Shown piece by piece: positions 1-64,000 of a stretch of DNA of 64,000 nt (position 1 is the first letter of the stretch; every line of letters starts with the position of its first letter). Origin of the DNA: Gluconacetobacter johannae. GTDB taxonomy: Bacteria > Pseudomonadota > Alphaproteobacteria > Acetobacterales > Acetobacteraceae. Below the pieces are notes generated by a model. That model saw only the letters and a program-made list of their open reading frames with translations, ran no database searches and was not told the DNA's origin. The translations under genes were made by a program, and so were the position numbers. Where the stretch lies: NCBI RefSeq assembly GCF_014174305.1, contig NZ_JABEQH010000001.1:124001-188000 (forward strand), in the 5' to 3' direction.

Positions 1-833
<833 letters not shown>

Positions 834-837
834 GGGC

Positions 838-3189
838 TCAGGATCGCGCGCGGGCGGCGCGGGGGTTTTCGCGGGCGCGGCTGCTCTGCTGGCGCAGGAC
901 GTCCTCGATCCAGTCGTTCAGCCGCGCGGTCGCGTCCTCGGCGTCCTCGCGCGCCAGGTAGGTGTCGGGGAAGCGCAGGGACAGCCACCGCCAGGCCACC
1001 AGCCGCTTGTGGCGCTTCTCGGCGCGTTCCAGTTCCACGCGTTCCGCCCGGTCGGCCGGGGGCAGGCGGCCCGGCCCCGGCGGGACGACCGGCCGGCCGG
1101 CGGCATGGTCCGCCGCCCAGTGGACCAGGCGCTGGATGCCGTTGTCGCGGTCGTCCACCGGACACATGGCGTAGACCCAGCGCTGCGCCAGGCTCAGGCC
1201 CGTCACGCCTTCCAACGCCGTGGCGATGGCGAAGGCCTGTTCCATGTTGGCCAGGCGATAGTTCGGGTCGTCGCGGCGCAGCACCGCGCGGCGGATGCGC
1301 GCCAGGACGCCGAACAGGCTTTCCGACCCGATCTCGGCGGCGACGGCCTGGATGATGTCGGCGTCGGGCTGCACCTGGGGGCGCAGGTCGGTCAGTTCGG
1401 CCGGGGGCGCGGCCAGCATGGTCCGCACGAAGGAGGCGCTGCCCGCGCCGGCCAGTACGGCGACGACACCCTGTTCATGCTTGCCGTAGCGCCCGGCGCG
1501 GCCGCCGATCTGCTTGACCTCCTGCGCGTTCAGGTCGCGGGTCTGCGTGCCGTCGAACTTGCGTAGGGCGGTGAAGATGACCCGCCGGATGGTCAGGTTC
1601 AGGCCCATGCCGATGGCGTCGGTCGCGATCAGGATATCGGCGGCCCCGCTGTTGAATCGCTGGGCCTCGGCCCGGCGGACTTCGGGGCTCAGCGCGCCAT
1701 AGACCACGGCCACCCGGCGGCCGCGCGCCAGCAGGGCCGCGCGCAGGTCCAGCACCTCGCGCCGGGAAAAGGCGATCAGCGCATCGTGCGGGCGCAGGTC
1801 CTGCAACCGCACCGGGTCGGGGGCCGTCACCAGCGGCCCCTTGCGCTCCAGATGGACCTCGTCCAGCGGGTCGCCGCACAGTTCGGCGATCCGGCGGACC
1901 ATGGGAATGCAGTCCGGCGCGCCCAGCACGAACAGGTGCCGCGCCGGCGCGCCCATGATGGCTGCCGTCCAGGCCGCGCCCCGGTCGGGGTCGGTCAGCA
2001 TCTGGGCCTCGTCGATGACGGCGACATCGACGGGGTTATGCAGGGGGCACATCTCGACGGTTGCGGCCAGGTGCCGGCTGCCGGGGACGTCGATCCGTTC
2101 CTCGCCGGTGGCCAGCGAGGTGGGGACGCCGCGCGCGGTCAGCGCCTCGCGGAATTCGTGGGCCAGCAGGCGTAGCGGGGCCAGCGCCATGCCGCTTTCC
2201 GCGCGCGCCAGGGCATCCAGCGCGGTATGGGACTTGCCGCTGTTGGTCGGGCCGGTCACCAGGGTGATCCGCCGCTTCAGCGCGCGGGCGGTCTTGAAAT
2301 GCGCGGCATAGCGGTCCAGTGCCGCGACGCGGGCGATGACGGCGTTGCCCACCTTGCGAGTGCCCGCATCCGGGACCAGGGGGGCGCCGGGGGCCTGGGA
2401 TTCCCCCCGCCAGAGCGGCAGTTGCGTCCGCAGCGCGATCAGCTCGCGCGGGTCGAATTCCCAGCGTTCGGTACCGTTCTTCTGCGGCACGCGCCGGGCG
2501 ACCGGCAGGCGGTTCTCGGCGATCCAGCGCAGGGCCTCGTTCTGCGAACACCGCAGCAGGCGCGGCACCTCGGCGAAGGGGACCAGGCTTGCTTCCCATT
2601 CGCGCAGGCGGCGGACTTCCTCGCGGCGGCGGGCGCGAGCCTCCTGCTCGATGCTGTCGTGTTCCTGCTGGCGGGCATCGGCCATCCGCCGGACGGATTC
2701 GACGAATCCGCCTTCGGGCGCCAGGCCGAAGGCCACGGCGATGGCGCGGGACAGGTCCTCGGTCTCGGCGGGGGACAGGACGCGGCCGGTGCCGTCGAAC
2801 AGGTCGGCGCGGATCGTCTCCAGCACCGCCTCGGGCGAGGCGGCGGTGGCGCGCAGGCGGGCGTGGACGACCGGCGCCAGCGCACGCAGCAGGCGCGCGT
2901 CGTCGGGCTGCGGGTCATCGACGGTGGCGGCCGCGGCCTCGGTATCGGCGCGGGTGATCCAGGCCTGGCCCTTGCGGCGGGTCAGGTCCATCAGGCGCGA
3001 TCCCCACGGCTTGCGCCGGACGGCGCACAGGGCCGCGCGGAACGTCGCCTCGTCCACCCGGTCCTGCCCCGGCGTCAGGGCGCGGGCGACAGTGCGCTCC
3101 AGCTTCGGCAGTTCGCGGGTCTCGACGGTCAGGCCGGTCGCCGCGATGGCGGCGTCGACGGCGGTGCGGGCGGGTGAATCGGATGTCAT
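838..3189 (-). CDS. SUV3-family superfamily 2 RNA/DNA helicase
   Basis: A 783-residue helicase resembling the mitochondrial degradosome helicase SUV3/SUPV3L1. Walker A (TGPTNSGKS) lies around residue 315, followed by a DEAQ box (VIDEAQM) and a motif VI with QIGGRAGRYG, which is the SUV3-type signature. The first 300 residues carry an extra alphaproteobacterial N-terminal region, and the last 150 are basic and Arg/Glu-rich. SUV3 proteins unwind RNA or DNA with ATP hydrolysis, often with an exoribonuclease; that role is known for the family and inferred here. I chose the ATG at 3189 (MTSDSPAR) because the 18 residues upstream look untranslated. ATGs at 3207 and 3243 are alternatives. It is transcribed alone, convergent with serS. 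Confidence 0.9.
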   Translation of the reverse strand: MTSDSPARTAVDAAIAATGLTVETRELPKLERTVARALTPGQDRVDEATFRAALCAVRRKPWGSRLMDLTRRKGQAWITRADTEAAAATVDDPQPDDARLLRALAPVVHARLRATAASPEAVLETIRADLFDGTGRVLSPAETEDLSRAIAVAFGLAPEGGFVESVRRMADARQQEHDSIEQEARARRREEVRRLREWEASLVPFAEVPRLLRCSQNEALRWIAENRLPVARRVPQKNGTERWEFDPRELIALRTQLPLWRGESQAPGAPLVPDAGTRKVGNAVIARVAALDRYAAHFKTARALKRRITLVTGPTNSGKSHTALDALARAESGMALAPLRLLAHEFREALTARGVPTSLATGEERIDVPGSRHLAATVEMCPLHNPVDVAVIDEAQMLTDPDRGAAWTAAIMGAPARHLFVLGAPDCIPMVRRIAELCGDPLDEVHLERKGPLVTAPDPVRLQDLRPHDALIAFSRREVLDLRAALLARGRRVAVVYGALSPEVRRAEAQRFNSGAADILIATDAIGMGLNLTIRRVIFTALRKFDGTQTRDLNAQEVKQIGGRAGRYGKHEQGVVAVLAGAGSASFVRTMLAAPPAELTDLRPQVQPDADIIQAVAAEIGSESLFGVLARIRRAVLRRDDPNYRLANMEQAFAIATALEGVTGLSLAQRWVYAMCPVDDRDNGIQRLVHWAADHAAGRPVVPPGPGRLPPADRAERVELERAEKRHKRLVAWRWLSLRFPDTYLAREDAEDATARLNDWIEDVLRQQSSRARENPRAARARS

Positions 3190-3408
3190 ATGTGGTATGT
3201 GCGCCATCCGGCGCGCCGGAACAATCGTCGCGTGCCCCGGCACGCGCGCGAAGGCCTGACCTGCCTGGCGCTCAACCCCCGATGACGGATTTGTGCTGGC
3301 ATCGGCGGCTGGGGGCGCTTAAACATCTGTCCCTCTTGCACGAACGGGGCGTCCGCCACGGGTCGTGGCCTTCTGTGAATCCCTGACCAGTCGGGAGAAT
3401 GCGACGTC

Positions 3409-4287
3409 ATGTCCGATACGTTGACCATGCCAGCCACCGAGACCGTCCCCAGCGGTCTGGAGCCCGTCGCGGGCCAGGCCGGCGTGTATCATCTTGCCGC
3501 GCCGACCAAGACCTACGGCCATCTGAACGCCGAAACGGTGCTGACCGTCCATCACTGGACGGACCGGCTGTTCACGTTCACCACCACCCGCGACGCCGGC
3601 CTGCGGTTCGAGAACGGCCAGTTCGCGATGATCGGCATCGAGGTCGAAGGCAAGCCCCTGCTGCGCGCCTACAGCATCGCCAGCGCCAATTACGAGGACC
3701 AGATGGAATTCCTGTCCATCGCGGTTCCCGACGGCCCGCTGACGTCGCGCCTGCGCCATGTCAAGCCCGGCGACAAGGTGCTGATCGGGCGCAAGCCGAC
3801 CGGCACGCTGCTGCTGGACAATCTGCGTCCGGGCCGAAACCTGTATTTCCTGTCCACCGGCACCGGCCTGGCCCCGTTCATGAGCCTTATCAAGGACCCG
3901 GCGGTGTACGAGCGTTTCGACCGCGTGATCCTGAGCCATACGGTGCGTATTTCCGGCGAGCTGGCCTATGCCAACCACATCCGCCACGAACTGCCGCAGC
4001 ACGAATTCCTGGGCGAGGACGTGTCGGGCAAGCTGCTGTACTACCCCGCCGTGACGCGCGAGCCGTTCGCCGTTACCGACCGGATCACCAAGCTGATCGA
4101 ATCCGGCAAGATCTTTACCGATCTGTGCATCCCGGAACTGGACCCGGAACATGATCGCGTCATGATCTGCGGCTCGCCCGAGATGCTGGCGGATACCGAG
4201 GCGATGCTGGTCGCCCGCGGCTTCGACGAGGGCAACAATTCCACCCCGGGCGCCTATGTCGTCGAAAAGGCGTTCGCCGAACGCTGA
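3409..4287 (+). CDS. fpr: Ferredoxin--NADP(+) reductase
   Basis: A 292-residue FAD flavoprotein that exchanges electrons between NADPH and ferredoxin/flavodoxin in the cytoplasm. The FAD-binding RAYSIAS motif lies near residue 86. The nucleotide-binding STGTGLAPF and CGSPEM motifs follow in the C-terminal half. The protein ends in VEKAFAER, the short C-terminal extension typical of bacterial FPRs. About 20 N-terminal residues precede the conserved domain. A Shine-Dalgarno-like GGGAG precedes the ATG. The next gene (gor) starts about 50 bp downstream in the same direction, so both NADPH-handling flavoenzymes may share a transcript. Confidence 0.95.
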   Translation: MSDTLTMPATETVPSGLEPVAGQAGVYHLAAPTKTYGHLNAETVLTVHHWTDRLFTFTTTRDAGLRFENGQFAMIGIEVEGKPLLRAYSIASANYEDQMEFLSIAVPDGPLTSRLRHVKPGDKVLIGRKPTGTLLLDNLRPGRNLYFLSTGTGLAPFMSLIKDPAVYERFDRVILSHTVRISGELAYANHIRHELPQHEFLGEDVSGKLLYYPAVTREPFAVTDRITKLIESGKIFTDLCIPELDPEHDRVMICGSPEMLADTEAMLVARGFDEGNNSTPGAYVVEKAFAER

Positions 4288-4339
4288 TCGCCCGCAAGGG
4301 CCGAGGCGAATATGGGATGCAGCGGATTGGGATGGCCTG

Positions 4340-5740
4340 ATGGCGTATGATTTCGACCTGTTCGTGATCGGAGCGGGTTCCGGCGGTGTGCGCTGTGCGC
4401 GGATCGCCGCCGGGCACGGGGCACGGGTGGCCGTGGCCGAAAGCCGGCACTGGGGTGGAACCTGCGTCAATCTGGGCTGCGTACCCAAGAAGCTGATGGT
4501 CCAGGCCGGCGAGTACGGCGATCTGGCGGAGGACAGCCATGGTTTCGGCTGGGACACGGCGCGGGGCCATCACGACTGGGCGGCCCTGATCGCCGCCAAG
4601 GACCGCGAGATCGCGCGGCTGAACGGCATCTATGTCTCGATGCTGGAGAAGACGGGCGTCACGCTGTTTACCGGCGCCGCGCGGTTCGAGGACGCGCATA
4701 CGCTGCTGATCGGGCCGGGGCCGCTGGACCTCGAGGCGCCGGTTCGCCGCGTGACGGCCGAACGGATCGTGATCGCCACCGGTTCGACCCCCGACCTGCC
4801 GGACATCGAGGGAATCGGATATGCGATTTCCTCGGACCAGGCGTTCCACCTGGAAACCCGGCCGCAGCATGTCTGCATCGTGGGCGGCGGCTATATCGGC
4901 ATCGAGTTCTCGGGCATCTTCCAGGGGCTGGGGTCGTCGGTCGATCTGGTCTACCGGCAGGACCTGCCGCTGCGCGGCTTCGACCAGGACATGCGCGCGG
5001 GCCTGCGCGACGCCATCGAGGCCCGGGGCATCCGCCAGCATGCCGGACGCTCCCCCACGGCAATCGCCCCCCGGCCCGAGGGTGGCTATGTGGTCCATCT
5101 GGATGATGGCGGGCGGATCGGGGCCGATTGCGTGTTCTTCGCTACCGGCCGCCGGCCCAAGATCGACGGGCTGGGGCTGGAACATACCGCCGTCCGCACC
5201 ACCAGCGGCGGGCGGATCGTCGTCGATGCGACCGGCGAGACGGATGCGCCCGGCATCTACGCCATCGGCGACGTCACCAACCGCGACAATCTGACGCCGG
5301 TCGCGATTGCCGAGGGCCATACCCTGGCCGACCGTCTGTTCGGGACCGGCCATCCGCGTGACTGGTCGCTGGCGACGACGCCGAAGGCCGTGTTCTTCTC
5401 TCCGCCCCTGGCCACCGTGGGCCTGACGGAAGAAGAGGCGGCCCGTGACGGGGCGGTGGATATCTACCTCGCGCGGTTCACGCCGATGCGCCATACGCTC
5501 AGCGGCCGGACGCGGCGGACGGTCATGAAGCTGGTGGTCGATCAGCACAGCCAGAAGGTGGTGGGCGCGCACATGCTGGGCGACGACGCGCCGGAAATGA
5601 TGCAGGGGCTGGCCATCGCCGTGACCGCCGGCCTGTCCAAGCACGATTTCGACCGGACCGTGGGCATCCATCCGACCTCGGCCGAGGAATTCGTGACAAT
5701 GCGGACCCGCACCCGCGTCACCGAACGACAGACCGACTGA
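4340..5740 (+). CDS. gor: Glutathione-disulfide reductase
   Basis: A 466-residue FAD-dependent disulfide reductase that regenerates glutathione with NADPH. The N terminus has the dinucleotide-binding GAGSGG. The redox-active disulfide is in GGTCVNLGCVPKK. The second Rossmann motif is GGGYIGIEF, and the C-terminal interface motif HPTSAEE carries the catalytic histidine. The VNLGCVPKK form separates it from dihydrolipoyl dehydrogenase and fits glutathione reductase; trypanothione or mycothione reductase is unlikely in this lineage. The ATG at 4340 is preferred over an upstream in-frame start at 4256, which would overlap fpr and add 28 unconserved residues. A hairpin follows the stop. Confidence 0.94.
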   Translation: MAYDFDLFVIGAGSGGVRCARIAAGHGARVAVAESRHWGGTCVNLGCVPKKLMVQAGEYGDLAEDSHGFGWDTARGHHDWAALIAAKDREIARLNGIYVSMLEKTGVTLFTGAARFEDAHTLLIGPGPLDLEAPVRRVTAERIVIATGSTPDLPDIEGIGYAISSDQAFHLETRPQHVCIVGGGYIGIEFSGIFQGLGSSVDLVYRQDLPLRGFDQDMRAGLRDAIEARGIRQHAGRSPTAIAPRPEGGYVVHLDDGGRIGADCVFFATGRRPKIDGLGLEHTAVRTTSGGRIVVDATGETDAPGIYAIGDVTNRDNLTPVAIAEGHTLADRLFGTGHPRDWSLATTPKAVFFSPPLATVGLTEEEAARDGAVDIYLARFTPMRHTLSGRTRRTVMKLVVDQHSQKVVGAHMLGDDAPEMMQGLAIAVTAGLSKHDFDRTVGIHPTSAEEFVTMRTRTRVTERQTD

Positions 5741-5747
5741 ATTCTCT

Positions 5748-5773
5748 GCGACCGGGCGGCGCCGCCCGGTCGC
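5748..5773. terminator. Perfect palindromic hairpin between convergent genes
   Basis: Positions 5748-5760 (GCGACCGGGCGGC) are exactly reverse-complementary to 5761-5773. The hairpin lies between gor (+) and the small secreted-protein gene (-). Neither side has a T-run, so termination may not be intrinsic. Its position between convergent stops suggests a bidirectional end signal. Confidence 0.5.
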
Positions 5774-5785
5774 TAGTTGGCGTCG

Positions 5786-6160
5786 TCAGTGCGGCGTGAC
5801 CCAGCCGTTGCCGGTGGCGTCGCCAAGCTGGCCCTGGCCGTAGGGGCCGCTGCTCTGATACGCGCTGCCGAAGCGCGAGAGGTCGCTGCCGGTGACGGCG
5901 TCGCGATGCACGTTGGCCTCGTGGTCCGGGTCCGGCCCGTGATTCAGTTCCATCGACGGTGCGTCCTGGTAGCCGGGCGGCAGGCTACGGCGTCCCTTGA
6001 CCGTCATCTGGTCGCCGCTGCGGGCCTCGACGCCTTCCTCATGACCGGATGAAGACGTCTGGGGGGTCGACTCGTCCGCCGGCGCCGCCATGGCGGAGGC
6101 GCCGACCAGGCAGAGGCCGGCCACCACTGTCACCAGGCCTGTGCGAAGCATGGCCATCAT
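5786..6160 (-). CDS. Small secreted/periplasmic protein of unknown function
   Basis: A 124-residue protein I do not recognise. Residues 1-27 form a clear Sec signal peptide: MMAMLRT, a hydrophobic LVTVVAGLCLVGA core, and a cleavage-type SAMA/AP site. The mature part (about 97 residues) is polar, with no cysteines and no membrane segment. It is rich in Asp, Ser, Gly, Pro and His, so it is probably disordered or small periplasmic. The start at 6160 is supported by AGAAGGA six bases upstream. An in-frame ORF runs further upstream, but those residues are not protein-like. It is monocistronic and divergent from aroF, and separated from gor by a perfect hairpin. Confidence 0.72.
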   Translation of the reverse strand: MMAMLRTGLVTVVAGLCLVGASAMAAPADESTPQTSSSGHEEGVEARSGDQMTVKGRRSLPPGYQDAPSMELNHGPDPDHEANVHRDAVTGSDLSRFGSAYQSSGPYGQGQLGDATGNGWVTPH

Positions 6161-6485
6161 GCGTAATCCTTCTGTTCGCTCTGCATCCAGCATGTCATGC
6201 GCGGGGTGCCGCGTTAAGGCACCGTGACGCACGTCGTCCATGCACCATATGGGAGATATGTCGGCGATCCCGCGAAAATGCGAGGTGGAAGACGCGCTTC
6301 GGCGCCATTCGCGCGGCACGGCAGCCATTCGCGCATGATCCCTTTGCGTCGGGTAGGGTTTTTCGACATAAAGACTGCCCCCTGTATGAAAGTCCGGCCG
6401 ACGGGGCGCGGGCAAGGGGGAAAATGGCGGCTGACGGCGGACAGGATGCCGCGGCCGGATAGCCAGAGGAAATTAGGATCCGACC
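6161..6485. other. Divergent intergenic region upstream of aroF
   Basis: A 325-bp gap between the divergent starts of the secreted-protein gene and aroF. It contains one plausible aroF promoter (6362-6390) and the aroF ribosome binding site. ORFs crossing it look like shadows, and no RNA gene was recognised. Confidence 0.5.
6362..6390 (+). promoter_or_regulatory. Candidate sigma-70 promoter for aroF
   Basis: A TTCGAC -35 hexamer (6362-6367) is separated by 17 bp from a TATGAA -10 hexamer (6385-6390), in an AT-richer patch about 95 bp before the aroF ATG. The match and spacing are good for a GC-rich genome, but this is by eye only. Confidence 0.35.
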
Positions 6486-7901
6486 ATGAGTGCGATGCAC
6501 ACACACGACAGTTCTTCCCGGCAGGCCTGGACGCCGGAGAGCTGGCGGTCGTTTCCCATCCGACAGGTGCCGGAATATCCCGACGCGGCGGCGCTGCACG
6601 CGGTCGAGGAGCGGCTGCGCCGCTATCCGCCCCTGGTCTTCGCGGGCGAGGCCCGGCGGCTGAAGGCCAATCTGGCGCTGGCGGCCAAGGGGAAGGCGTT
6701 CGTCCTGCAAGGCGGGGCATGCGCCGAAAGCTTCGGTGAATTCACCGCCGACATCGTCCGCGACACCTTCCGCGTGCTGCTGCAGATGGCGGTGGTGCTG
6801 ACGTTCGGCGCGAAGGTCCCGGTCGTGAAGATCGGCCGCATGGCCGGCCAGTACGCCAAGCCCCGCTCGTCGGACATGGAGACCGTCGGGGGCGTCACCC
6901 TGCCGTCCTACCGGGGCGACATCGTCAATGGCCCGGACTTCACCGCGGCGGCCCGGATCCCCGATCCGGCGCGCATGGAAACCGGCTATTTCCAGTCGGC
7001 CGGGGTGATGAACCTGCTGCGCGCCTTCGCCGGCGGCGGCTACGCCAACCTGCACCAGGTCCATCGCTGGAACCTCGGCTTCGTCGAGCGTTCGCCGCTG
7101 GCCAAGCAGTACGGCGTCCTGGCCGAACGGATCGACGAGACGCTGGCCTTCATGGCGGCCTGCGGCCTGACCGGCGCCACGACGCGCCAGATGGACGAGA
7201 CCGAATTCTACACCTCGCACGAGGCGCTGCTGCTGCCGTACGAGCAGGCGCTGACCCGCATCGATTCGACGTCGGGCGAATGGTACGACTGCTCGGCCCA
7301 TTTCGTGTGGATCGGCGATCGCACCCGCCAGCCGGACGGCGCGCATGTCGAATTCCTGCGCGGCGTACGCAACCCGATCGGCATCAAGGTCGGCCCCTCC
7401 ACCACGATCGCGGACCTGGAGCGCCTGCTGGACATCCTCAATCCGCAGGACGAGGCCGGCCGGATCTCGCTGATCTCGCGCATGGGGGCCGAGGGGGTGC
7501 AGAAGCACCTGCCGCCGCTGCTGCGGCAGGTGATGGCGTCCGGGCGGACGGTCACGTGGTTGTGCGATCCGATGCACGGCAACACGATTTCGACCGTCAA
7601 CAAGATCAAGACCCGGTCGTTCGAGGCCATTCTGTCCGAGATTCGCGGGTTTTTCGATGTGTTCGAGGCCGAGGGCGCGTTCCCCGGCGGCGTGCATGTC
7701 GAGATGACCGGGCAGAACGTCACCGAGTGCGTGGGGGGGGCCCACCGCTTGACGGAAGCCGATCTTGGTGAGCGCTATGAAACCTTCTGCGACCCCCGCC
7801 TGAATGCGGAGCAATCGCTGGAAATGGCATTCCTGCTGGCCGAGGAGCTGACGGCGCGCCTGCGCGGCACGCCGGCGACGGGGGGCATGGAGGCCGCATA
7901 A
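6486..7901 (+). CDS. aroF: 3-deoxy-7-phosphoheptulonate (DAHP) synthase, class II
   Basis: A 471-residue plant-type (class II) DAHP synthase. It condenses phosphoenolpyruvate with erythrose 4-phosphate at the entry to the shikimate pathway. Visible family motifs are QGGACAESF (metal-binding Cys), [11 protein letters not shown] (substrate-binding region), CDPMHGNT and the C-terminal [12 protein letters not shown]. Length matches the roughly 450-470 residues usual for the class, which is unrelated in sequence to E. coli AroFGH. Feedback regulation cannot be read from the sequence. The ATG follows a GAGGAAATTAGGA purine-rich stretch. pncB follows 17 bp downstream and is probably cotranscribed. 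The next steps of the pathway (aroK-aroB fusion) are at 31.9 kb. Confidence 0.95.
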
Positions 7902-7918
7902 AAATCCACGGAGGAACG

Positions 7919-9130
7919 ATGTCCGCAGCAGATACCGGTACGGGCTGGCCCGCCGCAGGCGCCTTCGGGCCGGCCCAGGCCCTGGATGACGGGACGATCC
8001 GCGCGCGGACTGACGCCTATTTCAACCGGACGCGGGACATCGTGACCCGCTTCGGCGACCGGCAGGTGACCTACGCCCTGTTCATCCGCCGTCCGGTCAT
8101 CTCCGCCCCCCGGCTGATGACCGAATGGCTGGACGGCGTGGCCCGCGCCCGCGGGGTCGTGCTGTCCTACGACATCATGTTCCCCGAAGGCGCCTGGGTC
8201 GGCGCGGGCGAGCCGCTGGTCTACATCACCGGCTCGTTCGTCGCCCTGGCGGATCTGGAAACGCTGCTGTTGCAGAAGCTGGGTCCGCCCTGCGTCGCCG
8301 CGCTCAATGCCTACCAGATGGCGATGGCGCTGCCGGGCGCGCGGTTCATGGCGATGGAGGCCCGTCATTGCGCGGGCTTCGAGATGCAGGAACAGATGGC
8401 CTATGCCGCCGCGGTGGGCAGCCGGGCGGCGCAGCGCGAGGGCGCGCTGGGCTTCATCGGCGGCGCCAACGACGCGACGGCGGGTTTTTTCGGCGACGGA
8501 CGGGGCCTGGGCACCATGCCGCACGCCCTGGTCGGCTATGCCGGTTCCACCCTGCGCGCGGCCGAGATGTTCCATTCGACCTATCCCGAGGCCGACCTTG
8601 TGGTGCTGGTCGATTATTTCGGGCGGGAAATCACCGATGCGCTGGAGGTCTGCCGGGCCTTTCCGGACCTGGCCGCCGCCGGGCGCATCGGCGTGCGGCT
8701 GGACACGCATGGCGGGCGCTTCCTGGAAGGGCTGGACCCGCAGTTGTCCTACGCGGCGCTGGAGCGCAATACGCCCGGCACCATCCGCCGCTATCGCTCG
8801 GAGACCGAACTGCGCCACCTGGTGGGCACGGGCGTGTCGGCCGCCGCCATCTGGCGCATGCGCGAGGCGCTGGACGAGGGCGGCTTCCCCAAGGTACGCA
8901 TCATCGTCTCGTCCGGCTTCAGCGTGGAAAAATGCCTGGCCATGGCCGATGCCCACGCGCCGATCGACCTGGTCGGGACGGGGTCGTTCATCCCCGACCG
9001 CTGGTCCGAGACCTATGCCACCGCCGATATCGTGTCCTACGACGGCGACGCGCGGGTGAAGGTCGGGCGCGAATTTCTGCTGCGTAAGGCGCGCGACCGG
9101 GCGGTTCCGGCGCGCAACAGCGCATCGTGA
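7919..9130 (+). CDS. pncB: Nicotinate phosphoribosyltransferase-type enzyme
   Basis: A 403-residue member of the nicotinate phosphoribosyltransferase family. The family makes nicotinate mononucleotide from nicotinate and PRPP in NAD salvage. Seen in the sequence are the N-terminal DAYFNRTRDIV segment, the VTYALFIRR region, the central HAGFE-like and GGANDAT motifs, and the C-terminal SSGFS and VGTGSFIP phosphate-binding loops. The length is at the low end for the family, and the N-terminal block differs from E. coli PncB, so it belongs to the diverged NAPRTase branch. A strong GGAGGAACG site precedes the ATG. It lies between aroF and an acidic orphan, on the same strand with short gaps. Confidence 0.85.
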   Translation: MSAADTGTGWPAAGAFGPAQALDDGTIRARTDAYFNRTRDIVTRFGDRQVTYALFIRRPVISAPRLMTEWLDGVARARGVVLSYDIMFPEGAWVGAGEPLVYITGSFVALADLETLLLQKLGPPCVAALNAYQMAMALPGARFMAMEARHCAGFEMQEQMAYAAAVGSRAAQREGALGFIGGANDATAGFFGDGRGLGTMPHALVGYAGSTLRAAEMFHSTYPEADLVVLVDYFGREITDALEVCRAFPDLAAAGRIGVRLDTHGGRFLEGLDPQLSYAALERNTPGTIRRYRSETELRHLVGTGVSAAAIWRMREALDEGGFPKVRIIVSSGFSVEKCLAMADAHAPIDLVGTGSFIPDRWSETYATADIVSYDGDARVKVGREFLLRKARDRAVPARNSAS

Positions 9131-9152
9131 CACGGAAACGGAAGGTCTGCCT

Positions 9153-9521
9153 TTGACGGAATCCCTTTTTGCGCCCGAGGGCGGCTGGCGGGTCAGGATC
9201 CTGGACCTGTCCGGCGGGGCCGAGGACAATATCGTCGAGGAAGTCGGCGGCTTCCCCGACCTGATCCATGCCAACGCCTTCGCCCGCGCCTATGTGCGCG
9301 ACAGCGTCGAACGCTGCCGCGTGCCCGGTGCGTCGCCGCGCGACGTGCTGTCGGCCTGGTTCGCCTTCGGCGAGGATGCCGAGGTGCTCGAATCCGGGGA
9401 AAACGGCTGGCGTTCGGCGAACGAACTGGACGATTTCACCGCCCATGCGGCATCGGAGATGGAACGCGACTGGCGCGCGCTCGACCCCCGCCGCGATCAG
9501 GACGACGAGCCGGAGGAATAG
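9153..9521 (+). CDS. Acidic conserved-looking hypothetical protein
   Basis: A 122-residue, strongly acidic, soluble protein I do not recognise. It starts with TTG at 9153, preceded by a GGAAGG ribosome binding site; no in-frame ATG lies near. There is no signal peptide or membrane segment. The N-terminal half (WRVRILDLSGG, HANAFARAYVRDSVERCR) looks folded alpha/beta. The last 20 residues are almost all charged (RRDQDDEPEE). It lies 22 bp after pncB and 59 bp before gltX, on the same strand. Being inside a run of housekeeping genes suggests an ordinary cytoplasmic function, but none can be assigned. Confidence 0.7.
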   Translation: MTESLFAPEGGWRVRILDLSGGAEDNIVEEVGGFPDLIHANAFARAYVRDSVERCRVPGASPRDVLSAWFAFGEDAEVLESGENGWRSANELDDFTAHAASEMERDWRALDPRRDQDDEPEE

Positions 9522-9580
9522 TCCCGCGCCGCGTCGCGCATGGCTGGTCTTTCGGCCGGCGCCGACGCATATAAGGCGGC

Positions 9581-10912
9581 ATGAAACTCCGTTTTGCGCC
9601 CAGCCCGACGGGCCTGATCCATGTTGGCAATGCCCGGCAGGCCATTGCCAACGCCCTGTTCGCCCGCCGCCACGGCGGGACCTTCCTGCTGCGTATCGAC
9701 GATACCGACCGCGACCGCTCGCGCGAGGAGTATGTCGAGGCCCTGCGTACCGACCTGGCGTGGCTGGGACTCGACTGGGACGAATACGTCCGGCAATCCG
9801 ACCGGCTGGACCGCTACGCGCTGGCGATCGAACGGCTGAAGGCCTCGGGCCGGCTGTATCCGTGTTTCGAGAGCGAGCAGGAACTGGCCGCCAAGCGCGA
9901 GGCCCGGATTCGCATGCGTAAGCCCCCGATCTATGACCGGGCGATGCTGCGCATGACGCCGGAACAGCGCGCGCAGGCCGAGGCGAACGGCAAGGTGCCG
10001 TACTGGCGCTTCCGCCTGTCGGACAGCATCGTGGCGTGGAACGACCTGGTGATGGGGCGCTCGCAGGTCAAGCTGACGGCGATCTCGGACCCGGTTCTGG
10101 TGCGGGCCGACGGCACGGTGCTGTACACGCTGGCGTCGGTTGTCGACGATATCGAAACCGGCATCACCCATGTGGTGCGCGGCGAGGACCATGTGACCAA
10201 TACCGGGGTGCAGATCGACATCGCCCAGGCGCTGGGGGCGCGGCCCGACCGCTTCGCGTTCGCGCATCTGCCGCTGTTGCTGGACGAGGGCGGGGGCAAG
10301 CTGTCGAAGCGGTTCGACGGGCTGTCGATCCGCGCCCTGCGCCAGGACGGGATCGAGCCCGAGGCCGTGGTGTCCTACCTGGCGCGGCTGGGCAGCGCGG
10401 ACGACCCGGCGCCGCTGTCGATGGACGAACTGGCCGCCGGCTACGACCTGGGGCGGGTGTCGCGGTCGGCGGCGCGGTTCGACATGCGCCAGCTTCTGGC
10501 GCTGAACCGCAGGATCATGCACCAGACGCCCTTCGAGGCCGTGCGCGCCCGCCTGCCCGAGGGCGCGACCGAGGCCTTCTGGCTGGCCGTCAGGGGCAAT
10601 GTCGACATGGTCTCGGAACTGCGCCACTGGTGGGACGTCGTCGCGGGCACGATCGTGCCCCCGGTTCTGGACGACGAGGGGGAGTATCTGCTGCGGGCCC
10701 TGGCGCTGCTGCCGGACGAGCCGTGGGACGCGCAGACCTGGAAGGGCTGGACGACGGCCCTGCGCGAAGCCACGGGCCGGACCGGCAAGGCGGTCTTCCA
10801 CCCGCTGCGCGTGGCCCTGACCGGCGAGGAAAAGGGGCCGGAGATGCGCGACCTGCTTCCCCTGATGGGCCGTGCGCGCGTGGCCGCGCGCCTGCGGATC
10901 GCCGCGCGATGA
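9581..10912 (+). CDS. gltX: Glutamyl-tRNA synthetase
   Basis: A 443-residue class I aminoacyl-tRNA synthetase that charges tRNA-Glu, and often tRNA-Gln in alphaproteobacteria. The HIGH-type motif is PTGLIHVGNARQ near residue 10, and the KMSKS-type motif is KLSKRFDG around residue 240. RIDDTDRDRS is a second family signature. The usual four-ligand zinc site of E. coli GluRS is not complete (only CFES is seen). Alphaproteobacteria often carry two gltX paralogues with different tRNA specificity, so this may be one of two; that is inference. Its stop overlaps the start of arsC as ATGA. Confidence 0.95.
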   Translation: MKLRFAPSPTGLIHVGNARQAIANALFARRHGGTFLLRIDDTDRDRSREEYVEALRTDLAWLGLDWDEYVRQSDRLDRYALAIERLKASGRLYPCFESEQELAAKREARIRMRKPPIYDRAMLRMTPEQRAQAEANGKVPYWRFRLSDSIVAWNDLVMGRSQVKLTAISDPVLVRADGTVLYTLASVVDDIETGITHVVRGEDHVTNTGVQIDIAQALGARPDRFAFAHLPLLLDEGGGKLSKRFDGLSIRALRQDGIEPEAVVSYLARLGSADDPAPLSMDELAAGYDLGRVSRSAARFDMRQLLALNRRIMHQTPFEAVRARLPEGATEAFWLAVRGNVDMVSELRHWWDVVAGTIVPPVLDDEGEYLLRALALLPDEPWDAQTWKGWTTALREATGRTGKAVFHPLRVALTGEEKGPEMRDLLPLMGRARVAARLRIAAR

Positions 10913-11259
10913 GCGACGTGACGATCTGGCACAATCCGCGCTGCGGCACCTCGCGCAAGGTGCTCGACCTGCTGCGCGCCGAGGGGATCGAGCCTGCGAT
11001 CGTCTTCTATCTCCAGACGCCGCCGGACCGGGCCACGTTGGCCGGCGTGATCGCGCGGGCCGGGCTTTCGGTCCGCGAGGCGATCCGCACCAAGGAGGCC
11101 GCCTATCGCGAACGGGGGCTGGGCGATCCGGCGCTGGACGATGCGGCAGTGCTGGATGCGATGCTGGCCGATCCGGTCCTGATCGAACGGCCGTTCGTGA
11201 CGACCCCGCGCGGGGCACGGCTGTGCCGCCCGGCGGAGCGGGTGCGCGAGATCCTCTGA
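10909..11259 (+). CDS. arsC: ArsC-family (glutaredoxin-linked) arsenate reductase
   Basis: A 116-residue thioredoxin-fold protein of the ArsC/Spx family. The nucleophile is Cys12 in HNPRCGTSRK. All three arginines that bind arsenate in the classical enzyme are at the same numbering: R60, R94 (LIERPF) and R107 (LCRPAE). This supports a true glutathione/glutaredoxin-dependent arsenate reductase rather than a Spx-like regulator or YfgD-type relative. The ATG overlaps the gltX stop (ATGA), so translation is coupled. No arsB, acr3 or arsR is nearby, so it does not form an arsenic operon here. Confidence 0.88.
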   Translation: MSDVTIWHNPRCGTSRKVLDLLRAEGIEPAIVFYLQTPPDRATLAGVIARAGLSVREAIRTKEAAYRERGLGDPALDDAAVLDAMLADPVLIERPFVTTPRGARLCRPAERVREIL

Positions 11260-11335
11260 CGCTCGGGCGGCGCGCCGGCGGGGTTCGTTATTTCGTTGTT
11301 TCCCGATGTGGCGCTGTGCTCATATCGAGCGTGCA

Positions 11336-12589
11336 ATGGGGCGCAAGCGGGCAAAGGCAGTGCGGCAATCCTATCATTTCGTCGTCCTGCCGATCGGCAC
11401 GCTGGGCGACTTTCTTCCGGCCGCCGGACTGGCCCGGGAACTGGCGGCGCGAGGACACGATGTCGACCTGATGGCCCAGGCGGCCTTCGCGTCGCATGCG
11501 CCGGGTGGGGGCGTCCGCTTCCGGACGTTCGGCCGGCAGGACGAGTACGAACGCGATATCGCCAATGTGCGCGTCCTGGACCGGCAACAGCCGGTTCTTT
11601 ACGAATCCCTGATCGCGCCGACCATCCTGCCGCATCGCCAGGCGGTCGAAACCGCCGTCCGGACGGGAATGAAGCCGGTCGTCGTGCTGTCGGCGGTGCA
11701 TGCGGTGGGCGCGCTATGGGCCGCCCGGTGCCTGGGCGCGCAGGCGATCGGCATGGTGACCACGCCGCCCTACATGGTCGGATACCAGACCCCCAACCCC
11801 GTGGCGGATTCGGTCATGCGCGCGGCGTTCCGCGGCTGCGGCCTGCCGGATCTGCCGCCGCCCGTCCATGACGGCGCGCGGCTGTTCTGGGGCGATTTCA
11901 TCATGACCTACGACGCCTTCCTGGAATTGTTTCCCGCATGGCTGGAAACCGTTCCGATGCGGCGTGACGCGCGGCATATCCAGGGCACGTTTCCTGGTGG
12001 CAGCAGCGATACCGCCGTTCCGGAAATCGAGGCGTTCGCGCTGGATGGGCCGGCGCCATGGATCTTCTTCCCCGGGTCGTCGGGCATGCTCAATGTCGTC
12101 TGCCGCGATTTTCGCAGCGTGGTTGCCGAATACGCGCGCCTTTCGGGCCGGCGCTGCATCCTGATCGACCGGACGCTGGACGTGCCGTTCCAGTCGATGG
12201 CGGACAATCTGGTGGCCACCCCCTGCACGGACATGAACCGCCTGCTGCCGCTGGCGCGCGGCGTCCTGCACCATGGCGGGATCGGCATCATGTCGCAGTC
12301 CCTGGCCGCCGGCCTGCCGCAGGTCGTCGTGCCCGTGGGGTTCGACCAGCCGGCGAATGCCCAGTGGCTGGAGGACAGGGGCGTGGCCGTCACGACCATG
12401 CCGGCGGCGCTGTCCGCGTCGCATCTGCTCGACCTGGTGGCCGAAGCCGAAGCCCTGGCGCCAGGACCGGCGCGCGACCTGGCCCGGCGCCTGAAGCGCG
12501 AGGGCGGAACGGGCGGCCTGGCCGAGATGCTGCTGGACCGCCTGGACGGGCATGTGCCCGCGTCCGGACTGGTACGGAGCGTGGCGTGA
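11336..12589 (+). CDS. GT1-type (UGT/MGT-like) glycosyltransferase
   Basis: A 417-residue GT-B-fold glycosyltransferase resembling RhlB/macrolide-type family 1 enzymes. The N-terminal acceptor domain starts VVLPIGTLGDFLPAAGLARELAARG. The C-terminal nucleotide-sugar motif is HHGGIGIMSQSLAAGLP, followed by VGFDQPANAQWLEDRG, typical for NDP-sugar binding. The family transfers sugars to small lipophilic acceptors; sugar and acceptor cannot be told here. An in-frame ATG at 11306 is an alternative start, and neither start has a clear ribosome binding site. Its stop overlaps the GTG of the next gene (GTGA), so the condensation-type acyltransferase is translationally coupled. The pair looks like a two-gene unit for an acylated glycoside. 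Confidence 0.82.
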   Translation: MGRKRAKAVRQSYHFVVLPIGTLGDFLPAAGLARELAARGHDVDLMAQAAFASHAPGGGVRFRTFGRQDEYERDIANVRVLDRQQPVLYESLIAPTILPHRQAVETAVRTGMKPVVVLSAVHAVGALWAARCLGAQAIGMVTTPPYMVGYQTPNPVADSVMRAAFRGCGLPDLPPPVHDGARLFWGDFIMTYDAFLELFPAWLETVPMRRDARHIQGTFPGGSSDTAVPEIEAFALDGPAPWIFFPGSSGMLNVVCRDFRSVVAEYARLSGRRCILIDRTLDVPFQSMADNLVATPCTDMNRLLPLARGVLHHGGIGIMSQSLAAGLPQVVVPVGFDQPANAQWLEDRGVAVTTMPAALSASHLLDLVAEAEALAPGPARDLARRLKREGGTGGLAEMLLDRLDGHVPASGLVRSVA

Positions 12590-13884
12590 CCGGGGCGGGT
12601 GCGCTTGTTCCGTCCCATGCCGGACAATTGCCGCTGACCATGCGGGACCGGGCCCTGCTGCCGCGATTCTATACCCGCTTCGGCCCCTCGGGATCGACGT
12701 CGCACACCAACCTGGTCTACGGCACCGTGATCCGGGGCGAGGTCGATGTGGACGCCCTGCGGTCCGCCGTCGGCCGGGTGGTCGAGGCCAACCCCGAATT
12801 GCGGGCCTTCTATTCCGGCCCGGACCAGGACCCGGCGAAATATTGCGCGTCGCCCGACGTGCCCTTCCATTTCGAGGATTGTCGCGCCGACGGAGCCGCG
12901 TTCAAGGCGGCGGTGCGCGCGGCGATCGCCTATCCGTTCAGCCTGACGGACTACCCGCTGATCCGCGTGACGCTGGTGCGCCGCGCGCCCGCGCGCTTCG
13001 TCTTCATCCTGTGCGCGCATCACCTGGCGGTCGATGGATGGTCGATCGTGATGTTCCTGCGGGCGATTTCCCGGCTGTACAAGTCGGACGGTCCGGCATC
13101 GCGGCCCGCTGTCAACGTGCCGGACTATCTGCGGGACCGTCAGGCCTACCTGGACTCCGACGCCGCCGCCGCCGATACCGCCCGGGCGCTGGCCTGGCTG
13201 ACCCCGGCGATCCCGGCCCTGCGTCCGACGCAGCCGACGCTGTTTCCGTCGCCCGAGGAAGTCCATCGCCTGGTCCGCCTGGACCGGCAGGCGGTCCGGC
13301 AGGCCTGCCAGGTGCTGGGCCTGAGCGTGACCGAGGTGCATCGCGTCCTGTTCGTGCTGGTCCAGCATGCGCTGACCGGACTGGACGAACTGGGCTTCAG
13401 CGAGTCGCATCCCAACCGGCCGCCAGAAGGGCTGGGCCTGTATGGCTTCCTGTCCGACGACCATCTGGTCCGCGTGACCATCCGGCCCGGCGACACCGTG
13501 CGGGATCTGGTCAATGCCGTGAACCGGGGGCTGGATCATGCCCGGGAGTACGAGGGTCTGCCGGCGGCGACCTTGCTGCGGCGGCTGTATGACGGGCCGC
13601 CGCTGCCGCGATTCCATTTCAACCCGTTCGGGGTCGGCGCGAACGCGCTGCGCCTGGGCGGCCTGTCCATCCGCCATTTCAAGACGATGAAAGCCTTCGC
13701 GCTGACGGACCTGACCTTCGTGTCCCTGAACGCGGATTTCGCCTTCATCGCCATGGCGCGGCCCGAGGTCGACGGCTTCGACATCGACGCGGTGGCCGCC
13801 TGTGTACGGCGGGCGCTGGCGCTGTTGGCCGATCCCACGCGCCCGCTGTCCCACGGGTGGCTACGTTCAGGCTGGGCGGCCTGA
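12586..13884 (+). CDS. Stand-alone condensation-domain acyltransferase (PapA/NRPS C-domain-like)
   Basis: A 432-residue protein of the condensation/chloramphenicol-acetyltransferase-like fold. The catalytic HHLAVDG motif (HHxxxDG) is at residues 145-151. The N-terminal half has the expected substrate-domain features (VYGTVIRGEVDVDALR, EANPELRAFY). Length equals a single condensation domain, and no adenylation or carrier domain is attached or nearby. Relatives include polyketide-associated PapA acyltransferases and stand-alone C domains that esterify alcohols or amines with acyl-CoA or carrier-bound acyl groups. The GTG start at 12586 overlaps the glycosyltransferase stop (GTGA). Acylation of the glycosyltransferase's product is the natural inference. 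The gene ends 8 bp from the convergent trmJ. Confidence 0.82.
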   Translation: MTGAGALVPSHAGQLPLTMRDRALLPRFYTRFGPSGSTSHTNLVYGTVIRGEVDVDALRSAVGRVVEANPELRAFYSGPDQDPAKYCASPDVPFHFEDCRADGAAFKAAVRAAIAYPFSLTDYPLIRVTLVRRAPARFVFILCAHHLAVDGWSIVMFLRAISRLYKSDGPASRPAVNVPDYLRDRQAYLDSDAAAADTARALAWLTPAIPALRPTQPTLFPSPEEVHRLVRLDRQAVRQACQVLGLSVTEVHRVLFVLVQHALTGLDELGFSESHPNRPPEGLGLYGFLSDDHLVRVTIRPGDTVRDLVNAVNRGLDHAREYEGLPAATLLRRLYDGPPLPRFHFNPFGVGANALRLGGLSIRHFKTMKAFALTDLTFVSLNADFAFIAMARPEVDGFDIDAVAACVRRALALLADPTRPLSHGWLRSGWAA

Positions 13885-13891
13885 CCGCGCT

Positions 13892-14674
13892 TTATCCCTT
13901 CGACTGGCGGGATCTGCGTCCGCGCGCCAGTTCGGTGACTACGCCGTGCAGGGTACGCAGTTCCTGCTCGGTCACCTCGCCACGGGTGAAGAAGTGGCGC
14001 AGGTTGCGGACCATGCCGGCGCGTTTCTGTTCATTACGCAGGAAACCGCACTCATCCAGATCGTCGATCAGATGGCGCATGAAATTGTCCAGCTCGCCCT
14101 TGGTGGCCACATGGGTTTCGTTGGTCATCAGCGTGCGGGGCGGGGTGGCGTCGGCGGCCATCCACCATTCATAGGCCATAATCATGACCGCCTGCGCCAG
14201 GTTCAGCGACATGAAGGCGGGATTGAGCGGATAGCGGATCAACGCGTCCGCCCGCGCCATGTCCTCATTGTCCAGGCCGGCCCGCTCGGGGCCGAACAGC
14301 AGGCCGGTCCGCAATCCACGCAGGCTGGCCTGCCGCAGTTCGGCGGCGCCGCCCCGTGCGGTCAGCACGGTCTTGACGATGTGGCGGGGACGCGGGCAGG
14401 TGGCAAGGACATGGTGCAGGTCGGCGATGGCGTCATCCACGCTGTCGTGCACCGTGGCGGCCTCGAGGATGCGGTCGGCGCCCGATGCCGAACGCCAGGC
14501 CCGCTCCTGCGGCCATCCGTCGCGCGGAGCCACCAGGCGCAGGTGGAACAGGCCGCCATTGGCCATCGCGCGCGCCGTGGTGCCGATATTCTCGGCCATC
14601 TGCGGGCGGACCAGGATGACGACCGGGCTGTTGCCGATGGGCGCGATGTCGGCGCCGCCGTCACGGCCGGTCAT
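13892..14674 (-). CDS. trmJ: TrmJ-type tRNA/rRNA 2'-O-methyltransferase (SpoU/TrmH superfamily)
   Basis: A 260-residue SPOUT methyltransferase. The SAM-binding knot motifs are seen: VRPQMAENIGTTARAMAN near the N terminus, FGPERAGLDNEDMARAD in the middle, then NLAQAVMIMAYEW. This order fits TrmJ (2'-O-methylation of tRNA position 32) or a close LasT-like relative. The last 90 residues form a helical C-terminal extension (DFMRHLIDDLDECGF-type), also seen in TrmJ. The start at 14674 overlaps the cysS stop as ATGA, so the two are translationally coupled. Target position is inferred from the family. Confidence 0.88.
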   Translation of the reverse strand: MTGRDGGADIAPIGNSPVVILVRPQMAENIGTTARAMANGGLFHLRLVAPRDGWPQERAWRSASGADRILEAATVHDSVDDAIADLHHVLATCPRPRHIVKTVLTARGGAAELRQASLRGLRTGLLFGPERAGLDNEDMARADALIRYPLNPAFMSLNLAQAVMIMAYEWWMAADATPPRTLMTNETHVATKGELDNFMRHLIDDLDECGFLRNEQKRAGMVRNLRHFFTRGEVTEQELRTLHGVVTELARGRRSRQSKG

Positions 14675-16032
14675 GCGCGCCTCCAGCTTGTGCCCGTCGG
14701 GCCGTCTTCCAGTATGATGCCCCGGTCCGCCAGTTCGGCGCGGATGGCGTCCGCGCGGGCGAAGTCGCGGGCCTTGCGGGCCGCCAGCCGGTCGGCGATC
14801 AGCGCGTCGATGGCGGCGGCATCGACGTCCGCGCCGGCGCGGAACCATGCGTCCGGTGTCTGCTGCAGCAGGCCGATCATCCGGCCCGCCGCGCGCAGTC
14901 CGGTGGCGGCCTCGGCGTCACCGGCCAGCGCGCGGTCGGCCAGCGCATGCATTTCGGCCAGCGCGCGGGGGGTGTTCAAATCGTCGCACAGGGCCGCCAG
15001 GACGGGTTCCGGCACCGCGCCTTCGGCATCGGCCGGGGCGTCGCCCAGCGCGCGATAGAACCGGTCCAGCGTCTGTTTCGCCTCCGTCAGCCCGGCCCGT
15101 GTGAAATTCAGGACCGAGCGGTACTGGGCGTGCAGCAGCAGCAGGCGCAGCGCCTCGGCCGGCGTGTCGCGCAGCACGTCGCGGACGGTCAGGAAATTGC
15201 CCAGCGACTTGGACATCTTTTCCCCGTCCACCAGCAGCATGGCGTTATGCACCCAGTGGTTGGCGAAGCGTCCGTTTGGAAAGCAGCATCGGCTCTGCGC
15301 CAGTTCGTTCTCGTGATGCGGGAACAGCAGGTCGGACCCGCCGCCGTGGATGTCGAAACTCTCGCCCAGATAGCGGTGCGACATCGCCGAGCATTCGATA
15401 TGCCAGCCGGGGCGGCCGCGTCCCCACGGGCTTTCCCAGCCGGGCAGGCCGGGTTCCGAGGGCTTCCACAGCACGAAATCACCGGCATCGCGCTTGTAGG
15501 GGGCGACTTCGACGCGGGCGCCGGCCAGCAGGTCGTCCGGGCTGCGGCCCGACAGCGCGCCGTAGGCGGCGAAGCTTGCGACCGCGAACAGCACATGGCC
15601 CTGGGCCTCGTAGGCGTGGCCGCCGGCGATCAGGCGCGCGATCATGTCCAGCATTTCGCCGATATGGTGCGTGGCGCGAGGCTCGACATCGGGGGGCAAT
15701 ATCCCGACGGCGGCCAGGTCTTCGTGAAAATCGCGGATGGTGCGCGCGGTCAGGGCGTCGATCGGCTCGCCGTTCTCGCGGGCGCGGGCGTTGATCTTGT
15801 CATCGACGTCGGTGATGTTACGCACGTAGGTCACGCGCGGATACAGGTGGCGCAGCACCCGCACCAGGACGTCGGCCGTCACCATGGCCCGCAAATTGCC
15901 GATATGCGCCAGGTCGTAGACCGTCGGCCCGCAGAAATACACCCGCACATTCCCCGGATCGAGGGGGACGAACGGAACGATCTTGCGGCTTCTGCTGTCA
16001 TGCAGGCTCAGGTGCGGCATCGTATCGGACAT
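14671..16032 (-). CDS. cysS: Cysteinyl-tRNA synthetase
   Basis: A 453-residue class I synthetase that charges tRNA-Cys. The HIGH motif is in GPTVYDLAHIGNLRA, with the zinc-binding Cys in VYFCGPT. The KMSKS motif appears exactly (GEKMSKSLGNF). The domain order and length match CysS. The ATG at 16032 (MSDTMPHL) is preferred over an upstream in-frame ATG at 16149, which would add 39 low-complexity residues. It is first in a two-gene minus-strand unit with trmJ and is divergent from the MATE exporter gene. Confidence 0.97.
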   Translation of the reverse strand: MSDTMPHLSLHDSRSRKIVPFVPLDPGNVRVYFCGPTVYDLAHIGNLRAMVTADVLVRVLRHLYPRVTYVRNITDVDDKINARARENGEPIDALTARTIRDFHEDLAAVGILPPDVEPRATHHIGEMLDMIARLIAGGHAYEAQGHVLFAVASFAAYGALSGRSPDDLLAGARVEVAPYKRDAGDFVLWKPSEPGLPGWESPWGRGRPGWHIECSAMSHRYLGESFDIHGGGSDLLFPHHENELAQSRCCFPNGRFANHWVHNAMLLVDGEKMSKSLGNFLTVRDVLRDTPAEALRLLLLHAQYRSVLNFTRAGLTEAKQTLDRFYRALGDAPADAEGAVPEPVLAALCDDLNTPRALAEMHALADRALAGDAEAATGLRAAGRMIGLLQQTPDAWFRAGADVDAAAIDALIADRLAARKARDFARADAIRAELADRGIILEDGPTGTSWRRA

Positions 16033-16178
16033 GATGGCGCCTAGATGCGACACCGGCGGGGCGGACGCAACACCCTTGTTCGCGCGGGGCGGCGCGACGC
16101 GCGGAATGGGGGCCTTTCCGGCCCATGCGCGGACCCCTCGTCTGGTCATCCGGTGCCCGATCTGCTTTGGATGCCCGC

Positions 16179-17576
16179 ATGCTTGTTCCGCTCTCCCCCC
16201 CGTCCGAAATCCGCCTGCTGCTGCGTATCGCCGGGCCGGTCGCCCTGGCGCAGATCGCCCAGATGGTCATGGGGGTGACCGACAGCGTTCTGCTGGGGGG
16301 CCTGGGCGCCGACGCGCTGGCGGTCGGCGGCCTGTCCACCACCTTGTTCTTCACCGTCCTCGCCGTGCTCCAGGCGATGCTGGGCGCGGGCGGCGTGCTG
16401 ATCGCCCAGGCGGTCGGGCGGGGCGACATGGAGGATATCGCGCCCATCCATACGATGCTGCTGGTGCTGGCGCTTCTGCTGTGTGTGCCTTGCCTGTTCA
16501 TCCTGGTCCAGGCCGGGCCGTTGCTGCGCCTGATGCACGAACCGGGCTCGGTCGTCGGGCCGGTCACGGCGTTCGTGCACATCCTGATGTGGGGGGTGCC
16601 CCCGGCGCTGCTGGGGACCGGTGTCGTCAATGTCGTGCTGCCGGCGATCGACGCGCAGGGCATCCTGCTGCGGGTCATGCCGGTCGTCGCCCTGGCGAAC
16701 GGCCTGCTGAACGCCGCGCTGATCCATGGCCTGTGGGGGCTGCCGCGCCTGGGGCTGACAGGTTCGGCGCTGGCGACGGTCCTGACGATGTGGGGGGCGG
16801 CGCTGGTGCTGCTGGGCATCGTGCATGGGCGGCCGCATCTGCGCGGCATGCTGTGGCCATGGCGCCTCCGGCCGGGGACGATGCGGCTTCTGCTGCGTCT
16901 CGGCCTGCCGATGATGGCGGCGGCGGGGGCCGAAATGATGCTGTTCGAGATCACGAGCCTGCAGGCCGCCCTGTTCGGCACCCATGCCCTGGCGGCCCAT
17001 CAGGTCATACTGAGCGTGACGTCCATGACCTACATGGCGACCATGGCGCTGGGGCAGGCGGCCAATGTCCGCGTCGCCTTCTGGACCGGCGCGGGCCAGT
17101 CGGCGCCGGCGCGGCATGCGGCGCGGGTGGCGGTCGGGACCGGCATGCTGGTGATGGGCACGGTGGGCTGCCTGATCTACCTGTTTCGTGCCCGGATCGT
17201 GGGTTTCTACCTGGACCCGGCCGCCGCCGCCAACCACGAGAGCATCGAAATCGCGATGACCGGCCTGCTGGTGGCGGCGATCCTGCAGGTGGCCGACGGA
17301 ACGCAGGCGGTGCTGGGCGGCGTGCTGCGCGGGCGGGGGGACGCCGTGGTGCCGATGGTGCTGGCGATCGCCGGCTACTGGGGGGTGGGTTTTCCCCTGG
17401 GGTGGTGGCTGGCGTTCCATGGGGCGATGGGCGTCACCGGATTATGGAGCGGCATCGCCGTCGCCCTGGTCGCGGTGTCGCTGATGCTGGGGGGACGGGC
17501 GCTATGGTCGCTGGGCGATCGCTGGACGGGCGTCGGGGGGGCCGTTACGCCCGACGCGCCGGCATCTGGGCCATGA
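16179..17576 (+). CDS. MATE family efflux transporter (DinF/NorM type)
   Basis: A 465-residue polytopic inner-membrane protein with about 12 hydrophobic segments in two similar halves, typical of MATE Na+ or H+ antiporters. Characteristic pieces are the N-terminal RLLLRIAGPVALAQIAQMV, GLGADALAVGGLS, and AAHQVILSVTSMTYM at the start of the second half. MATE proteins export organic cations, drugs or lipid-linked compounds; the substrate is unknown here. The start at 16179 fits the family's short N terminus; an in-frame ATG at 16125 is possible. Its 3' end overlaps the convergent sulfotransferase gene by 32 bp. Proximity to the glycosyltransferase/acyltransferase pair makes a role in exporting that product possible but unproven. 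Confidence 0.9.
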   Translation: MLVPLSPPSEIRLLLRIAGPVALAQIAQMVMGVTDSVLLGGLGADALAVGGLSTTLFFTVLAVLQAMLGAGGVLIAQAVGRGDMEDIAPIHTMLLVLALLLCVPCLFILVQAGPLLRLMHEPGSVVGPVTAFVHILMWGVPPALLGTGVVNVVLPAIDAQGILLRVMPVVALANGLLNAALIHGLWGLPRLGLTGSALATVLTMWGAALVLLGIVHGRPHLRGMLWPWRLRPGTMRLLLRLGLPMMAAAGAEMMLFEITSLQAALFGTHALAAHQVILSVTSMTYMATMALGQAANVRVAFWTGAGQSAPARHAARVAVGTGMLVMGTVGCLIYLFRARIVGFYLDPAAAANHESIEIAMTGLLVAAILQVADGTQAVLGGVLRGRGDAVVPMVLAIAGYWGVGFPLGWWLAFHGAMGVTGLWSGIAVALVAVSLMLGGRALWSLGDRWTGVGGAVTPDAPASGP

Positions 17577-18291
17577 GGTCGTAATCGCACCGGTACAGGG
17601 CGCGGATACGTCGCTCCTGCTCCTGGGTCGGGTTCTGCCGCTGCCGGGGGCCTGCGTTCAGGAAAGGGAAGTGAACGTCCTCCAGGCCCGGTATGATGCG
17701 GGCCACCTGCCCGAGATCGTGCAGCGATATCAGGTGATCGACCGCGACGCGGCCGTTCCGGTCGGTGACGTACCAGGATTGCGGACGAAAGAAATGGTCC
17801 ATCTGGTAAGGGCTTCGTGCCCGTTCGACATGGGTCAGCGCATCGTCCAGCGATTTGAAGCCCATATACAGCGCCCGGAACGGGGCGGCGACCAGCCGGT
17901 GCGCTCCGCCGCCGTATCGGGCGAAGGTGAAGGCCGAGACGAAACGGTCCACCGGGTCGCGCAGGATCGCGAAACTGGGCAGGACGCGGGCCAGATCCGG
18001 CGCCGCGTGCAGGTAGGACCGCATGCTCTCGTGCCGCAATTCGCGCCCGTACAACGCGACCGAGACCGAGGTGCCGGCGTTCTTCGGCACATGGATGAAC
18101 AGGACGCCCCGCCGGCGGATCGTATCCAGCCGCCCCCTGCGTTTGGCGCCCGCCGGCAGGCGGACGCCCAGATCGACGGCGCGTTCGTGCAGGTCGCCGG
18201 CCAGGCGCAGGCCCAGCGGTCGCACCAGCCGTTCGGCCAACCCGTGGGTTGAACGATCGCGCGATATGTAATGTGACTGGACAACATCCAT
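17545..18291 (-). CDS. Sulfotransferase family protein
   Basis: A 248-residue PAPS-dependent sulfotransferase-like protein. The 5'-phosphosulfate-binding loop is FIHVPKNAGTSVS. The 3'-phosphate-binding motif is ILRDPVDRFVSAFTFARYG, with the conserved Arg and Ser. This arrangement fits the carbohydrate/chondroitin-type (Sulfotransfer_2) group rather than cytosolic aryl sulfotransferases. There is no signal peptide or membrane segment. The start at 18291 (MDVVQSHY) has a G-rich ribosome binding site; an upstream in-frame ATG at 18369 is less likely. An unusually AT-rich stretch (about 18383-18400) lies upstream and may hold its promoter. It overlaps the MATE gene tail to tail. The acceptor is unknown. 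Confidence 0.8.
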   Translation of the reverse strand: MDVVQSHYISRDRSTHGLAERLVRPLGLRLAGDLHERAVDLGVRLPAGAKRRGRLDTIRRRGVLFIHVPKNAGTSVSVALYGRELRHESMRSYLHAAPDLARVLPSFAILRDPVDRFVSAFTFARYGGGAHRLVAAPFRALYMGFKSLDDALTHVERARSPYQMDHFFRPQSWYVTDRNGRVAVDHLISLHDLGQVARIIPGLEDVHFPFLNAGPRQRQNPTQEQERRIRALYRCDYDLMAQMPARRA

Positions 18292-18440
18292 GTTCGGGGT
18301 CCCCCGCAGGGCGCCAGCGCGCCGGTACCGGGACACCCTTACGACCGGCGTGCGGGGTGGAACAGCCACCCGGAGACCACCGAAATTCTATATTACCAGA
18401 TGCTTACAGTTCGTTACCCGACCCCGGACGATCCGAGGCC

Positions 18441-20012
18441 TTATCGCGTCTCGACGCCGATCTGCTTGATGTCGTGGAAGGCCAGGTCGGGGTTCATCTC
18501 GGTCGTCCGGCGCATCATGAACGCCGAGCTGGCCAGCAGGACCGGATCGCCGTCGATGTCGTCGGCCATGGCCGAGCGGTTGGCGGCGGCGAAAAGTTCC
18601 AGCTTCGTCCGGTCGCCGGTGACCCAGCGGGCCAGGGAGTAGGGGGTCGATTCGAAACCGATCGCAACGCCATATTCGCCGCCCAGCCGCGCCTGAAGCA
18701 CGTCCAACTGCAGGGTGCCGACCACGCCCACGATCGGCGGCGCGCCGTCCTGCGGGCGAAACAGCTGCACCACGCCTTCCTCGGCCAGTTCGGTCAGGGC
18801 CTGCCGCAGCTTCTTGGCCTTCATCGCGTCATCCAGGCGGACGCGGCGCAGGATTTCCGGCGCGAAATACGGCACCCCGGTAAAGCGCAGGTCCTCGCCC
18901 TCGGTCAGGGTGTCGCCGATACGCAGCGTGCCATGGTTGGGAATGCCGACCACGTCGCCGGCAAAGGCTTCCTCGGCCAACTGCCGGTCGCGGGCGAAGA
19001 AGAACTGCGGGGTATGCAGGGCGAACTGCTTGCCGATACGCACATGCTTCAGCCGCATCCCACGCTCCAGCCGGCCCGAGCAGATGCGCGCGAAGGCCAT
19101 GCGGTCGCGATGGTTGGGGTCCATGTTGGCCTGGATCTTGAAGACCAGCGCCGTCAGGCCGGTTTCGTCGGCGCGCACGACGCGGCTTTCGGTCGCCTGG
19201 TCGCGGGGCGGCGGCCCGAAGGCCACCAGCGCGTCCAGCAGGTCGGTCACGCCGATTTCCTTCATCGCGCTGCCGAAGAAGACGGGGGTCAGGTGCCCGG
19301 CATTGAAGCTGTCACGGTCGAATTCCGGCAGGGCGGCCTCGACCAGTTCCAGATCCTCGCCCAGTTGGACCATGCGCGGGTCGGATTGTTCCAGCGGCGC
19401 GGGAACATGCAGACTGCGCGAGCGCAGGTCGTAGGTGCCGACGAAATTGGCCGCCCGGCCGACCGGCCATGTCGCCGGCGCGGTGTCCAGAGCCAGCGCC
19501 GAGGAAATCTCGTCCAGCAGGGTAAAGGGGTCCTGCGCCTCGCGGTCCATCTTGTTGATGAAGGTGACGATGGGAATGTCACGCAGGCGGCAGATCTCGA
19601 ACAGCTTGCGCGTCCGGTCCTCGATCCCCTTGGCGGCGTCGATGACCATGACCGCCGAATCGACCGCCGTCAGGGTGCGGTAGGTATCTTCCGAGAAATC
19701 CTCGTGGCCCGGCGTGTCCAGCAGGTTGAAGATGCAGCCGCCGTATTCGAACGTCATCACCGAGGTCACGACCGAAATGCCGCGATCGCGTTCGATGCCC
19801 ATCCAGTCCGACCGGGTGCGGCGGCGTTCGCCCTTGGCGCGGACATTGCCCGCAAGCTGGATGGCGCCGCCCGCGCGCAGGATGCGTTCGGTCAGCGTCG
19901 TCTTGCCCGCGTCGGGATGCGAGATGATGGCGAACGTCCGCCGCCGGGCGATCTCCCGGGAGATGGTGGCGGCGAGGGCGGTGGCGGGCTCGGCGTTCAC
20001 GGGCAGGTCCAT
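18441..20012 (-). CDS. prfC: Peptide chain release factor 3
   Basis: A 523-residue translational GTPase that recycles RF1/RF2 after termination. The G1 motif is SHPDAGKTTLTERIL, G3 is DTPGHEDFSEDTYRTL and G4 is NKMD. The EF-G-like domains II and III follow at the expected distance, and length equals that of E. coli RF3 (about 529). It stands alone. A MITE-like element lies 28 bp upstream of its start, between it and rpsD, so the element may affect its promoter. Confidence 0.96.
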   Translation of the reverse strand: MDLPVNAEPATALAATISREIARRRTFAIISHPDAGKTTLTERILRAGGAIQLAGNVRAKGERRRTRSDWMGIERDRGISVVTSVMTFEYGGCIFNLLDTPGHEDFSEDTYRTLTAVDSAVMVIDAAKGIEDRTRKLFEICRLRDIPIVTFINKMDREAQDPFTLLDEISSALALDTAPATWPVGRAANFVGTYDLRSRSLHVPAPLEQSDPRMVQLGEDLELVEAALPEFDRDSFNAGHLTPVFFGSAMKEIGVTDLLDALVAFGPPPRDQATESRVVRADETGLTALVFKIQANMDPNHRDRMAFARICSGRLERGMRLKHVRIGKQFALHTPQFFFARDRQLAEEAFAGDVVGIPNHGTLRIGDTLTEGEDLRFTGVPYFAPEILRRVRLDDAMKAKKLRQALTELAEEGVVQLFRPQDGAPPIVGVVGTLQLDVLQARLGGEYGVAIGFESTPYSLARWVTGDRTKLELFAAANRSAMADDIDGDPVLLASSAFMMRRTTEMNPDLAFHDIKQIGVETR

Positions 20013-20040
20013 TTATGCGGCGGTGACGGCGGGGTCCTTA

Positions 20041-20202
20041 GAGGCTGTTTTAAAATTCGCCCTGTGGGCGATCCGACGCGTTTTTTCTGCGCTTCGCTGC
20101 TCATGGCCATCAAGGCCATTCCGCTGTGATGCTCGAAAAATCACGCCGGACGTGCCGCTGCGCGGCACTCTCGCTCCACAGAACGAATTTTAAAACAGCC
20201 TC
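20041..20202. mobile_element. MITE-like element, 162 bp with 19-bp perfect terminal inverted repeats
   Basis: Positions 20041-20059 (GAGGCTGTTTTAAAATTCG) are the exact reverse complement of 20184-20202. The similarity continues inward imperfectly (CTGTGG on both arms). A TA dinucleotide flanks each end (20039-20040 and 20203-20204), as expected for a TA target duplication. Inside are two more hairpins: ATGGCC/GGCCAT (20103-20119) and GTGCCG/CGGCAC (20152-20168). There is no coding capacity. The ends look like those of IS5-superfamily or Tc1/IS630-like elements, so a non-autonomous MITE or deleted insertion sequence is the best reading. Copy number cannot be judged from one window. Confidence 0.7.
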
Positions 20203-20203
20203 T

Positions 20204-20247
20204 AAAACACGGACGCCGGGCGCGGAGGATCTCCCCCGCGCCCGGCG
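20204..20247 (-). terminator. Rho-independent terminator of rpsD
   Basis: CGCCGGGCGCGG (20214-20225) pairs perfectly with 20236-20247. On the minus strand the stem is followed by TCCGTGTTTTA, a short U-tract. It lies about 28 bp past the rpsD stop. Its U-tract directly abuts the MITE-like element's right end. Confidence 0.75.
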
Positions 20248-20274
20248 CCACGATTGTCCGTTTCCGGACCGGGA

Positions 20275-20892
20275 TCAGCGCGAGTAGAACTCGATGACCA
20301 GGTTCGGTTCCATCTGAACCGGATAGGGAACGTCCGACAGCTTCGGCGCGCGCAGGAAGCGGCCCTTCATCTGGCGGTGGTCGACTTCCATATATTCCGG
20401 CACGTCGCGCTCGCCGCTCTGCGAGGCGTCGAGGATGATGGCGAGCTGCTTGGACTTCTCGCGGACCTCGATCACGTCGTCATCGCGGACGATGTAGGAC
20501 GGGATGTTCACCTTGCGGCCGTTGACCGTGATGTGGCCATGGCTGACGAACTGGCGGGCGGCGAACGGCGTCATCGCGAACTTCAGGCGATAGACCACCG
20601 CGTCCAGCCGGCGCTCCAGCAGGTCGATCAGGTTCTCGGAGGTGTCGCCCTTGCGGCGGACGGCCTCGTCGTAATACTTGCGGAACTGCTTCTCGCTGAT
20701 GTTGCCGTAGTAGCCCTTCAGCTTCTGCTTGGCCATCAGCTGCACCGAGAAGTCGGACGGCTTCTGCTTGCGGCGCTGGCCATGCTGGCCGGGGCCGTAT
20801 TCGCGCTTGTTGACCGGGGACTTCGCACGGCCCCACAGGTTCACGCCAAGGCGGCGATTGATTTTGTACTTGCTCTCGAGGCGCTTGCTCAT
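20275..20892 (-). CDS. rpsD: 30S ribosomal protein S4
   Basis: A 205-residue primary 16S rRNA-binding protein of the small subunit. The N terminus [21 protein letters not shown], the motif [17 protein letters not shown] and the S4 RNA-binding domain ([33 protein letters not shown]) are all present. The N-terminal cysteines that bind zinc in some species are absent, as usual in alphaproteobacteria. It is not in an alpha operon here but stands alone, which is also common in this class. A strong terminator follows the stop. Confidence 0.98.
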
Positions 20893-21233
20893 CGCGCGCT
20901 GTCTTCCATATTCGACATGACATATCGACGGCCCGGGGGCCGCGTCATCGTCACATATTGCACCGGTAGGCCCTGTTCCGCATGAACAAGGCGGGCGCGA
21001 CCCGTATTACCGGCGCCGGGGAGCAACACCCGTTGGCGCCGGCCGGATCGTCCACGTTCCCGGCAATGCGGGGGCGTATAGGCGCAAGCAGCCGGGCCTG
21101 TCAATCATGGGCGCCCGCGGCCGCCGCTGAGTCCGGCCGGCAGGCATGGCCGATACGTTGCGAATGCCGATGTCGCCGGCGGCGATCGTCTCTTATAGTT
21201 CCATCCGTTCATCAAGGAAAACAAGGAGAACCC
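20893..21233. other. Divergent intergenic region between rpsD and the HdeD-like gene
   Basis: A 341-bp gap that must hold the rpsD promoter (-) and the HdeD-like promoter (+). A CTTATAGT patch near 21192-21199 could be a -10 for the HdeD-like gene, but no convincing -35 is seen. ORFs crossing the gap look like frame shadows. No RNA gene was recognised. Confidence 0.4.
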
Positions 21234-21788
21234 ATGGCTACTCCGTTCACGCAGCGTTGGGGACTGTTCGTCCTGCTGGGGCTGGTTTCCATCGCGCTGG
21301 GCATCGTCGCGTGGGTCGATGCGATTTCCGTCACGCTGGCCAGCACGGTCATCATCGGCATCCTGCTGGTCATCGCCGGCGCAGCGCAGCTGTTCCACGC
21401 TTTCGCCGTGCGCGACTGGGGGGGATTCGCCCTGTCGCTTCTGGGCGGGCTGCTCTACGTCGCCGGCGGCGTCCTGCTGATGAAGGAGCCGGTCAGCGGG
21501 TCCATCGTGCTGACGGTGTTCATATCGGTCTGCCTGATCGTGTCCGGGACCATGCGGATGATTATCGCGGCGCGCCACAGCGAACTGAACGGATGGTGGA
21601 TCGTCCTGGGCGGCGGCCTTATCAGCCTGCTGGTCGGGGTGTGCCTGTACCTGACCTTGCCGTGGTCGGGGCTGTGGCTGATCGGCACATTCATCGCGGT
21701 GGAACTGATCGCGGCGGGCATCGGCTGGATCCAGTTCGGCCTGGCCCTGCGGCAGTCGAACGTCCTGTCGGGGCCGCCCGCGATCTGA
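21234..21788 (+). CDS. HdeD-family (DUF308) inner-membrane protein
   Basis: A 184-residue membrane protein with about six hydrophobic helices in three hairpin pairs, each pair separated by short loops. It resembles E. coli HdeD, linked to acid resistance. The repeated GxxLVIAGxxQLFHAF and GGLLYVAGGVLLMKEP segments are typical of DUF308. The start at 21234 has an excellent AAGGAGAACCC ribosome binding site; the longer in-frame ORF upstream is not membrane-like and is rejected. Acid-stress protection would suit an acetic acid bacterium, but that is inference. It is monocistronic. Confidence 0.88.
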   Translation: MATPFTQRWGLFVLLGLVSIALGIVAWVDAISVTLASTVIIGILLVIAGAAQLFHAFAVRDWGGFALSLLGGLLYVAGGVLLMKEPVSGSIVLTVFISVCLIVSGTMRMIIAARHSELNGWWIVLGGGLISLLVGVCLYLTLPWSGLWLIGTFIAVELIAAGIGWIQFGLALRQSNVLSGPPAI

Positions 21789-21808
21789 CAGTGGTCGTCA
21801 GGCTGCCG

Positions 21809-22528
21809 TCATGACGGCAGCCCCAGCCGGCGGCGCAGTTCGGGGGCCGTCAGGTCGGCCTCGAATCCCGGCGTGCCGGGTTGGAACAGGCGCGCCGCCG
21901 ACAGCGGACCGGCCGCGACGGGATCGAACCCCGCGTCGCGGATCAGGCCCGCGACACTGCGGGTCGCGGCCGGATCGTCGCCGGCGAAGGGAATGCCCAG
22001 CAACGGCGGCGTGCGGTGCGCCTCGGCGTCGATCGTGCTCATGTCCTCGGAGTTGAAGGCCCGCACGACATGCGCGCCGGGAAAGAACGATTGGGTGGTG
22101 ACGCCCGCGCCCTGTTCGCGCGCCTGGCGCGCCACGTCCCCGTCGCGCCAGGGGTAGGGGTTGCAGGCGTCGATGACGATTTTCCCTGCAAGCACGCCAT
22201 GCAGCGCCGCGCCGATCGCCGGCAGCGCGCCATAGGGAACCGCCAGCAGCACCACGTCCCCGAACCGGGCCGCCTGGTCCGGGGTGCCGGCCTGGGCCAG
22301 CGGCCCCAGTCCGGCGGCGACCGACCGGGCCTCTGCGATGTCGCGGGCCGAGAACATGACCGGATGTCCTGCCCGGATCCACAGGCCGCCCAGCGTGCCG
22401 CCGACATGTCCGGCGCCGATCGTGCCGATCCGCAGGGGGGCGTCGGCATGCGACGCGGTGGGGATGAACAGGGCGGACAACGCGCCCAGAACGGTACGGC
22501 GTCGAAGGGCTGGATTATGCTCGGTCAT
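21809..22528 (-). CDS. Tat-exported NAD(P)/F420-binding Rossmann protein (F420_oxidored-like)
   Basis: A 239-residue protein. Residues 1-30 form a twin-arginine-type signal (RRRTVLGALSALF, then a cleavage-like ASHADAP). The rest is a Rossmann-fold oxidoreductase domain: IGTIGAGHVGGTLGGLW near residue 35, VVLLAVPYGALPAI, IVIDACNPYP, and a C-terminal region typical of NADPH-dependent F420-reductase-like dinucleotide-binding proteins. Export of a nucleotide-binding oxidoreductase is unusual; Tat export would let it leave folded with cofactor bound. It follows the Tat cupin gene by 8 bp on the same strand, so the two are an operon. The substrate is unknown. Confidence 0.78.
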   Translation of the reverse strand: MTEHNPALRRRTVLGALSALFIPTASHADAPLRIGTIGAGHVGGTLGGLWIRAGHPVMFSARDIAEARSVAAGLGPLAQAGTPDQAARFGDVVLLAVPYGALPAIGAALHGVLAGKIVIDACNPYPWRDGDVARQAREQGAGVTTQSFFPGAHVVRAFNSEDMSTIDAEAHRTPPLLGIPFAGDDPAATRSVAGLIRDAGFDPVAAGPLSAARLFQPGTPGFEADLTAPELRRRLGLPS

Positions 22529-22536
22529 CTCATGCG

Positions 22537-23136
22537 TCAGGTCTGGTGCCACAAGGCGGGAAGGGAGCCCGCGGCCCCGGTGACCGGGTCGCTGGCGGGG
22601 AAGGGAACATGGTTCATCCGGGCCAGGGCATCGGGCGGCAGGGGGCCGCGTTGCAGGTCGAAATCCTGGCCGGGCGGATAGGCCCCGACCACCAGGAACG
22701 TATCGTCGGAACCCAGATTGCGATGCCCCGTGCCGGCGGGCAGGACGACGACATCGCCCGCGCTGACATCGACGATGCGGCCCCCCGGCCCGCCCAGCAT
22801 CAGGCGGGCCGAACCCGAGGCGACGCCCAGCACTTCGTGCGCCGTGGAATGATAATGGTGGAAACGATAGACGCCCCAGCGCCATCGGGGCGGCCATCCG
22901 TTTGCGGTGAACAGGTCCTCGAACCCCGCCGCCGGGTCGTCGGGGCGCAGGGCGACCGCATTGCGGTAGTACAGCACCGGCAGATGGTCGTTGTTCGGAA
23001 CCCAGTCGTTGCGCGGCAGCATGAACGAGTCGATGTCGTGCCCGCCGGTTCGACCGGCGGCCTGGGCCTGGCGACCTGTCAGGGACAGGCCCAGGCCGGC
23101 CAGCAGGCTCTGGAAGGCGCGTCGGGATACGGTCAT
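22537..23136 (-). CDS. Tat-exported cupin protein
   Basis: A 199-residue protein with an N-terminal twin-arginine signal (SRRAFQSLLAGLGLSL, cleavage near QAQA/AG). A cupin fold follows: YRFHHYHSTAHEVLGVASGSA is the metal-binding motif 1, and GDVVVLPAGTGHRNLGSD is motif 2, with His, His, Glu and His ligand candidates. It resembles YjlB-like cupins. The GGAGAACGGAC ribosome binding site supports the start. It is first in a two-gene operon with the exported Rossmann protein (8-bp gap). A divergent small membrane-protein gene lies about 225 bp upstream. The function is unknown; a periplasmic metal-dependent isomerase or oxygenase is possible. Confidence 0.82.
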   Translation of the reverse strand: MTVSRRAFQSLLAGLGLSLTGRQAQAAGRTGGHDIDSFMLPRNDWVPNNDHLPVLYYRNAVALRPDDPAAGFEDLFTANGWPPRWRWGVYRFHHYHSTAHEVLGVASGSARLMLGGPGGRIVDVSAGDVVVLPAGTGHRNLGSDDTFLVVGAYPPGQDFDLQRGPLPPDALARMNHVPFPASDPVTGAAGSLPALWHQT

Positions 23137-23361
23137 GTCCGTTCTCCTGCAACGGCGAGGGGCAGGGCGGGCAGTATGTCCGTGCGGTTCGGATGCCGGC
23201 CAGTGAAAACCAGTTTAAGATCGTTTCACGCGCGTCAGGGGGGCAGCCTGGACACGATCCTGTCACCCTGGCGGGAAAATATATATTCCGGCCTTTTCGT
23301 ATCGACCGCGCGACGGCTATGCAGAATTATGGAAATCGAGGGTTTTCAGGGGGGATAGCGC

Positions 23362-23499
23362 ATGCCCGAAATCGTGAATCCGCCGCAGCAGGCCCCGGTG
23401 AGGGACATATTCCAACTGATGGGGGCGATTTTGTTCGTGATCGTCATGCTGGGCGTCGGCTGGCACGCCGCCCATTTTTCGGGTGTCTGGCCGACCTGA
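23362..23499 (+). CDS. Small single-pass membrane protein (45 aa)
   Basis: A 45-residue ORF starting MPEIVNPPQQ, with one strong transmembrane helix (residues 18-34, LMGAILFVIVMLGVGW) and a short HAAHFSGVWPT tail. A clear ribosome binding site (AGGGGGGAT) sits seven bases before the ATG, and the gene ends 30 bp before the convergent aldo/keto reductase stop. The N-terminal proline-rich stretch and single helix suggest an inner-membrane helper or subunit. It is divergent from the Tat cupin pair. No family was recognised. Confidence 0.55.
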   Translation: MPEIVNPPQQAPVRDIFQLMGAILFVIVMLGVGWHAAHFSGVWPT

Positions 23500-23529
23500 T
23501 GACGCCAGGAACCGGCGGGCCGGACCGGT

Positions 23530-24492
23530 TCAGGCGGCGTTGGACGGCAGCACGGCCGCGATCGCGTCCCGTTCGGCGGTCGACAGGGGACGCGCGGCGG
23601 CGGCCACATTGGCCAGCACCTGCGCGGGCCGGGTGGCGCCGGCGATGACCGACCCCACCAGATCGTGCGCCAGCAGCCATCCGAACGCCAGTTCGGTCAG
23701 GGTCCGGCCGTGCGTGTCGGCGACGGCGGCCAGCCCCTCCAGCAGCGTCCAGTTCGCGTCGGTCAGGTAGCGGTCGCGCAGATAGGTCCATGCGCCGAGG
23801 CGGCTGCCTTCGGGAAGGGGGGTGTCGCGGCGGTATTTGCCGGTCAGCACGCCGCTGGCCAGCGGGAAATAGGGCAGCAGGCCCAGCCCGAAATGCCGCA
23901 TCGCCGGGATCAGGGCGCGTTCGGCGCCGCGTGCCAGCAGCGACAGTTCGTCCTGACAGGAAATGAAACCGGCCAGCCCGGCCGCCCGCGCCACATGCTG
24001 TGCATCGGCGACCTGCCAGGCCGGGAAGTTGGAGCATCCGGCATACAGCACCTTGCCGTCGCGGATTAGATCGTCCAGCGCGCGCAGCGTCTCCTCGATC
24101 GGGGTTGCCGGGTCGGGGGTGTGGACCTGGTAGAGGTCGATGCGGTCGGTACGCAAACGTCGCAGGCTGGCCTCGACGGCGTCGCGGATGTAGCGGCGGG
24201 AGGCGCCCTGCCTGCGGCCTTCGGCATCCATCGGCATGCCGAATTTCGTCGCCAGCACGATATCGTTGCGGCGCGGCCCCAGGATGGCGCCCAGCGCCTC
24301 CTCCGACGCGCCGTAATGGGCTTCGCGCCGGCCATACACATCGGCCACGTCGAACAGCGTGATGCCGCTGTCCAGCGCCTGATGCACCACCGCGCGGGAG
24401 TCTTCGAGGTCGATGCGGCCGCCCAGATTGTTGCAGCCCAGCCCGACGGCCGAGACGATCAGGCCGGAGCGGCCAAGGTGACGCTGTTCCAT
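23530..24492 (-). CDS. Aldo/keto reductase
   Basis: A 320-residue NADPH-dependent TIM-barrel reductase. The start LGRSGLIVSAVGLGC is typical of the Tas/YhdN/PdxI-like branch. The catalytic tetrad is seen as Asp and Tyr in FDVADVYG (near 50-55), Lys in LATKFG and His in YQVHTPD. The C-terminal GATRPAQVLANVAA binds the cofactor. The substrate is uncertain; sugar aldehydes or methylglyoxal-type carbonyls are typical. An AAAGGAC site precedes the ATG. It is followed by no partner gene and lies 27 bp downstream of the EEP nuclease gene on the same strand. Confidence 0.9.
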   Translation of the reverse strand: MEQRHLGRSGLIVSAVGLGCNNLGGRIDLEDSRAVVHQALDSGITLFDVADVYGRREAHYGASEEALGAILGPRRNDIVLATKFGMPMDAEGRRQGASRRYIRDAVEASLRRLRTDRIDLYQVHTPDPATPIEETLRALDDLIRDGKVLYAGCSNFPAWQVADAQHVARAAGLAGFISCQDELSLLARGAERALIPAMRHFGLGLLPYFPLASGVLTGKYRRDTPLPEGSRLGAWTYLRDRYLTDANWTLLEGLAAVADTHGRTLTELAFGWLLAHDLVGSVIAGATRPAQVLANVAAAARPLSTAERDAIAAVLPSNAA

Positions 24493-24519
24493 CCCGTAAT
24501 GTCCTTTCAGGTCACGACC

Positions 24520-25395
24520 TTACGGCATCGCCAGGCGGACCGACACCGGGCAATGGTCGGATAGACGCCATGCCTGGGCCGGGTCCCGCTGGTCATAGGT
24601 CAGGACCCGCAGGCTACCGGGTTGCAGCCAGTTTCGTGCCGTGTTGCCCAGCAGCAGATGGTCGATGAAATAGGCGCCACCCCAGCAGGGGGTGGCCCGT
24701 CCCGCCGTCACCAGGGTCAGCGGGCCGTCGTCCTGCAAGGCGCGCATGAAGGGATCGGCCGGGGTCAGTTCGCGATTGAAATCGCCCATGACCGCGAACG
24801 GCACCCCCTCGTCCTGCCGTTCCGTGATCCAGTCGCGCAGGACGGCCATCTGCCGGTCCAGGGCCCGGCAGGCCGGTCGCCGGTCGCCCGGCGGGGCGTC
24901 GCGGCACCCGGCCTTCAGATGGACGACCAGAATGCGGAGGCTGGCCGTGCCGTCCCCGATCGTGACGTCCACGCCGGCGCGCAAATGGTGTGGCGCATCG
25001 GGGGGATAGACGTCCAGCGTCGCAAGATCGGGATGACGTTCGATCGTCAGGCCGGATGCGACGGCCATGCCGCTGTGCTGCACCACATGGTCGCCGGCCA
25101 TCACGATCCGGTAGCGCCCAGGGGGGAACAGCTTTGCTGCCAGCGGGGCGGAATCCACTTCCTCGAACCCGACCAGGTCGGCGTCCAGGCGTGTCGCATA
25201 GGCCGCAAGCCGGCGCAGGTCGTCCGGGTCGCGGGGGCGCACGTCGGGCGGCAGGGCGGGGTCGCCCGCCGGACGGTCGGTCAGCCAGTCCAGGTTCCAG
25301 GTCGAGATCTTGATCGTCCGGCATTGGGCCGCCGGAACGGCCCAGAACGCCGGCATCCCCGCGCAGAGAAGCAGGGCGCGGACGAGCCGGCGCAC
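24520..25395 (-). CDS. Secreted endonuclease/exonuclease/phosphatase family protein
   Basis: A 291-residue protein of the EEP superfamily (DNase I/sphingomyelinase-like). The GTG start at 25395 yields a signal peptide (MRRLVRALLLCAGMPAFWAVPAAQ), so it is likely periplasmic or secreted. Active-site motifs are ISTWNLDWL (Asn), GFEEVD (Glu), AVMGDFNREL (Asp, Asn) and the C-terminal LSDHCPVSV (Asp-His). Four cysteines in the mature part could make disulfides. The substrate may be nucleic acid, phosphoester lipid or a small phosphoester. It starts 12 bp after the carbonic anhydrase stop, suggesting cotranscription. Confidence 0.85.
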   Translation of the reverse strand: MRRLVRALLLCAGMPAFWAVPAAQCRTIKISTWNLDWLTDRPAGDPALPPDVRPRDPDDLRRLAAYATRLDADLVGFEEVDSAPLAAKLFPPGRYRIVMAGDHVVQHSGMAVASGLTIERHPDLATLDVYPPDAPHHLRAGVDVTIGDGTASLRILVVHLKAGCRDAPPGDRRPACRALDRQMAVLRDWITERQDEGVPFAVMGDFNRELTPADPFMRALQDDGPLTLVTAGRATPCWGGAYFIDHLLLGNTARNWLQPGSLRVLTYDQRDPAQAWRLSDHCPVSVRLAMP

Positions 25396-25407
25396 GATCG
25401 GCCCGGA

Positions 25408-26103
25408 TTACGCCGCCGGCGCGGGGTCGTCGGGCGTGCCGCGCAGCCGGGCGATGGCTTCGTCGACATGGATGGTGTGGCGGGTGGTTTCGTCCAGGAC
25501 GGCGACTTCGCCGCTGGCGATGTCGTAGAACCAGCCCTGCAGGATCAGTTCGTTGCGTGCCAGCGCCGCCGCCACGGCCGGATGCGTACGCAGGTGCGCG
25601 ATCTGGAGCAGGACGTTCTGCTCGGCCAGGCTCCGCACGGATTCGGGGCCGGCGTCGGTCGCCCGCAGCGCGCCGGCAACCGCGCGCGCGGCTTCGGCAT
25701 TACGCAGCCACGATGCCACGGTGGGCATCCTGGTCAGCTTGGCCGGATCGTCCAGCAGCGCCTTCATCGCACCGCAGTCGGAATGGCCGCAGACGATGAT
25801 GTGCGACACGCCCAGCGCCAGCACCGCATATTCGATGGCCGACGACACGCCGCCCAGCATTTCGCCGTAGGCGGGAACGATGTTGCCGATATTGCGCAGC
25901 ACGAACAGGTCACCCGGCTGCGTCTGGGTAATCATGCTGGGATTCACGCGGCTGTCGGCGCAGGCGATGAACAGCGTGTTGGGGGATTGCTGGCCGGCCA
26001 GTTCGGCGAACAGCTCGCGATTCTGCGGAAAGACCTCGGAATTGAATTTTTCCACGCCCTGCAGAAGCTCGATCAGTGTCGTCTTGGCTTTGGTGTCGGC
26101 CAT
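25408..26103 (-). CDS. Beta-class carbonic anhydrase
   Basis: A 231-residue beta-carbonic anhydrase that interconverts CO2 and bicarbonate. The zinc ligands are Cys48, His107 and Cys110 (in CADSR and HSDCGAM), with the Asp50-Arg52 dyad after Cys48. The start at 26103 (MADTKAKTTL) has an AGGGACACCC site; the longer ORF upstream is not conserved-looking. Bicarbonate would feed acetyl-CoA carboxylase and other carboxylases. It is first in a minus-strand group with the EEP nuclease and the aldo/keto reductase. Confidence 0.95.
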   Translation of the reverse strand: MADTKAKTTLIELLQGVEKFNSEVFPQNRELFAELAGQQSPNTLFIACADSRVNPSMITQTQPGDLFVLRNIGNIVPAYGEMLGGVSSAIEYAVLALGVSHIIVCGHSDCGAMKALLDDPAKLTRMPTVASWLRNAEAARAVAGALRATDAGPESVRSLAEQNVLLQIAHLRTHPAVAAALARNELILQGWFYDIASGEVAVLDETTRHTIHVDEAIARLRGTPDDPAPAA

Positions 26104-26290
26104 GGGTGTCCCTGTATTCCGAGGTGAGAACCATGCCCCTCCAGCCTCCAGGACAGGTGGGGCGGTGGCATGATCCGTGCCTTGTAAGACTAGCACGTTA
26201 ACGGATGGCGAAAATACGGAGTTCCACCAGATCCGTCCCAGGACATACTATGTCAGTGACGCGACGCGATTTGAAAGACGGCCGTCATGA

Positions 26291-26317
26291 CCCGCCCCCC
26301 GAAAAGAAGGGGGCGGG
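26291..26317. terminator. GC-rich hairpin after alaS
   Basis: CCCGCCCCC (26291-26299) pairs with GGGGGCGGG (26309-26317) around a nine-base loop, 10 bp past the alaS stop. There is no U-tract, so intrinsic termination is uncertain. Confidence 0.45.
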
Positions 26318-26326
26318 GCATGTGGG

Positions 26327-28978
26327 TCAGGCCGTGGGCAGCGCCCGCAGGGCCGCGCGAACGGCCTCCAGGCCCGCTTCGGCCTGGGCGATGTCGGGGC
26401 CGCCGGCCTGCGCCATGTCGCGACGTCCGCCGCCGCCCTTGCCGCCCATGGCGGCGCTGGCCAGGCGGACCAGTTCGACCGCGTCCAGGCGTTCGGTCAG
26501 GTCGCCCGTCACCGCCACCACCAGGCTGCCCTTGCCGTCGGCGGTGGAGACCAGCGCCACGACGCCGGAGCCGACCTGCTTGCGCAGGGCGTCGGCCAGC
26601 GGCTTCAGTTCCCGGGCCGGCAGGTCGCCGACATTGCGGGCGATGAGGCCCACGCCGCCGATCGTCTCGGTCGCGCTGGCGCTGTCCCCCCCGCTGGCCA
26701 GCTTGCGCTGCAGGTCGGATACAAGGCGTTCCATCGCCTTGCGTTCTTCCAGGATCACCGCCAGGCGCTCCGGCGCCTCGGCCGCCGAGACGCGCAGCAT
26801 CGCGGCCATCTGTTCCAGGCGCTGTTCGGTCGCCACGGCCGCCTGTTCGGCCGCCTTGCCGGTCACGGCCTCGATCCGGCGGATACCGGCCGACACGCCG
26901 CCTTCCGACGTGATGCGGAACAGGCCGATATCGCCGGTGCGGCCGACATGGGTGCCGCCGCACAGTTCGATGGACCAGGCCGGACGGTCGTCGTCGGGGG
27001 CGCCCATGAACACCACGCGGACCTCGTCGCCGTATTTCTCGCCGAACAGGGCCATGGCGCCCATGGCGACGGCTTCGTCCTGCGACATCGGGCGGGTGAC
27101 GACGGGGCTGTTCTCGCGGATGCGGGCGTTGACCTCGGCCTCGATGTCCGCGATTTCCTCGGGCGTGATCGGCCGGGGCTGGCTGATGTCGAAGCGCAGG
27201 CGATCGGGCGCGTTCAGGCTGCCCTTCTGGGCGACATGCGTGCCCAGGCGGCGGCGCAGCGCCTCGTGCAGCAGGTGGGTGGCCGAATGGTGGGCGCGGA
27301 TGGCGCTGCGGCGGTCATGGTCCACGGTCGCGGTGACGGCCTGCCCGACCCGGACCGTGCCCTCGATCACCGTACCGTAATGGACCATCAGGTCGCCCAG
27401 GCGCTTCTGCGTGTCGGTCACGGCGACGCGCAGGCCCGGCGCGGTAATCAGGCCGGTATCGCCCACCTGCCCGCCGCTTTCGCCATAGAACGGCGTCTGG
27501 TTCAGCAGCAGCGCGACCTCGGCGCCGGCCACGGCCTCGGTCACCGACAGGCCGCCGCTGACGATGGCCTGGATTTCGGCATCGGCCTGTTCGGTGGTGT
27601 AGCCCAGGAATTCGCTGGCGCCGAAGCGGTCGCGGGCCTCGAACCACGCGGTTTCGGTCGCAGTATCGCCCGAGCCCGACCAGGCGGCGCGCGCGCGCGC
27701 GCGCTGCACCTGCATCGCCTGGTCGAAGCCCGCGACATCGACCGCATGGCTGCTGCCGCGCAGGGCGTCCTGCGTCAGGTCCAGCGGGAAGCCGAACGTG
27801 TCGTACAGTTTGAACGCCACGTCGCCCGGCAGGGGCTGGCCGTCGCCCAGATGCGCGGTTTCGTCGGCCAGCAGCGCCAGCCCGCGATCGAGCATCGCCT
27901 TGAACCGTTCCTCCTCGCCGCGCATCGTCTCGCGGATCAGGGCCTCGGCCTGCACCAGTTCGGGGTAGGCGGCGCCCATCTGGCGGACCAGCGTGGGCAC
28001 CAGCTTGTGGAACACCGTCTCGCGCGTGCCCATCATGTGCAGGTGACGCATGGCCCGGCGCATGATGCGGCGCAGGACGTAGCCGCGCCCGTCCTTGGCG
28101 GGCAGCACGCCGTCGGCGATCAGGAACGAGGTGGAGCGCAGATGGTCGGCGACCACGCGATGGCTGGACCGGAACGGCCCGTCCGGATCCTGCCCCGTCG
28201 CCTCGGCCGAGGCCAGGATCAGCGCGCGGAAGGTATCGGTGTCATAATTGTCGCGCTTGCCCTGCATGATCGCCGCGAAGCGCTCCAGCCCCATGCCGGT
28301 GTCGATCGACGGGCGGGGCAGGGGCGAACGCACGCCCGGCGGGTCCTCGAAGAACTGCATGAACACCAGGTTCCAGATCTCGACGAACCGGTCGCCGTCC
28401 TCGTCGGGCGAGCCGGGAGGGCCGCCGGGGACGTCGGGTCCATGGTCGTAGAAGATCTCGGAACACGGGCCGCAGGGGCCGGTGTCGCCCATGCGCCAGA
28501 AATTGTCGGACGTCGCGATGCGGATGATCCGATCGTCGGGCAGGCCGGCGATCTTGCGCCACAAGGCGGCCGCTTCCTCGTCATCGGCATAGACGGTGAC
28601 CAGCAGCCTGTCGCGCGGCAGGCCGAAGTTGCGGGTAATCAGTGTCCAGGCATATTCGATCGCCTGCGCCTTGAAATAATCGCCGAACGAGAAATTGCCC
28701 ATCATCTCGAAGAACGTGTGATGGCGGGCGGTGTAGCCGACATTGTCCAGGTCGTTATGTTTTCCGCCGGCCCGCACGACCTTCTGGGCGGTCGTGGCAC
28801 GCGAATAGGGCCGGGTTTCCTGGCCGGTAAACACGTTCTTGAACTGGACCATTCCCGCATTGGTGAACAGCAGGGTCGGGTCGTTGCGCGGCACAAGAGA
28901 GGACGAGGGAACGATCTGATGACCGTTCGCCGCGAAATAGTCGAGAAAAGCCGCGCGGATATCGTTGGTTGTGGACAT
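26327..28978 (-). CDS. alaS: Alanyl-tRNA synthetase
   Basis: An 883-residue class II synthetase that charges tRNA-Ala and edits mischarged Ser/Gly. The N terminus has [29 protein letters not shown] and the catalytic core. The editing and zinc-binding motifs HHSATHLLH and [13 protein letters not shown] are in the C-terminal half, followed by the C-Ala domain ([14 protein letters not shown] region). Length is normal. The start at 28978 (MSTTNDIR) fits the family; an upstream in-frame ATG at 29074 is rejected. A (GC)9 dinucleotide run at 27687-27704 encodes RARARA in the linker. It is transcribed alone. Confidence 0.98.
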
Positions 28979-29137
28979 GGCGGGAGACAGACGATCCTGT
29001 AATGGAGGAAATCGGAGACCTCGGTCCTCATCACCTAGCGCAGGGCGCGCGCCGCAGGAAGAGTAGAGCCACACGCGACGGTCGAATCGCGCGTCCGGCC
29101 GGGCGCGCGCCGTTCACGAATATGGGGGAATATCATC

Positions 29138-29842
29138 ATGACATGGACGGCGGAACGGCATTGGCCCGTGCTGACACAAGGGCTGGCGGGGCGGCTGCGG
29201 AATGACAGCGCCGAAGACTGGGACCGTTTCATCCATCACCCCTTCGTGCGCGGCCTGGCCGACGGCAGCCTGCCGGAGACGGAATTCCGGCGCTTTCTGG
29301 TGCAGGATTATCTCTACCTGATCCAGTATGCGCGCGCCTATGCCCTTGCCATCTACAAGGGCGCCACCCTGGAGGACATGCGCGGCGCCTCGGCCATCGT
29401 GACCGGGCTGCTGGATACCGAACTGGCGCTGCATATCTCGTATTGCGCGTCCTGGGGCCTGACCGAGGCCGATATGCAAAGCCAGCCGGAATCACTGGAG
29501 CTTCTGGCCTATACGCGCTTCATCCTGGACCGGGCGCAGACTGGCGACCTGCTGGACCTGATCGTGACACTGGCCCCGTGCCTGATCGGATATGGCGAGA
29601 TCGGCGCGCGATTGCATGCCGACCCCGCGACCCGGCGCGAGGGCAACCCTTACTGGCCGTGGATTGCGCTCTATAGCGGCGAGAAATTCACCGGATTCGT
29701 CGAGGCCGGGATACGCACCCTCGACATGCTGGGCGCGCGCTACGGGGCCGACGCCCGCTATCCGATGCTGCTGTCCGAATTCCGTACGTCCGTCAGGCTG
29801 GAGGCGGCGTTCTGGTTGGCCGGGCAGTCCGGCCCGCTGTGA
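29138..29842 (+). CDS. tenA: TenA/thiaminase II family protein
   Basis: A 234-residue all-helical TenA-family enzyme. It probably salvages thiamine pyrimidine by hydrolysing amino-HMP or thiamine. Seen are HHPFVRGLADGSLP near residue 33, FLVQDYLYLI, and the catalytic Cys148 in TLAPCLIGYGEIG. A second cysteine occurs in SYCASWG. The C-terminal helices end with FRTSVRLEAAFW, which contains the Glu of TenA. The ribosome binding site GGGGGAA is clear. No thi genes are adjacent. Its last 85 bp overlap the convergent gtrA-like gene. Confidence 0.92.
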   Translation: MTWTAERHWPVLTQGLAGRLRNDSAEDWDRFIHHPFVRGLADGSLPETEFRRFLVQDYLYLIQYARAYALAIYKGATLEDMRGASAIVTGLLDTELALHISYCASWGLTEADMQSQPESLELLAYTRFILDRAQTGDLLDLIVTLAPCLIGYGEIGARLHADPATRREGNPYWPWIALYSGEKFTGFVEAGIRTLDMLGARYGADARYPMLLSEFRTSVRLEAAFWLAGQSGPL

Positions 29843-30357
29843 TGCGGCGCGGCGGCGGCGTCATGATGGCGGAACACCAGGCGCCGGCTGAGGTTGAAAT
29901 TGGAGAACATCCCCGCAAGTGACCCTGCCGCCAGCGCCAGGGCGGGTATCGCCCGGCACAGCGGCACCGTCAGGAACAGGGTGAAGACCGTACCCCGGTT
30001 CAGGGCGAACCCGCAGGAATTCGCCATCAGGAACCGGATCCACTGAACCAGCGCCCTGTCCGCGTGTCGCAGGTGGCGAAACGTCCAGTGGCGGTTCATC
30101 AGCCAGTTCATCGTCGCGGCGACGAAATAGGCCACCATCGTCGCCGCCGCCAGCCCCACGATCGGGCGGGTGGCGTAGAGCGTGATGGTGTCCCACATCA
30201 GGCCGAACCCACCCACAATCCCGAATTTCAGGAACTGGGCGACACGCGCCTGCACGTCTGGCGCCACGGCCCCGTGGTGGTGCGATTCTCGTGCTGCGGG
30301 GCCGGAGAGGGGGTCGGACAAGACGAGGGAACCTGCTTTCAAAGGGCTTTGCCGCAT
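29758..30357 (-). CDS. GtrA-like membrane protein
   Basis: A 199-residue protein with a GtrA domain from about residue 38: FLKFGIVGGFGLMWDTITLY, then MVAYFVAATMNWLMNRHWTFR with the typical NRxWTF, and four hydrophobic segments in total. GtrA proteins flip or help transfer undecaprenyl-phosphate-linked glucose in O-antigen or teichoic acid modification. No gtrB/gtrC partner is nearby. The N-terminal 35 residues are polar and the true start may be internal. The C-terminal 25 residues are encoded opposite the tenA 3' end. The tail-to-tail overlap of 85 bp is long for this window. Confidence 0.82.
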   Translation of the reverse strand: MRQSPLKAGSLVLSDPLSGPAARESHHHGAVAPDVQARVAQFLKFGIVGGFGLMWDTITLYATRPIVGLAAATMVAYFVAATMNWLMNRHWTFRHLRHADRALVQWIRFLMANSCGFALNRGTVFTLFLTVPLCRAIPALALAAGSLAGMFSNFNLSRRLVFRHHDAAAAPHHSGPDCPANQNAASSLTDVRNSDSSIG

Positions 30358-30419
30358 TCAATGCGCGCGCGGCCTGCTTGTTTTCCAGAGCCGTGTTCTG
30401 ATGTCATGTGAATGCGACC

Positions 30420-30455
30420 AAAAAAAGGGGGATGCCCGAAGGCACCCCCCTTTTT
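30420..30455 (-). terminator. Strong rho-independent terminator of the OmpA-type gene
   Basis: A 15-bp stem with one mismatch (30422-30436 with 30441-30455) closes a CGAA loop and has A/T tracts on both flanks (TTTTT on either strand). It lies about 30 bp past the porin stop and could also stop traffic from the other strand. Confidence 0.8.
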
Positions 30456-30484
30456 CGACCATTCCCGAACGGGCGCGGCAGAGA

Positions 30485-31606
30485 TCAGTGCAGGATGATC
30501 TCGACGCGACGGTTCTGCGGCTCACGGGTGTTCGGACCCGTCGGGACCAGCGGATGCTGCTCGCCATAGCCGTGGATGTCGATCGCGTTGGCCGGCACGC
30601 CGTCACGGATCAGTTCGGCCTTCACGCTGTTGGCGCGACGGATGGACAGACCCAGGTTGTACTTCTCACCACGCGGGCCCGGATGGGCGGCGGAGTTGTC
30701 GGTGTAGCCGTTGACCTCGATGCGGGTCGTCTGGACGTGGGTCGATGCCTGGGCGGCTTCGGCCACGATCTCACGCGCGCGGGCCGTCAGGTCCGAACGA
30801 TCCCAGTCGAAGAACACCAGATAGGTGCGGGCCGGTGTCGGCGCGGGCGGCACGACGACCGGGGCCGGCGGCGGCGGCGGCGGGGCCGTGTTGAACGCGT
30901 AACGCAGACCCAGGATGAACTGGTGGTTGAAGCGGTCGTCGAAGTTCACGTTGCCGGTGCGGCGGCCGGTCGGGCCATACGACGTATGGCTGAAGGAGCC
31001 ATCGGTGAACGCCTGGCCGATCATGCGGTACTGGGCCGTGATCTGCAGGCCGGGCACGTTCGGGACGTCGAAGGCCGCACCGACGATGCCCTGATACGCG
31101 AAGCTGCCGGTGGTGCCACCCAGGCGCGTGGTGCCGCCGTTGTTGATGTAGGTGGTCGTGGTCGGGTTGTAGTGCTGCCACAGATAGCCGACGCCAACAC
31201 CGACGAACGGCGTCACGGGGATGTCGACGCCGAACTGCTTCAGGTCGATGTCATACAGGGCGTTGACGAGGCCACCATAGGACTGGTCGCTGCCGCTGGT
31301 CGTGTTCGGCACGCCGCTGCGATGATTGATCTCCGAATAGTTGTAGACGCCCTCGACCTCGGCGCGCAGGCCGTTGCCGAAGCCCCAGCCGAAGGACCCG
31401 AAGCCGGTGAAGCCATCATGGTGGCGCAGCGTCGACGAGCTGGACTGGCGGGCCACTGGATCGTTGGCGTAACGGCCGTGCTGGGTCTGTACCAGGTTGT
31501 AACCGGCACCCAGATCCACATACGGACCAGTAATGATGGTAGCGTTTGCGGCGACAGGTGCAGCCGCCATCAGCGTGGTGGCAAGTAATGCCGTGCGGAG
31601 ACGCAT
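30485..31606 (-). CDS. OmpA-family outer-membrane porin/peptidoglycan-binding protein
   Basis: A 373-residue outer-membrane protein. Residues 1-22 are a signal peptide (MRLRTALLATTLMAAAPVAA, cleaved near ANA/T). Residues 23 to about 230 form an eight-stranded beta-barrel with alternating aromatic strands (YVDLGAGYNL, WGFGNGLRAEVEGVYNY, HQFILGLRYAF). A Pro-rich linker (PPPPPPAPVVVPPAP) leads to a C-terminal OmpA domain (residues about 260-373) with GYTDN, LSIRRANSV and NRRVEI for peptidoglycan binding. The start at 31606 is supported by AGAGGA; an ATG at 31627 is an alternative. It is likely abundant, with its own terminator. Confidence 0.92.
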   Translation of the reverse strand: MRLRTALLATTLMAAAPVAANATIITGPYVDLGAGYNLVQTQHGRYANDPVARQSSSSTLRHHDGFTGFGSFGWGFGNGLRAEVEGVYNYSEINHRSGVPNTTSGSDQSYGGLVNALYDIDLKQFGVDIPVTPFVGVGVGYLWQHYNPTTTTYINNGGTTRLGGTTGSFAYQGIVGAAFDVPNVPGLQITAQYRMIGQAFTDGSFSHTSYGPTGRRTGNVNFDDRFNHQFILGLRYAFNTAPPPPPPAPVVVPPAPTPARTYLVFFDWDRSDLTARAREIVAEAAQASTHVQTTRIEVNGYTDNSAAHPGPRGEKYNLGLSIRRANSVKAELIRDGVPANAIDIHGYGEQHPLVPTGPNTREPQNRRVEIILH

Positions 31607-31916
31607 TATTTTCGTCCTCTTGATCATCCGTTCGAGTGGCCGTCAAACCATAGACGGTCAGCCTCAGCGTGATGCTTAACCCCCTATAGATCTTTCGGTT
31701 CCGGATGAGGAACCCATCCGTTGACAGGACCGCCATTACCAGTGCGATGCGTGTTGAAAAAGCAACAGTTTGTTTCGGGGCAATTATGGATAGGAAGAGG
31801 TCCGTTCCGTCTCCGATACCTTGGGGCCGGGAGGGACGAGGGGCGAATATTGCGGAGGGCTCGCCTGGCGGGAAGTAATGGGGGGCACATGTGTCCCCAC
31901 CGACACAGGCAGGCGC
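31607..31916. other. Intergenic region between the OmpA-type gene and aroK-aroB
   Basis: A 310-bp gap upstream of the porin gene and downstream of aroK-aroB, both on the minus strand. It should hold the porin promoter; a TATAGG patch on the minus strand near 31682-31688 is a weak -10 candidate. An imperfect palindrome at 31882-31898 (GGGGCACATGTGTCCCC) lies about 19 bp past the aroK-aroB stop and could end that transcript. No gene was recognised. Confidence 0.4.
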
Positions 31917-33677
31917 TCAGGGAGCACACAATTCCGTGATTAGAACCTCGCGGACGAGGTCGTCCGGGACGTCGCGGCAGGTGAAGGCCTGCCCGATCCC
32001 GCGCGCCAGGACGAAGGACAGCCGCCCGTCGCGCATTTTCTTGTCCCGCTGCATGTGCCCGATCAGCGTTTCGGCCGAGAAGACATGCCCCAGGTCGGAT
32101 ATCCGCGCGGGCATGCCCAGTCGGTCCAGATGGCTGGTGACCCGGTCGAGGTCGGTCCGGGCGCAGAACCCCATGCGAACCGAGGTCAGGAAGGCCAGGT
32201 GCAGGCCGATCGACACCGCTTCGCCATGCAGCAGGCGCCCGTCGTAGCCCAGCTCGGCCTCCAGCGCGTGACCGAACGTATGGCCCAGGTTCAGAAGGGC
32301 GCGCCCGTCGGATTTCTTCTCCTCGCGTTCGTCGTCGCCGACGACCTGCGCCTTGAAGGCGCAGGCCAGGCGGACGGCCTCGGCCTGGGCCTCGGGCTCG
32401 CCATCCAGGACCGCCTGGCCGTTGGCCTCGCACCATTCGAACAGGGCGGCGTCCCCGATCAGGCCGGCCTTGACGATTTCGGCATAGCCCGCCCGGATCT
32501 CGCGCAACGGCAGGGTCGCCAGGGCCGAGGTGTCGGCCAGCACCGCGACTGGCTGGTGGAAGGCGCCCAGCAGATTCTTGCCGAACGGGGTGTTGATGCC
32601 CGTCTTGCCGCCCACCGACGAATCGACCTGCGACAGCAGCGTGGTCGGGATCTGCACGAACGGCAGGCCGCGCAGGGTGGTCGCCGCGGCGAAGCCGGCC
32701 AGGTCGCCCACCACGCCGCCGCCCAGGGCGATGACCGTGGTTCCGCGCTCCACCGCCAGTTCCAGCAGGGTGTTGGTCACGCGTTCGTATTCCCCGATCG
32801 TCTTCGATCCCTCGCCGGGGGGGACGATGATCGTCTCGGCCCGAATCCCGGCCTCGGCCAGCCCTTCCAGCAGGCGGGGCAGGTGCAGCTCTGCCACGGT
32901 GTCGTCGGTCACGACCACCACCCGCTTCTGCCGCAGGACGGGGAGCAGGAGCACGCCGGCATGCCGGATCAGGTCCGCGCCGATGGTGACGTCGTACTGC
33001 CAGCGCTCCAGCCTGACCGGGACGATTCGCGGCTGCTGGGCCAGGGTCAGGGCGCTGATGACGTTGCCGGCGCTTTGGTCCACGTTCTCGTCTCCACAAT
33101 CCACGATAAGGTCGGCTTCGGCATAGACCGGATGCCGTATTTCCATAAGTCCGGCGAGAATCTCGCGCGGGTCGCCCTGGTTCAGCAGCGGGCGGTGGGT
33201 GCGGCCCTGGACGCGCCGGACCAGCACGGGCAGGGGGCAGCGCAGCCACACCGATGTCGCGTGCACGCGGATGACCGCGCGGGTCGCGGGGTCCATGAAC
33301 GCACCGCCGCCGGTCGCCAGGACCAGCGGCCTGTCGTCGAGGATCCGCCGGATGACCCGCCGTTCGCCCTTGCGGAACTCCGCCTCGCCATAATTGGCGA
33401 ACAGGTCGGCGATGGAACAGCCGGCCGCGCGTTCGATCTCCACATCCGCGTCGACGAAGGGCAGGCCCAGCCGCGACGCGACCCTGCGGCCGATCGTCGT
33501 CTTGCCCGCCCCCATCAGGCCCACCAGCACGATGCTGCGCCCGGTCGGCCCTGCGGTACGATGCCGGTCCGTGTGTTTCACCGCATCGAGGTCGAAGGGG
33601 AAGAACGGCTCGTCCCTGCCGTCGAGGGGGGGCGCGGCAGGCGAACGGGGAGCAGGCGGGTCGATCGGACGTGACAT
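31917..33677 (-). CDS. aroKB: Bifunctional shikimate kinase / 3-dehydroquinate synthase fusion
   Basis: A 586-residue fused enzyme of the shikimate pathway. Residues about 45-215 are shikimate kinase (AroK): Walker A GLMGAGKT at 53-60, DADVEIE, and GGGAFMD. Residues about 225-586 are 3-dehydroquinate synthase (AroB): [20 protein letters not shown], the metal/NAD-binding [28 protein letters not shown], and the His ligands in [11 protein letters not shown]. The kinase acts three steps after the synthase, so the fusion does not channel consecutive steps. The start at 33677 (MSRPIDPP) is preferred over 33770. Such fusions are known in related alphaproteobacteria. It is divergent from the xerD unit. 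Confidence 0.94.
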
Positions 33678-33781
33678 GATCGCCAACCTAACATACAGCG
33701 AAGGCGGCAAGCCATGTCGGTTCGTGAACGGGGAGTTCCGGCCGCTGGCGGATACAGCTTTTCGTGTCATTAGGGGCCGTC

Positions 33782-33925
33782 ATGCAGCGCATCTTGTTGG
33801 TTCTTCTGGGCGTGGTCGTCCTTGTGCTGGCGGGGGGATTCGTCTCCATGGGCGCGTTTCCGCCGCCCGCCCCGGTCCAGCCGGTCCACAAGGATGTTCC
33901 GTCGGACCGTTTCGCCCATCCGTGA
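33782..33925 (+). CDS. Small single-pass membrane protein upstream of xerD (47 aa)
   Basis: A 47-residue ORF: MQRILLVLLGVVVLVLAGGF is a strong hydrophobic helix at the N terminus, followed by a Pro-rich tail (PPPAPVQPVHKDVPSDRFAHP). The helix could be an uncleaved anchor or a signal peptide. Its TGA overlaps the GTG start of xerD (GTGA), so they are translationally coupled, which argues that it is real. No family was recognised. Confidence 0.6.
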   Translation: MQRILLVLLGVVVLVLAGGFVSMGAFPPPAPVQPVHKDVPSDRFAHP

Positions 33926-34848
33926 GCGGCGCGCACGCCGAGGCGTTTCTGGAAATGCTGGCCGCCGAACGGGGCGCCGCGCCGAACACGCTGAAGGCCT
34001 ATGCGCGTGACCTGGACGATTTCGCCACCCACGCCCGCCAGGGCGGGCGGGCCATCCATGACGCCGATGCCGATCTGTTGCGCGACTATATGGCGACCCT
34101 GGCCCGCACGGGCCTGTCGCCACGGACCCAGGCGCGCCGCCTGTCCTGCCTGAAGCAGTTCCATCTGTTCCTGGCGCGCGAAGGGGTGCGGCCCGACAAC
34201 CCGGCCGACCTGCTGGACGCGCCCCGCCTTGCCGCCCCCCTGCCGCGCTTCCTGTCCGAATCGGAAGTCGAGTCCCTGCTGGCGGCCTGCGCGACGGAGA
34301 CGGATTCGGGCACGCCAGAGGCGCGGCGATGGCTGGTGGCGCGGGCGGCGCTGGAGATGCTCTATGCCTCCGGCCTGCGTATTTCCGAATTGCTGGCCCT
34401 GCCGCGTCGCAGCCTGGCGGGGGCCGCGCAGATGCTGCTGGTGCGCGGCAAGGGCGGGCGGGAACGAGTCGTGCCGCTGTCCGCCGCCGCCCGGGCGGCG
34501 GCGGAGGCGCTGGTCGCCCACGACCGCCCGTTGGGCAGCCCGTACCTGTTTCCCGGCCGCGACCCCCGCCGGCCGCTGACCCGCCAGGGATTCGACCGGA
34601 TCCTGCATGATGTGGGGCTGCGGGCCGGGCTGGACCCCGAACGGCTGTCGCCTCACGTACTGCGCCATTCCTTCGCGACGCACATGCTGGCCCGCGGCGC
34701 CGATCTGCGGGCGCTGCAGGTCCTGCTGGGGCATGCGGACATCGCGACGACCCAGATCTATACCCATGTGCTGGCCGAACGGCTGCGGCAGGCGCTGGAG
34801 GCGCATCATCCGCTGGCCCAGGCCACGTCCGGAACGGAATCGGCGTGA
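33922..34848 (+). CDS. xerD: Site-specific tyrosine recombinase XerD
   Basis: A 308-residue tyrosine recombinase that, with XerC, resolves chromosome dimers at dif under FtsK control. The SAM-like N-terminal domain (EMLAAERGAAPNTLKAYARDL) is followed by the catalytic domain with Arg153 (GLRISELLALP), a Lys in RGKGGRER, His245 and Arg248 (HVLRHSF), His271 (LLGHADI) and nucleophile Tyr280 (TQIYTHV). The C-terminal ALEAHHPLA resembles XerD more than XerC. GTG start; the gene overlaps the small membrane protein gene. There is no sign of an integron or phage context. accA follows 82 bp downstream. Confidence 0.9.
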   Translation: MSGAHAEAFLEMLAAERGAAPNTLKAYARDLDDFATHARQGGRAIHDADADLLRDYMATLARTGLSPRTQARRLSCLKQFHLFLAREGVRPDNPADLLDAPRLAAPLPRFLSESEVESLLAACATETDSGTPEARRWLVARAALEMLYASGLRISELLALPRRSLAGAAQMLLVRGKGGRERVVPLSAAARAAAEALVAHDRPLGSPYLFPGRDPRRPLTRQGFDRILHDVGLRAGLDPERLSPHVLRHSFATHMLARGADLRALQVLLGHADIATTQIYTHVLAERLRQALEAHHPLAQATSGTESA

Positions 34849-34930
34849 TTTGCCGGCAAAACGTGCGCGGGCGGGCGGTTTCCCTGCGGAATGTGCTTGG
34901 CAGGAAACGTGGCTGTGCTATCCGCACCGC

Positions 34931-35887
34931 ATGCGCCAGTTTCTAGATTTCGAAAAGTCGGTCGCCGAGCTTGAGAACAAGATCGACGAGCTTCGCAAGA
35001 TGTCCGGGCCGGACGGAATCAACATCGCCGAGGAAATCGCCAGGCTGACCGAGAAATCGGACAAGCAGCTTCGCGCGGCCTATGCCAAGCTGACCCCCTG
35101 GCAGAAGGTGCAGGTCGCCCGCCATGCCCAGCGTCCGCATGCGGTGGATTACATCCACACGCTGGTGAACGATTTCACGCCGCTGGCCGGCGACCGCCTG
35201 TTCGCCGAGGACAAGGCCGTGATCGGCGGTATCGGCCGGTTCGGCGACCAGCCGGTCGTCGTGATCGGGACCGAGCGCGGCGCGGACCTGGAAACCCGCC
35301 TGCAGCATAATTTCGGCATGGCCCGGCCCGAGGGCTATCGCAAGGCCCAGCGTCTGATGAAGCTGGCGATCCGCTTCGGCATGCCGATCCTGACCTTCAT
35401 CGACACGTCGGGCGCATGGCCCGGTATCGACGCCGAGGCGCGCGGGCAGGCCGAAGCCATCGCGCGCTCGATCGACGTCTGCCTGTCCGCGCCCGTCCCG
35501 GTGATCGCCACCGTGATCGGCGAGGGCGGTTCGGGCGGCGCGGTGGCGCTGGGGGCCGGCGACCGGGTCATGATGCTGGAACATGCGATCTATTCGGTCA
35601 TCTCGCCCGAGGCCTGCGCCTCGATCCTGTGGCGCGACCCCAAGCAGGCGACCAGTGCGGCCGATGCGCTGAAGCTGACGGCCCAGGACCTGCTGCAACT
35701 CGGCCTGATCGACCGCATCGTCCCCGAACCGCTGGGCGGGGCGCAGCGGGACCCGGCGGCAGCGATCCGGTCGGTCGGCGATGCGATCGCGGCCGACCTT
35801 CCGGCCCTTCTGGCGCGCGACCCCGCGGTGCTGGTCGCCCAGCGGCGCGAGAAGTTCCTGGCCATGGGGCGTGACGGGCTGACCTGA
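34931..35887 (+). CDS. accA: Acetyl-CoA carboxylase carboxyltransferase subunit alpha
   Basis: A 318-residue subunit that, with AccD, transfers carboxyl from biotin to acetyl-CoA, giving malonyl-CoA for fatty acid synthesis. The N-terminal FLDFEKSVAELENKI coiled segment and the crotonase-like core are seen: TFIDTSGAWPGIDAEARGQ, VIGEGGSGGAVALG and ISPEACASILWRD. Length equals the family norm. The ATG at 34931 is the conserved start (MRQFLDFE); the longer upstream reading is xerD shadow. It may be cotranscribed with xerD. Confidence 0.97.
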   Translation: MRQFLDFEKSVAELENKIDELRKMSGPDGINIAEEIARLTEKSDKQLRAAYAKLTPWQKVQVARHAQRPHAVDYIHTLVNDFTPLAGDRLFAEDKAVIGGIGRFGDQPVVVIGTERGADLETRLQHNFGMARPEGYRKAQRLMKLAIRFGMPILTFIDTSGAWPGIDAEARGQAEAIARSIDVCLSAPVPVIATVIGEGGSGGAVALGAGDRVMMLEHAIYSVISPEACASILWRDPKQATSAADALKLTAQDLLQLGLIDRIVPEPLGGAQRDPAAAIRSVGDAIAADLPALLARDPAVLVAQRREKFLAMGRDGLT

Positions 35888-35914
35888 CATCGCGCCCGCG
35901 ATTCGTTTTCCCGC

Positions 35915-36670
35915 TCAGGGGGGCGGTTCGCCCGCGATGGGCGTGAAGCCCAGGGTTTCGATCAGGTCATGGACCGCGTCGGCGGCCTGATGCACGGCGG
36001 GGGCGTCCAGCCCCTTGCTCACCAGGGCCACGCCGCGCCGCCCGTCGGGGCGGCGGAAGGGGTAGGACCCGATATCGACCTGCCCATGGCGCGACTGGAC
36101 GTCGGACAGTCCGGCGGCCAGCGTGCCTTCATACAGGTCCAGCGCGTACCAGCTGATGGATGTGACGGGTGTGCCGTGTGTCAGGCCGGGGGCCAGCTCC
36201 TCGAACATCGCGCGCATGATGCGGGGAACGCCGGCCATCACATGGACATTGCCCATGCTGAAGCCCGGCGCGACCGAGACCGGATTGCGGATCGGGATGG
36301 CGCCTTCGGGCAGGGTCGCCATGCGCTGCCGGGCGGCGTTGAATTCGCCGGGTGGGAAATGGGCTTCCAGCAGGCCGAACGACTCGGGGTGGATGCTCCA
36401 TGGCACGCCGAACGCCTCGGCGATACAGGGTGCGGTAATGTCGTCGTGGGTGGGCCCGATGCCGCCGGTGGTGAAGACATGGTCGAACCGCGCCCGGACA
36501 TCGCATACCGTGGTGACGATGGTCTCGCGGACATCGGGGATGACCCGGACCTCCATCAGGGAAATGCCGAGCTCCGCCAGGCGACGGGCGATATACTGCA
36601 CGTTCACGTCCTGCGTGCGGCCCGAGAGGATTTCGTTGCCGATCACCAGGATGCAGGCTGTGGGATTCAT
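35915..36670 (-). CDS. CinA-like molybdopterin-binding domain protein
   Basis: A 251-residue protein with a MoaB/Mog (MPT-binding) fold as in the N-terminal domain of CinA: ILVIGNEILSGRTQDVN near the start, then FTTGGIGPTHDDITAPCIAEAFG, and MAGVPRIMRAMFEEL. It lacks the C-terminal nicotinamide-mononucleotide deamidase domain of full CinA. Relatives are annotated as competence/damage-inducible protein A or FAD-pyrophosphatase-like. An AAAGGTGG site supports the ATG. It is divergent from the SMP-30 gene (74 bp) and convergent with accA (27 bp). Confidence 0.88.
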   Translation of the reverse strand: MNPTACILVIGNEILSGRTQDVNVQYIARRLAELGISLMEVRVIPDVRETIVTTVCDVRARFDHVFTTGGIGPTHDDITAPCIAEAFGVPWSIHPESFGLLEAHFPPGEFNAARQRMATLPEGAIPIRNPVSVAPGFSMGNVHVMAGVPRIMRAMFEELAPGLTHGTPVTSISWYALDLYEGTLAAGLSDVQSRHGQVDIGSYPFRRPDGRRGVALVSKGLDAPAVHQAADAVHDLIETLGFTPIAGEPPP

Positions 36671-36744
36671 GACCGGATTCCACCTTTGCGGTATGATCGC
36701 ACTATGACCCCGAAGGGCCGTCCGGGCCAGAGAGGAGGAGCAGG

Positions 36745-37653
36745 ATGTTGAAGGGACCGATCTGCGGCGCGCCGCGCTGCGTGTGGGATCTGCGCGCCAC
36801 CCTGGGCGAGGGGCCGGTCTGGGCCGAGGCCGAGCAGGCCCTGTATTTCGTCGATATCGTCGGCCGCGCGATCCATCGCTACCGCCCCGAAAGCGGCGAG
36901 ACGACCAGTTGGGATGCGCCAGACCGCCCCGGTTTCCTGGTGCCGTCGAACGACGGCACGTTCCTGTGCGGGCTGAAGGACGGGCTGCATCGCTTCGATC
37001 CCGCCAGCGGCCGGTTCAGCCTCGATACGCTGGTCGAACCGGAACTGCCGGGCAACCGGATCAATGACGGCCATGTCGATGCCGCCGGCCGCCTGTGGTT
37101 CGGCACGATGCACGATGCCGAAACCGAGCCGACGGGTTCGCTGTATTCCGTGACGCAGGCGGACGGCGGCCTGCACATCCATCGCGAGGACGAAGGCTAT
37201 ATCGTCAGCAACGGGCCGGCGCTCTCGCCCGATGGACGGACTTTGTACCACAACCATTCCCCGGCGCGAATCGTCTATGCCTTCGACGTCGGGAAGGGGG
37301 GAGCATTGTCCAATCGCCGTGTCTTCGCGACCCTGGACGATGGTTATCCGGATGGAATCGCGGTGGACAGCGCGGGCTTCCTGTGGATCGGCGTATGGGG
37401 CGGCGGACGGATCGAGCGCCTGGCCCCCGACGGAACGCCGGTCGATCCGATTCCGCTGCCGGCACGCAACGTCACCAAGGTCGCGTTCGGCGGCCCGGAC
37501 TACCGTACCGTCTTCGTCACGACCGCGCGCAACGGCCTGTCGCCGGAACAGCTTCAGGCCGAACCGCTGACCGGTGGGCTGTTCTCGTTCGGCAGCAGCA
37601 TTCCCGGCCAGCGGCAGGCGGTCTTTCCCCTGGCGCGGTCGATCGTCCTGTAA
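36745..37653 (+). CDS. SMP-30/gluconolactonase/LRE-family lactonase
   Basis: A 302-residue six-bladed beta-propeller of the SMP-30 family. Metal-ligand regions are LGEGPVW (Glu), NRINDGHVDAAGRLWFGTM (Asn, Asp) and DGYPDGIAVDSAGFLWIG (Asp). The family hydrolyses aldonolactones such as glucono- or galactonolactone and L-arabinonolactone. A strong AGAGGAGGAG ribosome binding site precedes the ATG. There is no signal peptide, so it acts in the cytoplasm. It lies about 4 kb before the dgo operon and could supply the lactonase that operon lacks, though they are not contiguous. It is convergent with the GNAT-NUDIX gene (3 bp). Confidence 0.9.
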   Translation: MLKGPICGAPRCVWDLRATLGEGPVWAEAEQALYFVDIVGRAIHRYRPESGETTSWDAPDRPGFLVPSNDGTFLCGLKDGLHRFDPASGRFSLDTLVEPELPGNRINDGHVDAAGRLWFGTMHDAETEPTGSLYSVTQADGGLHIHREDEGYIVSNGPALSPDGRTLYHNHSPARIVYAFDVGKGGALSNRRVFATLDDGYPDGIAVDSAGFLWIGVWGGGRIERLAPDGTPVDPIPLPARNVTKVAFGGPDYRTVFVTTARNGLSPEQLQAEPLTGGLFSFGSSIPGQRQAVFPLARSIVL

Positions 37654-37656
37654 GGA

Positions 37657-38670
37657 TCAGATCAGGTCGCGCAGCACGGGGATCAGGGGCAGGTCGGCTT
37701 CGGGCATCGGATAGTCCGACAGGGCCTCGGCCCGGACCCAGGCCAGGGTCTGCCCCTCGCGCGGGCGCGGCACGTTCTTCCAGCGCCGGCAGACATAGAC
37801 GGGCATCAGAAGGTGGAAATGCCCGTAGTCATGAGAGACGAAACTATAGGGCGCCAGGCACGACCGTGCGACGTCCAGCCCCAGTTCCTCGTCCAGTTCG
37901 CGGATCAGCGCGGCCTCGGGCGTTTCGCCGGGTTCGACCTTGCCGCCGGGGAATTCCCACAGCCCGGCCATCGGCTTGCCTTCCGGCCGTCGCGCCAGCA
38001 GGATCCGGCCATCGGAATCGATCAGCGCCACCGCCGCGACCAGGACGATCTTCTTCTGTCCCGACGGGGCGCCATCGGCGGGGTTCGCCGGGCCGTCCAC
38101 CGACAGGTCGGCGCGGGTCGCCTCGAACAGCACCACCGGGTGCTCGCCGCCGCGCGAGACGAATTCCTGCCGTCCGGTCCCGGATTCGCGAAAACCGATG
38201 CGGCGCAGGACGGCGATCGAGGCCGGATTGTCGTGGGCGACCGCCGCCGCCATCCGTTCGATCGGCAGGTTGGCCAGCGCCCATCGTGCGATCCGGCCCA
38301 CCGTAATGGTGGCGACCTTGCGGTTCCAGTACGGCCGCCCGATCCAGTATCCGACCGTGCCGGAGCGGGTTGCGGGGTCGATCTGCACCCCGATGCAGCC
38401 GATCAGCGATTCGGGCTCGTCCGATTCGGGGTGGGTGATGGCGAAATGATAGGCCGCCCCCCGCCGCGACAGGTCCTGGGTCGAGGCGATCCATTCGTCC
38501 GTCAGGCCGCGCGGATAGGGAAACGGCACCCGGCTGAGCATGCGGATGACGCTCCAGTCATTGACCAGGCGATGCATCGCGCCGGCGTCCGACGGCAGCA
38601 GCGTCCGCAGCCGATAGGGGCCGGCCTCCAGCGTGGGGGCGGCCCCGCCGGTTCGCATCTCCAGCGTCAT
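37657..38670 (-). CDS. GNAT acetyltransferase fused to NUDIX (MutT-like) hydrolase
   Basis: A 337-residue two-domain protein. Residues about 18-190 are a GNAT N-acetyltransferase of the RimJ/RimL type ([52 protein letters not shown]). Residues about 207-337 are a MutT-like NUDIX hydrolase with a perfect nudix box at 243-265 (GKVEPGE, then REL-DEELGL). The NUDIX half looks like 8-oxo-dGTP diphosphatase ([30 protein letters not shown]). The join lies around residues 190-206, a Gly/Pro/Ala-rich linker. It starts 16 bp after the Rieske gene stop, so the two are likely cotranscribed. Both activities are inferred from motifs. Confidence 0.88.
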
Positions 38671-38686
38671 GCGGGCAAGGCGGGGG

Positions 38687-39772
38687 TCAGGATCCGGCCC
38701 CGGCCGGGATGCCGCAACGCGCCAGCAGCGCCCGCAGATTCTGGATCACCGGGAAGACTTCCTGGTTGTGGTCGCCGCCCAACTCGTTCCACGCCGCCTG
38801 TTCCAGTTCCACGATTTCGCGGTCCTCGCCGAAGATCCGTTCGGTGAACGCGACCAGGAACGGCCATGCGGCATCCAGCAGGCCGGGGATCTTCGGGCGC
38901 TTGATCGACAGCAGACCGAATACCCGGTTCGTCAGTTCCTCGGCATCCTGGGGCACGTAGACGATCCACAGGTCCATCACCGGATCCTCGCCCTCGGACT
39001 GGATCTTGAGGGTCTGGTACGGGTACTCGGTGCGGATCGTCATGACGTCGCGGTGGGCGTATTTCGCGCTGTTGTCGCGCCGCTGGCCGAAGACCAGGGC
39101 CTCGCCCAGCGGCTGCTTGCCGCCGGTGCGCGCGAAGGTATAGCGCGCCTCGATCATGCCGGGGCCGCTGTCCTGCCCCAGGAAGCGCGGCTTCATCTGG
39201 CCCATCTGCTTCATGTGCATGAACTGATGATTCATATCCATCAGGTTCTCGTGCATGAAGCTGTAGTGGCATTTGACGTGCCGGCCGAAGCGCCGCGTCT
39301 TGTAGGCCGGGTTCGCGACCTGCGACAGGCGGGGCAGGGGAACGGTCTCGGCCTTCGCGGCGTCGCCGGGAAAGACGAAGATCAGCCCGTCCTGTTCGCG
39401 GCAGGGATAGGTCCGCACGCCGTTGGGCAGCTTGCCCTTGCCCAGGTAGGGCACGTCGATGCAGCGGCCCGACCGGCCATAGGCCCAGCCGTGATAGCAG
39501 CACTGGACCGACTGTCCGGTCACCTGCCCCTTGCTGAGGGGAACCTGGCGATGGGCGCAGCGGTCTTCCAGCGCGAAGACGTCGCCTTCCTTCGGGCGGA
39601 CCAGTGCGATCGGCTGCCCGGCGTAACGCACGCCGATGGTCTTGCCGGGCTTCAGTTCGCGTGACCAGGCCACGGGATACCAGAAATCGGGATTGGAACG
39701 GATCCGCCGAAGGTCCCCTTCGGGGGGCAGTCGGGGCGGGCATATGCTGTCCGTCGATAAGATCTGGTTCAT
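38687..39772 (-). CDS. Rieske [2Fe-2S] oxygenase, ring-hydroxylating type alpha subunit
   Basis: A 361-residue Rieske non-haem iron oxygenase. The Rieske cluster ligands are Cys72, His74, Cys91 and His94 ([14 protein letters not shown]). The mononuclear iron region is [12 protein letters not shown], with candidates Asp179, His182 and His186. The spacing is D-x2-H-x3-H, one residue shorter than the usual D-x2-H-x4-H. No ferredoxin, reductase or small subunit is adjacent, so electrons must come from elsewhere. It resembles demethylase/VanA-type or sterol/lipid Rieske oxygenases; the substrate is unknown. AAGAGAG precedes the ATG. A GNAT-NUDIX gene follows 16 bp downstream. Confidence 0.86.
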
Positions 39773-39869
39773 CGTCTCTCTTGTGTTCAGGCCTTCGCAG
39801 CCATCATGTCCCGGCCTGGGCGCGGATCAGCAGACCACAGGCGCGGGGACCCTGTCGACAGCACATTCC

Positions 39870-39899
39870 ATTAAAGTTCGATCCCTGCCGGCGGCGCAA
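39870..39899 (-). promoter_or_regulatory. Candidate promoter for the Rieske oxygenase gene
   Basis: On the minus strand TTGCGC (39899-39894) is followed by 18 bp and TTTAAT (39875-39870), about 100 bp before the Rieske ATG. An imperfect inverted repeat (GATCCCTGC and GCAGGG...GGATC) surrounds the -35 and could be an operator. Confidence 0.35.
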
Positions 39900-39995
39900 T
39901 TTTTCATTTCGTTGCAGGGCGGGGATCGCGTGCCGGTCAGCTTGGACGGACAAGGTCCCGCCCGGCCTTGACCCGTGTCAATGACCAGCCCGCCG

Positions 39996-40868
39996 TCATG
40001 GCTGGGGGGACAGTTCGGCCGTCAGGTTTTCGATGAACTGGAAGGCGACGCGGCCCGACCGGCCGCCGCGCGTGACCGACCAGGCATTGGCGCGTTGCAT
40101 CAGTTCGGTGTCGTCGATCCGCAGGCGGCGGGCATGGGCATAGGCCCGGACCATCTCCAGGAACACGTCCTGGGGACAGTTATGGAAGCCGACCCACAGC
40201 CCGAACCGGTCGGAGAGCGAGACCTTCTCCTCCACCGCCTCGGACGGGTTGATGGCGGTCGAGCGTTCGTTGTCGATCATGTCGCGCGGCATCAGGTGCC
40301 GGCGATTGGACGTGGCATAGAACAGGACATTGTCGGGCCGGCCGGAAATGCCGCCATCCAGGACGGATTTCAGCGCCTTGTAATCCGCGTCCTCGCTTTC
40401 GAAGGAGAGGTCGTCGCAGAAGACGATGAAACGGCGCGGGCTGGTCCGCAGCAGGGCCAGCAGGTCGGGCAGCGTGGCCAGGTCCTCGCGCTGGATCTCG
40501 ATCAGGACCAGGCGGCCCCGGCCGGGCGCCGCCGGCCTGCCGTCGACCAGATTGGCGCGCGCATGGGCCGCCTTGACCAGCGACGATTTGCCCATGCCGC
40601 GCGCGCCCCACAGCATGGCGTTGTTGGCCGGAAGCCCGCGCGCGAAATGCAGCGTGTTGTCCAGGATCAGCCCACGTTGCATGGCCACGCCCTGCAACAG
40701 GTCGAGATCGACATGCGCGACATGCTCGACCGGGGTCAGGCGGCCCAGGGCGGGATGCCAGACGAAGGCGTCGGATTCGTCCAGCCCCTTCAGCGTGGGC
40801 GGCGGGGGCGAGAGCCGTTCCAGCGCGGCGGCGATCCGGTCGAGGGCGGGCAGCAGGTCGGAATCCAT
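39996..40868 (-). CDS. DUF815-family AAA ATPase
   Basis: A 290-residue ATP-binding protein of the DUF815 family, widespread in proteobacteria. Walker A is WGARGMGKSSLVKA around residue 90. Walker B is FIVFCDDLSFE around residue 150, followed by a sensor-like YATSNRRHLMP. The C-terminal helical lid region includes SDRFGLWVGFHNCPQD. The biochemical role is not known; a chaperone-like ATPase function is only a guess. An AGGAC site precedes the ATG. It is 223 bp upstream of the Rieske gene on the same strand and divergent from yajC. Confidence 0.88.
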   Translation of the reverse strand: MDSDLLPALDRIAAALERLSPPPPTLKGLDESDAFVWHPALGRLTPVEHVAHVDLDLLQGVAMQRGLILDNTLHFARGLPANNAMLWGARGMGKSSLVKAAHARANLVDGRPAAPGRGRLVLIEIQREDLATLPDLLALLRTSPRRFIVFCDDLSFESEDADYKALKSVLDGGISGRPDNVLFYATSNRRHLMPRDMIDNERSTAINPSEAVEEKVSLSDRFGLWVGFHNCPQDVFLEMVRAYAHARRLRIDDTELMQRANAWSVTRGGRSGRVAFQFIENLTAELSPQP

Positions 40869-41015
40869 CGTCGGTCCTGTTCCAAGGCGGTGTCATGGGC
40901 CCGCAGCGCGGCGGGCCGACACGAAAGCGAACCGACGCCTTGACGGGAAACAGGCGAAAACTATGGTCCACATCCACAGCCCGCAACCCAATAATGACCG
41001 CCGGAACCGCACGAC

Positions 41016-41396
41016 ATGACCCTTCTTTCGGACTTCCTGATTACACCGGCCTACGCCCAGACCGCCGGAGGCGAGGGGGGATTTCTGAGCGCCGGCGGGC
41101 TGATGACGATCCTGCCCTATGTCGCGATGTTCGTTATCTTCTATTTCATCCTGATCCGGCCGCAGCAGCAGAAGCAGAAGCAGCTTCGCGCCCAGCTTTC
41201 GGCCCTGCGGCGCGGCGACCGGGTATTGACGGCCGGCGGGATCATCGCCGTCGTCCAGAAGGTTCGCGACGATTCGAACGAGGTCGAGGTTGAGATCGCG
41301 CCGAATGTGCGCGTCACCGTCCTGCGCGAGACGATCGGTTCGGTCGTCAGCAGCAGCGCCAAGCCCGCGAACGACACCGGCGCCAAGGGGGGCTGA
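41016..41396 (+). CDS. yajC: Preprotein translocase subunit YajC
   Basis: A 126-residue small inner-membrane protein of the SecDF-YajC complex. One transmembrane helix (LPYVAMFVIFYFILIRPQQQKQKQ, about residues 33-49) is followed by the conserved cytoplasmic domain (LRRGDRVLTAGGIIAVV, ETIGSVV). N-terminal residues 1-15 (LITPAYAQ) look like the periplasmic part typical of alphaproteobacterial YajC. secD/secF do not follow; a strong terminator does. Confidence 0.95.
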   Translation: MTLLSDFLITPAYAQTAGGEGGFLSAGGLMTILPYVAMFVIFYFILIRPQQQKQKQLRAQLSALRRGDRVLTAGGIIAVVQKVRDDSNEVEVEIAPNVRVTVLRETIGSVVSSSAKPANDTGAKGG

Positions 41397-41428
41397 CGCC
41401 CGCCCCGCCGATCCCGGAGAGTTGATGC

Positions 41429-41469
41429 ACGCCCGGCCACCGCCCCATGGGGAGGTGGCCGGGCGTTTT
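41429..41469 (+). terminator. Rho-independent terminator of yajC
   Basis: CGCCCGGCCACC (41430-41441) pairs perfectly with GGTGGCCGGGCG (41454-41465), plus an A-T closing pair, followed by TTTT. It lies about 33 bp past the yajC stop. Confidence 0.85.
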
Positions 41470-41507
41470 GCGTTTCAAGGCCCCGGAAAACCAGGGAAAA
41501 GCCACTT

Positions 41508-41535
41508 TGGGTCATGCGTAACCCATAATGTGGGT
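41508..41535. promoter_or_regulatory. Three TGGGT half-sites, candidate IclR operator
   Basis: TGGGT (41508-41512), ACCCA (41521-41525) and TGGGT (41531-41535) form two overlapping inverted repeats with 8-bp and 5-bp spacers. They lie about 65-95 bp upstream of the IclR-type regulator start and just ahead of a possible -10 (TATATT, 41546-41551). The position suits autoregulation and control of the galactonate operon. Confidence 0.4.
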
Positions 41536-41600
41536 CGTTGATCCGTATATTGAGTTTTGCGCGAATCCCCCTTACCGATCGTGGCGTGGGGGAATGGATC

Positions 41601-42386
41601 ATGGACGCCACGGGCGCAAAGCCTGCCGCCGCAAGCGGAACGCAGGCGCTGGAACGCGGAATCGCGGCCATCGACGCGGTCGATCGGGGCCACCGCACGC
41701 TGCCGGCCATCGCGGGGGCGACCGGGTGCACCCGCAGCACGACCCAGCGGATCGTCAGTTGCCTGGTCCGGCTGGACTGGCTGCGGCTGGATGGGGACGG
41801 CGCCTATCGCCTCGGCCCACGCCTGACGGCGCTGGGCGCCGGCGCGCGGGACGAGATGCCGCTGGCCGAACAGGCCCGGCCGGTGACCGAGCGGCTGGGG
41901 GCGGAAACGCGCGATACCGTGCATCTGGGCATCCGTTCGGGCGGGGACGTCCTGTATCTGGACAAGATCCCCGGCCAGCGGGGGCTGGAGATGCGCTCGC
42001 GCGTCGGGCAGCGCATGAACCTGGCCCTGACCGGGATCGGCCGCGCCCTGATGCTGGACCTGGATGAGGGCGAGTGGCGTCACCTGTATGACGCGGCCCG
42101 GCCCGAGGCGGCGGGGGAGGCCGGCTGGCCGGCCTGGCTTGCGCGCATGCGGGACTATCGCGCGTCGGACTGCGTCTTCGACCTGGAGGACAACGAGGTC
42201 GGGATCCGCTGCGTCGCGGTCCCGGTCCGCGATCGCGGCGGGCGGATCGTCGCGGCGCTGAGCGTGGCCAGCGCCACGCCCTATCTGTCGCTCGAACGGA
42301 TGCGGACCCTGGCGCCGGTCGTGCGTCGGGCGGCGGCCGACCTGTCGGGCAGGCTGGGAGGGAACGCCGATGTTGCGGCGGCATGA
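41601..42386 (+). CDS. IclR-family transcriptional regulator of the galactonate operon
   Basis: A 261-residue regulator. The N-terminal winged helix-turn-helix (ALERGIAAIDAVDRGHRTLPAIA, then RSTTQRIVSCLVRLDWL) is followed by a C-terminal effector domain (VHLGIRSGGDVLYLDKIPG, FDLEDNEVGIRCVAVPVRD, SLERMRTLAPVVRRAAADL). The family senses small organic acids. Its position at the head of dgoK-dgoA-dgoD suggests it responds to galactonate or KDGal, replacing the GntR-type DgoR of E. coli. The start at 41601 has GGGGGAA before it; an in-frame ATG at 41538 is rejected. It overlaps dgoK by 17 bp. Confidence 0.9.
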   Translation: MDATGAKPAAASGTQALERGIAAIDAVDRGHRTLPAIAGATGCTRSTTQRIVSCLVRLDWLRLDGDGAYRLGPRLTALGAGARDEMPLAEQARPVTERLGAETRDTVHLGIRSGGDVLYLDKIPGQRGLEMRSRVGQRMNLALTGIGRALMLDLDEGEWRHLYDAARPEAAGEAGWPAWLARMRDYRASDCVFDLEDNEVGIRCVAVPVRDRGGRIVAALSVASATPYLSLERMRTLAPVVRRAAADLSGRLGGNADVAAA

Positions 42387-43383
42387 GGACGAGGCCGTGC
42401 CCCCCGAAACCGCCGCGCTGATCGGCATAGACTGGGGCACGTCGTCCCTGCGAGCCTGGCGCCTGTCGGCGTCGGGGGCGGTGCTGGACGAGGCGCAGGC
42501 CCCGTGGGGCATCCTGAACCTGCCGGAGGGCGGCTATCCCGCCGCGCTGGCGGCGCTGCTGTCCAACTGGCCGGATGCGGCCGGCCTGCCGCTGATCGCC
42601 TGCGGCATGGTCGGCAGCGCGAGTGGGTGGCGGGAGGTCCCGTACGTGGATTGTCCGGCGGACGGTGCGTCGCTGGCCCGTGCGCTGGTCCGTCCGGAGG
42701 CGGCGGCCGGTGTTTCCGGCGTTCCGGGTATCGTGCCGGGGGTCAGGCGGCGGCATCCGCTGCCCGACGTCATGCGGGGCGAGGAAACGCAGATCGTGGG
42801 CGCGCTGGCGCTGCATCCCGGCCTGGCGGCGGATTCGACGCTGGTCCTGCCGGGGACCCATTCCAAATGGGCGCGCGTGCGGGGCGGCCGGATCGTGGGG
42901 TTTGCGACCGCGATGACGGGGGAACTGTTTGCCGTGCTGTCCCGGCACAGCATCCTGGGCCGGCCCGCGGACGGGGCCGCCGCCGTTACCGAGGACGAGG
43001 CCCGCGACGCCTTCCGCCGTGGCGTCCTGGCCGCCGCGGCGTCGCGCCAGGGCGTGGCGCCGCTGCTGTTTTCCGTGCGCGCCCTGTTCCTGGACGGCGG
43101 GATCGGCGCCGCCGCGACGCGGGACTACCTGTCCGGCCTGCTGGTGGGGGACGAAGTCCGGGCCGGCCTGGCCGACCGGCCGGGTGCGGGCCCGACGATC
43201 CTGGTGGGCGAGGAACGGCTGTGCGGCCTGTATGCCCGCGCGTTCGACATCCTGGGCGCCCCCGTGCCCCAGTCCGTGGGCAATACCGCCCCGCAGGGGC
43301 TGTACCGGATTGCCATGGAGGCCGGCTACCTGACCCCGGCGAACCACGCGCCCGAGGGGCGCGCGGAAGGAGGACCGACATGA
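42370..43383 (+). CDS. dgoK: 2-dehydro-3-deoxygalactonokinase
   Basis: A 337-residue sugar-acid kinase that phosphorylates 2-keto-3-deoxy-galactonate at O6. The N terminus has the ASKHA phosphate-binding IDWGTSSLRAW. Further family pieces are ACGMVGSASGW, LVLPGTHSKWARV and FATAMTGELFAVLSRHSI. Length is slightly above E. coli DgoK (292), with an N-terminal extension of about 15 residues. GGGAGGGAA precedes the ATG. Its stop overlaps the dgoA start (ATGA). Confidence 0.93.
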   Translation: MLRRHEDEAVPPETAALIGIDWGTSSLRAWRLSASGAVLDEAQAPWGILNLPEGGYPAALAALLSNWPDAAGLPLIACGMVGSASGWREVPYVDCPADGASLARALVRPEAAAGVSGVPGIVPGVRRRHPLPDVMRGEETQIVGALALHPGLAADSTLVLPGTHSKWARVRGGRIVGFATAMTGELFAVLSRHSILGRPADGAAAVTEDEARDAFRRGVLAAAASRQGVAPLLFSVRALFLDGGIGAAATRDYLSGLLVGDEVRAGLADRPGAGPTILVGEERLCGLYARAFDILGAPVPQSVGNTAPQGLYRIAMEAGYLTPANHAPEGRAEGGPT

Positions 43384-44006
43384 CGAGTTTCGATGACGCC
43401 CTGGCGGCCTGCCCGCTGGTCGCGATCCTGCGCGGCGTGACGCCGGACGAGGTGCTGGAGGTCGGCGACGCGCTGGTGGGGGCCGGATTTCGCATCATCG
43501 AGGTGCCGATGAATTCGCCGCATCCCCTGCGAAGCATCCGCCTGTTGCAGGACCGGTTCGGCGACAGCGCCCTGATCGGCGCGGGCACCGTGACGTCGCC
43601 CGACATGGTGGTGCAGGTCGCCGAGGCCGGTGGCCGGCTGGTCGTCATGCCGCACGGCGATGTCGCGGTCATCCGCGCGGCGCGCGCGCTGGGCCTGTTT
43701 TGCACGCCCGGCGTGGCCACCCCGACCGAGGGCTTTGCCGCCCTGGCCGCGGGGGCCACGGCGTTGAAGATGTTTCCCGCCGAACAGCTCGGCCCGCCGG
43801 TGCTTGCGGCCTGGCGCAGCGTCTTTCCCGCCGGCACCCGCTTCATCCCGGTGGGGGGCGTGACGCCGGACACCATGGGGCCGTTCCTCGAGGCCGGGGC
43901 TGCCGGCTTCGGCCTGGGGTCGGCGCTGTACCGGGCCGGACGGTCGGCGCGGGAGGTCGGGGTCGCCGCGCGCCGGTTCGTGGGCGCCCTGGCGCGCGGG
44001 CGATAG
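43380..44006 (+). CDS. dgoA: 2-dehydro-3-deoxy-6-phosphogalactonate aldolase
   Basis: A 208-residue class I aldolase that splits KDPGal into pyruvate and glyceraldehyde 3-phosphate. Seen are [12 protein letters not shown], the catalytic Glu41 in [29 protein letters not shown] and the Schiff-base Lys130 in ALKMFPAEQ. The phosphate loop is GGVTPDTM. Length equals E. coli KDPGal aldolase (205). It is close to KDPG aldolase (Eda), but neighbours support the galactonate role. Start ATG overlaps the dgoK stop. Confidence 0.94.
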
Positions 44007-44046
44007 GGCCGCCGGCTGCAAGAACAAGAACAGGACGGAAACGGTC

Positions 44047-45195
44047 ATGAAGATCACGAAGCTGACGACGTTCCAGGTTCCGCCACGGTGGCTGTTCCTC
44101 AAGATTGAAACCGACGAGGGGATTTCCGGCTGGGGCGAACCGGTCGTGGAAGGCCGCGCCGACACGGTCGCCGCCGCCGTTGCGGAACTGGCGGATTATC
44201 TGATCGGCAAGGATCCGTTCCGGATCGAGGACCACTGGACGGTCATGTATCGCGGCGGCTTCTATCGCGGCGGCGCGGTGCACATGAGCGCCATCGCCGG
44301 CATCGACCAGGCCCTGTGGGACATCAAGGGACGGGCGTTCAACGTCCCGGTCCATGAATTGCTGGGCGGCCGCTGCCGCGACCGGATCCGCGTCTATTCC
44401 TGGATCGGGGGCGACCGGCCGGCCGATACCGCGCGGGCGGTGCGCGCGGTGGTCGATCGCGGCTTCACGGCGATCAAGATGAACGCCACCGAGGAACTGC
44501 AATATGTCGACAGCCACGCCAAGATCGACGACGTGATCGCCCGCGTCGCCGCGATCCGCGAGGAAGCCGGCCCGTACCTGGGCATCGGCGTGGATTTCCA
44601 CGGCCGGGTGCACAAGCCGATGGCCAAGGTCCTGGCCAAGGAACTGGAGCCGTTCGACCTGATGTTCATCGAGGAACCGGTCCTGAGCGAACATCTGGAA
44701 GATCTGCCCGAAATCACCAAGCATACCTCCATCCCCATCGCCCTGGGCGAACGCCTGTTTTCGCGATGGGATTTCAAGCGGGTGCTGGAACAGGGCTGCG
44801 TGGACATCATCCAGCCCGACCCGTCGCACTCCGGCGGCATCACCGAAACCCGCAAGATCGCCGCGATGGCCGAGGCCTATGACGTCGCGGTGGCGTTGCA
44901 TTGCCCGCTGGGGCCGATCGCACTGGCGGCGAACCTGCAACTCGACGCGCTCTGCTACAACGCCTTCATCCAGGAGCAGAGCCTGGGGATTCACTACAAC
45001 AAGACCAACGACCTGCTGGACTATATCGTGGACCCCGACGTCTTCGCCTATCGCGACGGGCATGTGGACATTCCCTCCGGCCCCGGCCTGGGCATCGAGA
45101 TCAACGAGGACTATGTCCGTGCCCGCGCCGCCGAGGGGCATCGCTGGCGCAATCCGGTCTGGCGGCATCGTGACGGGTCGTTCGCGGAATGGTGA
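44047..45195 (+). CDS. dgoD: D-galactonate dehydratase
   Basis: A 382-residue enolase-superfamily enzyme that dehydrates D-galactonate to 2-keto-3-deoxy-galactonate. Numbering matches E. coli DgoD exactly for the general acid/base pair His185 ([11 protein letters not shown]) and His285 ([17 protein letters not shown]). The metal ligands Asp183, Glu209 (FIEEP) and the ALGERLF Glu are present. Length is the same as the E. coli enzyme (382). Start is preceded by GGACGG. It lies 40 bp after dgoA, and its end overlaps the SDR gene by 7 bp. Confidence 0.97.
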
Positions 45196-45977
45196 CGCAT
45201 CCGTCCGGGGATGGGGCGATGTTCGCCCGCTATCCCAGCCTGTCGGGGCGATCCGTGCTGGTCACGGGGGGCGCCACCGGCATCGGTGCGGCGCTGGTGC
45301 GCGCCTTTGCCGGACAGGGCGCGCATGTCGCCGTGCTCGACCTTGATGTCGCGGCGGGAAGCGCGCTGGCCGAGGATCTGCGCGACGAAGGCGGGCGAAT
45401 ATTGTTCGTGCCGTGCGACGTGACCGACATCCGCGCCCTGCGGGGGGGCGTCGATCTGGCGCGCACGGCGCATGGACCGGTCGAGATCCTTCTGAACAAC
45501 GCCGCAAACGACATGCGCCACACGTTGGATGATGTCGATCCGGCGATGTGGGACCGGCTGTCCGCCGTCAATATCCGCGCCCAGTTCTTCGCCGCCCAGG
45601 CGGTGGCGAGGGACATGCGGGCACTGGGGCGGGGGAGCATCATCTGCCTTGGTTCCATCGGGTGGATGCTGAAGAACAGCGGCTATCCGGTCTATGCCAC
45701 GGCAAAGGCGGCGGTGCAGGGGCTGGTGTGCGCGCTGGCGCGGGAACTCGGCCCGCACGCGATCCGGGTCAATGCGCTGGTGCCGGGCTGGGTGATGACC
45801 GAACGGCAGAAAAAACTGTGGCTGACGCCGGAAGGCGAGCGCGAGATCGAGCGCGGGCAGTGCCTGCCCGGCCGGGTGGAGCCCGAGGACATCGCCCGCA
45901 TGGCCCTGTTCCTGGCAGCCGACGACAGCCGCATGTGCAGCGGCCAGAGTTTCATCGTAGACGGCGGATGGGTGTAG
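45189..45977 (+). CDS. SDR-family sugar dehydrogenase (probable galactose 1-dehydrogenase role)
   Basis: A 262-residue classical short-chain dehydrogenase. The cofactor motif is [15 protein letters not shown], followed by CDVTD and NNAAND. The catalytic Ser is in LGSIGWML, and Tyr-x3-Lys is in [11 protein letters not shown]. The Asp in VLDLD after strand 2 favours NAD(H). Its start overlaps dgoD, so it belongs to the operon. In the De Ley-Doudoroff pathway a galactose dehydrogenase makes galactonolactone, which fits this position; arabinose or fucose are alternative substrates. An internal ATG at 45219 is a possible start. Confidence 0.87.
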
Positions 45978-46016
45978 GCCGCATCGCCGATCCGAACTCC
46001 GGCTGGTCCGGGTCGT

Positions 46017-46022
46017 TATAAT
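46017..46022 (+). promoter_or_regulatory. Consensus -10 hexamer before the sugar transporter
   Basis: TATAAT is an exact -10 match in a GC-rich gap, 75 bp before the transporter ATG at 46097. The -35 is poor (GAACTC at 17 bp), so activation by a regulator, or chance, is possible. Confidence 0.35.
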
Positions 46023-46096
46023 TGACCCAAGGCAGGCATGACGGGAAACGTGACATGGGCGGGTACGGACATGCCGCGACAATGGAGGCCGGATGG

Positions 46097-47494
46097 ATGG
46101 GCAAGCCGGTGACGGGCCGCGCCCGGCTGGTCGCCGGGCTGGCGGCCGTGGCCGGATTGATGTTCGGACTGGATATCGGCGTGATATCGGGCGCACTGAG
46201 CCTGATCGCGCAGGAGTTCGAGGCTACCCAGATTCAACAGGAATGGATCGTGGCGTCGATGATGCTGGGCGCCGCGGCCGGTGTCCTGGTCGCGGCGCGG
46301 CTGTCCTTCGTCTGGGGACGGAAGCGGACGCTGGTGATCGGGGCGGCGCTGTTCGTCGCGGGGGCGGTGTTCTGCGCGCTGTCCGGTTCGGTCGGCACGC
46401 TGATCGCGGCGCGGATCGTCATGGGGCTGGCGATCGGCATTTCGACGTTCACCGCGCCGTTGTACATTTCCGAAATCGCCGATGCGCGGCACCGTGGGGC
46501 CATGGTGTCGATCTATCAGCTGATGATTACCATCGGCATCCTGCTGGCCTTCGTCTCGGACGCCCTGTTCTCCTATTTCGATGCCTGGCGCTGGATGCTG
46601 GGCATCGTCGCGTTCCCCGGCGTGGTCTACCTGATGGGGGCGGCCTTCCTGCCGGCCAGCCCGCGGTGGCTGATGATGATGGGACGTCGCGACGCGGCCC
46701 GGCGGGCCTTGCTGGAACTGCGCGGCCAGGCGGGCGGGGTGGCGCGGGAACTGGCCGAGATCGACGCCCAGTTGCGTGGCCAGACCCGGGGATGGGCCCT
46801 GTTTCGCGGCAACCCGAATTTTCGCCGGTCGGTCCTGCTGGGGATCATGCTGCAATGCATCCAGCAATTCACCGGCATGAACGTGGTGATATACTACGCG
46901 CCGCGCATCTTCGGGCTGGCCGGGTTCGCCGAACATGCCCGCCTGTGGGGCACCGCGTCGGTCGGCGTGGTGAACATGCTGGCGACGTTCCTGGCCATCG
47001 GACTGGTCGATCGCTGGGGCCGGCGGCCGATGCTGGTCTGTGGCCTGCTGGTCATGAGTGCCGGCATGGCGTTGCTGGGGGTCATGATCCGCATGGGGCC
47101 TGATGCGGGGGTGCAGCAGGCGATGGCGGTGGGCGTGCTGCTGTGCTTCGTGGCGGGCTTCGCCTTTTCGGCCGGCCCGCTGGTCTGGGTGCTGTGTTCC
47201 GAGATCCAGCCGTTGCAGGGCCGGGATTTCGGCCTGGCCTGTTCCACCACCACGAACTGGATTGCCAACATGATCGTGGGCGCGACGTTCCTGACCCTGC
47301 TGGACCGGCTGGGGCAGGGGCAGACCTTCTGGCTCTATGCCGGGCTGAACGCGCTGTTCGTCGTCCTGGTGCTGCTGTTCGTGCCCGAGACCAAGGGCCT
47401 GAGCCTGGAGCGGATCGAACATGAGCTGATGGCGGGCCGGCGCCTGCGCGACATCGGGCGGGAGGGTGTTCCGGGGGGCGTCGGACCCGCCTGA
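46097..47494 (+). CDS. Sugar porter (GalP/XylE-type MFS transporter)
   Basis: A 465-residue 12-helix proton-linked sugar importer. Family marks are GLDIGVISGALSLI in helix 1, RMGxxxGR-like SFVWGRKRT, the central PASPRWLMM, QQFTGMNVVIYYAP in helix 7, DRWGRRPM, and PETKGLSLERIE at the C terminus. The ATG at 46097 is chosen because GGAGG sits eight bases before it and the length then equals GalP (464). Upstream starts at 46022 (TTG) and 46055 are possible. It follows the SDR gene by 119 bp and likely imports galactose or a related hexose for the dgo route. Confidence 0.92.
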   Translation: MGKPVTGRARLVAGLAAVAGLMFGLDIGVISGALSLIAQEFEATQIQQEWIVASMMLGAAAGVLVAARLSFVWGRKRTLVIGAALFVAGAVFCALSGSVGTLIAARIVMGLAIGISTFTAPLYISEIADARHRGAMVSIYQLMITIGILLAFVSDALFSYFDAWRWMLGIVAFPGVVYLMGAAFLPASPRWLMMMGRRDAARRALLELRGQAGGVARELAEIDAQLRGQTRGWALFRGNPNFRRSVLLGIMLQCIQQFTGMNVVIYYAPRIFGLAGFAEHARLWGTASVGVVNMLATFLAIGLVDRWGRRPMLVCGLLVMSAGMALLGVMIRMGPDAGVQQAMAVGVLLCFVAGFAFSAGPLVWVLCSEIQPLQGRDFGLACSTTTNWIANMIVGATFLTLLDRLGQGQTFWLYAGLNALFVVLVLLFVPETKGLSLERIEHELMAGRRLRDIGREGVPGGVGPA

Positions 47495-47504
47495 CAGACA
47501 TGAA

Positions 47505-47529
47505 AAACCCGGCCACGAGGGCCGGGTTT
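47505..47529. terminator. Bidirectional terminator between the transporter and sodB
   Basis: AAACCCGGCC (47505-47514) pairs with GGCCGGGTTT (47520-47529) over an ACGAG loop. On the minus strand it is followed by TTTTT, fitting sodB, and on the plus strand by TTT. It sits between two convergent stops. Confidence 0.8.
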
Positions 47530-47547
47530 CCGATCGTCCGGATTGCC

Positions 47548-48156
47548 TCAGGCGGCCTTGAGCTGCGCCTCGGCGAACTCGTAGTTCGCCAGCTTGTCCA
47601 GATAGTTGGTGGTGTAGTCCGGGCGGCGGTTGCGGAAATCCAGATAGTAGGAATGTTCCCACACATCCAGGCCCAGCAGCACCGTGCCCTGGCCTTCGGC
47701 CAGCGGGTTCGAGCCGTTGGCGGTCTTGGTGACCTTCAGCTTGCCGTCCGACGCCAGGACCAGCCACGCCCAGCCCGAGCCGAACTGCGTCGTCGCGGCG
47801 GTCTTGAAGGCGGTCTTGAAGTCGTCGACGCTGCCGAAATCCTGGGCCAGCTTCGCGGCCAGGGCGTCGGGGATCACGCCGCCGGTGGGCGACAGGTTCT
47901 GCCAGAACAGGATGTGGTTCCAATGCTGGCCCGCGTTGTTGAACACCGGGGCCGCCGCCGCGTCGCCCTTCACGGCCAGGATGATCTCCTCGAGCGACTT
48001 GCCCTGCAGCTCGGGCTTGGATTCGACGAAGCCGTTCAGCGCCGTGACATAGGCCTGGTGATGCTTGCCGTGGTGCAGCTCCAGCGTCTCCTGGCACATG
48101 CCGCGCGCGGCCAGCGCGTTGGTCTGGTACGGAAGGGTGGGCAATTCGAAAGCCAT
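47548..48156 (-). CDS. sodB: Superoxide dismutase (Fe type likely)
   Basis: A 202-residue Fe/Mn-family superoxide dismutase in the cytoplasm. Metal ligands are His28 (LELHHGKHHQAYV), His81 (GQHWNHILFW), Asp164 and His168 (DVWEHSYY). Gln77 sits in the N-terminal-domain position that marks iron enzymes; Mn types carry it elsewhere. The start at 48156 has AAGGAGAACG before it, a strong site. The longer in-frame ORF upstream is rejected. It is monocistronic with its own terminator. Confidence 0.96.
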   Translation of the reverse strand: MAFELPTLPYQTNALAARGMCQETLELHHGKHHQAYVTALNGFVESKPELQGKSLEEIILAVKGDAAAAPVFNNAGQHWNHILFWQNLSPTGGVIPDALAAKLAQDFGSVDDFKTAFKTAATTQFGSGWAWLVLASDGKLKVTKTANGSNPLAEGQGTVLLGLDVWEHSYYLDFRNRRPDYTTNYLDKLANYEFAEAQLKAA

Positions 48157-48289
48157 GAACGTTCTCCTTGGAATTGCAGAGGCGGAAACCGCCGCCTGTC
48201 CAGAGCTATGGGGGCAGGGGAAATGCGTCAAGTGACGGACGCATGACCGCGTTCTTGTGCGTTCGTCCCGCACGCGGCATGTCGATGCG

Positions 48290-49144
48290 ATGACCAGCTT
48301 CACGACCCGCGAAACCGATCAGCAGACGGGTACGTCCGGCCTGTCCGTCTGCGGGGACATCGCCCGGCGGTCCGATCCGGATCGGTTCTTCTGTTCCCTG
48401 TTCCTGCCGGCCGCCCTGCGCGAAGACGCGTTCACCCTGATCGCGTTCAATCACGAATCCGTTCGGGCGCTGACGGGCACCCAGTCGCGGTCGGTCGCCG
48501 GGCCGCTGGCCGGGATGATCCGCCTGCAATGGTGGCGCGAAATCGTCGAGGGCGCCCCCCATCCGCACGCGGTCGCCGACCCCCTGCGCGCGCTGGTCGC
48601 ACAGGGCCGGGTGGAGCGGCGGACCCTGCTGGGCATTCTCGACGCGCGCGAGGCGGAACTGGACGGGCTGGCCGACCGCAACGCCTGGCGGGAAGCGATG
48701 CGATGCGGCGCGGGCGGCGTGCAGCGTGCGATCGCCGAGGCCGCCGGCGTGCGGGACGAGGACGCCCTGCGCGCCGTCGCGTCGCGGGGCGCGGCCTTCG
48801 GCATGGGCGGGCTGCTGCGTCATCTGGACGCGGTGTTGCGCGGCGGCCGGTGCCCGTTGCCCGAAGACGCGCTGAACGAGTCCGGCCTGTCGCGCGACGC
48901 GGTGCAGAATGGCGTCGATCCGGCGCGCCTGGGGCCGCTGCGGGCCCTGGTGCGGCAGGAGGGGCTGGCCCTGCTGCATGCGGGCCGGACCGCCAGCCTG
49001 CCCCGCGCGGCGCGTGGCGCGGCCCTGCCGGGGGTGCTGGCGCGGCGCGACCTGGCCCGTGACGCAGGGGCGGAGGGCGATGCGGCGCGCGGGCTGGGGG
49101 ACCGGCTGGCGGTCCTGTGGGCGGCCCTGACGGGGCGGGTCTGA
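48290..49144 (+). CDS. Squalene/phytoene synthase-family protein (NDUFAF6-like)
   Basis: A 284-residue protein of the squalene/phytoene synthase fold. Seen are DRFFCSLFLPAALREDAFTL, AFNHESVRA, and MIRLQWWREIVEG, typical for the NDUFAF6/COQ-type branch found in alphaproteobacteria and mitochondria. The two Asp-rich substrate motifs (DxxxD) of true squalene synthases are not seen, so isoprenoid synthase activity is doubtful. In mitochondria NDUFAF6 helps assemble respiratory complex I. Start at 48290 overlaps a longer in-frame reading from 48257. It is divergent from sodB. Confidence 0.8.
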   Translation: MTSFTTRETDQQTGTSGLSVCGDIARRSDPDRFFCSLFLPAALREDAFTLIAFNHESVRALTGTQSRSVAGPLAGMIRLQWWREIVEGAPHPHAVADPLRALVAQGRVERRTLLGILDAREAELDGLADRNAWREAMRCGAGGVQRAIAEAAGVRDEDALRAVASRGAAFGMGGLLRHLDAVLRGGRCPLPEDALNESGLSRDAVQNGVDPARLGPLRALVRQEGLALLHAGRTASLPRAARGAALPGVLARRDLARDAGAEGDAARGLGDRLAVLWAALTGRV

Positions 49145-49151
49145 AGGCCGG

Positions 49152-50027
49152 TCAGGGGGTGTTGGCGACGGTGCTTTCCAGGACGGCGAACAGCGACGAA
49201 TAATCATCGTCCGGATGCAGCCGGCGCGTCAGCGACAGAAGCTGCGTGGTGGCTGCCATGGTCGGCAGGGCCGCTTCCGTCCGGGCGGCGTCGGTCATCA
49301 GCAGCCGCATGTCCTTCTGCATCAGGCGGGTCGGGAATTGCGGGCTGAAATCGCCGACATGCGCGGCCTTGAGCTTGCGCTTGTGGTGCGGCGAGATGAC
49401 GGCCACCGAATCCAGGGCATTGAACAGCAGGTCGCGGTCCAGCCCGGCGGCCAGACCGTAGGTCACGCCCTCGGCCACGGCGGCCAGCCCCGCGCCCATG
49501 ATGCCGTTGACGATCAGCTTCAGCTTCGACCCGCTGCCGGACGGGCCGGCATGCAGTGTCGCCTTGCCGATGACGTCGAAGATCGGCTGCGCGCGGGCCA
49601 CGTCGGCGGCCCCGCCCCCGACCAGCACGACCAGCGTGCCGGCTTCGGCCTCCGGCGTGCTGCCCGAGACCGGGGCGTCCAGGGCGATGATGCCGCGCGC
49701 CTGGGCCGCCGCCGCCAGGTGCAGCGAAGCCTCGGGCGAGACCGAACTGGTGTTAATCAGCAGCGCGCCCGGCTTCATGCCGGCCAGCGCGCCGTCATCG
49801 CCATACATCGACGCGGCCAGGGCCTCGTCGTCGGGCACGCAGGCGATCACGGTGCCGGAGTCCGCCGCCAGGGCGCGCGGGGTCGGCAGGAAGCGCACGC
49901 TGCCGTCTCCGCCCTTGCCGGACGGGGTATAGGCCGCAATCTGATAACCGGCGGCGACCAGATTGTGGCCCATCCGGCTGGCCATGGCGCCGAAACCGAC
50001 GAAGCCGAGGGGGGATAAATCGCTCAT
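49152..50027 (-). CDS. Beta-hydroxyacid dehydrogenase (3-hydroxyisobutyrate dehydrogenase family)
   Basis: A 291-residue NAD(P)-dependent dehydrogenase. The Rossmann motif is [16 protein letters not shown] at the N terminus. [14 protein letters not shown] and [22 protein letters not shown] follow. The catalytic Lys is in [12 protein letters not shown]. This family includes 3-hydroxyisobutyrate, tartronate-semialdehyde and glyoxylate/succinic-semialdehyde reductases. The substrate cannot be decided. AGGAAGG precedes the ATG. It is convergent with the NDUFAF6-like gene (7 bp) and divergent from msrP. Confidence 0.9.
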
Positions 50028-50132
50028 GATGCCGATCCTTCCTGTCTTCGGTATATCAGCGCACAGTGCAGGAGCGGGGGGACGATGTCACCCCGGAGGC
50101 CGTGGCGGACGGCATGCAAGGGGGACCGGTTC

Positions 50133-51092
50133 ATGAGTATCTTTCGCTATCCCCATCCCCCCGCGTCGGAGATCACGCCCCGGTCGCTCTGGCTGTCGCG
50201 GCGCGACCTGCTGGCCACCGGCCTGGCCGGGGCGATCGTGCCGCCCGGCCTCCTGCGGCCGGCCCCGGCGCGGGCGGCGCCGCTGACGGCCCGGTCCGGC
50301 GGACAATCCACCGAGGGCCTGACGCCGACCCCGTTCCAGGACGTCACCCACTACAATAATTTCTACGAATTCGGGCTGGAGAAGACCGATCCGGCCGAGC
50401 GGTCGGGCGGTTTCCACCCACGTCCCTGGACCGTGCGGGTCGATGGGCTGGTCGCGCATCCCCGTACCTACGACATCGACGCGCTGCTGGCCCGGCCGTT
50501 GCAGGAACGGCTGTATCGCATGCGCTGCGTCGAGGCCTGGTCGATGGTCATCCCGTGGATCGGCTTCCCGCTGGCCGAGCTGCTGAAGGAGGTCGAGCCC
50601 CTGGGCAGCGCGAAATACGTGGCGTTCGAATCGGTCGTCCGCCCGTCCGAAATGCCGGGCCAGTCGGGTGTGCTGCCGGTGCTGGACTGGCCGTACGTGG
50701 AAGGGCTGCGGCTGGACGAGGCCCTGCACCCGCTGACGATCCTGGCGGTGGGCCTGTATGGCCAGACGCTGCCGAACCAGAACGGCGCGCCGATCCGGCT
50801 GGTGGTGCCGTGGAAATACGGCTTCAAGGGCGCCAAATCCGTGGTTCGCATCCGCCTGACGGACAGCCGGCCGCCGACCTCGTGGAATCTGCGCGCCCCG
50901 GACGAGTACGGCTTCTACGCCAACGTCAATCCCGAGGTCGATCATCCGCGCTGGAGCCAGGCGACCGAGCGCCCGATCGGCGTGCGCGGCGGCTTCTTCG
51001 GCGCGGCGCGCAAGCCGACCCTGCCGTTCAACGGCTACGGCGAGCAGGTGGCGGCCCTGTACGCCGGCATGAACCTGCGTCGCGATTTCTGA
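50133..51092 (+). CDS. msrP: Protein-methionine-sulfoxide reductase catalytic subunit MsrP
   Basis: A 319-residue periplasmic molybdoenzyme (formerly YedY) that repairs oxidised methionine in envelope proteins. A twin-arginine signal ([14 protein letters not shown], residues 22-35) leads to cleavage near ARA/AP. The molybdenum ligand is Cys132 in [14 protein letters not shown]. Further family marks are [12 protein letters not shown] and [11 protein letters not shown]. The start at 50133 has AAGGGGGA before it. msrQ starts 2 bp after its stop. Confidence 0.96.
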
Positions 51093-51094
51093 AG

Positions 51095-51700
51095 ATGGCG
51101 GCGCGGCTGTCGGCCGGGAGGGTCCGGACCCTGCTGTACGCCGTGGGGCTGGTCCCGGCGGCGGCGACCTTCGCGATGGGGGTGGCGAACCGGCTGGGCG
51201 CGGACCCGGTCAATGTCTTCGAGCGCACGCTGGGCCTGTGGGCCATCCGTTTCCTGATCCTGTCCTTGTGCGTGACGCCGCTGCGCGAACTGGCCGGGAT
51301 CAACCTGCTGCGCTACCGGCGGGCGCTGGGCCTGCTGGCGTTCTGGTATGCGCTGTTCCACGTCACGGCCTATGTCGGCCTGGACCAGGGGTTCGACGGC
51401 GCGGTTCTGCTGGCCGACATCACGCGGCGGCCGTTCGTCATCCTGGGGATGGTGGCGTTCCTGATCGTGTCGGTGCTGGCCGCCACGTCGAACGCATGGT
51501 CCATCCGGCGTCTGGGCCGGCGCTGGGGGGCCGTGCATCGCATGGTCTATCTGGCCGGGCTGTGCGCGGCGGTGCATTTCATCCTGTCCTTCAAGGTGCT
51601 GCGGGTCGAACCGCTGCTTTATGCCGTCGTCATGGCGGTGCTGCTGCTCTATCGCCTGCTGCCCGGGGCGGTCCGGCGCCGGCGCCTCGCACAAAGATGA
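51095..51700 (+). CDS. msrQ: Haem-binding membrane subunit MsrQ
   Basis: A 201-residue inner-membrane b-type cytochrome (formerly YedZ) that passes electrons from quinol or flavin to MsrP. There are about five or six transmembrane segments. Haem-ligand histidines are candidates in WYALFHVTAYVGLD, VHRMVYLAG and CAAVHFILSFK. ATG at 51095 follows the msrP stop directly. Positive residues at both ends (RRRRLAQR) fit the cytoplasmic topology. Confidence 0.95.
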   Translation: MAARLSAGRVRTLLYAVGLVPAAATFAMGVANRLGADPVNVFERTLGLWAIRFLILSLCVTPLRELAGINLLRYRRALGLLAFWYALFHVTAYVGLDQGFDGAVLLADITRRPFVILGMVAFLIVSVLAATSNAWSIRRLGRRWGAVHRMVYLAGLCAAVHFILSFKVLRVEPLLYAVVMAVLLLYRLLPGAVRRRRLAQR

Positions 51701-51770
51701 TGCCAGGGGCCATCGGGGGAACGTGGCATGAGGGTGCGGTCCGTTTCGCATTTGCAGCCCGGTTGTCCCG

Positions 51771-52700
51771 ATGCCGTCATCGCCCGCCTTCGACGAATTG
51801 TTTGCCGTCCTCGCCGACGGGCCGCCCATAGCGGCCGCCGTCATTCATCCCTGCAGCATCCCCGCGCTGGAGGCCGCCGTGGGCCTCCGGCAGAAGGGGA
51901 TCGTCCAGCCCGTCCTGGTCGGCCCGTCGGCCACCATCCGCGACATCGCGCGGTCGGCGTCGATCGACCTGTCCGGCTGCCGCCTGGTCGAGGCCGGGGA
52001 CGAGCGGATGGCCGCATCGCGCGGCGTGGCCCTGGCGCGAGAGGGGGCGGTCGGAATCCTGATGAAGGGATCGCTTCATTCCAGTGTCTTCCTGCGCGAG
52101 ATCGGACATCATGAATCGGGCCTGCGGACCGACCGGCGCATGAGTCACGTCTTCGTTCTGGACGTGCCGGCCTGGCCCCGCCTGCTGCTGCTGACGGACG
52201 GGGCGGTGAACATCGCCCCGGACCTGCCGGCGCGGCGGGACATCGTGCAGAACGCGATCGACTTCGCCCATGTGATCGGCATTGCCCGGCCCCGGGTCGC
52301 CATCCTGTCGGCGATCGAAACGGTCAATCCCGACCTGCCGTCCACGCTGGATGCCGCCCTTCTGGCGAAAATGGCGGAACGGGGCCAGATCTCGGGCGGG
52401 GTGGTGGACGGGCCCCTGGCGCTGGACAATGCGCTGAGCATCGAGGCCGCGCGCTGCAAGGGCGTGCAGTCGCCGGTCGCGGGCCACGCCGACATCCTGG
52501 TCGTCCCGGACCTGGAGGCTGGAAACATGCTGGCCAAGCAGATGATTTTCATGGGCGGGGCCTCGGCCGCCGGCATCGTGCTGGGCGCGCGGGTGCCCGT
52601 CGTCCTGACCAGCCGCGCCGATTCGGTGCGTACACGGATCCTGTCCGGCATGCTGGCGGCGGTCATGTCGCGGGCCGGCGGGGCGCCCGCTGCCTTCTAG
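51771..52700 (+). CDS. Phosphate acetyl/butyryltransferase family protein
   Basis: A 309-residue phosphotransacetylase-fold enzyme of the size of Ptb or the PTA domain used in bifunctional enoyl-CoA hydratase/phosphate acetyltransferase proteins. Seen are LVGPSATIRDIA, LMKGSLHSSVFL, RMSHVFVLDVP, DGAVNIAPDL, and the C-terminal LVVPDLEAGNMLAKQMIFMGGASAAGIVLGA. It would interconvert acyl-CoA and acyl phosphate. No acetate or butyrate kinase is adjacent in the window. The start lacks a clear ribosome binding site. It lies 70 bp after msrQ on the same strand. Confidence 0.88.
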   Translation: MPSSPAFDELFAVLADGPPIAAAVIHPCSIPALEAAVGLRQKGIVQPVLVGPSATIRDIARSASIDLSGCRLVEAGDERMAASRGVALAREGAVGILMKGSLHSSVFLREIGHHESGLRTDRRMSHVFVLDVPAWPRLLLLTDGAVNIAPDLPARRDIVQNAIDFAHVIGIARPRVAILSAIETVNPDLPSTLDAALLAKMAERGQISGGVVDGPLALDNALSIEAARCKGVQSPVAGHADILVVPDLEAGNMLAKQMIFMGGASAAGIVLGARVPVVLTSRADSVRTRILSGMLAAVMSRAGGAPAAF

Positions 52701-53202
52701 CGGGTGGGTGACGGCGCAGTCCGTCCAGGCGATGCGAAAACCGTTTGCCTGCCATGCGTGCCCCGAATGTTTTCGGGTGCCTCGGATCTGAAAGGTTATT
52801 TAAAGAAAGTGAAGATTCTAAAAGAAAGAGATTGAAACGCGAGGGTGTTTTCAAACATATCCGCGAACGGCTTCCGCCAACCCTGCGATGGCGCGGGAAC
52901 CGTTGCCCTCGCGGAGAGATGATGCGCCGGAATGCGGGGCTGAATGGCATGAGGATAGGGCGTTCCGGCGAACCAGGCAGGGCTGGGAAGGGTATGGCTG
53001 TACTGTTCCGTTTTCAGGAAAAGCGGTTGACCCGCATCAATTTTGTCCCGCCAGATCGGGACTATGCCCGGACTGTTTCCTGCCGCTGGACCATATCGGA
53101 CAGGAAAGCCATCCCGTCGGGGACCGAAGCCGCCGCCGGACGTCCGGCAGGCCTGATTGCAGTGACAGGCGCAAGCATGCCGATGTCATTCCGGAGAAGA
53201 TC
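52701..53202. other. 502-bp non-coding region upstream of mqo
   Basis: No convincing gene is seen. A purine/A-rich block at about 52791-52837 stands out from the GC-rich background. A small hairpin (CCGAA/TTCGG around 52764-52777) precedes it. A 153-codon reading frame crosses the gap but its product is highly basic and Arg-rich, so it looks spurious. The long leader may carry the mqo promoter and regulatory sites. The mqo ribosome binding site (GGAGAAG) is at its end. Confidence 0.45.
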
Positions 53203-54699
53203 ATGACCGCGAAGACCACCCGAACCGATTCTGCCTATGACGTCGTCCTGATCGGTGGCGGGGTAATGAGCGCGACGCTGGGTGCGCTGCTGAAACTGCT
53301 GCAGCCGGACTGGTCGATCGGCCTGTTCGGGCGCCTGGATGACGTGGCGCTTGAGAGTTCCAACGCCTGGAACAATGCCGGCACCGGACATGCGGCCCTG
53401 TGCGAACTGAACTACACCCCCGAACGCGCCGACGGGACGATTGATATTTCCAAGGCGGTCGGCGTCAACGAGGCGTTTCAGGTCTCGCGCCAGTTCTGGT
53501 CCTATCTGGTCGAATCGGGGATAATCACGTCGCCGCGTGAGTTCATCAATCCCATTCCGCACATGAGCTTCGTCTGGGGCGCCGAGAATGGCGACTACCT
53601 TCGTCGCCGCCATGAGGCGCTGAAGGACCATCCGCTGTTCGCGGGCATGCGCTTTTCGACCGATCCGGCGCAGTTGAAACAGTGGATGCCGCTGGTGATG
53701 GAGGGCCGGACGGCCGGCACCCCGCTGGCCGCCACATGGATCGCGTCGGGCACCGACGTCAATTTCGGCGCATTGACGCATCTGCTGGTTCATTTCCTGA
53801 CGCAGCAGCCCGCATTCGACCTCAAGCTGGGGCATGAGGTCGAGGATCTGACCCGCGATGCGTCCGGCGGCTGGCGGGTGGCGGTCCGCGACCTTGCGGC
53901 CGGTACCAGGCTGTCGGTCGGCGCGCGGTTCGTCTTTATCGGCGCGGGCGGCGGGGCGCTGCCGCTGCTGCAGAAAACCGGCATTCCCGAATCCAAGGGC
54001 ATCGGTGGGTTTCCGGTCAGCGGCCAGTTCCTGCGCTGCAAGAATCCCGAGGTCGCCGCGCATCACCACGCCAAGGTCTACGGCAAGGCGTCGGTCGGCG
54101 CGCCGCCGATGTCGGTGCCGCATCTGGATACGCGCGTCATCGACGGCAAGCCCGGCCTGCTGTTCGGGCCCTATGCCGGATTCTCGACCAAGTTCCTCAA
54201 GCAGGGGTCGCTGTGGGACCTGCCGTGTTCGATCCACATGGACAATATCGGCGCCATGCTGGCCGTGGCGCGCGACAACATGGCCCTGACCAGATATCTG
54301 ATCCAGCAGGTCATGCAGTCGAACCAGGCCCGCCTGGCGGCGCTGCGCGATTTCGTGCCGACCGCACGGGCCGAGGATTGGGAACTGATCGTCGCCGGCC
54401 AGCGCGTGCAGGTGATAAAGAAGGACGCGCAGAAGGGCGGCGTGCTGCAATTCGGGACCGAGGTCATTACCGGTGCGAACGGTTCGGTCGCCGCCCTGCT
54501 GGGCGCGTCCCCCGGGGCGTCTACCGCCGTGCCGATCATGCTGACGGTCATCCGCAAATGTTTCGCCGGCGAATTGCCGAGGTGGGAGTCCAAGCTGAAG
54601 GAAATGATTCCCTCGTTCGGCGGGACGCTGGCCGATCGGCCGGAACTCTGCGCCCATGTCCACGACTGGACGACGCGGGCGCTGCAACTGGAAGGCTGA
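53203..54699 (+). CDS. mqo: Malate:quinone oxidoreductase
   Basis: A 498-residue membrane-associated FAD enzyme that oxidises malate to oxaloacetate and passes electrons to quinone. The FAD motif is [20 protein letters not shown]. The family signature [23 protein letters not shown] follows. Further marks are [28 protein letters not shown] and [10 protein letters not shown]. Length equals the family norm (about 500). The start at 53203 (MTAKTTR) is preferred over longer readings in the leader. In acetic acid bacteria Mqo often replaces NAD-malate dehydrogenase. It is monocistronic. Confidence 0.97.
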
Positions 54700-54793
54700 A
54701 CGCCACCGGACGTCGGGTCGCCTGGCGCGCGGCCCGTCAAGCGACTCGACGTGGCCGTCCGCGACCGGCCGGCGGCCCGCGGAAGCCGCGATA

Positions 54794-55405
54794 TCAGTCG
54801 CTGTGGTCGAGTTCGCTCATCTGGTCGGCCGGGTGGCGGACGGGCGTCTGATGCTGGCGGATCGTTCTGGCTTCGGCCTGCCGGCGGGTGAATTGAGGGG
54901 CGATGTCGGCCAGGTCGATGAACTGGTCGGCCTGGCGGCGCAGGTCGTCGCCGATCAGGGGCGGCGTGGTGCGGACCGACGAAATGACCGATGCGCGCAC
55001 CCCCTGCCGCTGGACCGATTCGAGGAGACGCCGGAAATCCGCGTCGCCACTGAACAGCACGGCATGGTCGATTTTGGAGGCCATCTCCATCATGTCCACC
55101 GCGAGTTCGATGTCCATGCTGCCCTTGACGCGCCTGCGGCCGTTCTGGTCGACGAATTCACGCGCCGTCTTGGTCACCAGGAAATAGCCGTTATAGACCA
55201 GCCAGTCGGTCAGGGGCTTGAGGGGGGAGTATTCCTCGCTCTCAAGGATCGCCGAATAGTAATAGGCACGGATCACATGACATTTGGAGCGGAAGAACGC
55301 GAGAAGATTTCGATAATCGACATCGAACCCCAGATGGCGCGACGCTGAATACAGGCTGGCACCGTCGATAAAGAGGCATACGCGTTCGTTGGGTTGAAAA
55401 AACAT
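54794..55405 (-). CDS. NYN-domain (LabA/DUF88) putative ribonuclease
   Basis: A 203-residue protein with a PIN-like NYN domain. The acidic active-site residues are Asp in LFIDGASLY, Asp in GSMDIELAVDMM, and the Asp pair in LFSGDADFRRLLE. This is the LabA/DUF88 pattern known from RNA-acting proteins. The last 40 residues are polar and look disordered. The start at 55405 (MFFQPNERV) is the family's; the longer ORF upstream is a shadow. It lies convergent with mqo and divergent from folK. Confidence 0.9.
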   Translation of the reverse strand: MFFQPNERVCLFIDGASLYSASRHLGFDVDYRNLLAFFRSKCHVIRAYYYSAILESEEYSPLKPLTDWLVYNGYFLVTKTAREFVDQNGRRRVKGSMDIELAVDMMEMASKIDHAVLFSGDADFRRLLESVQRQGVRASVISSVRTTPPLIGDDLRRQADQFIDLADIAPQFTRRQAEARTIRQHQTPVRHPADQMSELDHSD

Positions 55406-55644
55406 GCGACCTGATCCCTGAAACGTCCTGAAGCCCGCATCCGGATGCGGGGAAAGTCTGTTACGCGCCCGTTTCGCCTCTCTGGTCCGACGATAGAGGC
55501 GTCGGCGTGAAATTGGTATGGTAGAAGTTGCCACATCCGTGGTTTTGGACTGGAAAAAATCGAAAAAACAGGGACAAGCCGTTCGTCGCCACGATCATGG
55601 CGGCTGTTCGTGGTGTGCTGAACCACACAATAGCTGGGTGAAGA

Positions 55645-56142
55645 ATGATCCTGATTGCGATAGGGGCCAACCTGCCGGGGCCGGACGGCGAGGGGCCGTT
55701 GGCCACCTGCCGGTGGGCCGTGGAGCAGATCGCCGCGATACCGGGCATAGCCGTCCAGGCGGTGTCCAACTGGTACGAAAGCGCGCCTGTCCCCCCGTCC
55801 GGGCAGCCCCCCTACGTCAACGGCGTCGTCCGGGCGAGTGGTGCGATCGCGCCCGAAACCCTGCTGGGGGCGTTGCAGCGGATCGAGGCACGGGCCGGCC
55901 GGGTGCGGACGGTGGCCAACGCGGCCCGCCCTCTGGACCTGGATATCGTGGCGATGGGGGCCTGCGTGCGGGCGGCGCCGGACCCGATCCTGCCGCACCC
56001 CCGGGCGGAGGCGCGCGCCTTCGTGCTGCTGCCGTTGCGCGACGTGGCGCCGGGGTGGCGCGACCCGCGTTCGGGCCGGTCGGTCGATGACCTGGTGGCG
56101 GGCCTGCCCGACCAGGCGATCCGTCGCCTCGCGCCGCCCTGA
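55645..56142 (+). CDS. folK: 2-amino-4-hydroxy-6-hydroxymethyldihydropteridine pyrophosphokinase
   Basis: A 165-residue folate-pathway enzyme that pyrophosphorylates hydroxymethyl-dihydropterin using ATP. The signature RPLDLDIVAMG is present near residue 92. The N-terminal IAIGANLPGP and the late PHPRAEARAFVLLPL are typical. The usual Phe/Asn-rich ligand segment is YVNGVVRA. No folB or folP is adjacent. It precedes rpoZ by about 90 bp on the same strand, an order seen in other alphaproteobacteria. Confidence 0.94.
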   Translation: MILIAIGANLPGPDGEGPLATCRWAVEQIAAIPGIAVQAVSNWYESAPVPPSGQPPYVNGVVRASGAIAPETLLGALQRIEARAGRVRTVANAARPLDLDIVAMGACVRAAPDPILPHPRAEARAFVLLPLRDVAPGWRDPRSGRSVDDLVAGLPDQAIRRLAPP

Positions 56143-56166
56143 TCTTCGCCGCGACTGGCGCGAAGC

Positions 56167-56195
56167 TTGCTTTTTCGGGGCGCGGTGGATAAGAA
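56167..56195 (+). promoter_or_regulatory. Candidate sigma-70 promoter for rpoZ-rsh
   Basis: TTGCTT (56167-56172), a 17-bp spacer and TAAGAA (56190-56195) lie about 40 bp before the rpoZ ATG. Among gaps here it is one of the better matches. A second AT patch (TTTATA near 56213) is closer to the start. Confidence 0.45.
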
Positions 56196-56234
56196 TGGTT
56201 TTTTACCTGACACTTTATACCGGAGGCTGGCCTC

Positions 56235-56630
56235 ATGGCTCGCGTTACCGTCGAAGACTGCGTTGAACGGATTCCCAACCGATTCGAGCTGGTTCTGCTC
56301 GCGGCGCAGCGCGCACGTAACCTGTCGCGGGGCGAGGAACTGACGGTCGATCGCGACAACGACAAGAACCCTGTCGTCGCCCTGCGCGAGATCGCGGACC
56401 AGACCATCGGGCTGGAACAGATCCGCGGTGACCTCATCCGCTCGCTGGCCCGCGCGCCCGAGCCGGAGCCGGCGGATGAGGAGGTCATGGACCTGATCCC
56501 GACCGAGCAGAACATCTTCGGTCTCCAGGATGTCTCGCCCGAGGAGGAGGCCGGCCACGGCGCCGGCATGTCCGCCGAGGAGCTGGAGGCTGCGATCGAG
56601 GCCGAACTGGGCGGCCGCGCACGGCGGTAA
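56235..56630 (+). CDS. rpoZ: RNA polymerase omega subunit
   Basis: A 131-residue omega subunit that promotes assembly of RNA polymerase by binding beta-prime. The core [31 protein letters not shown] and the [14 protein letters not shown] segment are canonical. The C-terminal 50 residues are an acidic extension ([22 protein letters not shown]) typical of alphaproteobacteria. CCGGAGG precedes the ATG. rsh starts 4 bp after its stop, the usual rpoZ-spoT order. Confidence 0.97.
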
Positions 56631-56634
56631 GCGC

Positions 56635-58983
56635 ATGGGGCGAAAGGCGGCGGATCCTTCCGGTTCTGGACATGTTGTCGTTGCCAGTCGGGCGACGCCC
56701 CTTTCGCCTGTGACGCCTCCCGATCGTCCGGTTGTGGCCGCCCGCGTCCCTGCCGGGGCGTCCCCTGACAAGGCGGTGGCCGCCGTCCGGACGATTTCCT
56801 GCGAGGGCCTGCTCCGCCGGATCCGGACCTACGACCCGGACGCCGACCTGGATCTGATCCGCCGCGCCTTCGCCGTCGCGCAGCAGGCCCATGCGGGGCA
56901 GGCGCGTGACAACGGCGATCCCTACATCACCCATCCGCTGGCGGTCGCCAACATCCTGGCCGGCTTCCATCTGGACATGCCCTCGATCGCGACGGCCCTG
57001 CTGCACGATACGATCGAGGATACCGGCGTCAGCTATGACCGGCTGCGCGCCGAATTCGGGCCGACGGTCGCCGACCTGGTGGACGGCGTCACCAAGCTGA
57101 CGCGGCTGGAACTTCAGTCCGACCGGACCAAGCAGGCCGAAAATTTCCGCAAGCTGGTGCTCGCGATGTCCAAGGACATCCGGGTACTGATCGTCAAGCT
57201 GGCGGACCGGCTGCACAACATGCGTACGCTGCATTACGTGCAGCGCCTGGACCGCCGCCAGCGCATCGCGCGCGAGACCATGGAAATCTATGCGCCCCTG
57301 GCCGGGCGCATCGGCATGGACAAGGTCAAGAGCGAACTCCAGGACCTGTCCTTCGTCGAGCTGGAGCCCGAGGCCAGCGCCACCATCCGCGCCCGGCTGA
57401 ATTACCTGCGCGGACAGGGCGCCGACGTGATCGAGGAGGTCCGGCGCGAACTCACGCAACTGTGCCGCGCCGCCGGGCTGGGCGAGGTCGAGGTGACGGG
57501 GCGCGAGAAATCGCCGTTCTCGATCTGGGAGAAGATGCAGAAGCGCAATGTCGCGTTCGAGCAGCTCTCCGACATCATGGCGTTCCGGATCATCGTGCCG
57601 ACGCGCGAGGCCTGCTATATCGCCCTGGGCGCGGTCCATGCCGCCTATCCGGTCATTGTCGGGCGGTTCAAGGACTATATCTCGACGCCCAAGGCGAACG
57701 GGTATCAGAGCCTGCATACCGGCGTGACCTTGCGCCACCCCCGCAACCAGAAGATCGAGGTGCAGATCCGCACCGCCGAAATGCATGACATCGCCGAAAA
57801 CGGCGTGGCGTCGCACTGGCTGTACAAGCAGGTGCCGGGCGTGAACGAGGACGCGGCGCGGGTGGTGACAGGCCTGCGCTGGGTTCAGGACCTGCTGGAC
57901 ATTCTCGAGGATTCGGCGGCGCCGGACGAATTCCTCGAGAACACGAAGCTGGAACTCTATCAGGACCAGGTGTTCTGCTTCACCCCCAAGGGGCAGCTGA
58001 TCCCGCTGCCGCGCGGGGCCACGCCGGTCGATTTCGCCTATGCGGTGCATAGCCAGGTGGGCGACACCTGCGTGGGGGCGCGGATCAACGGCCGGCTGAT
58101 GCCCTTGCGGCATGAATTGCAGAACGGCGATCAGGTCGAGATCATGACCGCGCGCGGCGGCACCCCGTCGCCGTCGTGGGAGCGTTTCGTCGTCACCGGC
58201 AAGGCGCGCGCCCGCATCCGCCGCCATGTCGCCGCCCAGCAGCGCGAGGCGCATGTCGATGGCGGCCGCGCCGCCCTGGCCAAGGCCTTCCGGCAGGAAG
58301 GTGTCGACGGATCGGAAAAGGTGCTGGAGAGCATCCTGTCCGACCTGAAGCAGGCGTCGGTCGAAGATTTGTACGTTTCCGTCGGCAACGGGAATATCGG
58401 TCCGCGCGACGTGGTCCATGCGGCCTATCCGGAACTGCGCCAGACGCCGCGCGCCCCGCGCATGGTGCCGGGCATTCCGATGCGCGCGCCCTCGCGCACC
58501 GGCAGCCGGCCCAAGGCGGGCGGCGGCATGGCGCTGGCCGGCATCGGCCCCGGGATCGCCGTGCATTTCGCGGGCTGCTGCCACCCCCTGCCGGGCGACC
58601 GGATCGTGGGGATCGTCGCCACGGGCAAGGGCATCACCATTCACACCGCCGGGTGCCAGACCCTGGAAAGCTTCGCCGCCACGCCGGAACGCTTCATGGA
58701 TGTCGATTGGGATTACGATCTGATCGGCCGGGGCGCGACCGAACCGCATGTCGGCCGCCTGACCGTCGTCGCGGCGAACGAGCCCTCGGTGCTGGCGACC
58801 CTGACCAACACGGCGTCGAAGCACGACGGTACGGTCGTCAATCTGCGGATCGTCAACCGCCAGCTCGATTTCATGGAGATCCTGGCCGATATCGAGGTCC
58901 GCGACCTGCGGCATCTGTCCTCGGTCATCGCGTCGCTGCGCGCGGCGAACGGGATCGTGCAGGTCGAGCGCGCGAAGGGATGA
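56635..58983 (+). CDS. rsh: Bifunctional (p)ppGpp synthetase/hydrolase (Rsh)
   Basis: A 782-residue RelA/SpoT homologue that makes and degrades (p)ppGpp. The HD hydrolase domain is intact: THPLAVANIL, LLHDTIEDTGV. The synthetase domain is intact: DIMAFRIIVPT, and GRFKDYISTPKANGYQSLHT. A TGS domain (FCFTPKGQLIPLPRGATPVDFAYAVH) and a C-terminal ACT domain (LTVVAANEPSVLATLTN, IEVRDLRHLSSV) follow. One Rsh is the usual arrangement in this class. The N-terminal 40 residues are Pro/Ala-rich and unconserved. It follows rpoZ by 4 bp. An inverted repeat starts right after the stop. Confidence 0.97.
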   Translation: MGRKAADPSGSGHVVVASRATPLSPVTPPDRPVVAARVPAGASPDKAVAAVRTISCEGLLRRIRTYDPDADLDLIRRAFAVAQQAHAGQARDNGDPYITHPLAVANILAGFHLDMPSIATALLHDTIEDTGVSYDRLRAEFGPTVADLVDGVTKLTRLELQSDRTKQAENFRKLVLAMSKDIRVLIVKLADRLHNMRTLHYVQRLDRRQRIARETMEIYAPLAGRIGMDKVKSELQDLSFVELEPEASATIRARLNYLRGQGADVIEEVRRELTQLCRAAGLGEVEVTGREKSPFSIWEKMQKRNVAFEQLSDIMAFRIIVPTREACYIALGAVHAAYPVIVGRFKDYISTPKANGYQSLHTGVTLRHPRNQKIEVQIRTAEMHDIAENGVASHWLYKQVPGVNEDAARVVTGLRWVQDLLDILEDSAAPDEFLENTKLELYQDQVFCFTPKGQLIPLPRGATPVDFAYAVHSQVGDTCVGARINGRLMPLRHELQNGDQVEIMTARGGTPSPSWERFVVTGKARARIRRHVAAQQREAHVDGGRAALAKAFRQEGVDGSEKVLESILSDLKQASVEDLYVSVGNGNIGPRDVVHAAYPELRQTPRAPRMVPGIPMRAPSRTGSRPKAGGGMALAGIGPGIAVHFAGCCHPLPGDRIVGIVATGKGITIHTAGCQTLESFAATPERFMDVDWDYDLIGRGATEPHVGRLTVVAANEPSVLATLTNTASKHDGTVVNLRIVNRQLDFMEILADIEVRDLRHLSSVIASLRAANGIVQVERAKG

Positions 58984-59023
58984 GAGGCTGTTTCCTCGGC
59001 AGACCGACTTTTGAAACAGCCTC
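58984..59023. terminator. Hairpin directly after rsh, sharing the MITE terminus
   Basis: GAGGCTGTTTC (58984-58994) is perfectly complementary to GAAACAGCCTC (59013-59023) around an 18-base loop. It begins at the base after the rsh stop codon. The first ten bases equal the terminal repeat of the 20-kb MITE-like element. It may be a terminator or the remnant of a similar element; no U-tract follows. Confidence 0.55.
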
Positions 59024-59065
59024 GGAGGCGCGTCGGACCACGCTGGCCGGGGCGGGGCAGGGCGG

Positions 59066-59473
59066 ATGCTGATCGGGATCGGGTCCGACCTGTGCGACAT
59101 CAGGCGGATCGCCAGCGTGCTGGACCGGCATGGCGAGCGATTCCTGCGCCGGGTGTTCACCGAGGCCGAAATCCGTCGCGCCGAACGGCGTCACGGCCAG
59201 GCGCGCCTTGGGGCGTACGCCAAGCGCTGGGCGGCGAAGGAGGCCTGCGCCAAGGCGCTGGGGACCGGCTTCGCGCAGGGGGTGTTTCATCACGATCTGG
59301 GCGTTGACAATCTGCCGGGCGGCCAACCGGTCATGACCCTGACGGGCGGGGCCAGGACCCGCCTGGACGCCCTCGTGCCTGGGGGATTGCAGGCCCGGCT
59401 GCTGCTGACGATGACGGACGAATATCCCTACGCCTTCGCCCAGGTGATGATCGAGGCTGGCCCCGCGGCCTAG
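59066..59473 (+). CDS. acpS: Holo-[acyl-carrier-protein] synthase
   Basis: A 135-residue phosphopantetheinyl transferase that activates acyl carrier protein using CoA. The Mg-binding Asp8 is in IGSDLCDIRRI, and the catalytic Glu region is RWAAKEACAKALGTGF. Length matches AcpS (about 126). GGGCAGGGCGG precedes the ATG. It lies between rsh and lepB, with a 133-bp gap to lepB. The condensation-domain protein at 12.6 kb has no carrier domain, so no special link is implied. Confidence 0.95.
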   Translation: MLIGIGSDLCDIRRIASVLDRHGERFLRRVFTEAEIRRAERRHGQARLGAYAKRWAAKEACAKALGTGFAQGVFHHDLGVDNLPGGQPVMTLTGGARTRLDALVPGGLQARLLLTMTDEYPYAFAQVMIEAGPAA

Positions 59474-59606
59474 GGTCGGGATAGTGTCGATGGGCCTTGC
59501 GCGCTTGACAGGGGAAGGTCCCCTCGGCTTCATCCGCGGGCTCTGACGTCCGGCCCGGTATTCCCTCCGGCCCGGCCCCCCTTATCCGGATTTAGACAGC
59601 TGACCC

Positions 59607-60419
59607 ATGGATGACCAGCGCAAGACCAATTCCCCCTCCCTGCCGGCGGGGGGCGCCGTGCCGGCCCTGAGGGGGGCGTGGGACCTGATCCGGACCATCC
59701 TGGTCGCGGGGCTGCTGGCCGTGGGGGTACGCACGGCGCTGTTCGAACCGTTCAACATCCCGTCCGGTTCGATGATCCCGACGCTGCAGGTGGGCGATTA
59801 TCTGTGGGTCGCGAAATACAGCTACGGCTATTCCCATTTCTCGCTGCCGCGTTCGCCCGACCTGTTCAGCGGGCGGGTCTTCGGACAGATGCCGCACCGG
59901 GGCGACGTCGCTGTGTTCCGCTTCACCAAGGATACGTCGATCGACTATATCAAGCGGATCGTGGGTCTGCCGGGTGACCGTATCCAGGTGCGCGGCGGCG
60001 AACTGTACCTTAACGATATGCTGGTGCCGCGCGTGGCCGAAGGCGATTACGTGGCGGTGGACGAGCACCGTACCAGCATGGAAGGCCAGCGCTACCGCGA
60101 GATGCTGCCGGGCAGCGGCGGGCAGGGACCGGTGGCGCACGATATCCTGAAGCTGACGAGCGAGGGATTTCAGAACGACACCCCTGTCTATGTGGTGCCG
60201 GCGGGCTATTTCTTCGCCATGGGCGACAATCGTGACGACAGCGCGGACAGCCGCTTCATGGGCGATGACCCGGAGGACCTGGGGTTCGTGCCGATGGAAA
60301 ACCTGATCGGCCAGGCCAAATGGATCTTCCTATCGGTGGAGGCCCGCTATCCGGTCTGGGAGTTCTGGATGTGGCCCGCCGAAATCCGCTGGGCGCGCCT
60401 GTTCATGGGGGTGAAATGA
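59607..60419 (+). CDS. lepB: Signal peptidase I
   Basis: A 270-residue inner-membrane serine protease that removes Sec signal peptides. One N-terminal transmembrane helix (IRTILVAGLLAVGVRTALF, about residues 28-46) is followed by box B with nucleophile Ser55 (PSGSMIPTL). The general base is Lys116 (DYIKRIVGLPGDR), and box E is MGDNRDDSADSRF. Length is normal for alphaproteobacteria. Its stop overlaps the rnc start (ATGA), a common coupling in bacteria. Confidence 0.97.
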   Translation: MDDQRKTNSPSLPAGGAVPALRGAWDLIRTILVAGLLAVGVRTALFEPFNIPSGSMIPTLQVGDYLWVAKYSYGYSHFSLPRSPDLFSGRVFGQMPHRGDVAVFRFTKDTSIDYIKRIVGLPGDRIQVRGGELYLNDMLVPRVAEGDYVAVDEHRTSMEGQRYREMLPGSGGQGPVAHDILKLTSEGFQNDTPVYVVPAGYFFAMGDNRDDSADSRFMGDDPEDLGFVPMENLIGQAKWIFLSVEARYPVWEFWMWPAEIRWARLFMGVK

Positions 60420-61153
60420 GCGACGCCGCGCCGGAGGCTGGTGACCCGCTGACGGTTGTCGAGGCCCGTATCGGCTATCATTTTCGCCGGTCCGACCTGC
60501 TGCGCGAGGCGCTGACCCATCGTTCAGCGGCCCATCAGCGCAATGGCGGGGTCGCGCGGCGCGCCCGCCAGCCCGCCGCCCGGCGCGGGGTCGGTTCGAA
60601 CGAACGGCTGGAATTCATCGGCGACCGTGTGCTGGGCCTGCTGATGGCGGAATGGCTGCTGGAACGCTTCCCCGACGAGCAGGAGGGCGCGCTGGGTCCG
60701 CGCCACGCCCATCTGGTGTCCCGTCCGGTCCTGGCCCGGATCGCCGAGGCGATGGAACTGCCCAAGGTGCTTGACGTGGCCGAGCACGAGGCCCGGGCCG
60801 GTGTCCGGCAGATGGCGAACGTCCTGGCCGATGCCGTGGAGGCGATCCTGGGCGCGGTCTATCTGGATGGCGGGCTGGAGCCCGCGCGACGCTTCGTGCA
60901 CAGGGCCTGGAACGACGCCATCGTGGCGCAGGCCCAGCCGCCCAAGGACCCCAAGACCGCGTTGCAGGAATGGGTCCTGGCGCGGGGACTGCCCCTGCCG
61001 TCCTACCGGACGGTGCAGATGGACGGGCCATCGCACGCGCCGCGCTTCGTCATCGAGGTGACGGCGGCGGGCCTGTCGGCCGAAGGCGTGGCCGGCAGCA
61101 AGCGCGTGGCCGAAAGCGCGGCCGCGGCCGACCTGCTGCGGCGGTTCGAATGA
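60416..61153 (+). CDS. rnc: Ribonuclease III
   Basis: A 245-residue double-strand-specific endoribonuclease for rRNA and mRNA processing. The catalytic signature is NERLEFIGDRVLGL (residues 62-75), and the second acidic cluster is NVLADAVEAILGAVYLDGG. The dsRNA-binding domain is at about 165-245 (DPKTALQEWVLARG). Between HRSAAHQR and NERLEF there is an extra stretch of about 18 residues rich in Arg, Ala and Gly (GGVARRARQPAARRGVG) that typical family members lack. ATG overlaps the lepB stop, and its stop overlaps era (ATGA). Confidence 0.96.
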   Translation: MSDAAPEAGDPLTVVEARIGYHFRRSDLLREALTHRSAAHQRNGGVARRARQPAARRGVGSNERLEFIGDRVLGLLMAEWLLERFPDEQEGALGPRHAHLVSRPVLARIAEAMELPKVLDVAEHEARAGVRQMANVLADAVEAILGAVYLDGGLEPARRFVHRAWNDAIVAQAQPPKDPKTALQEWVLARGLPLPSYRTVQMDGPSHAPRFVIEVTAAGLSAEGVAGSKRVAESAAAADLLRRFE

Positions 61154-62112
61154 CTGACAGTGACGGGAATGGCCAGGGCGGGACGATTCGCCGGACGGCC
61201 CCGGAAGGAATACGTGACATGACAACCCGCTGCGGCTTCGTGGCCATCGTCGGGGCGCCGAACGCCGGGAAATCGACACTGCTGAACCGGATGGCCGGCG
61301 CGAAGCTGTCGATCGTCAGCCCGAAGGCCCAGACGACCCGCTTTCGCGTGCTCGGCATCCTGATGCGCGGGACCAGCCAGATCCTGCTGGTCGACACCCC
61401 CGGCATCTTCCAGCCCCGGCGCAAGCTGGACCGCGCGATGGTCGCGGCCGCCTGGACGGGGTCCGAGGACGCGGACATCACCCTGCTTCTGGTCGATGCC
61501 CGCCGGGGCGTGACCGAATCGCTGCGCGCGATCGTCGAGCAACTCGCGAAGTCCAGGCGCAAGGTCTGGCTGGTGCTGAACAAGACCGACCTGGTGGACC
61601 GGCAGGCCCTGCTGCCGCTGACCGCCGAACTGTCGGCGCTGTTGCCGGTGGAGCATGTCTACATGGTCAGCGCCCGGTCCGGCGACGGGGTCGAGGACCT
61701 GCTGAACGCCCTGGCCGAAGCCCTGCCGCCCGGCCCCTATCTGTATCCCGAGGACGATCTGACCGATCTGCCCGACAGGTTGCTGGCGGCCGAACTGGTG
61801 CGTGAGCAGATTTTTCTGCAAACGCACGAGGAAGTGCCCTATGCCGCGACGGCCGAGACCGAGACCTACCGTGAACAGCCGGACGGATCGGTCCGCGTGG
61901 AAGTCACGATCTATGTCGCGCGCTCTGGCCATAAGGCGATCCTGATCGGCGAAAAGGGCAGCCGCATCCGCGAGATCGGCGAGAAGGCGCGCAAGGATCT
62001 CTCGCGTCTTCTGGGCCGGACATGCCATCTGTTCCTGAACGTGAAGGAACGCGCGGGCTGGGACGAGGAACGGGCGCGGCTGCGTGCCATCGGCCTGGAC
62101 GACGCCCCCTGA
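61150..62112 (+). CDS. era: GTPase Era
   Basis: A 320-residue ribosome-assembly GTPase. G1 is GAPNAGKSTLLNR, G3 is VDTPGIF, and G4 is NKTD. The C-terminal KH domain (GHKAILIGEKGSRIREIG) binds the 16S rRNA 3' end. The first 23 residues (MTDSDGNGQGG) are polar and not part of the G domain. A second ATG at 61219, with GGAAGGAA before it, would give 297 residues, so either start is plausible. I kept 61150 because of ATGA coupling to rnc. Confidence 0.96.
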   Translation: MTDSDGNGQGGTIRRTAPEGIRDMTTRCGFVAIVGAPNAGKSTLLNRMAGAKLSIVSPKAQTTRFRVLGILMRGTSQILLVDTPGIFQPRRKLDRAMVAAAWTGSEDADITLLLVDARRGVTESLRAIVEQLAKSRRKVWLVLNKTDLVDRQALLPLTAELSALLPVEHVYMVSARSGDGVEDLLNALAEALPPGPYLYPEDDLTDLPDRLLAAELVREQIFLQTHEEVPYAATAETETYREQPDGSVRVEVTIYVARSGHKAILIGEKGSRIREIGEKARKDLSRLLGRTCHLFLNVKERAGWDEERARLRAIGLDDAP

Positions 62113-62144
62113 CGCAAGGGGGGACCGTTAGGGCGATCAGCGCG

Positions 62145-62172
62145 CTTGTGACCTGCCCCAAGCGGATATAAG
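62145..62172 (+). promoter_or_regulatory. Candidate promoter for pyrH-frr-uppS
   Basis: CTTGTG (62145-62150), 16 bp, then TATAAG (62167-62172) lie about 73 bp before the pyrH ATG. The spacing fits sigma-70 and it is the only AT-rich -10-like site in this gap. Confidence 0.4.
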
Positions 62173-62244
62173 AGGGGTCCTTGCGGGTGAGGTCCCAGAG
62201 CGGATGTCCCTTGTGTGCATTTATCTTCCTGTTCCGGGGGCTCC

Positions 62245-62985
62245 ATGACAGATCCAGCACCAGACTCGGCCTTTGGTTATCGGCGTGTCCTGCTGAAGGT
62301 GTCGGGCGAGGCCCTGATGGGCGACGGCGCGTACGGCATCGACCCCAACATGGTCGATACCATCGCCACTGATATCGCCGAGGTCGCGCGCTCGGGCGTC
62401 GAGGTCTGCCTGGTGATCGGCGGCGGGAATATCTTCCGCGGCGTCGCCGCTGCGGCCCGTGGCATGGACCGGGCGCAGGGCGATTATGCCGGGATGCTGG
62501 CGACCGTCATCAACGCGCTGATGGTGCAGAACGCCCTGGAACGCCACGGGGTGCCGACCCGCGTCATGTCGGCCATCCACATGTCCTCGGTGGCCGAGCC
62601 CTATATCCGCCGCCGCGCGGTGCGCCACATGGAAAAGGGCCGGGTCGTCATCTTCGCCGCCGGCACCGGCAATCCGTTCTTCACCACCGACACCGCCGCC
62701 GCCCTGCGGGCCGCGGAAATGGAATGCAACGCCCTGTTGAAAGGGACGCAGGTGGACGGCGTCTATTCCGCCGATCCGCGCAAGGACCCGGGTGCTACGC
62801 GCTACGACAGGCTGACCTACCTGGATGTCCTGGCCAAGGACCTGCACGTCATGGATGCCGCCGCCATCAGCCTGGCGCGGGAAAATCGCCTGCCGATCGT
62901 GGTGTTCAACATCCACGCGCCGGGCGCGTTTCCCCAGGTGATGCGGGGCGAGGGGCTGTTTACCCGCATCGTCGAGGCGAACTGA
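62245..62985 (+). CDS. pyrH: UMP kinase
   Basis: A 246-residue amino-acid-kinase-fold enzyme that makes UDP from UMP. The ATP-binding [12 protein letters not shown] is near the N terminus. [25 protein letters not shown] and the C-terminal [17 protein letters not shown] follow. Length is normal. The ATG at 62245 has GGGGG before it. frr and uppS follow, giving the usual pyrH-frr-uppS order. Confidence 0.97.
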
Positions 62986-63063
62986 GCGCGCCGGCGCTGC
63001 CGGACGTCGTGATTGGACTGGGTGGCCGCACGCGCGTCGCCCGTTGCGTATGGGAGGGCCATT

Positions 63064-63630
63064 GTGGCTGCTGATCAGAAGACATTGCTGGAGGACCTGA
63101 CGCGCCGCATGGACGGCGCCCTGGAAAGCCTGCGCCGGGATTTCGCCGGCCTGCGCTCGGGCCGGGCCAGCCCCGCGCTGCTGGAGCCGGTGCGTGTCGA
63201 GGCCTATGGCGGTGAGGTGCCGCTGACGCAGGTCGGTTCGATCGCGGTGCCCGAGGCGCGGATGCTGACAGTGCAGGTCTGGGACCGGTCCCTGGTCGGC
63301 GCGGTGGAACGGGCGATCCGCGATGGCGGCCTGGGCCTGAACCCGGCGGCGGACGGGCAGACCGTGCGTGTTCCCATCCCGCAGTTGACGGCGGAACGCC
63401 GCAGCGAGCTGGCCCGTACGGCCGGAAAATATTCCGAAAACGCGAAGATCGCGGTGCGTGGCGTGCGTCGCGACGGCATGGACCAGACCAAGCAGCATGA
63501 AAAGAAGACCGAGATCAGCCAGGACGACGTCAAGATCTGGTCCGAGGCGATCCAGAAGCTGACGGATCAGTATGTGAAGCGGATCGACGAGATGCTCGCG
63601 GACAAGGAACGCGAGATCAAGCAGGTCTGA
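63064..63630 (+). CDS. frr: Ribosome recycling factor
   Basis: A 188-residue protein that with EF-G splits the ribosome after termination. Long helices of domain I and the conserved [25 protein letters not shown] and the C-terminal [25 protein letters not shown] are seen. GTG start at 63064 with GGGAGG seven bases upstream; length then equals the family norm of about 185. A longer in-frame reading from 63013 is rejected. Confidence 0.96.
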
Positions 63631-63636
63631 CGGGCC

Positions 63637-64000
63637 GTGACCGCCAGTTCCGTGCCTGGTCGCCTGACCGGGGGTGACGTCCCGGCGCCGAATTCCGTCA
63701 CGGGTCCGACCGTTGCCGACCTGGATCGGACGCGCGTCGTGCGGGTCGCGCCGGCACATGTGGCGGTGATAATGGACGGGAACGGGCGCTGGGCCGCGGC
63801 GCGCGGCCTGCCGCGCGTGGCGGGGCATCGTGCCGGGGCCGAGGCCGTTCGCCGCTGTATCCGGGCTGCGATCACGCGCGGGGTGGGCTGCCTGACGCTT
63901 TATGCGTTCTCCTCGGAAAACTGGCGGCGCACGCCCGACGAGGTTGCCGACCTGACGGCGCTGCTGCGCTATTACCTGCGGCACAAGGTCAGCGAGCTGT
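63637..64000 (+). CDS. uppS: Isoprenyl transferase (undecaprenyl diphosphate synthase), N-terminal part
   Basis: The first 121 residues of a cis-prenyltransferase that makes undecaprenyl diphosphate for cell-wall synthesis; the rest lies beyond the window. The catalytic Asp is in [10 protein letters not shown] (Asp47 here), followed by [12 protein letters not shown] and [13 protein letters not shown]. About 40 residues precede the usual start, so an internal start is possible, but no ATG lies between. A GTG at 63637 is used; its ribosome binding site is weak. It starts 6 bp after frr. Confidence 0.93.

Follow-up and report, generated by a model that had tools for sequence, protein, structure and literature searches.

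An overlapping pair of genes for a glycosyltransferase and a free-standing condensation-domain protein in a Gluconacetobacter cargo hot spot: a candidate acylated-glycolipid module

A 64,000-nucleotide stretch of the Gluconacetobacter johannae genome (the window) carries a glycosyltransferase gene that overlaps, by the four bases GTGA, the gene of a single free-standing condensation-domain protein. As our best explanation we tentatively propose that the pair constitutes a two-enzyme tailoring module that may produce an acylated glycolipid and that resides in a clade-specific cargo island. Both enzymes are of known kinds; their combination looks new and the pairing unusual. Titles and abstract openings in the open-licence PMC literature, among the matches listed, described no pair of a glycosyltransferase and a free-standing condensation domain. 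No such pair was described in the excerpted part of an antiSMASH gene-cluster survey of the Acetobacteraceae, which adds that antiSMASH may in general miss new pathways (PMC8776678).

The gene pair and its genomic setting

The glycosyltransferase gene (11336..12589, + strand) encodes a 417-residue GT-B enzyme of the EryCIII-like/MGT superfamily that is distantly RhlB-like, at about 27%, and the second gene (12586..13884, +) has a GTG start and encodes a 432-residue condensation-domain acyltransferase-like protein, referred to here as the C protein. The stop of the former and the start of the latter share the GTGA at 12586..12589 (+), an overlap also present in the orthologous loci of G. tumulisoli and G. 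azotocaptans, and this arrangement suggests translational coupling of the two genes. The G. tumulisoli C gene has an alternative in-frame ATG 12 bases upstream of the GTG, which was the start chosen by the ORF script. Both glycosyltransferase orthologs share the ATG start and residues 1-19 with the window protein, and residue 20 differs in one of them. Both frames retain 90-94% protein identity to the G. tumulisoli and G. azotocaptans orthologs, and their conservation in two species together with dN/dS values of 0.11-0.22 indicates real genes rather than chance ORFs. The initial annotation had described a glycosyltransferase overlapping a single condensation domain by GTGA, and had noted that adenylation, carrier and ketosynthase domains were missing nearby. 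Pfam bears out both assignments, with EryCIII-like_C at 46.6 bits against a cut-off of 31.7 for the glycosyltransferase and Condensation (PF00668) at 73.1 bits against 30.6, over residues 39-333, for the C protein. The second statement agrees with the Pfam content of ten neighbouring genes (4340-20012), eight of which have families, none of them adenylation, carrier or ketosynthase, and two of which have no family; genes farther away were read by eye. The same Pfam search and a reading of the neighbourhood by eye revealed no exporter or acceptor-making gene beside the pair. A few kb away, a MatE gene (16179-17576) adjoins a sulfotransferase-family gene (17545-18240, -; Sulfotransfer_2, 28.0 against 22 bits). 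A promoter scan returned no site against 0.4 expected, and five terminator-like sites were found against 2.1 expected (sd 1.5), all of them within genes.

The pair lies between a gltX-type tRNA synthetase gene (class I E/Q catalytic domain; 9581..10912, +) and a trmJ-like SpoU-family methylase gene (13892..14674, -), which is convergent with the C gene, seven bases separating the two stops. Between gltX and the pair, an ArsC-family gene (PF03960; 10909..11259, +) overlaps the gltX stop by four bases. While gltX and trmJ were each matched in all 14 Gluconacetobacter genomes, the interval they border (10912-13892 in the window; loci L084-L094 elsewhere) varies in content. With ORFs called by a codon-usage script (at least 60 aa, score at least 15), the interval holds arsC and the pair in three genomes, a MatE gene in three, type I-E cas genes in two (Cas3 and Cse1 in both), an ArgC-like semialdehyde-dehydrogenase gene in two (one with an extra 117-aa ORF), an Acyl_transf_3 gene in one and a 295-aa ORF that matched no Pfam family in one; in the last two genomes no ORF was called, and the borders lie roughly 0.4 and 0.2 kb apart. 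Across the genus the space between gltX and trmJ is a hot spot for cargo, and as such a place to look for other accessory genes. The initial annotation had placed an island between core gltX-arsC and trmJ. Its core borders stand for gltX and trmJ, but arsC is itself variable cargo, since in the other 11 of the 14 genomes the alignment ends at or just past the end of gltX and the interval yielded no called ORF resembling ArsC. The ArsC gene (10909-11259) was seen there only in the three pair-bearing genomes, with dN/dS of 0.17-0.35. No tRNA that could serve as an integration site was found within the window, and no transposase was noticed among the searched part of the ORFs called in the interval. 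A defence role was considered and rejected, as the glycosyltransferase, the C protein and ArsC gave no PADLOC match at E up to 0.01.

The adjacent pair occurs in three of the 14 Gluconacetobacter genomes, namely those of the window, G. azotocaptans and G. tumulisoli, which are closely related acetic acid bacteria. Among 60 relatives the C protein matched nine genomes and the glycosyltransferase 11, with the same three orthologs in each case. Wider searches with the C protein matched 22 of 397 family genomes (E<=1e-8), 22 of 398 phylum genomes (E<=1e-14) and two of 385 class genomes (E<=1e-17); among the matches listed, the first contained the same three orthologs and the other two only that of the own genome. 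The glycosyltransferase matched 12 of 398 genomes, again with the own genome as the one ortholog among the matches listed. These family, phylum and class sets are samples of larger groups that overlap in genomes, and because at most four candidates were scored per genome, an ortholog that has diverged could escape where NRPS genes are numerous. The non-orthologous matches to the C protein are 23-36% identical segments, mostly within long frames of NRPS size (not each annotated), with a few in short frames or at contig ends. Among the plasmid records that matched the C protein (149) or the glycosyltransferase (16), none showed an identity of 60% or more. A pattern scan of named genomes gave 108 matches, with Gluconacetobacter tumulisoli LMG 27802 and G. 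azotocaptans LMG 21311 as the two relatives; because two 7-residue patterns were used, such a scan reveals close relatives only. Adjacency among homologues, which the initial annotation had named as a check on the pair, was upheld in part. The orthologs are adjacent, with the GTGA overlap, in every one of the three carriers, but carriers make up just three of the 14 genomes, and a C-domain profile found no condensation domain in any of 15 neighbourhoods of distant glycosyltransferase relatives. These neighbourhoods came from 11 genomes other than the own genome in the 398-genome search and from four of the 16 plasmid records; one of them (L114) ends at a contig end directly before the glycosyltransferase, and the profile does detect C domains in the loci from which it was derived. 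The coupling of the two genes is real, yet seen in a single clade and not a feature of the glycosyltransferase family as a whole.

The pair is maintained by selection, with dN/dS (NG86; window/azotocaptans, window/tumulisoli and azotocaptans/tumulisoli, respectively) of 0.185, 0.157 and 0.219 for the glycosyltransferase gene and 0.111, 0.165 and 0.193 for the C gene. The corresponding values are 0.349, 0.303 and 0.169 for arsC, 0.064, 0.104 and 0.094 for gltX and 0.029, 0.014 and 0.032 for trmJ, and the pair is under weaker constraint than the core genes gltX and trmJ. Since the dS of the pair (0.18-0.34) falls among the values of its neighbours (0.16-0.42) and its GC content (about 69.5%) is near that of the window (68.3%), the pair most likely dates back to the ancestor shared by the three species and has been retained.

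Separately from the pair, a Linocin_M18 encapsulin match is absent only from the window genome among the 14 genus genomes, while G. tumulisoli and a second genome (G010) have two matches each. Excerpts of the family survey report linocin RiPP clusters in all Gluconacetobacter strains but G. johannae LMG 21312, with two each in G. tumulisoli and G. dulcium (PMC8776678), and the missing match in the window genome fits the former statement.

The glycosyltransferase and its relatives

The glycosyltransferase contains a GTLGD loop (D25), HHGGIG at residues 312-317 and FDQ at residues 336-338. In a 16-row alignment the GxxGD loop was aligned in 14 rows, the other two having poor N-termini, and HHGG was present in 14, replaced by QHGG or HQGG in the remaining rows; these motifs are common to other GT-B families and are therefore not diagnostic of the RhlB type. 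Identity to all 13 non-orthologs in this alignment was 21-28%. Among the glycosyltransferases compared, the closest non-ortholog by phmmer (95.7 bits) is encoded on a Burkholderia glumae plasmid (NZ_CP100139.1, locus L073), in an operon of an alpha/beta hydrolase, the glycosyltransferase, an MFS exporter and a GT2 enzyme scoring above the NCBIfam cut-off for rhamnosyltransferases (220.9 against 200.55 bits). We take this to be the rhlA-rhlB-rhlC layout, the hydrolase presumably being RhlA by its position. Other relatives have an alpha/beta hydrolase and an MFS-like transporter (by eye) nearby (L119), a P450 nearby (Polaromonas), or a neighbour annotated as an alpha/beta hydrolase that reached no Pfam cut-off (Methylorubrum), and no lipid-related partner was evident beside those of L116, L117 and L118. 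One further locus (L115:4053-10335) groups an RhlB-like glycosyltransferase gene with an MFS gene and a gene for a P450-reductase fusion, and its gene content fits a possible hydroxy-fatty-acid glycoside pathway.

Several of the nearest relatives thus occur in lipid-glycoside-like operons, and for this reason an acylated glycoside or glycolipid is the class of product to prefer. The initial annotation had suggested such a product, and the suggestion is supported in part, as the leading class, with the product itself still conjectural. We hold the acylated glycolipid to be the leading product class with moderate confidence.

A quite unlikely alternative is that the pair, as detoxification cargo with arsC, acts on toxic molecules, the glycosyltransferase modifying a xenobiotic of macrolide or rifamycin type and the C protein acylating toxic compounds. 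The NCBIfam models that match the glycosyltransferase are named for macrolide and rifamycin glycosyltransferases, arsC belongs to the same cargo, and MATE and cas genes are found among the other cargo of the hot spot. However, these scores fall far under their cut-offs (TIGR01426, 52.2 against 260 bits; NF000354, 30.5 against 800 bits), and the same models match, also below cut-off, the glycosyltransferases of the lipid-glycoside-like operons.

The condensation-domain protein and its possible acyl donors

The C protein is the only PF00668 match in its own genome. Across the 14 genus genomes the family is confined to the three pair-bearing genomes and one other (G012), whose five matches lie in 4501-aa frames. 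As the sole condensation domain of a genome in which none of the ten neighbouring genes has an NRPS domain, the C protein showed no sign of NRPS membership or partnership, and since the genome lacks any other condensation domain its acyl donor is probably not an NRPS. Three PP-binding matches were found in the genome, all on contigs other than that of the pair. The first, an ACP of 79 aa, has genes for a ketoacyl synthase, a short-chain reductase and an acyl transferase next to it and belongs to a fatty-acid-synthesis locus. The second, an ACP of 83 aa, has a fatty acyl-AMP ligase (909.4 against 600 bits) on one side and a serine palmitoyltransferase (644.3 against 500 bits) on the other, on contig 9 (L129:2854-6303); this row of genes is probably a sphingolipid locus. 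The third lies within a 2362-aa type I PKS on contig 22 (L128:2788-9876), for which the best NCBIfam model (NF045894) is below cut-off and the second is sulfolipid Pks2 (906.1 bits against a cut-off of 2400).

By analogy with the mycobacterial Pks-PapA-GT glycolipid pathways, the C protein might act in trans on this PKS, as a thioesterase-less iterative type I enzyme, and esterify its reduced chain, with the glycosyltransferase glycosylating the product. The PP-binding match within the PKS and its sub-cut-off likeness to Pks2 are consistent with such a route. Excerpts of the family survey likewise place a type I PKS, its product not known, in all Gluconacetobacter and describe the type I PKSs of the Acetobacteraceae as having no thioesterase within or beside them (PMC8776678). 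The route is nevertheless decidedly unlikely, because a PKS on another contig, reported in the same excerpts from every Gluconacetobacter and from a cluster that already has two glycosyltransferases of its own (PMC8776678), contrasts with a pair found in three of 14 genomes, and because the C protein gave no PapA or WS/DGAT match in Pfam at E up to 1.

The initial annotation had also reported an intact HHxxxDG at residues 145-151, and the sequence HHLAVDG occupies exactly these positions; R278 is kept as well, and HHLAVDGWS and R278 are identical in all three orthologs. Comparison was made with 59 C-domain segments, each covering more than 300 profile positions, which like the C-domain profile lean towards the C protein since they were collected by similarity to it. 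At the 121 columns conserved at 60% or more, the C protein matches 49 and differs at 72. Kept residues include H145, H146, D150, G151, W152, S153, R278 and G287, and the columns of H145, H146, D150 and G151 are 83-100% conserved. The changed positions include D21 (Q in 97% of segments), L25 (W, 92%), A68 (R, 93%), N69 (H, 90%), D291 (N, 92%), Y322 (H, 81%) and E323 (Q, 71%), of which we take D21 to fall on the C1 glutamine, A68 and N69 on the RHE motif, D291 on FVNT and Y322 and E323 on HQD. The C protein thus retains the active site but has lost several motifs of the carrier and acceptor sides. Because so many conserved columns differ, several of the named motifs included, acyl transfer by the C protein is itself not certain. 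It is very unlikely, however, that the C protein has lost its catalytic role and serves the glycosyltransferase as a partner or by binding lipid, a reading to which the 72 altered columns point and against which stand the invariant HHLAVDGWS and R278, matching conserved columns, and the low dN/dS of the C gene (0.111-0.193). Structures of the two proteins predicted from three-row alignments had mean pLDDT of 35.6 and 35.0, too low for a usable fold.

A possible pathway and its comparison with known systems

In the acylated-glycolipid module that we favour, the glycosyltransferase would take a sugar from a nucleotide sugar and attach it to a lipid-like acceptor through a hydroxyl, with the aspartate of the GTLGD loop as the base; the same role of an aspartate is familiar from glycopeptide glycosyltransferases. 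Before or after glycosylation, the C protein would use its HHxxxDG histidine to acylate the same molecule from a thioester, at a hydroxyl (or an amine), giving the acylated glycolipid. Ester formation by free-standing C domains acting in trans is described in the excerpted text of PMC8739492. The thioester is probably a general acyl-ACP or acyl-CoA, or comes from one of two specialised carrier systems, the sphingolipid locus or the iterative PKS.

The low identity of the glycosyltransferase to its relatives and the yeast sterol 3-beta-glucosyltransferase chains that form its best PDB match (2.4e-9, 39.8 bits) weigh against a firm assignment of the acceptor class. A hopanoid or sterol-like acceptor would place the pair in the manner of acyl steryl glucosides, the glycosyltransferase glycosylating a hopanoid and the C protein acylating the sugar, and excerpts of the family survey report hopanoid genes in all Acetobacteraceae strains studied (PMC8776678). 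We judge this highly improbable, since the sterol match consists of two weak stretches (15.1 and 22.6 bits), the B. glumae operon enzyme scores far higher, and no hopanoid gene was noticed beside the pair among the ten neighbours by Pfam and the rest by eye.

Returning to the acylated-glycolipid module, a more far-reaching and unlikely version is that a C domain recruited from NRPSs replaces the RhlA-type enzyme and offloads a fatty acyl or iterative-PKS chain onto the glycoside, yielding a new acylated-glycolipid class of one Gluconacetobacter clade. If the module is confirmed, it would be a case of a condensation domain that, without any NRPS, performs the acyl transfer in a glycolipid pathway made up of two genes, a format that cluster finders based on known pathways may miss.

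Among known systems, the RhlA-RhlB operons for rhamnolipids or glucolipids, as in B. glumae, share with the pair a glycosyltransferase of the same superfamily (30.6% identity over 83%, tblastn) and an acyl-handling enzyme. Their partner, however, is an alpha/beta hydrolase, whereas no RhlA-type hydrolase stands beside the window glycosyltransferase, whose partner is the PF00668 protein; the B. glumae operon further includes an exporter and a second glycosyltransferase, and the window pair has neither. The yeast sterol 3-beta-glucosyltransferase (5xvm, 5gl5) and the glycopeptide enzyme GtfD (1rrv), matched at 2.4e-9 to 6e-8, are likewise GT-B glycosyltransferases, but their alignment to the window enzyme is restricted to short stretches or to the C-terminal half. 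PapA5-type and WS/DGAT acyltransferases, both known from glycolipid pathways, have the same fold superfamily and HHxxxDG chemistry as condensation domains, although in Pfam, at E up to 1, the C protein matches PF00668 and not the PapA or WS/DGAT families. Its weak PDB matches are 1l5a (E 0.013) and 4znm (E 0.001), which we take to be the free-standing condensation enzymes VibH and SgcC5, each a single C domain in a separate protein, as here. In NRPS or enediyne pathways VibH and SgcC5 each have a carrier protein of their own to work with, whereas the C protein is encoded in a genome that has no other C domain.
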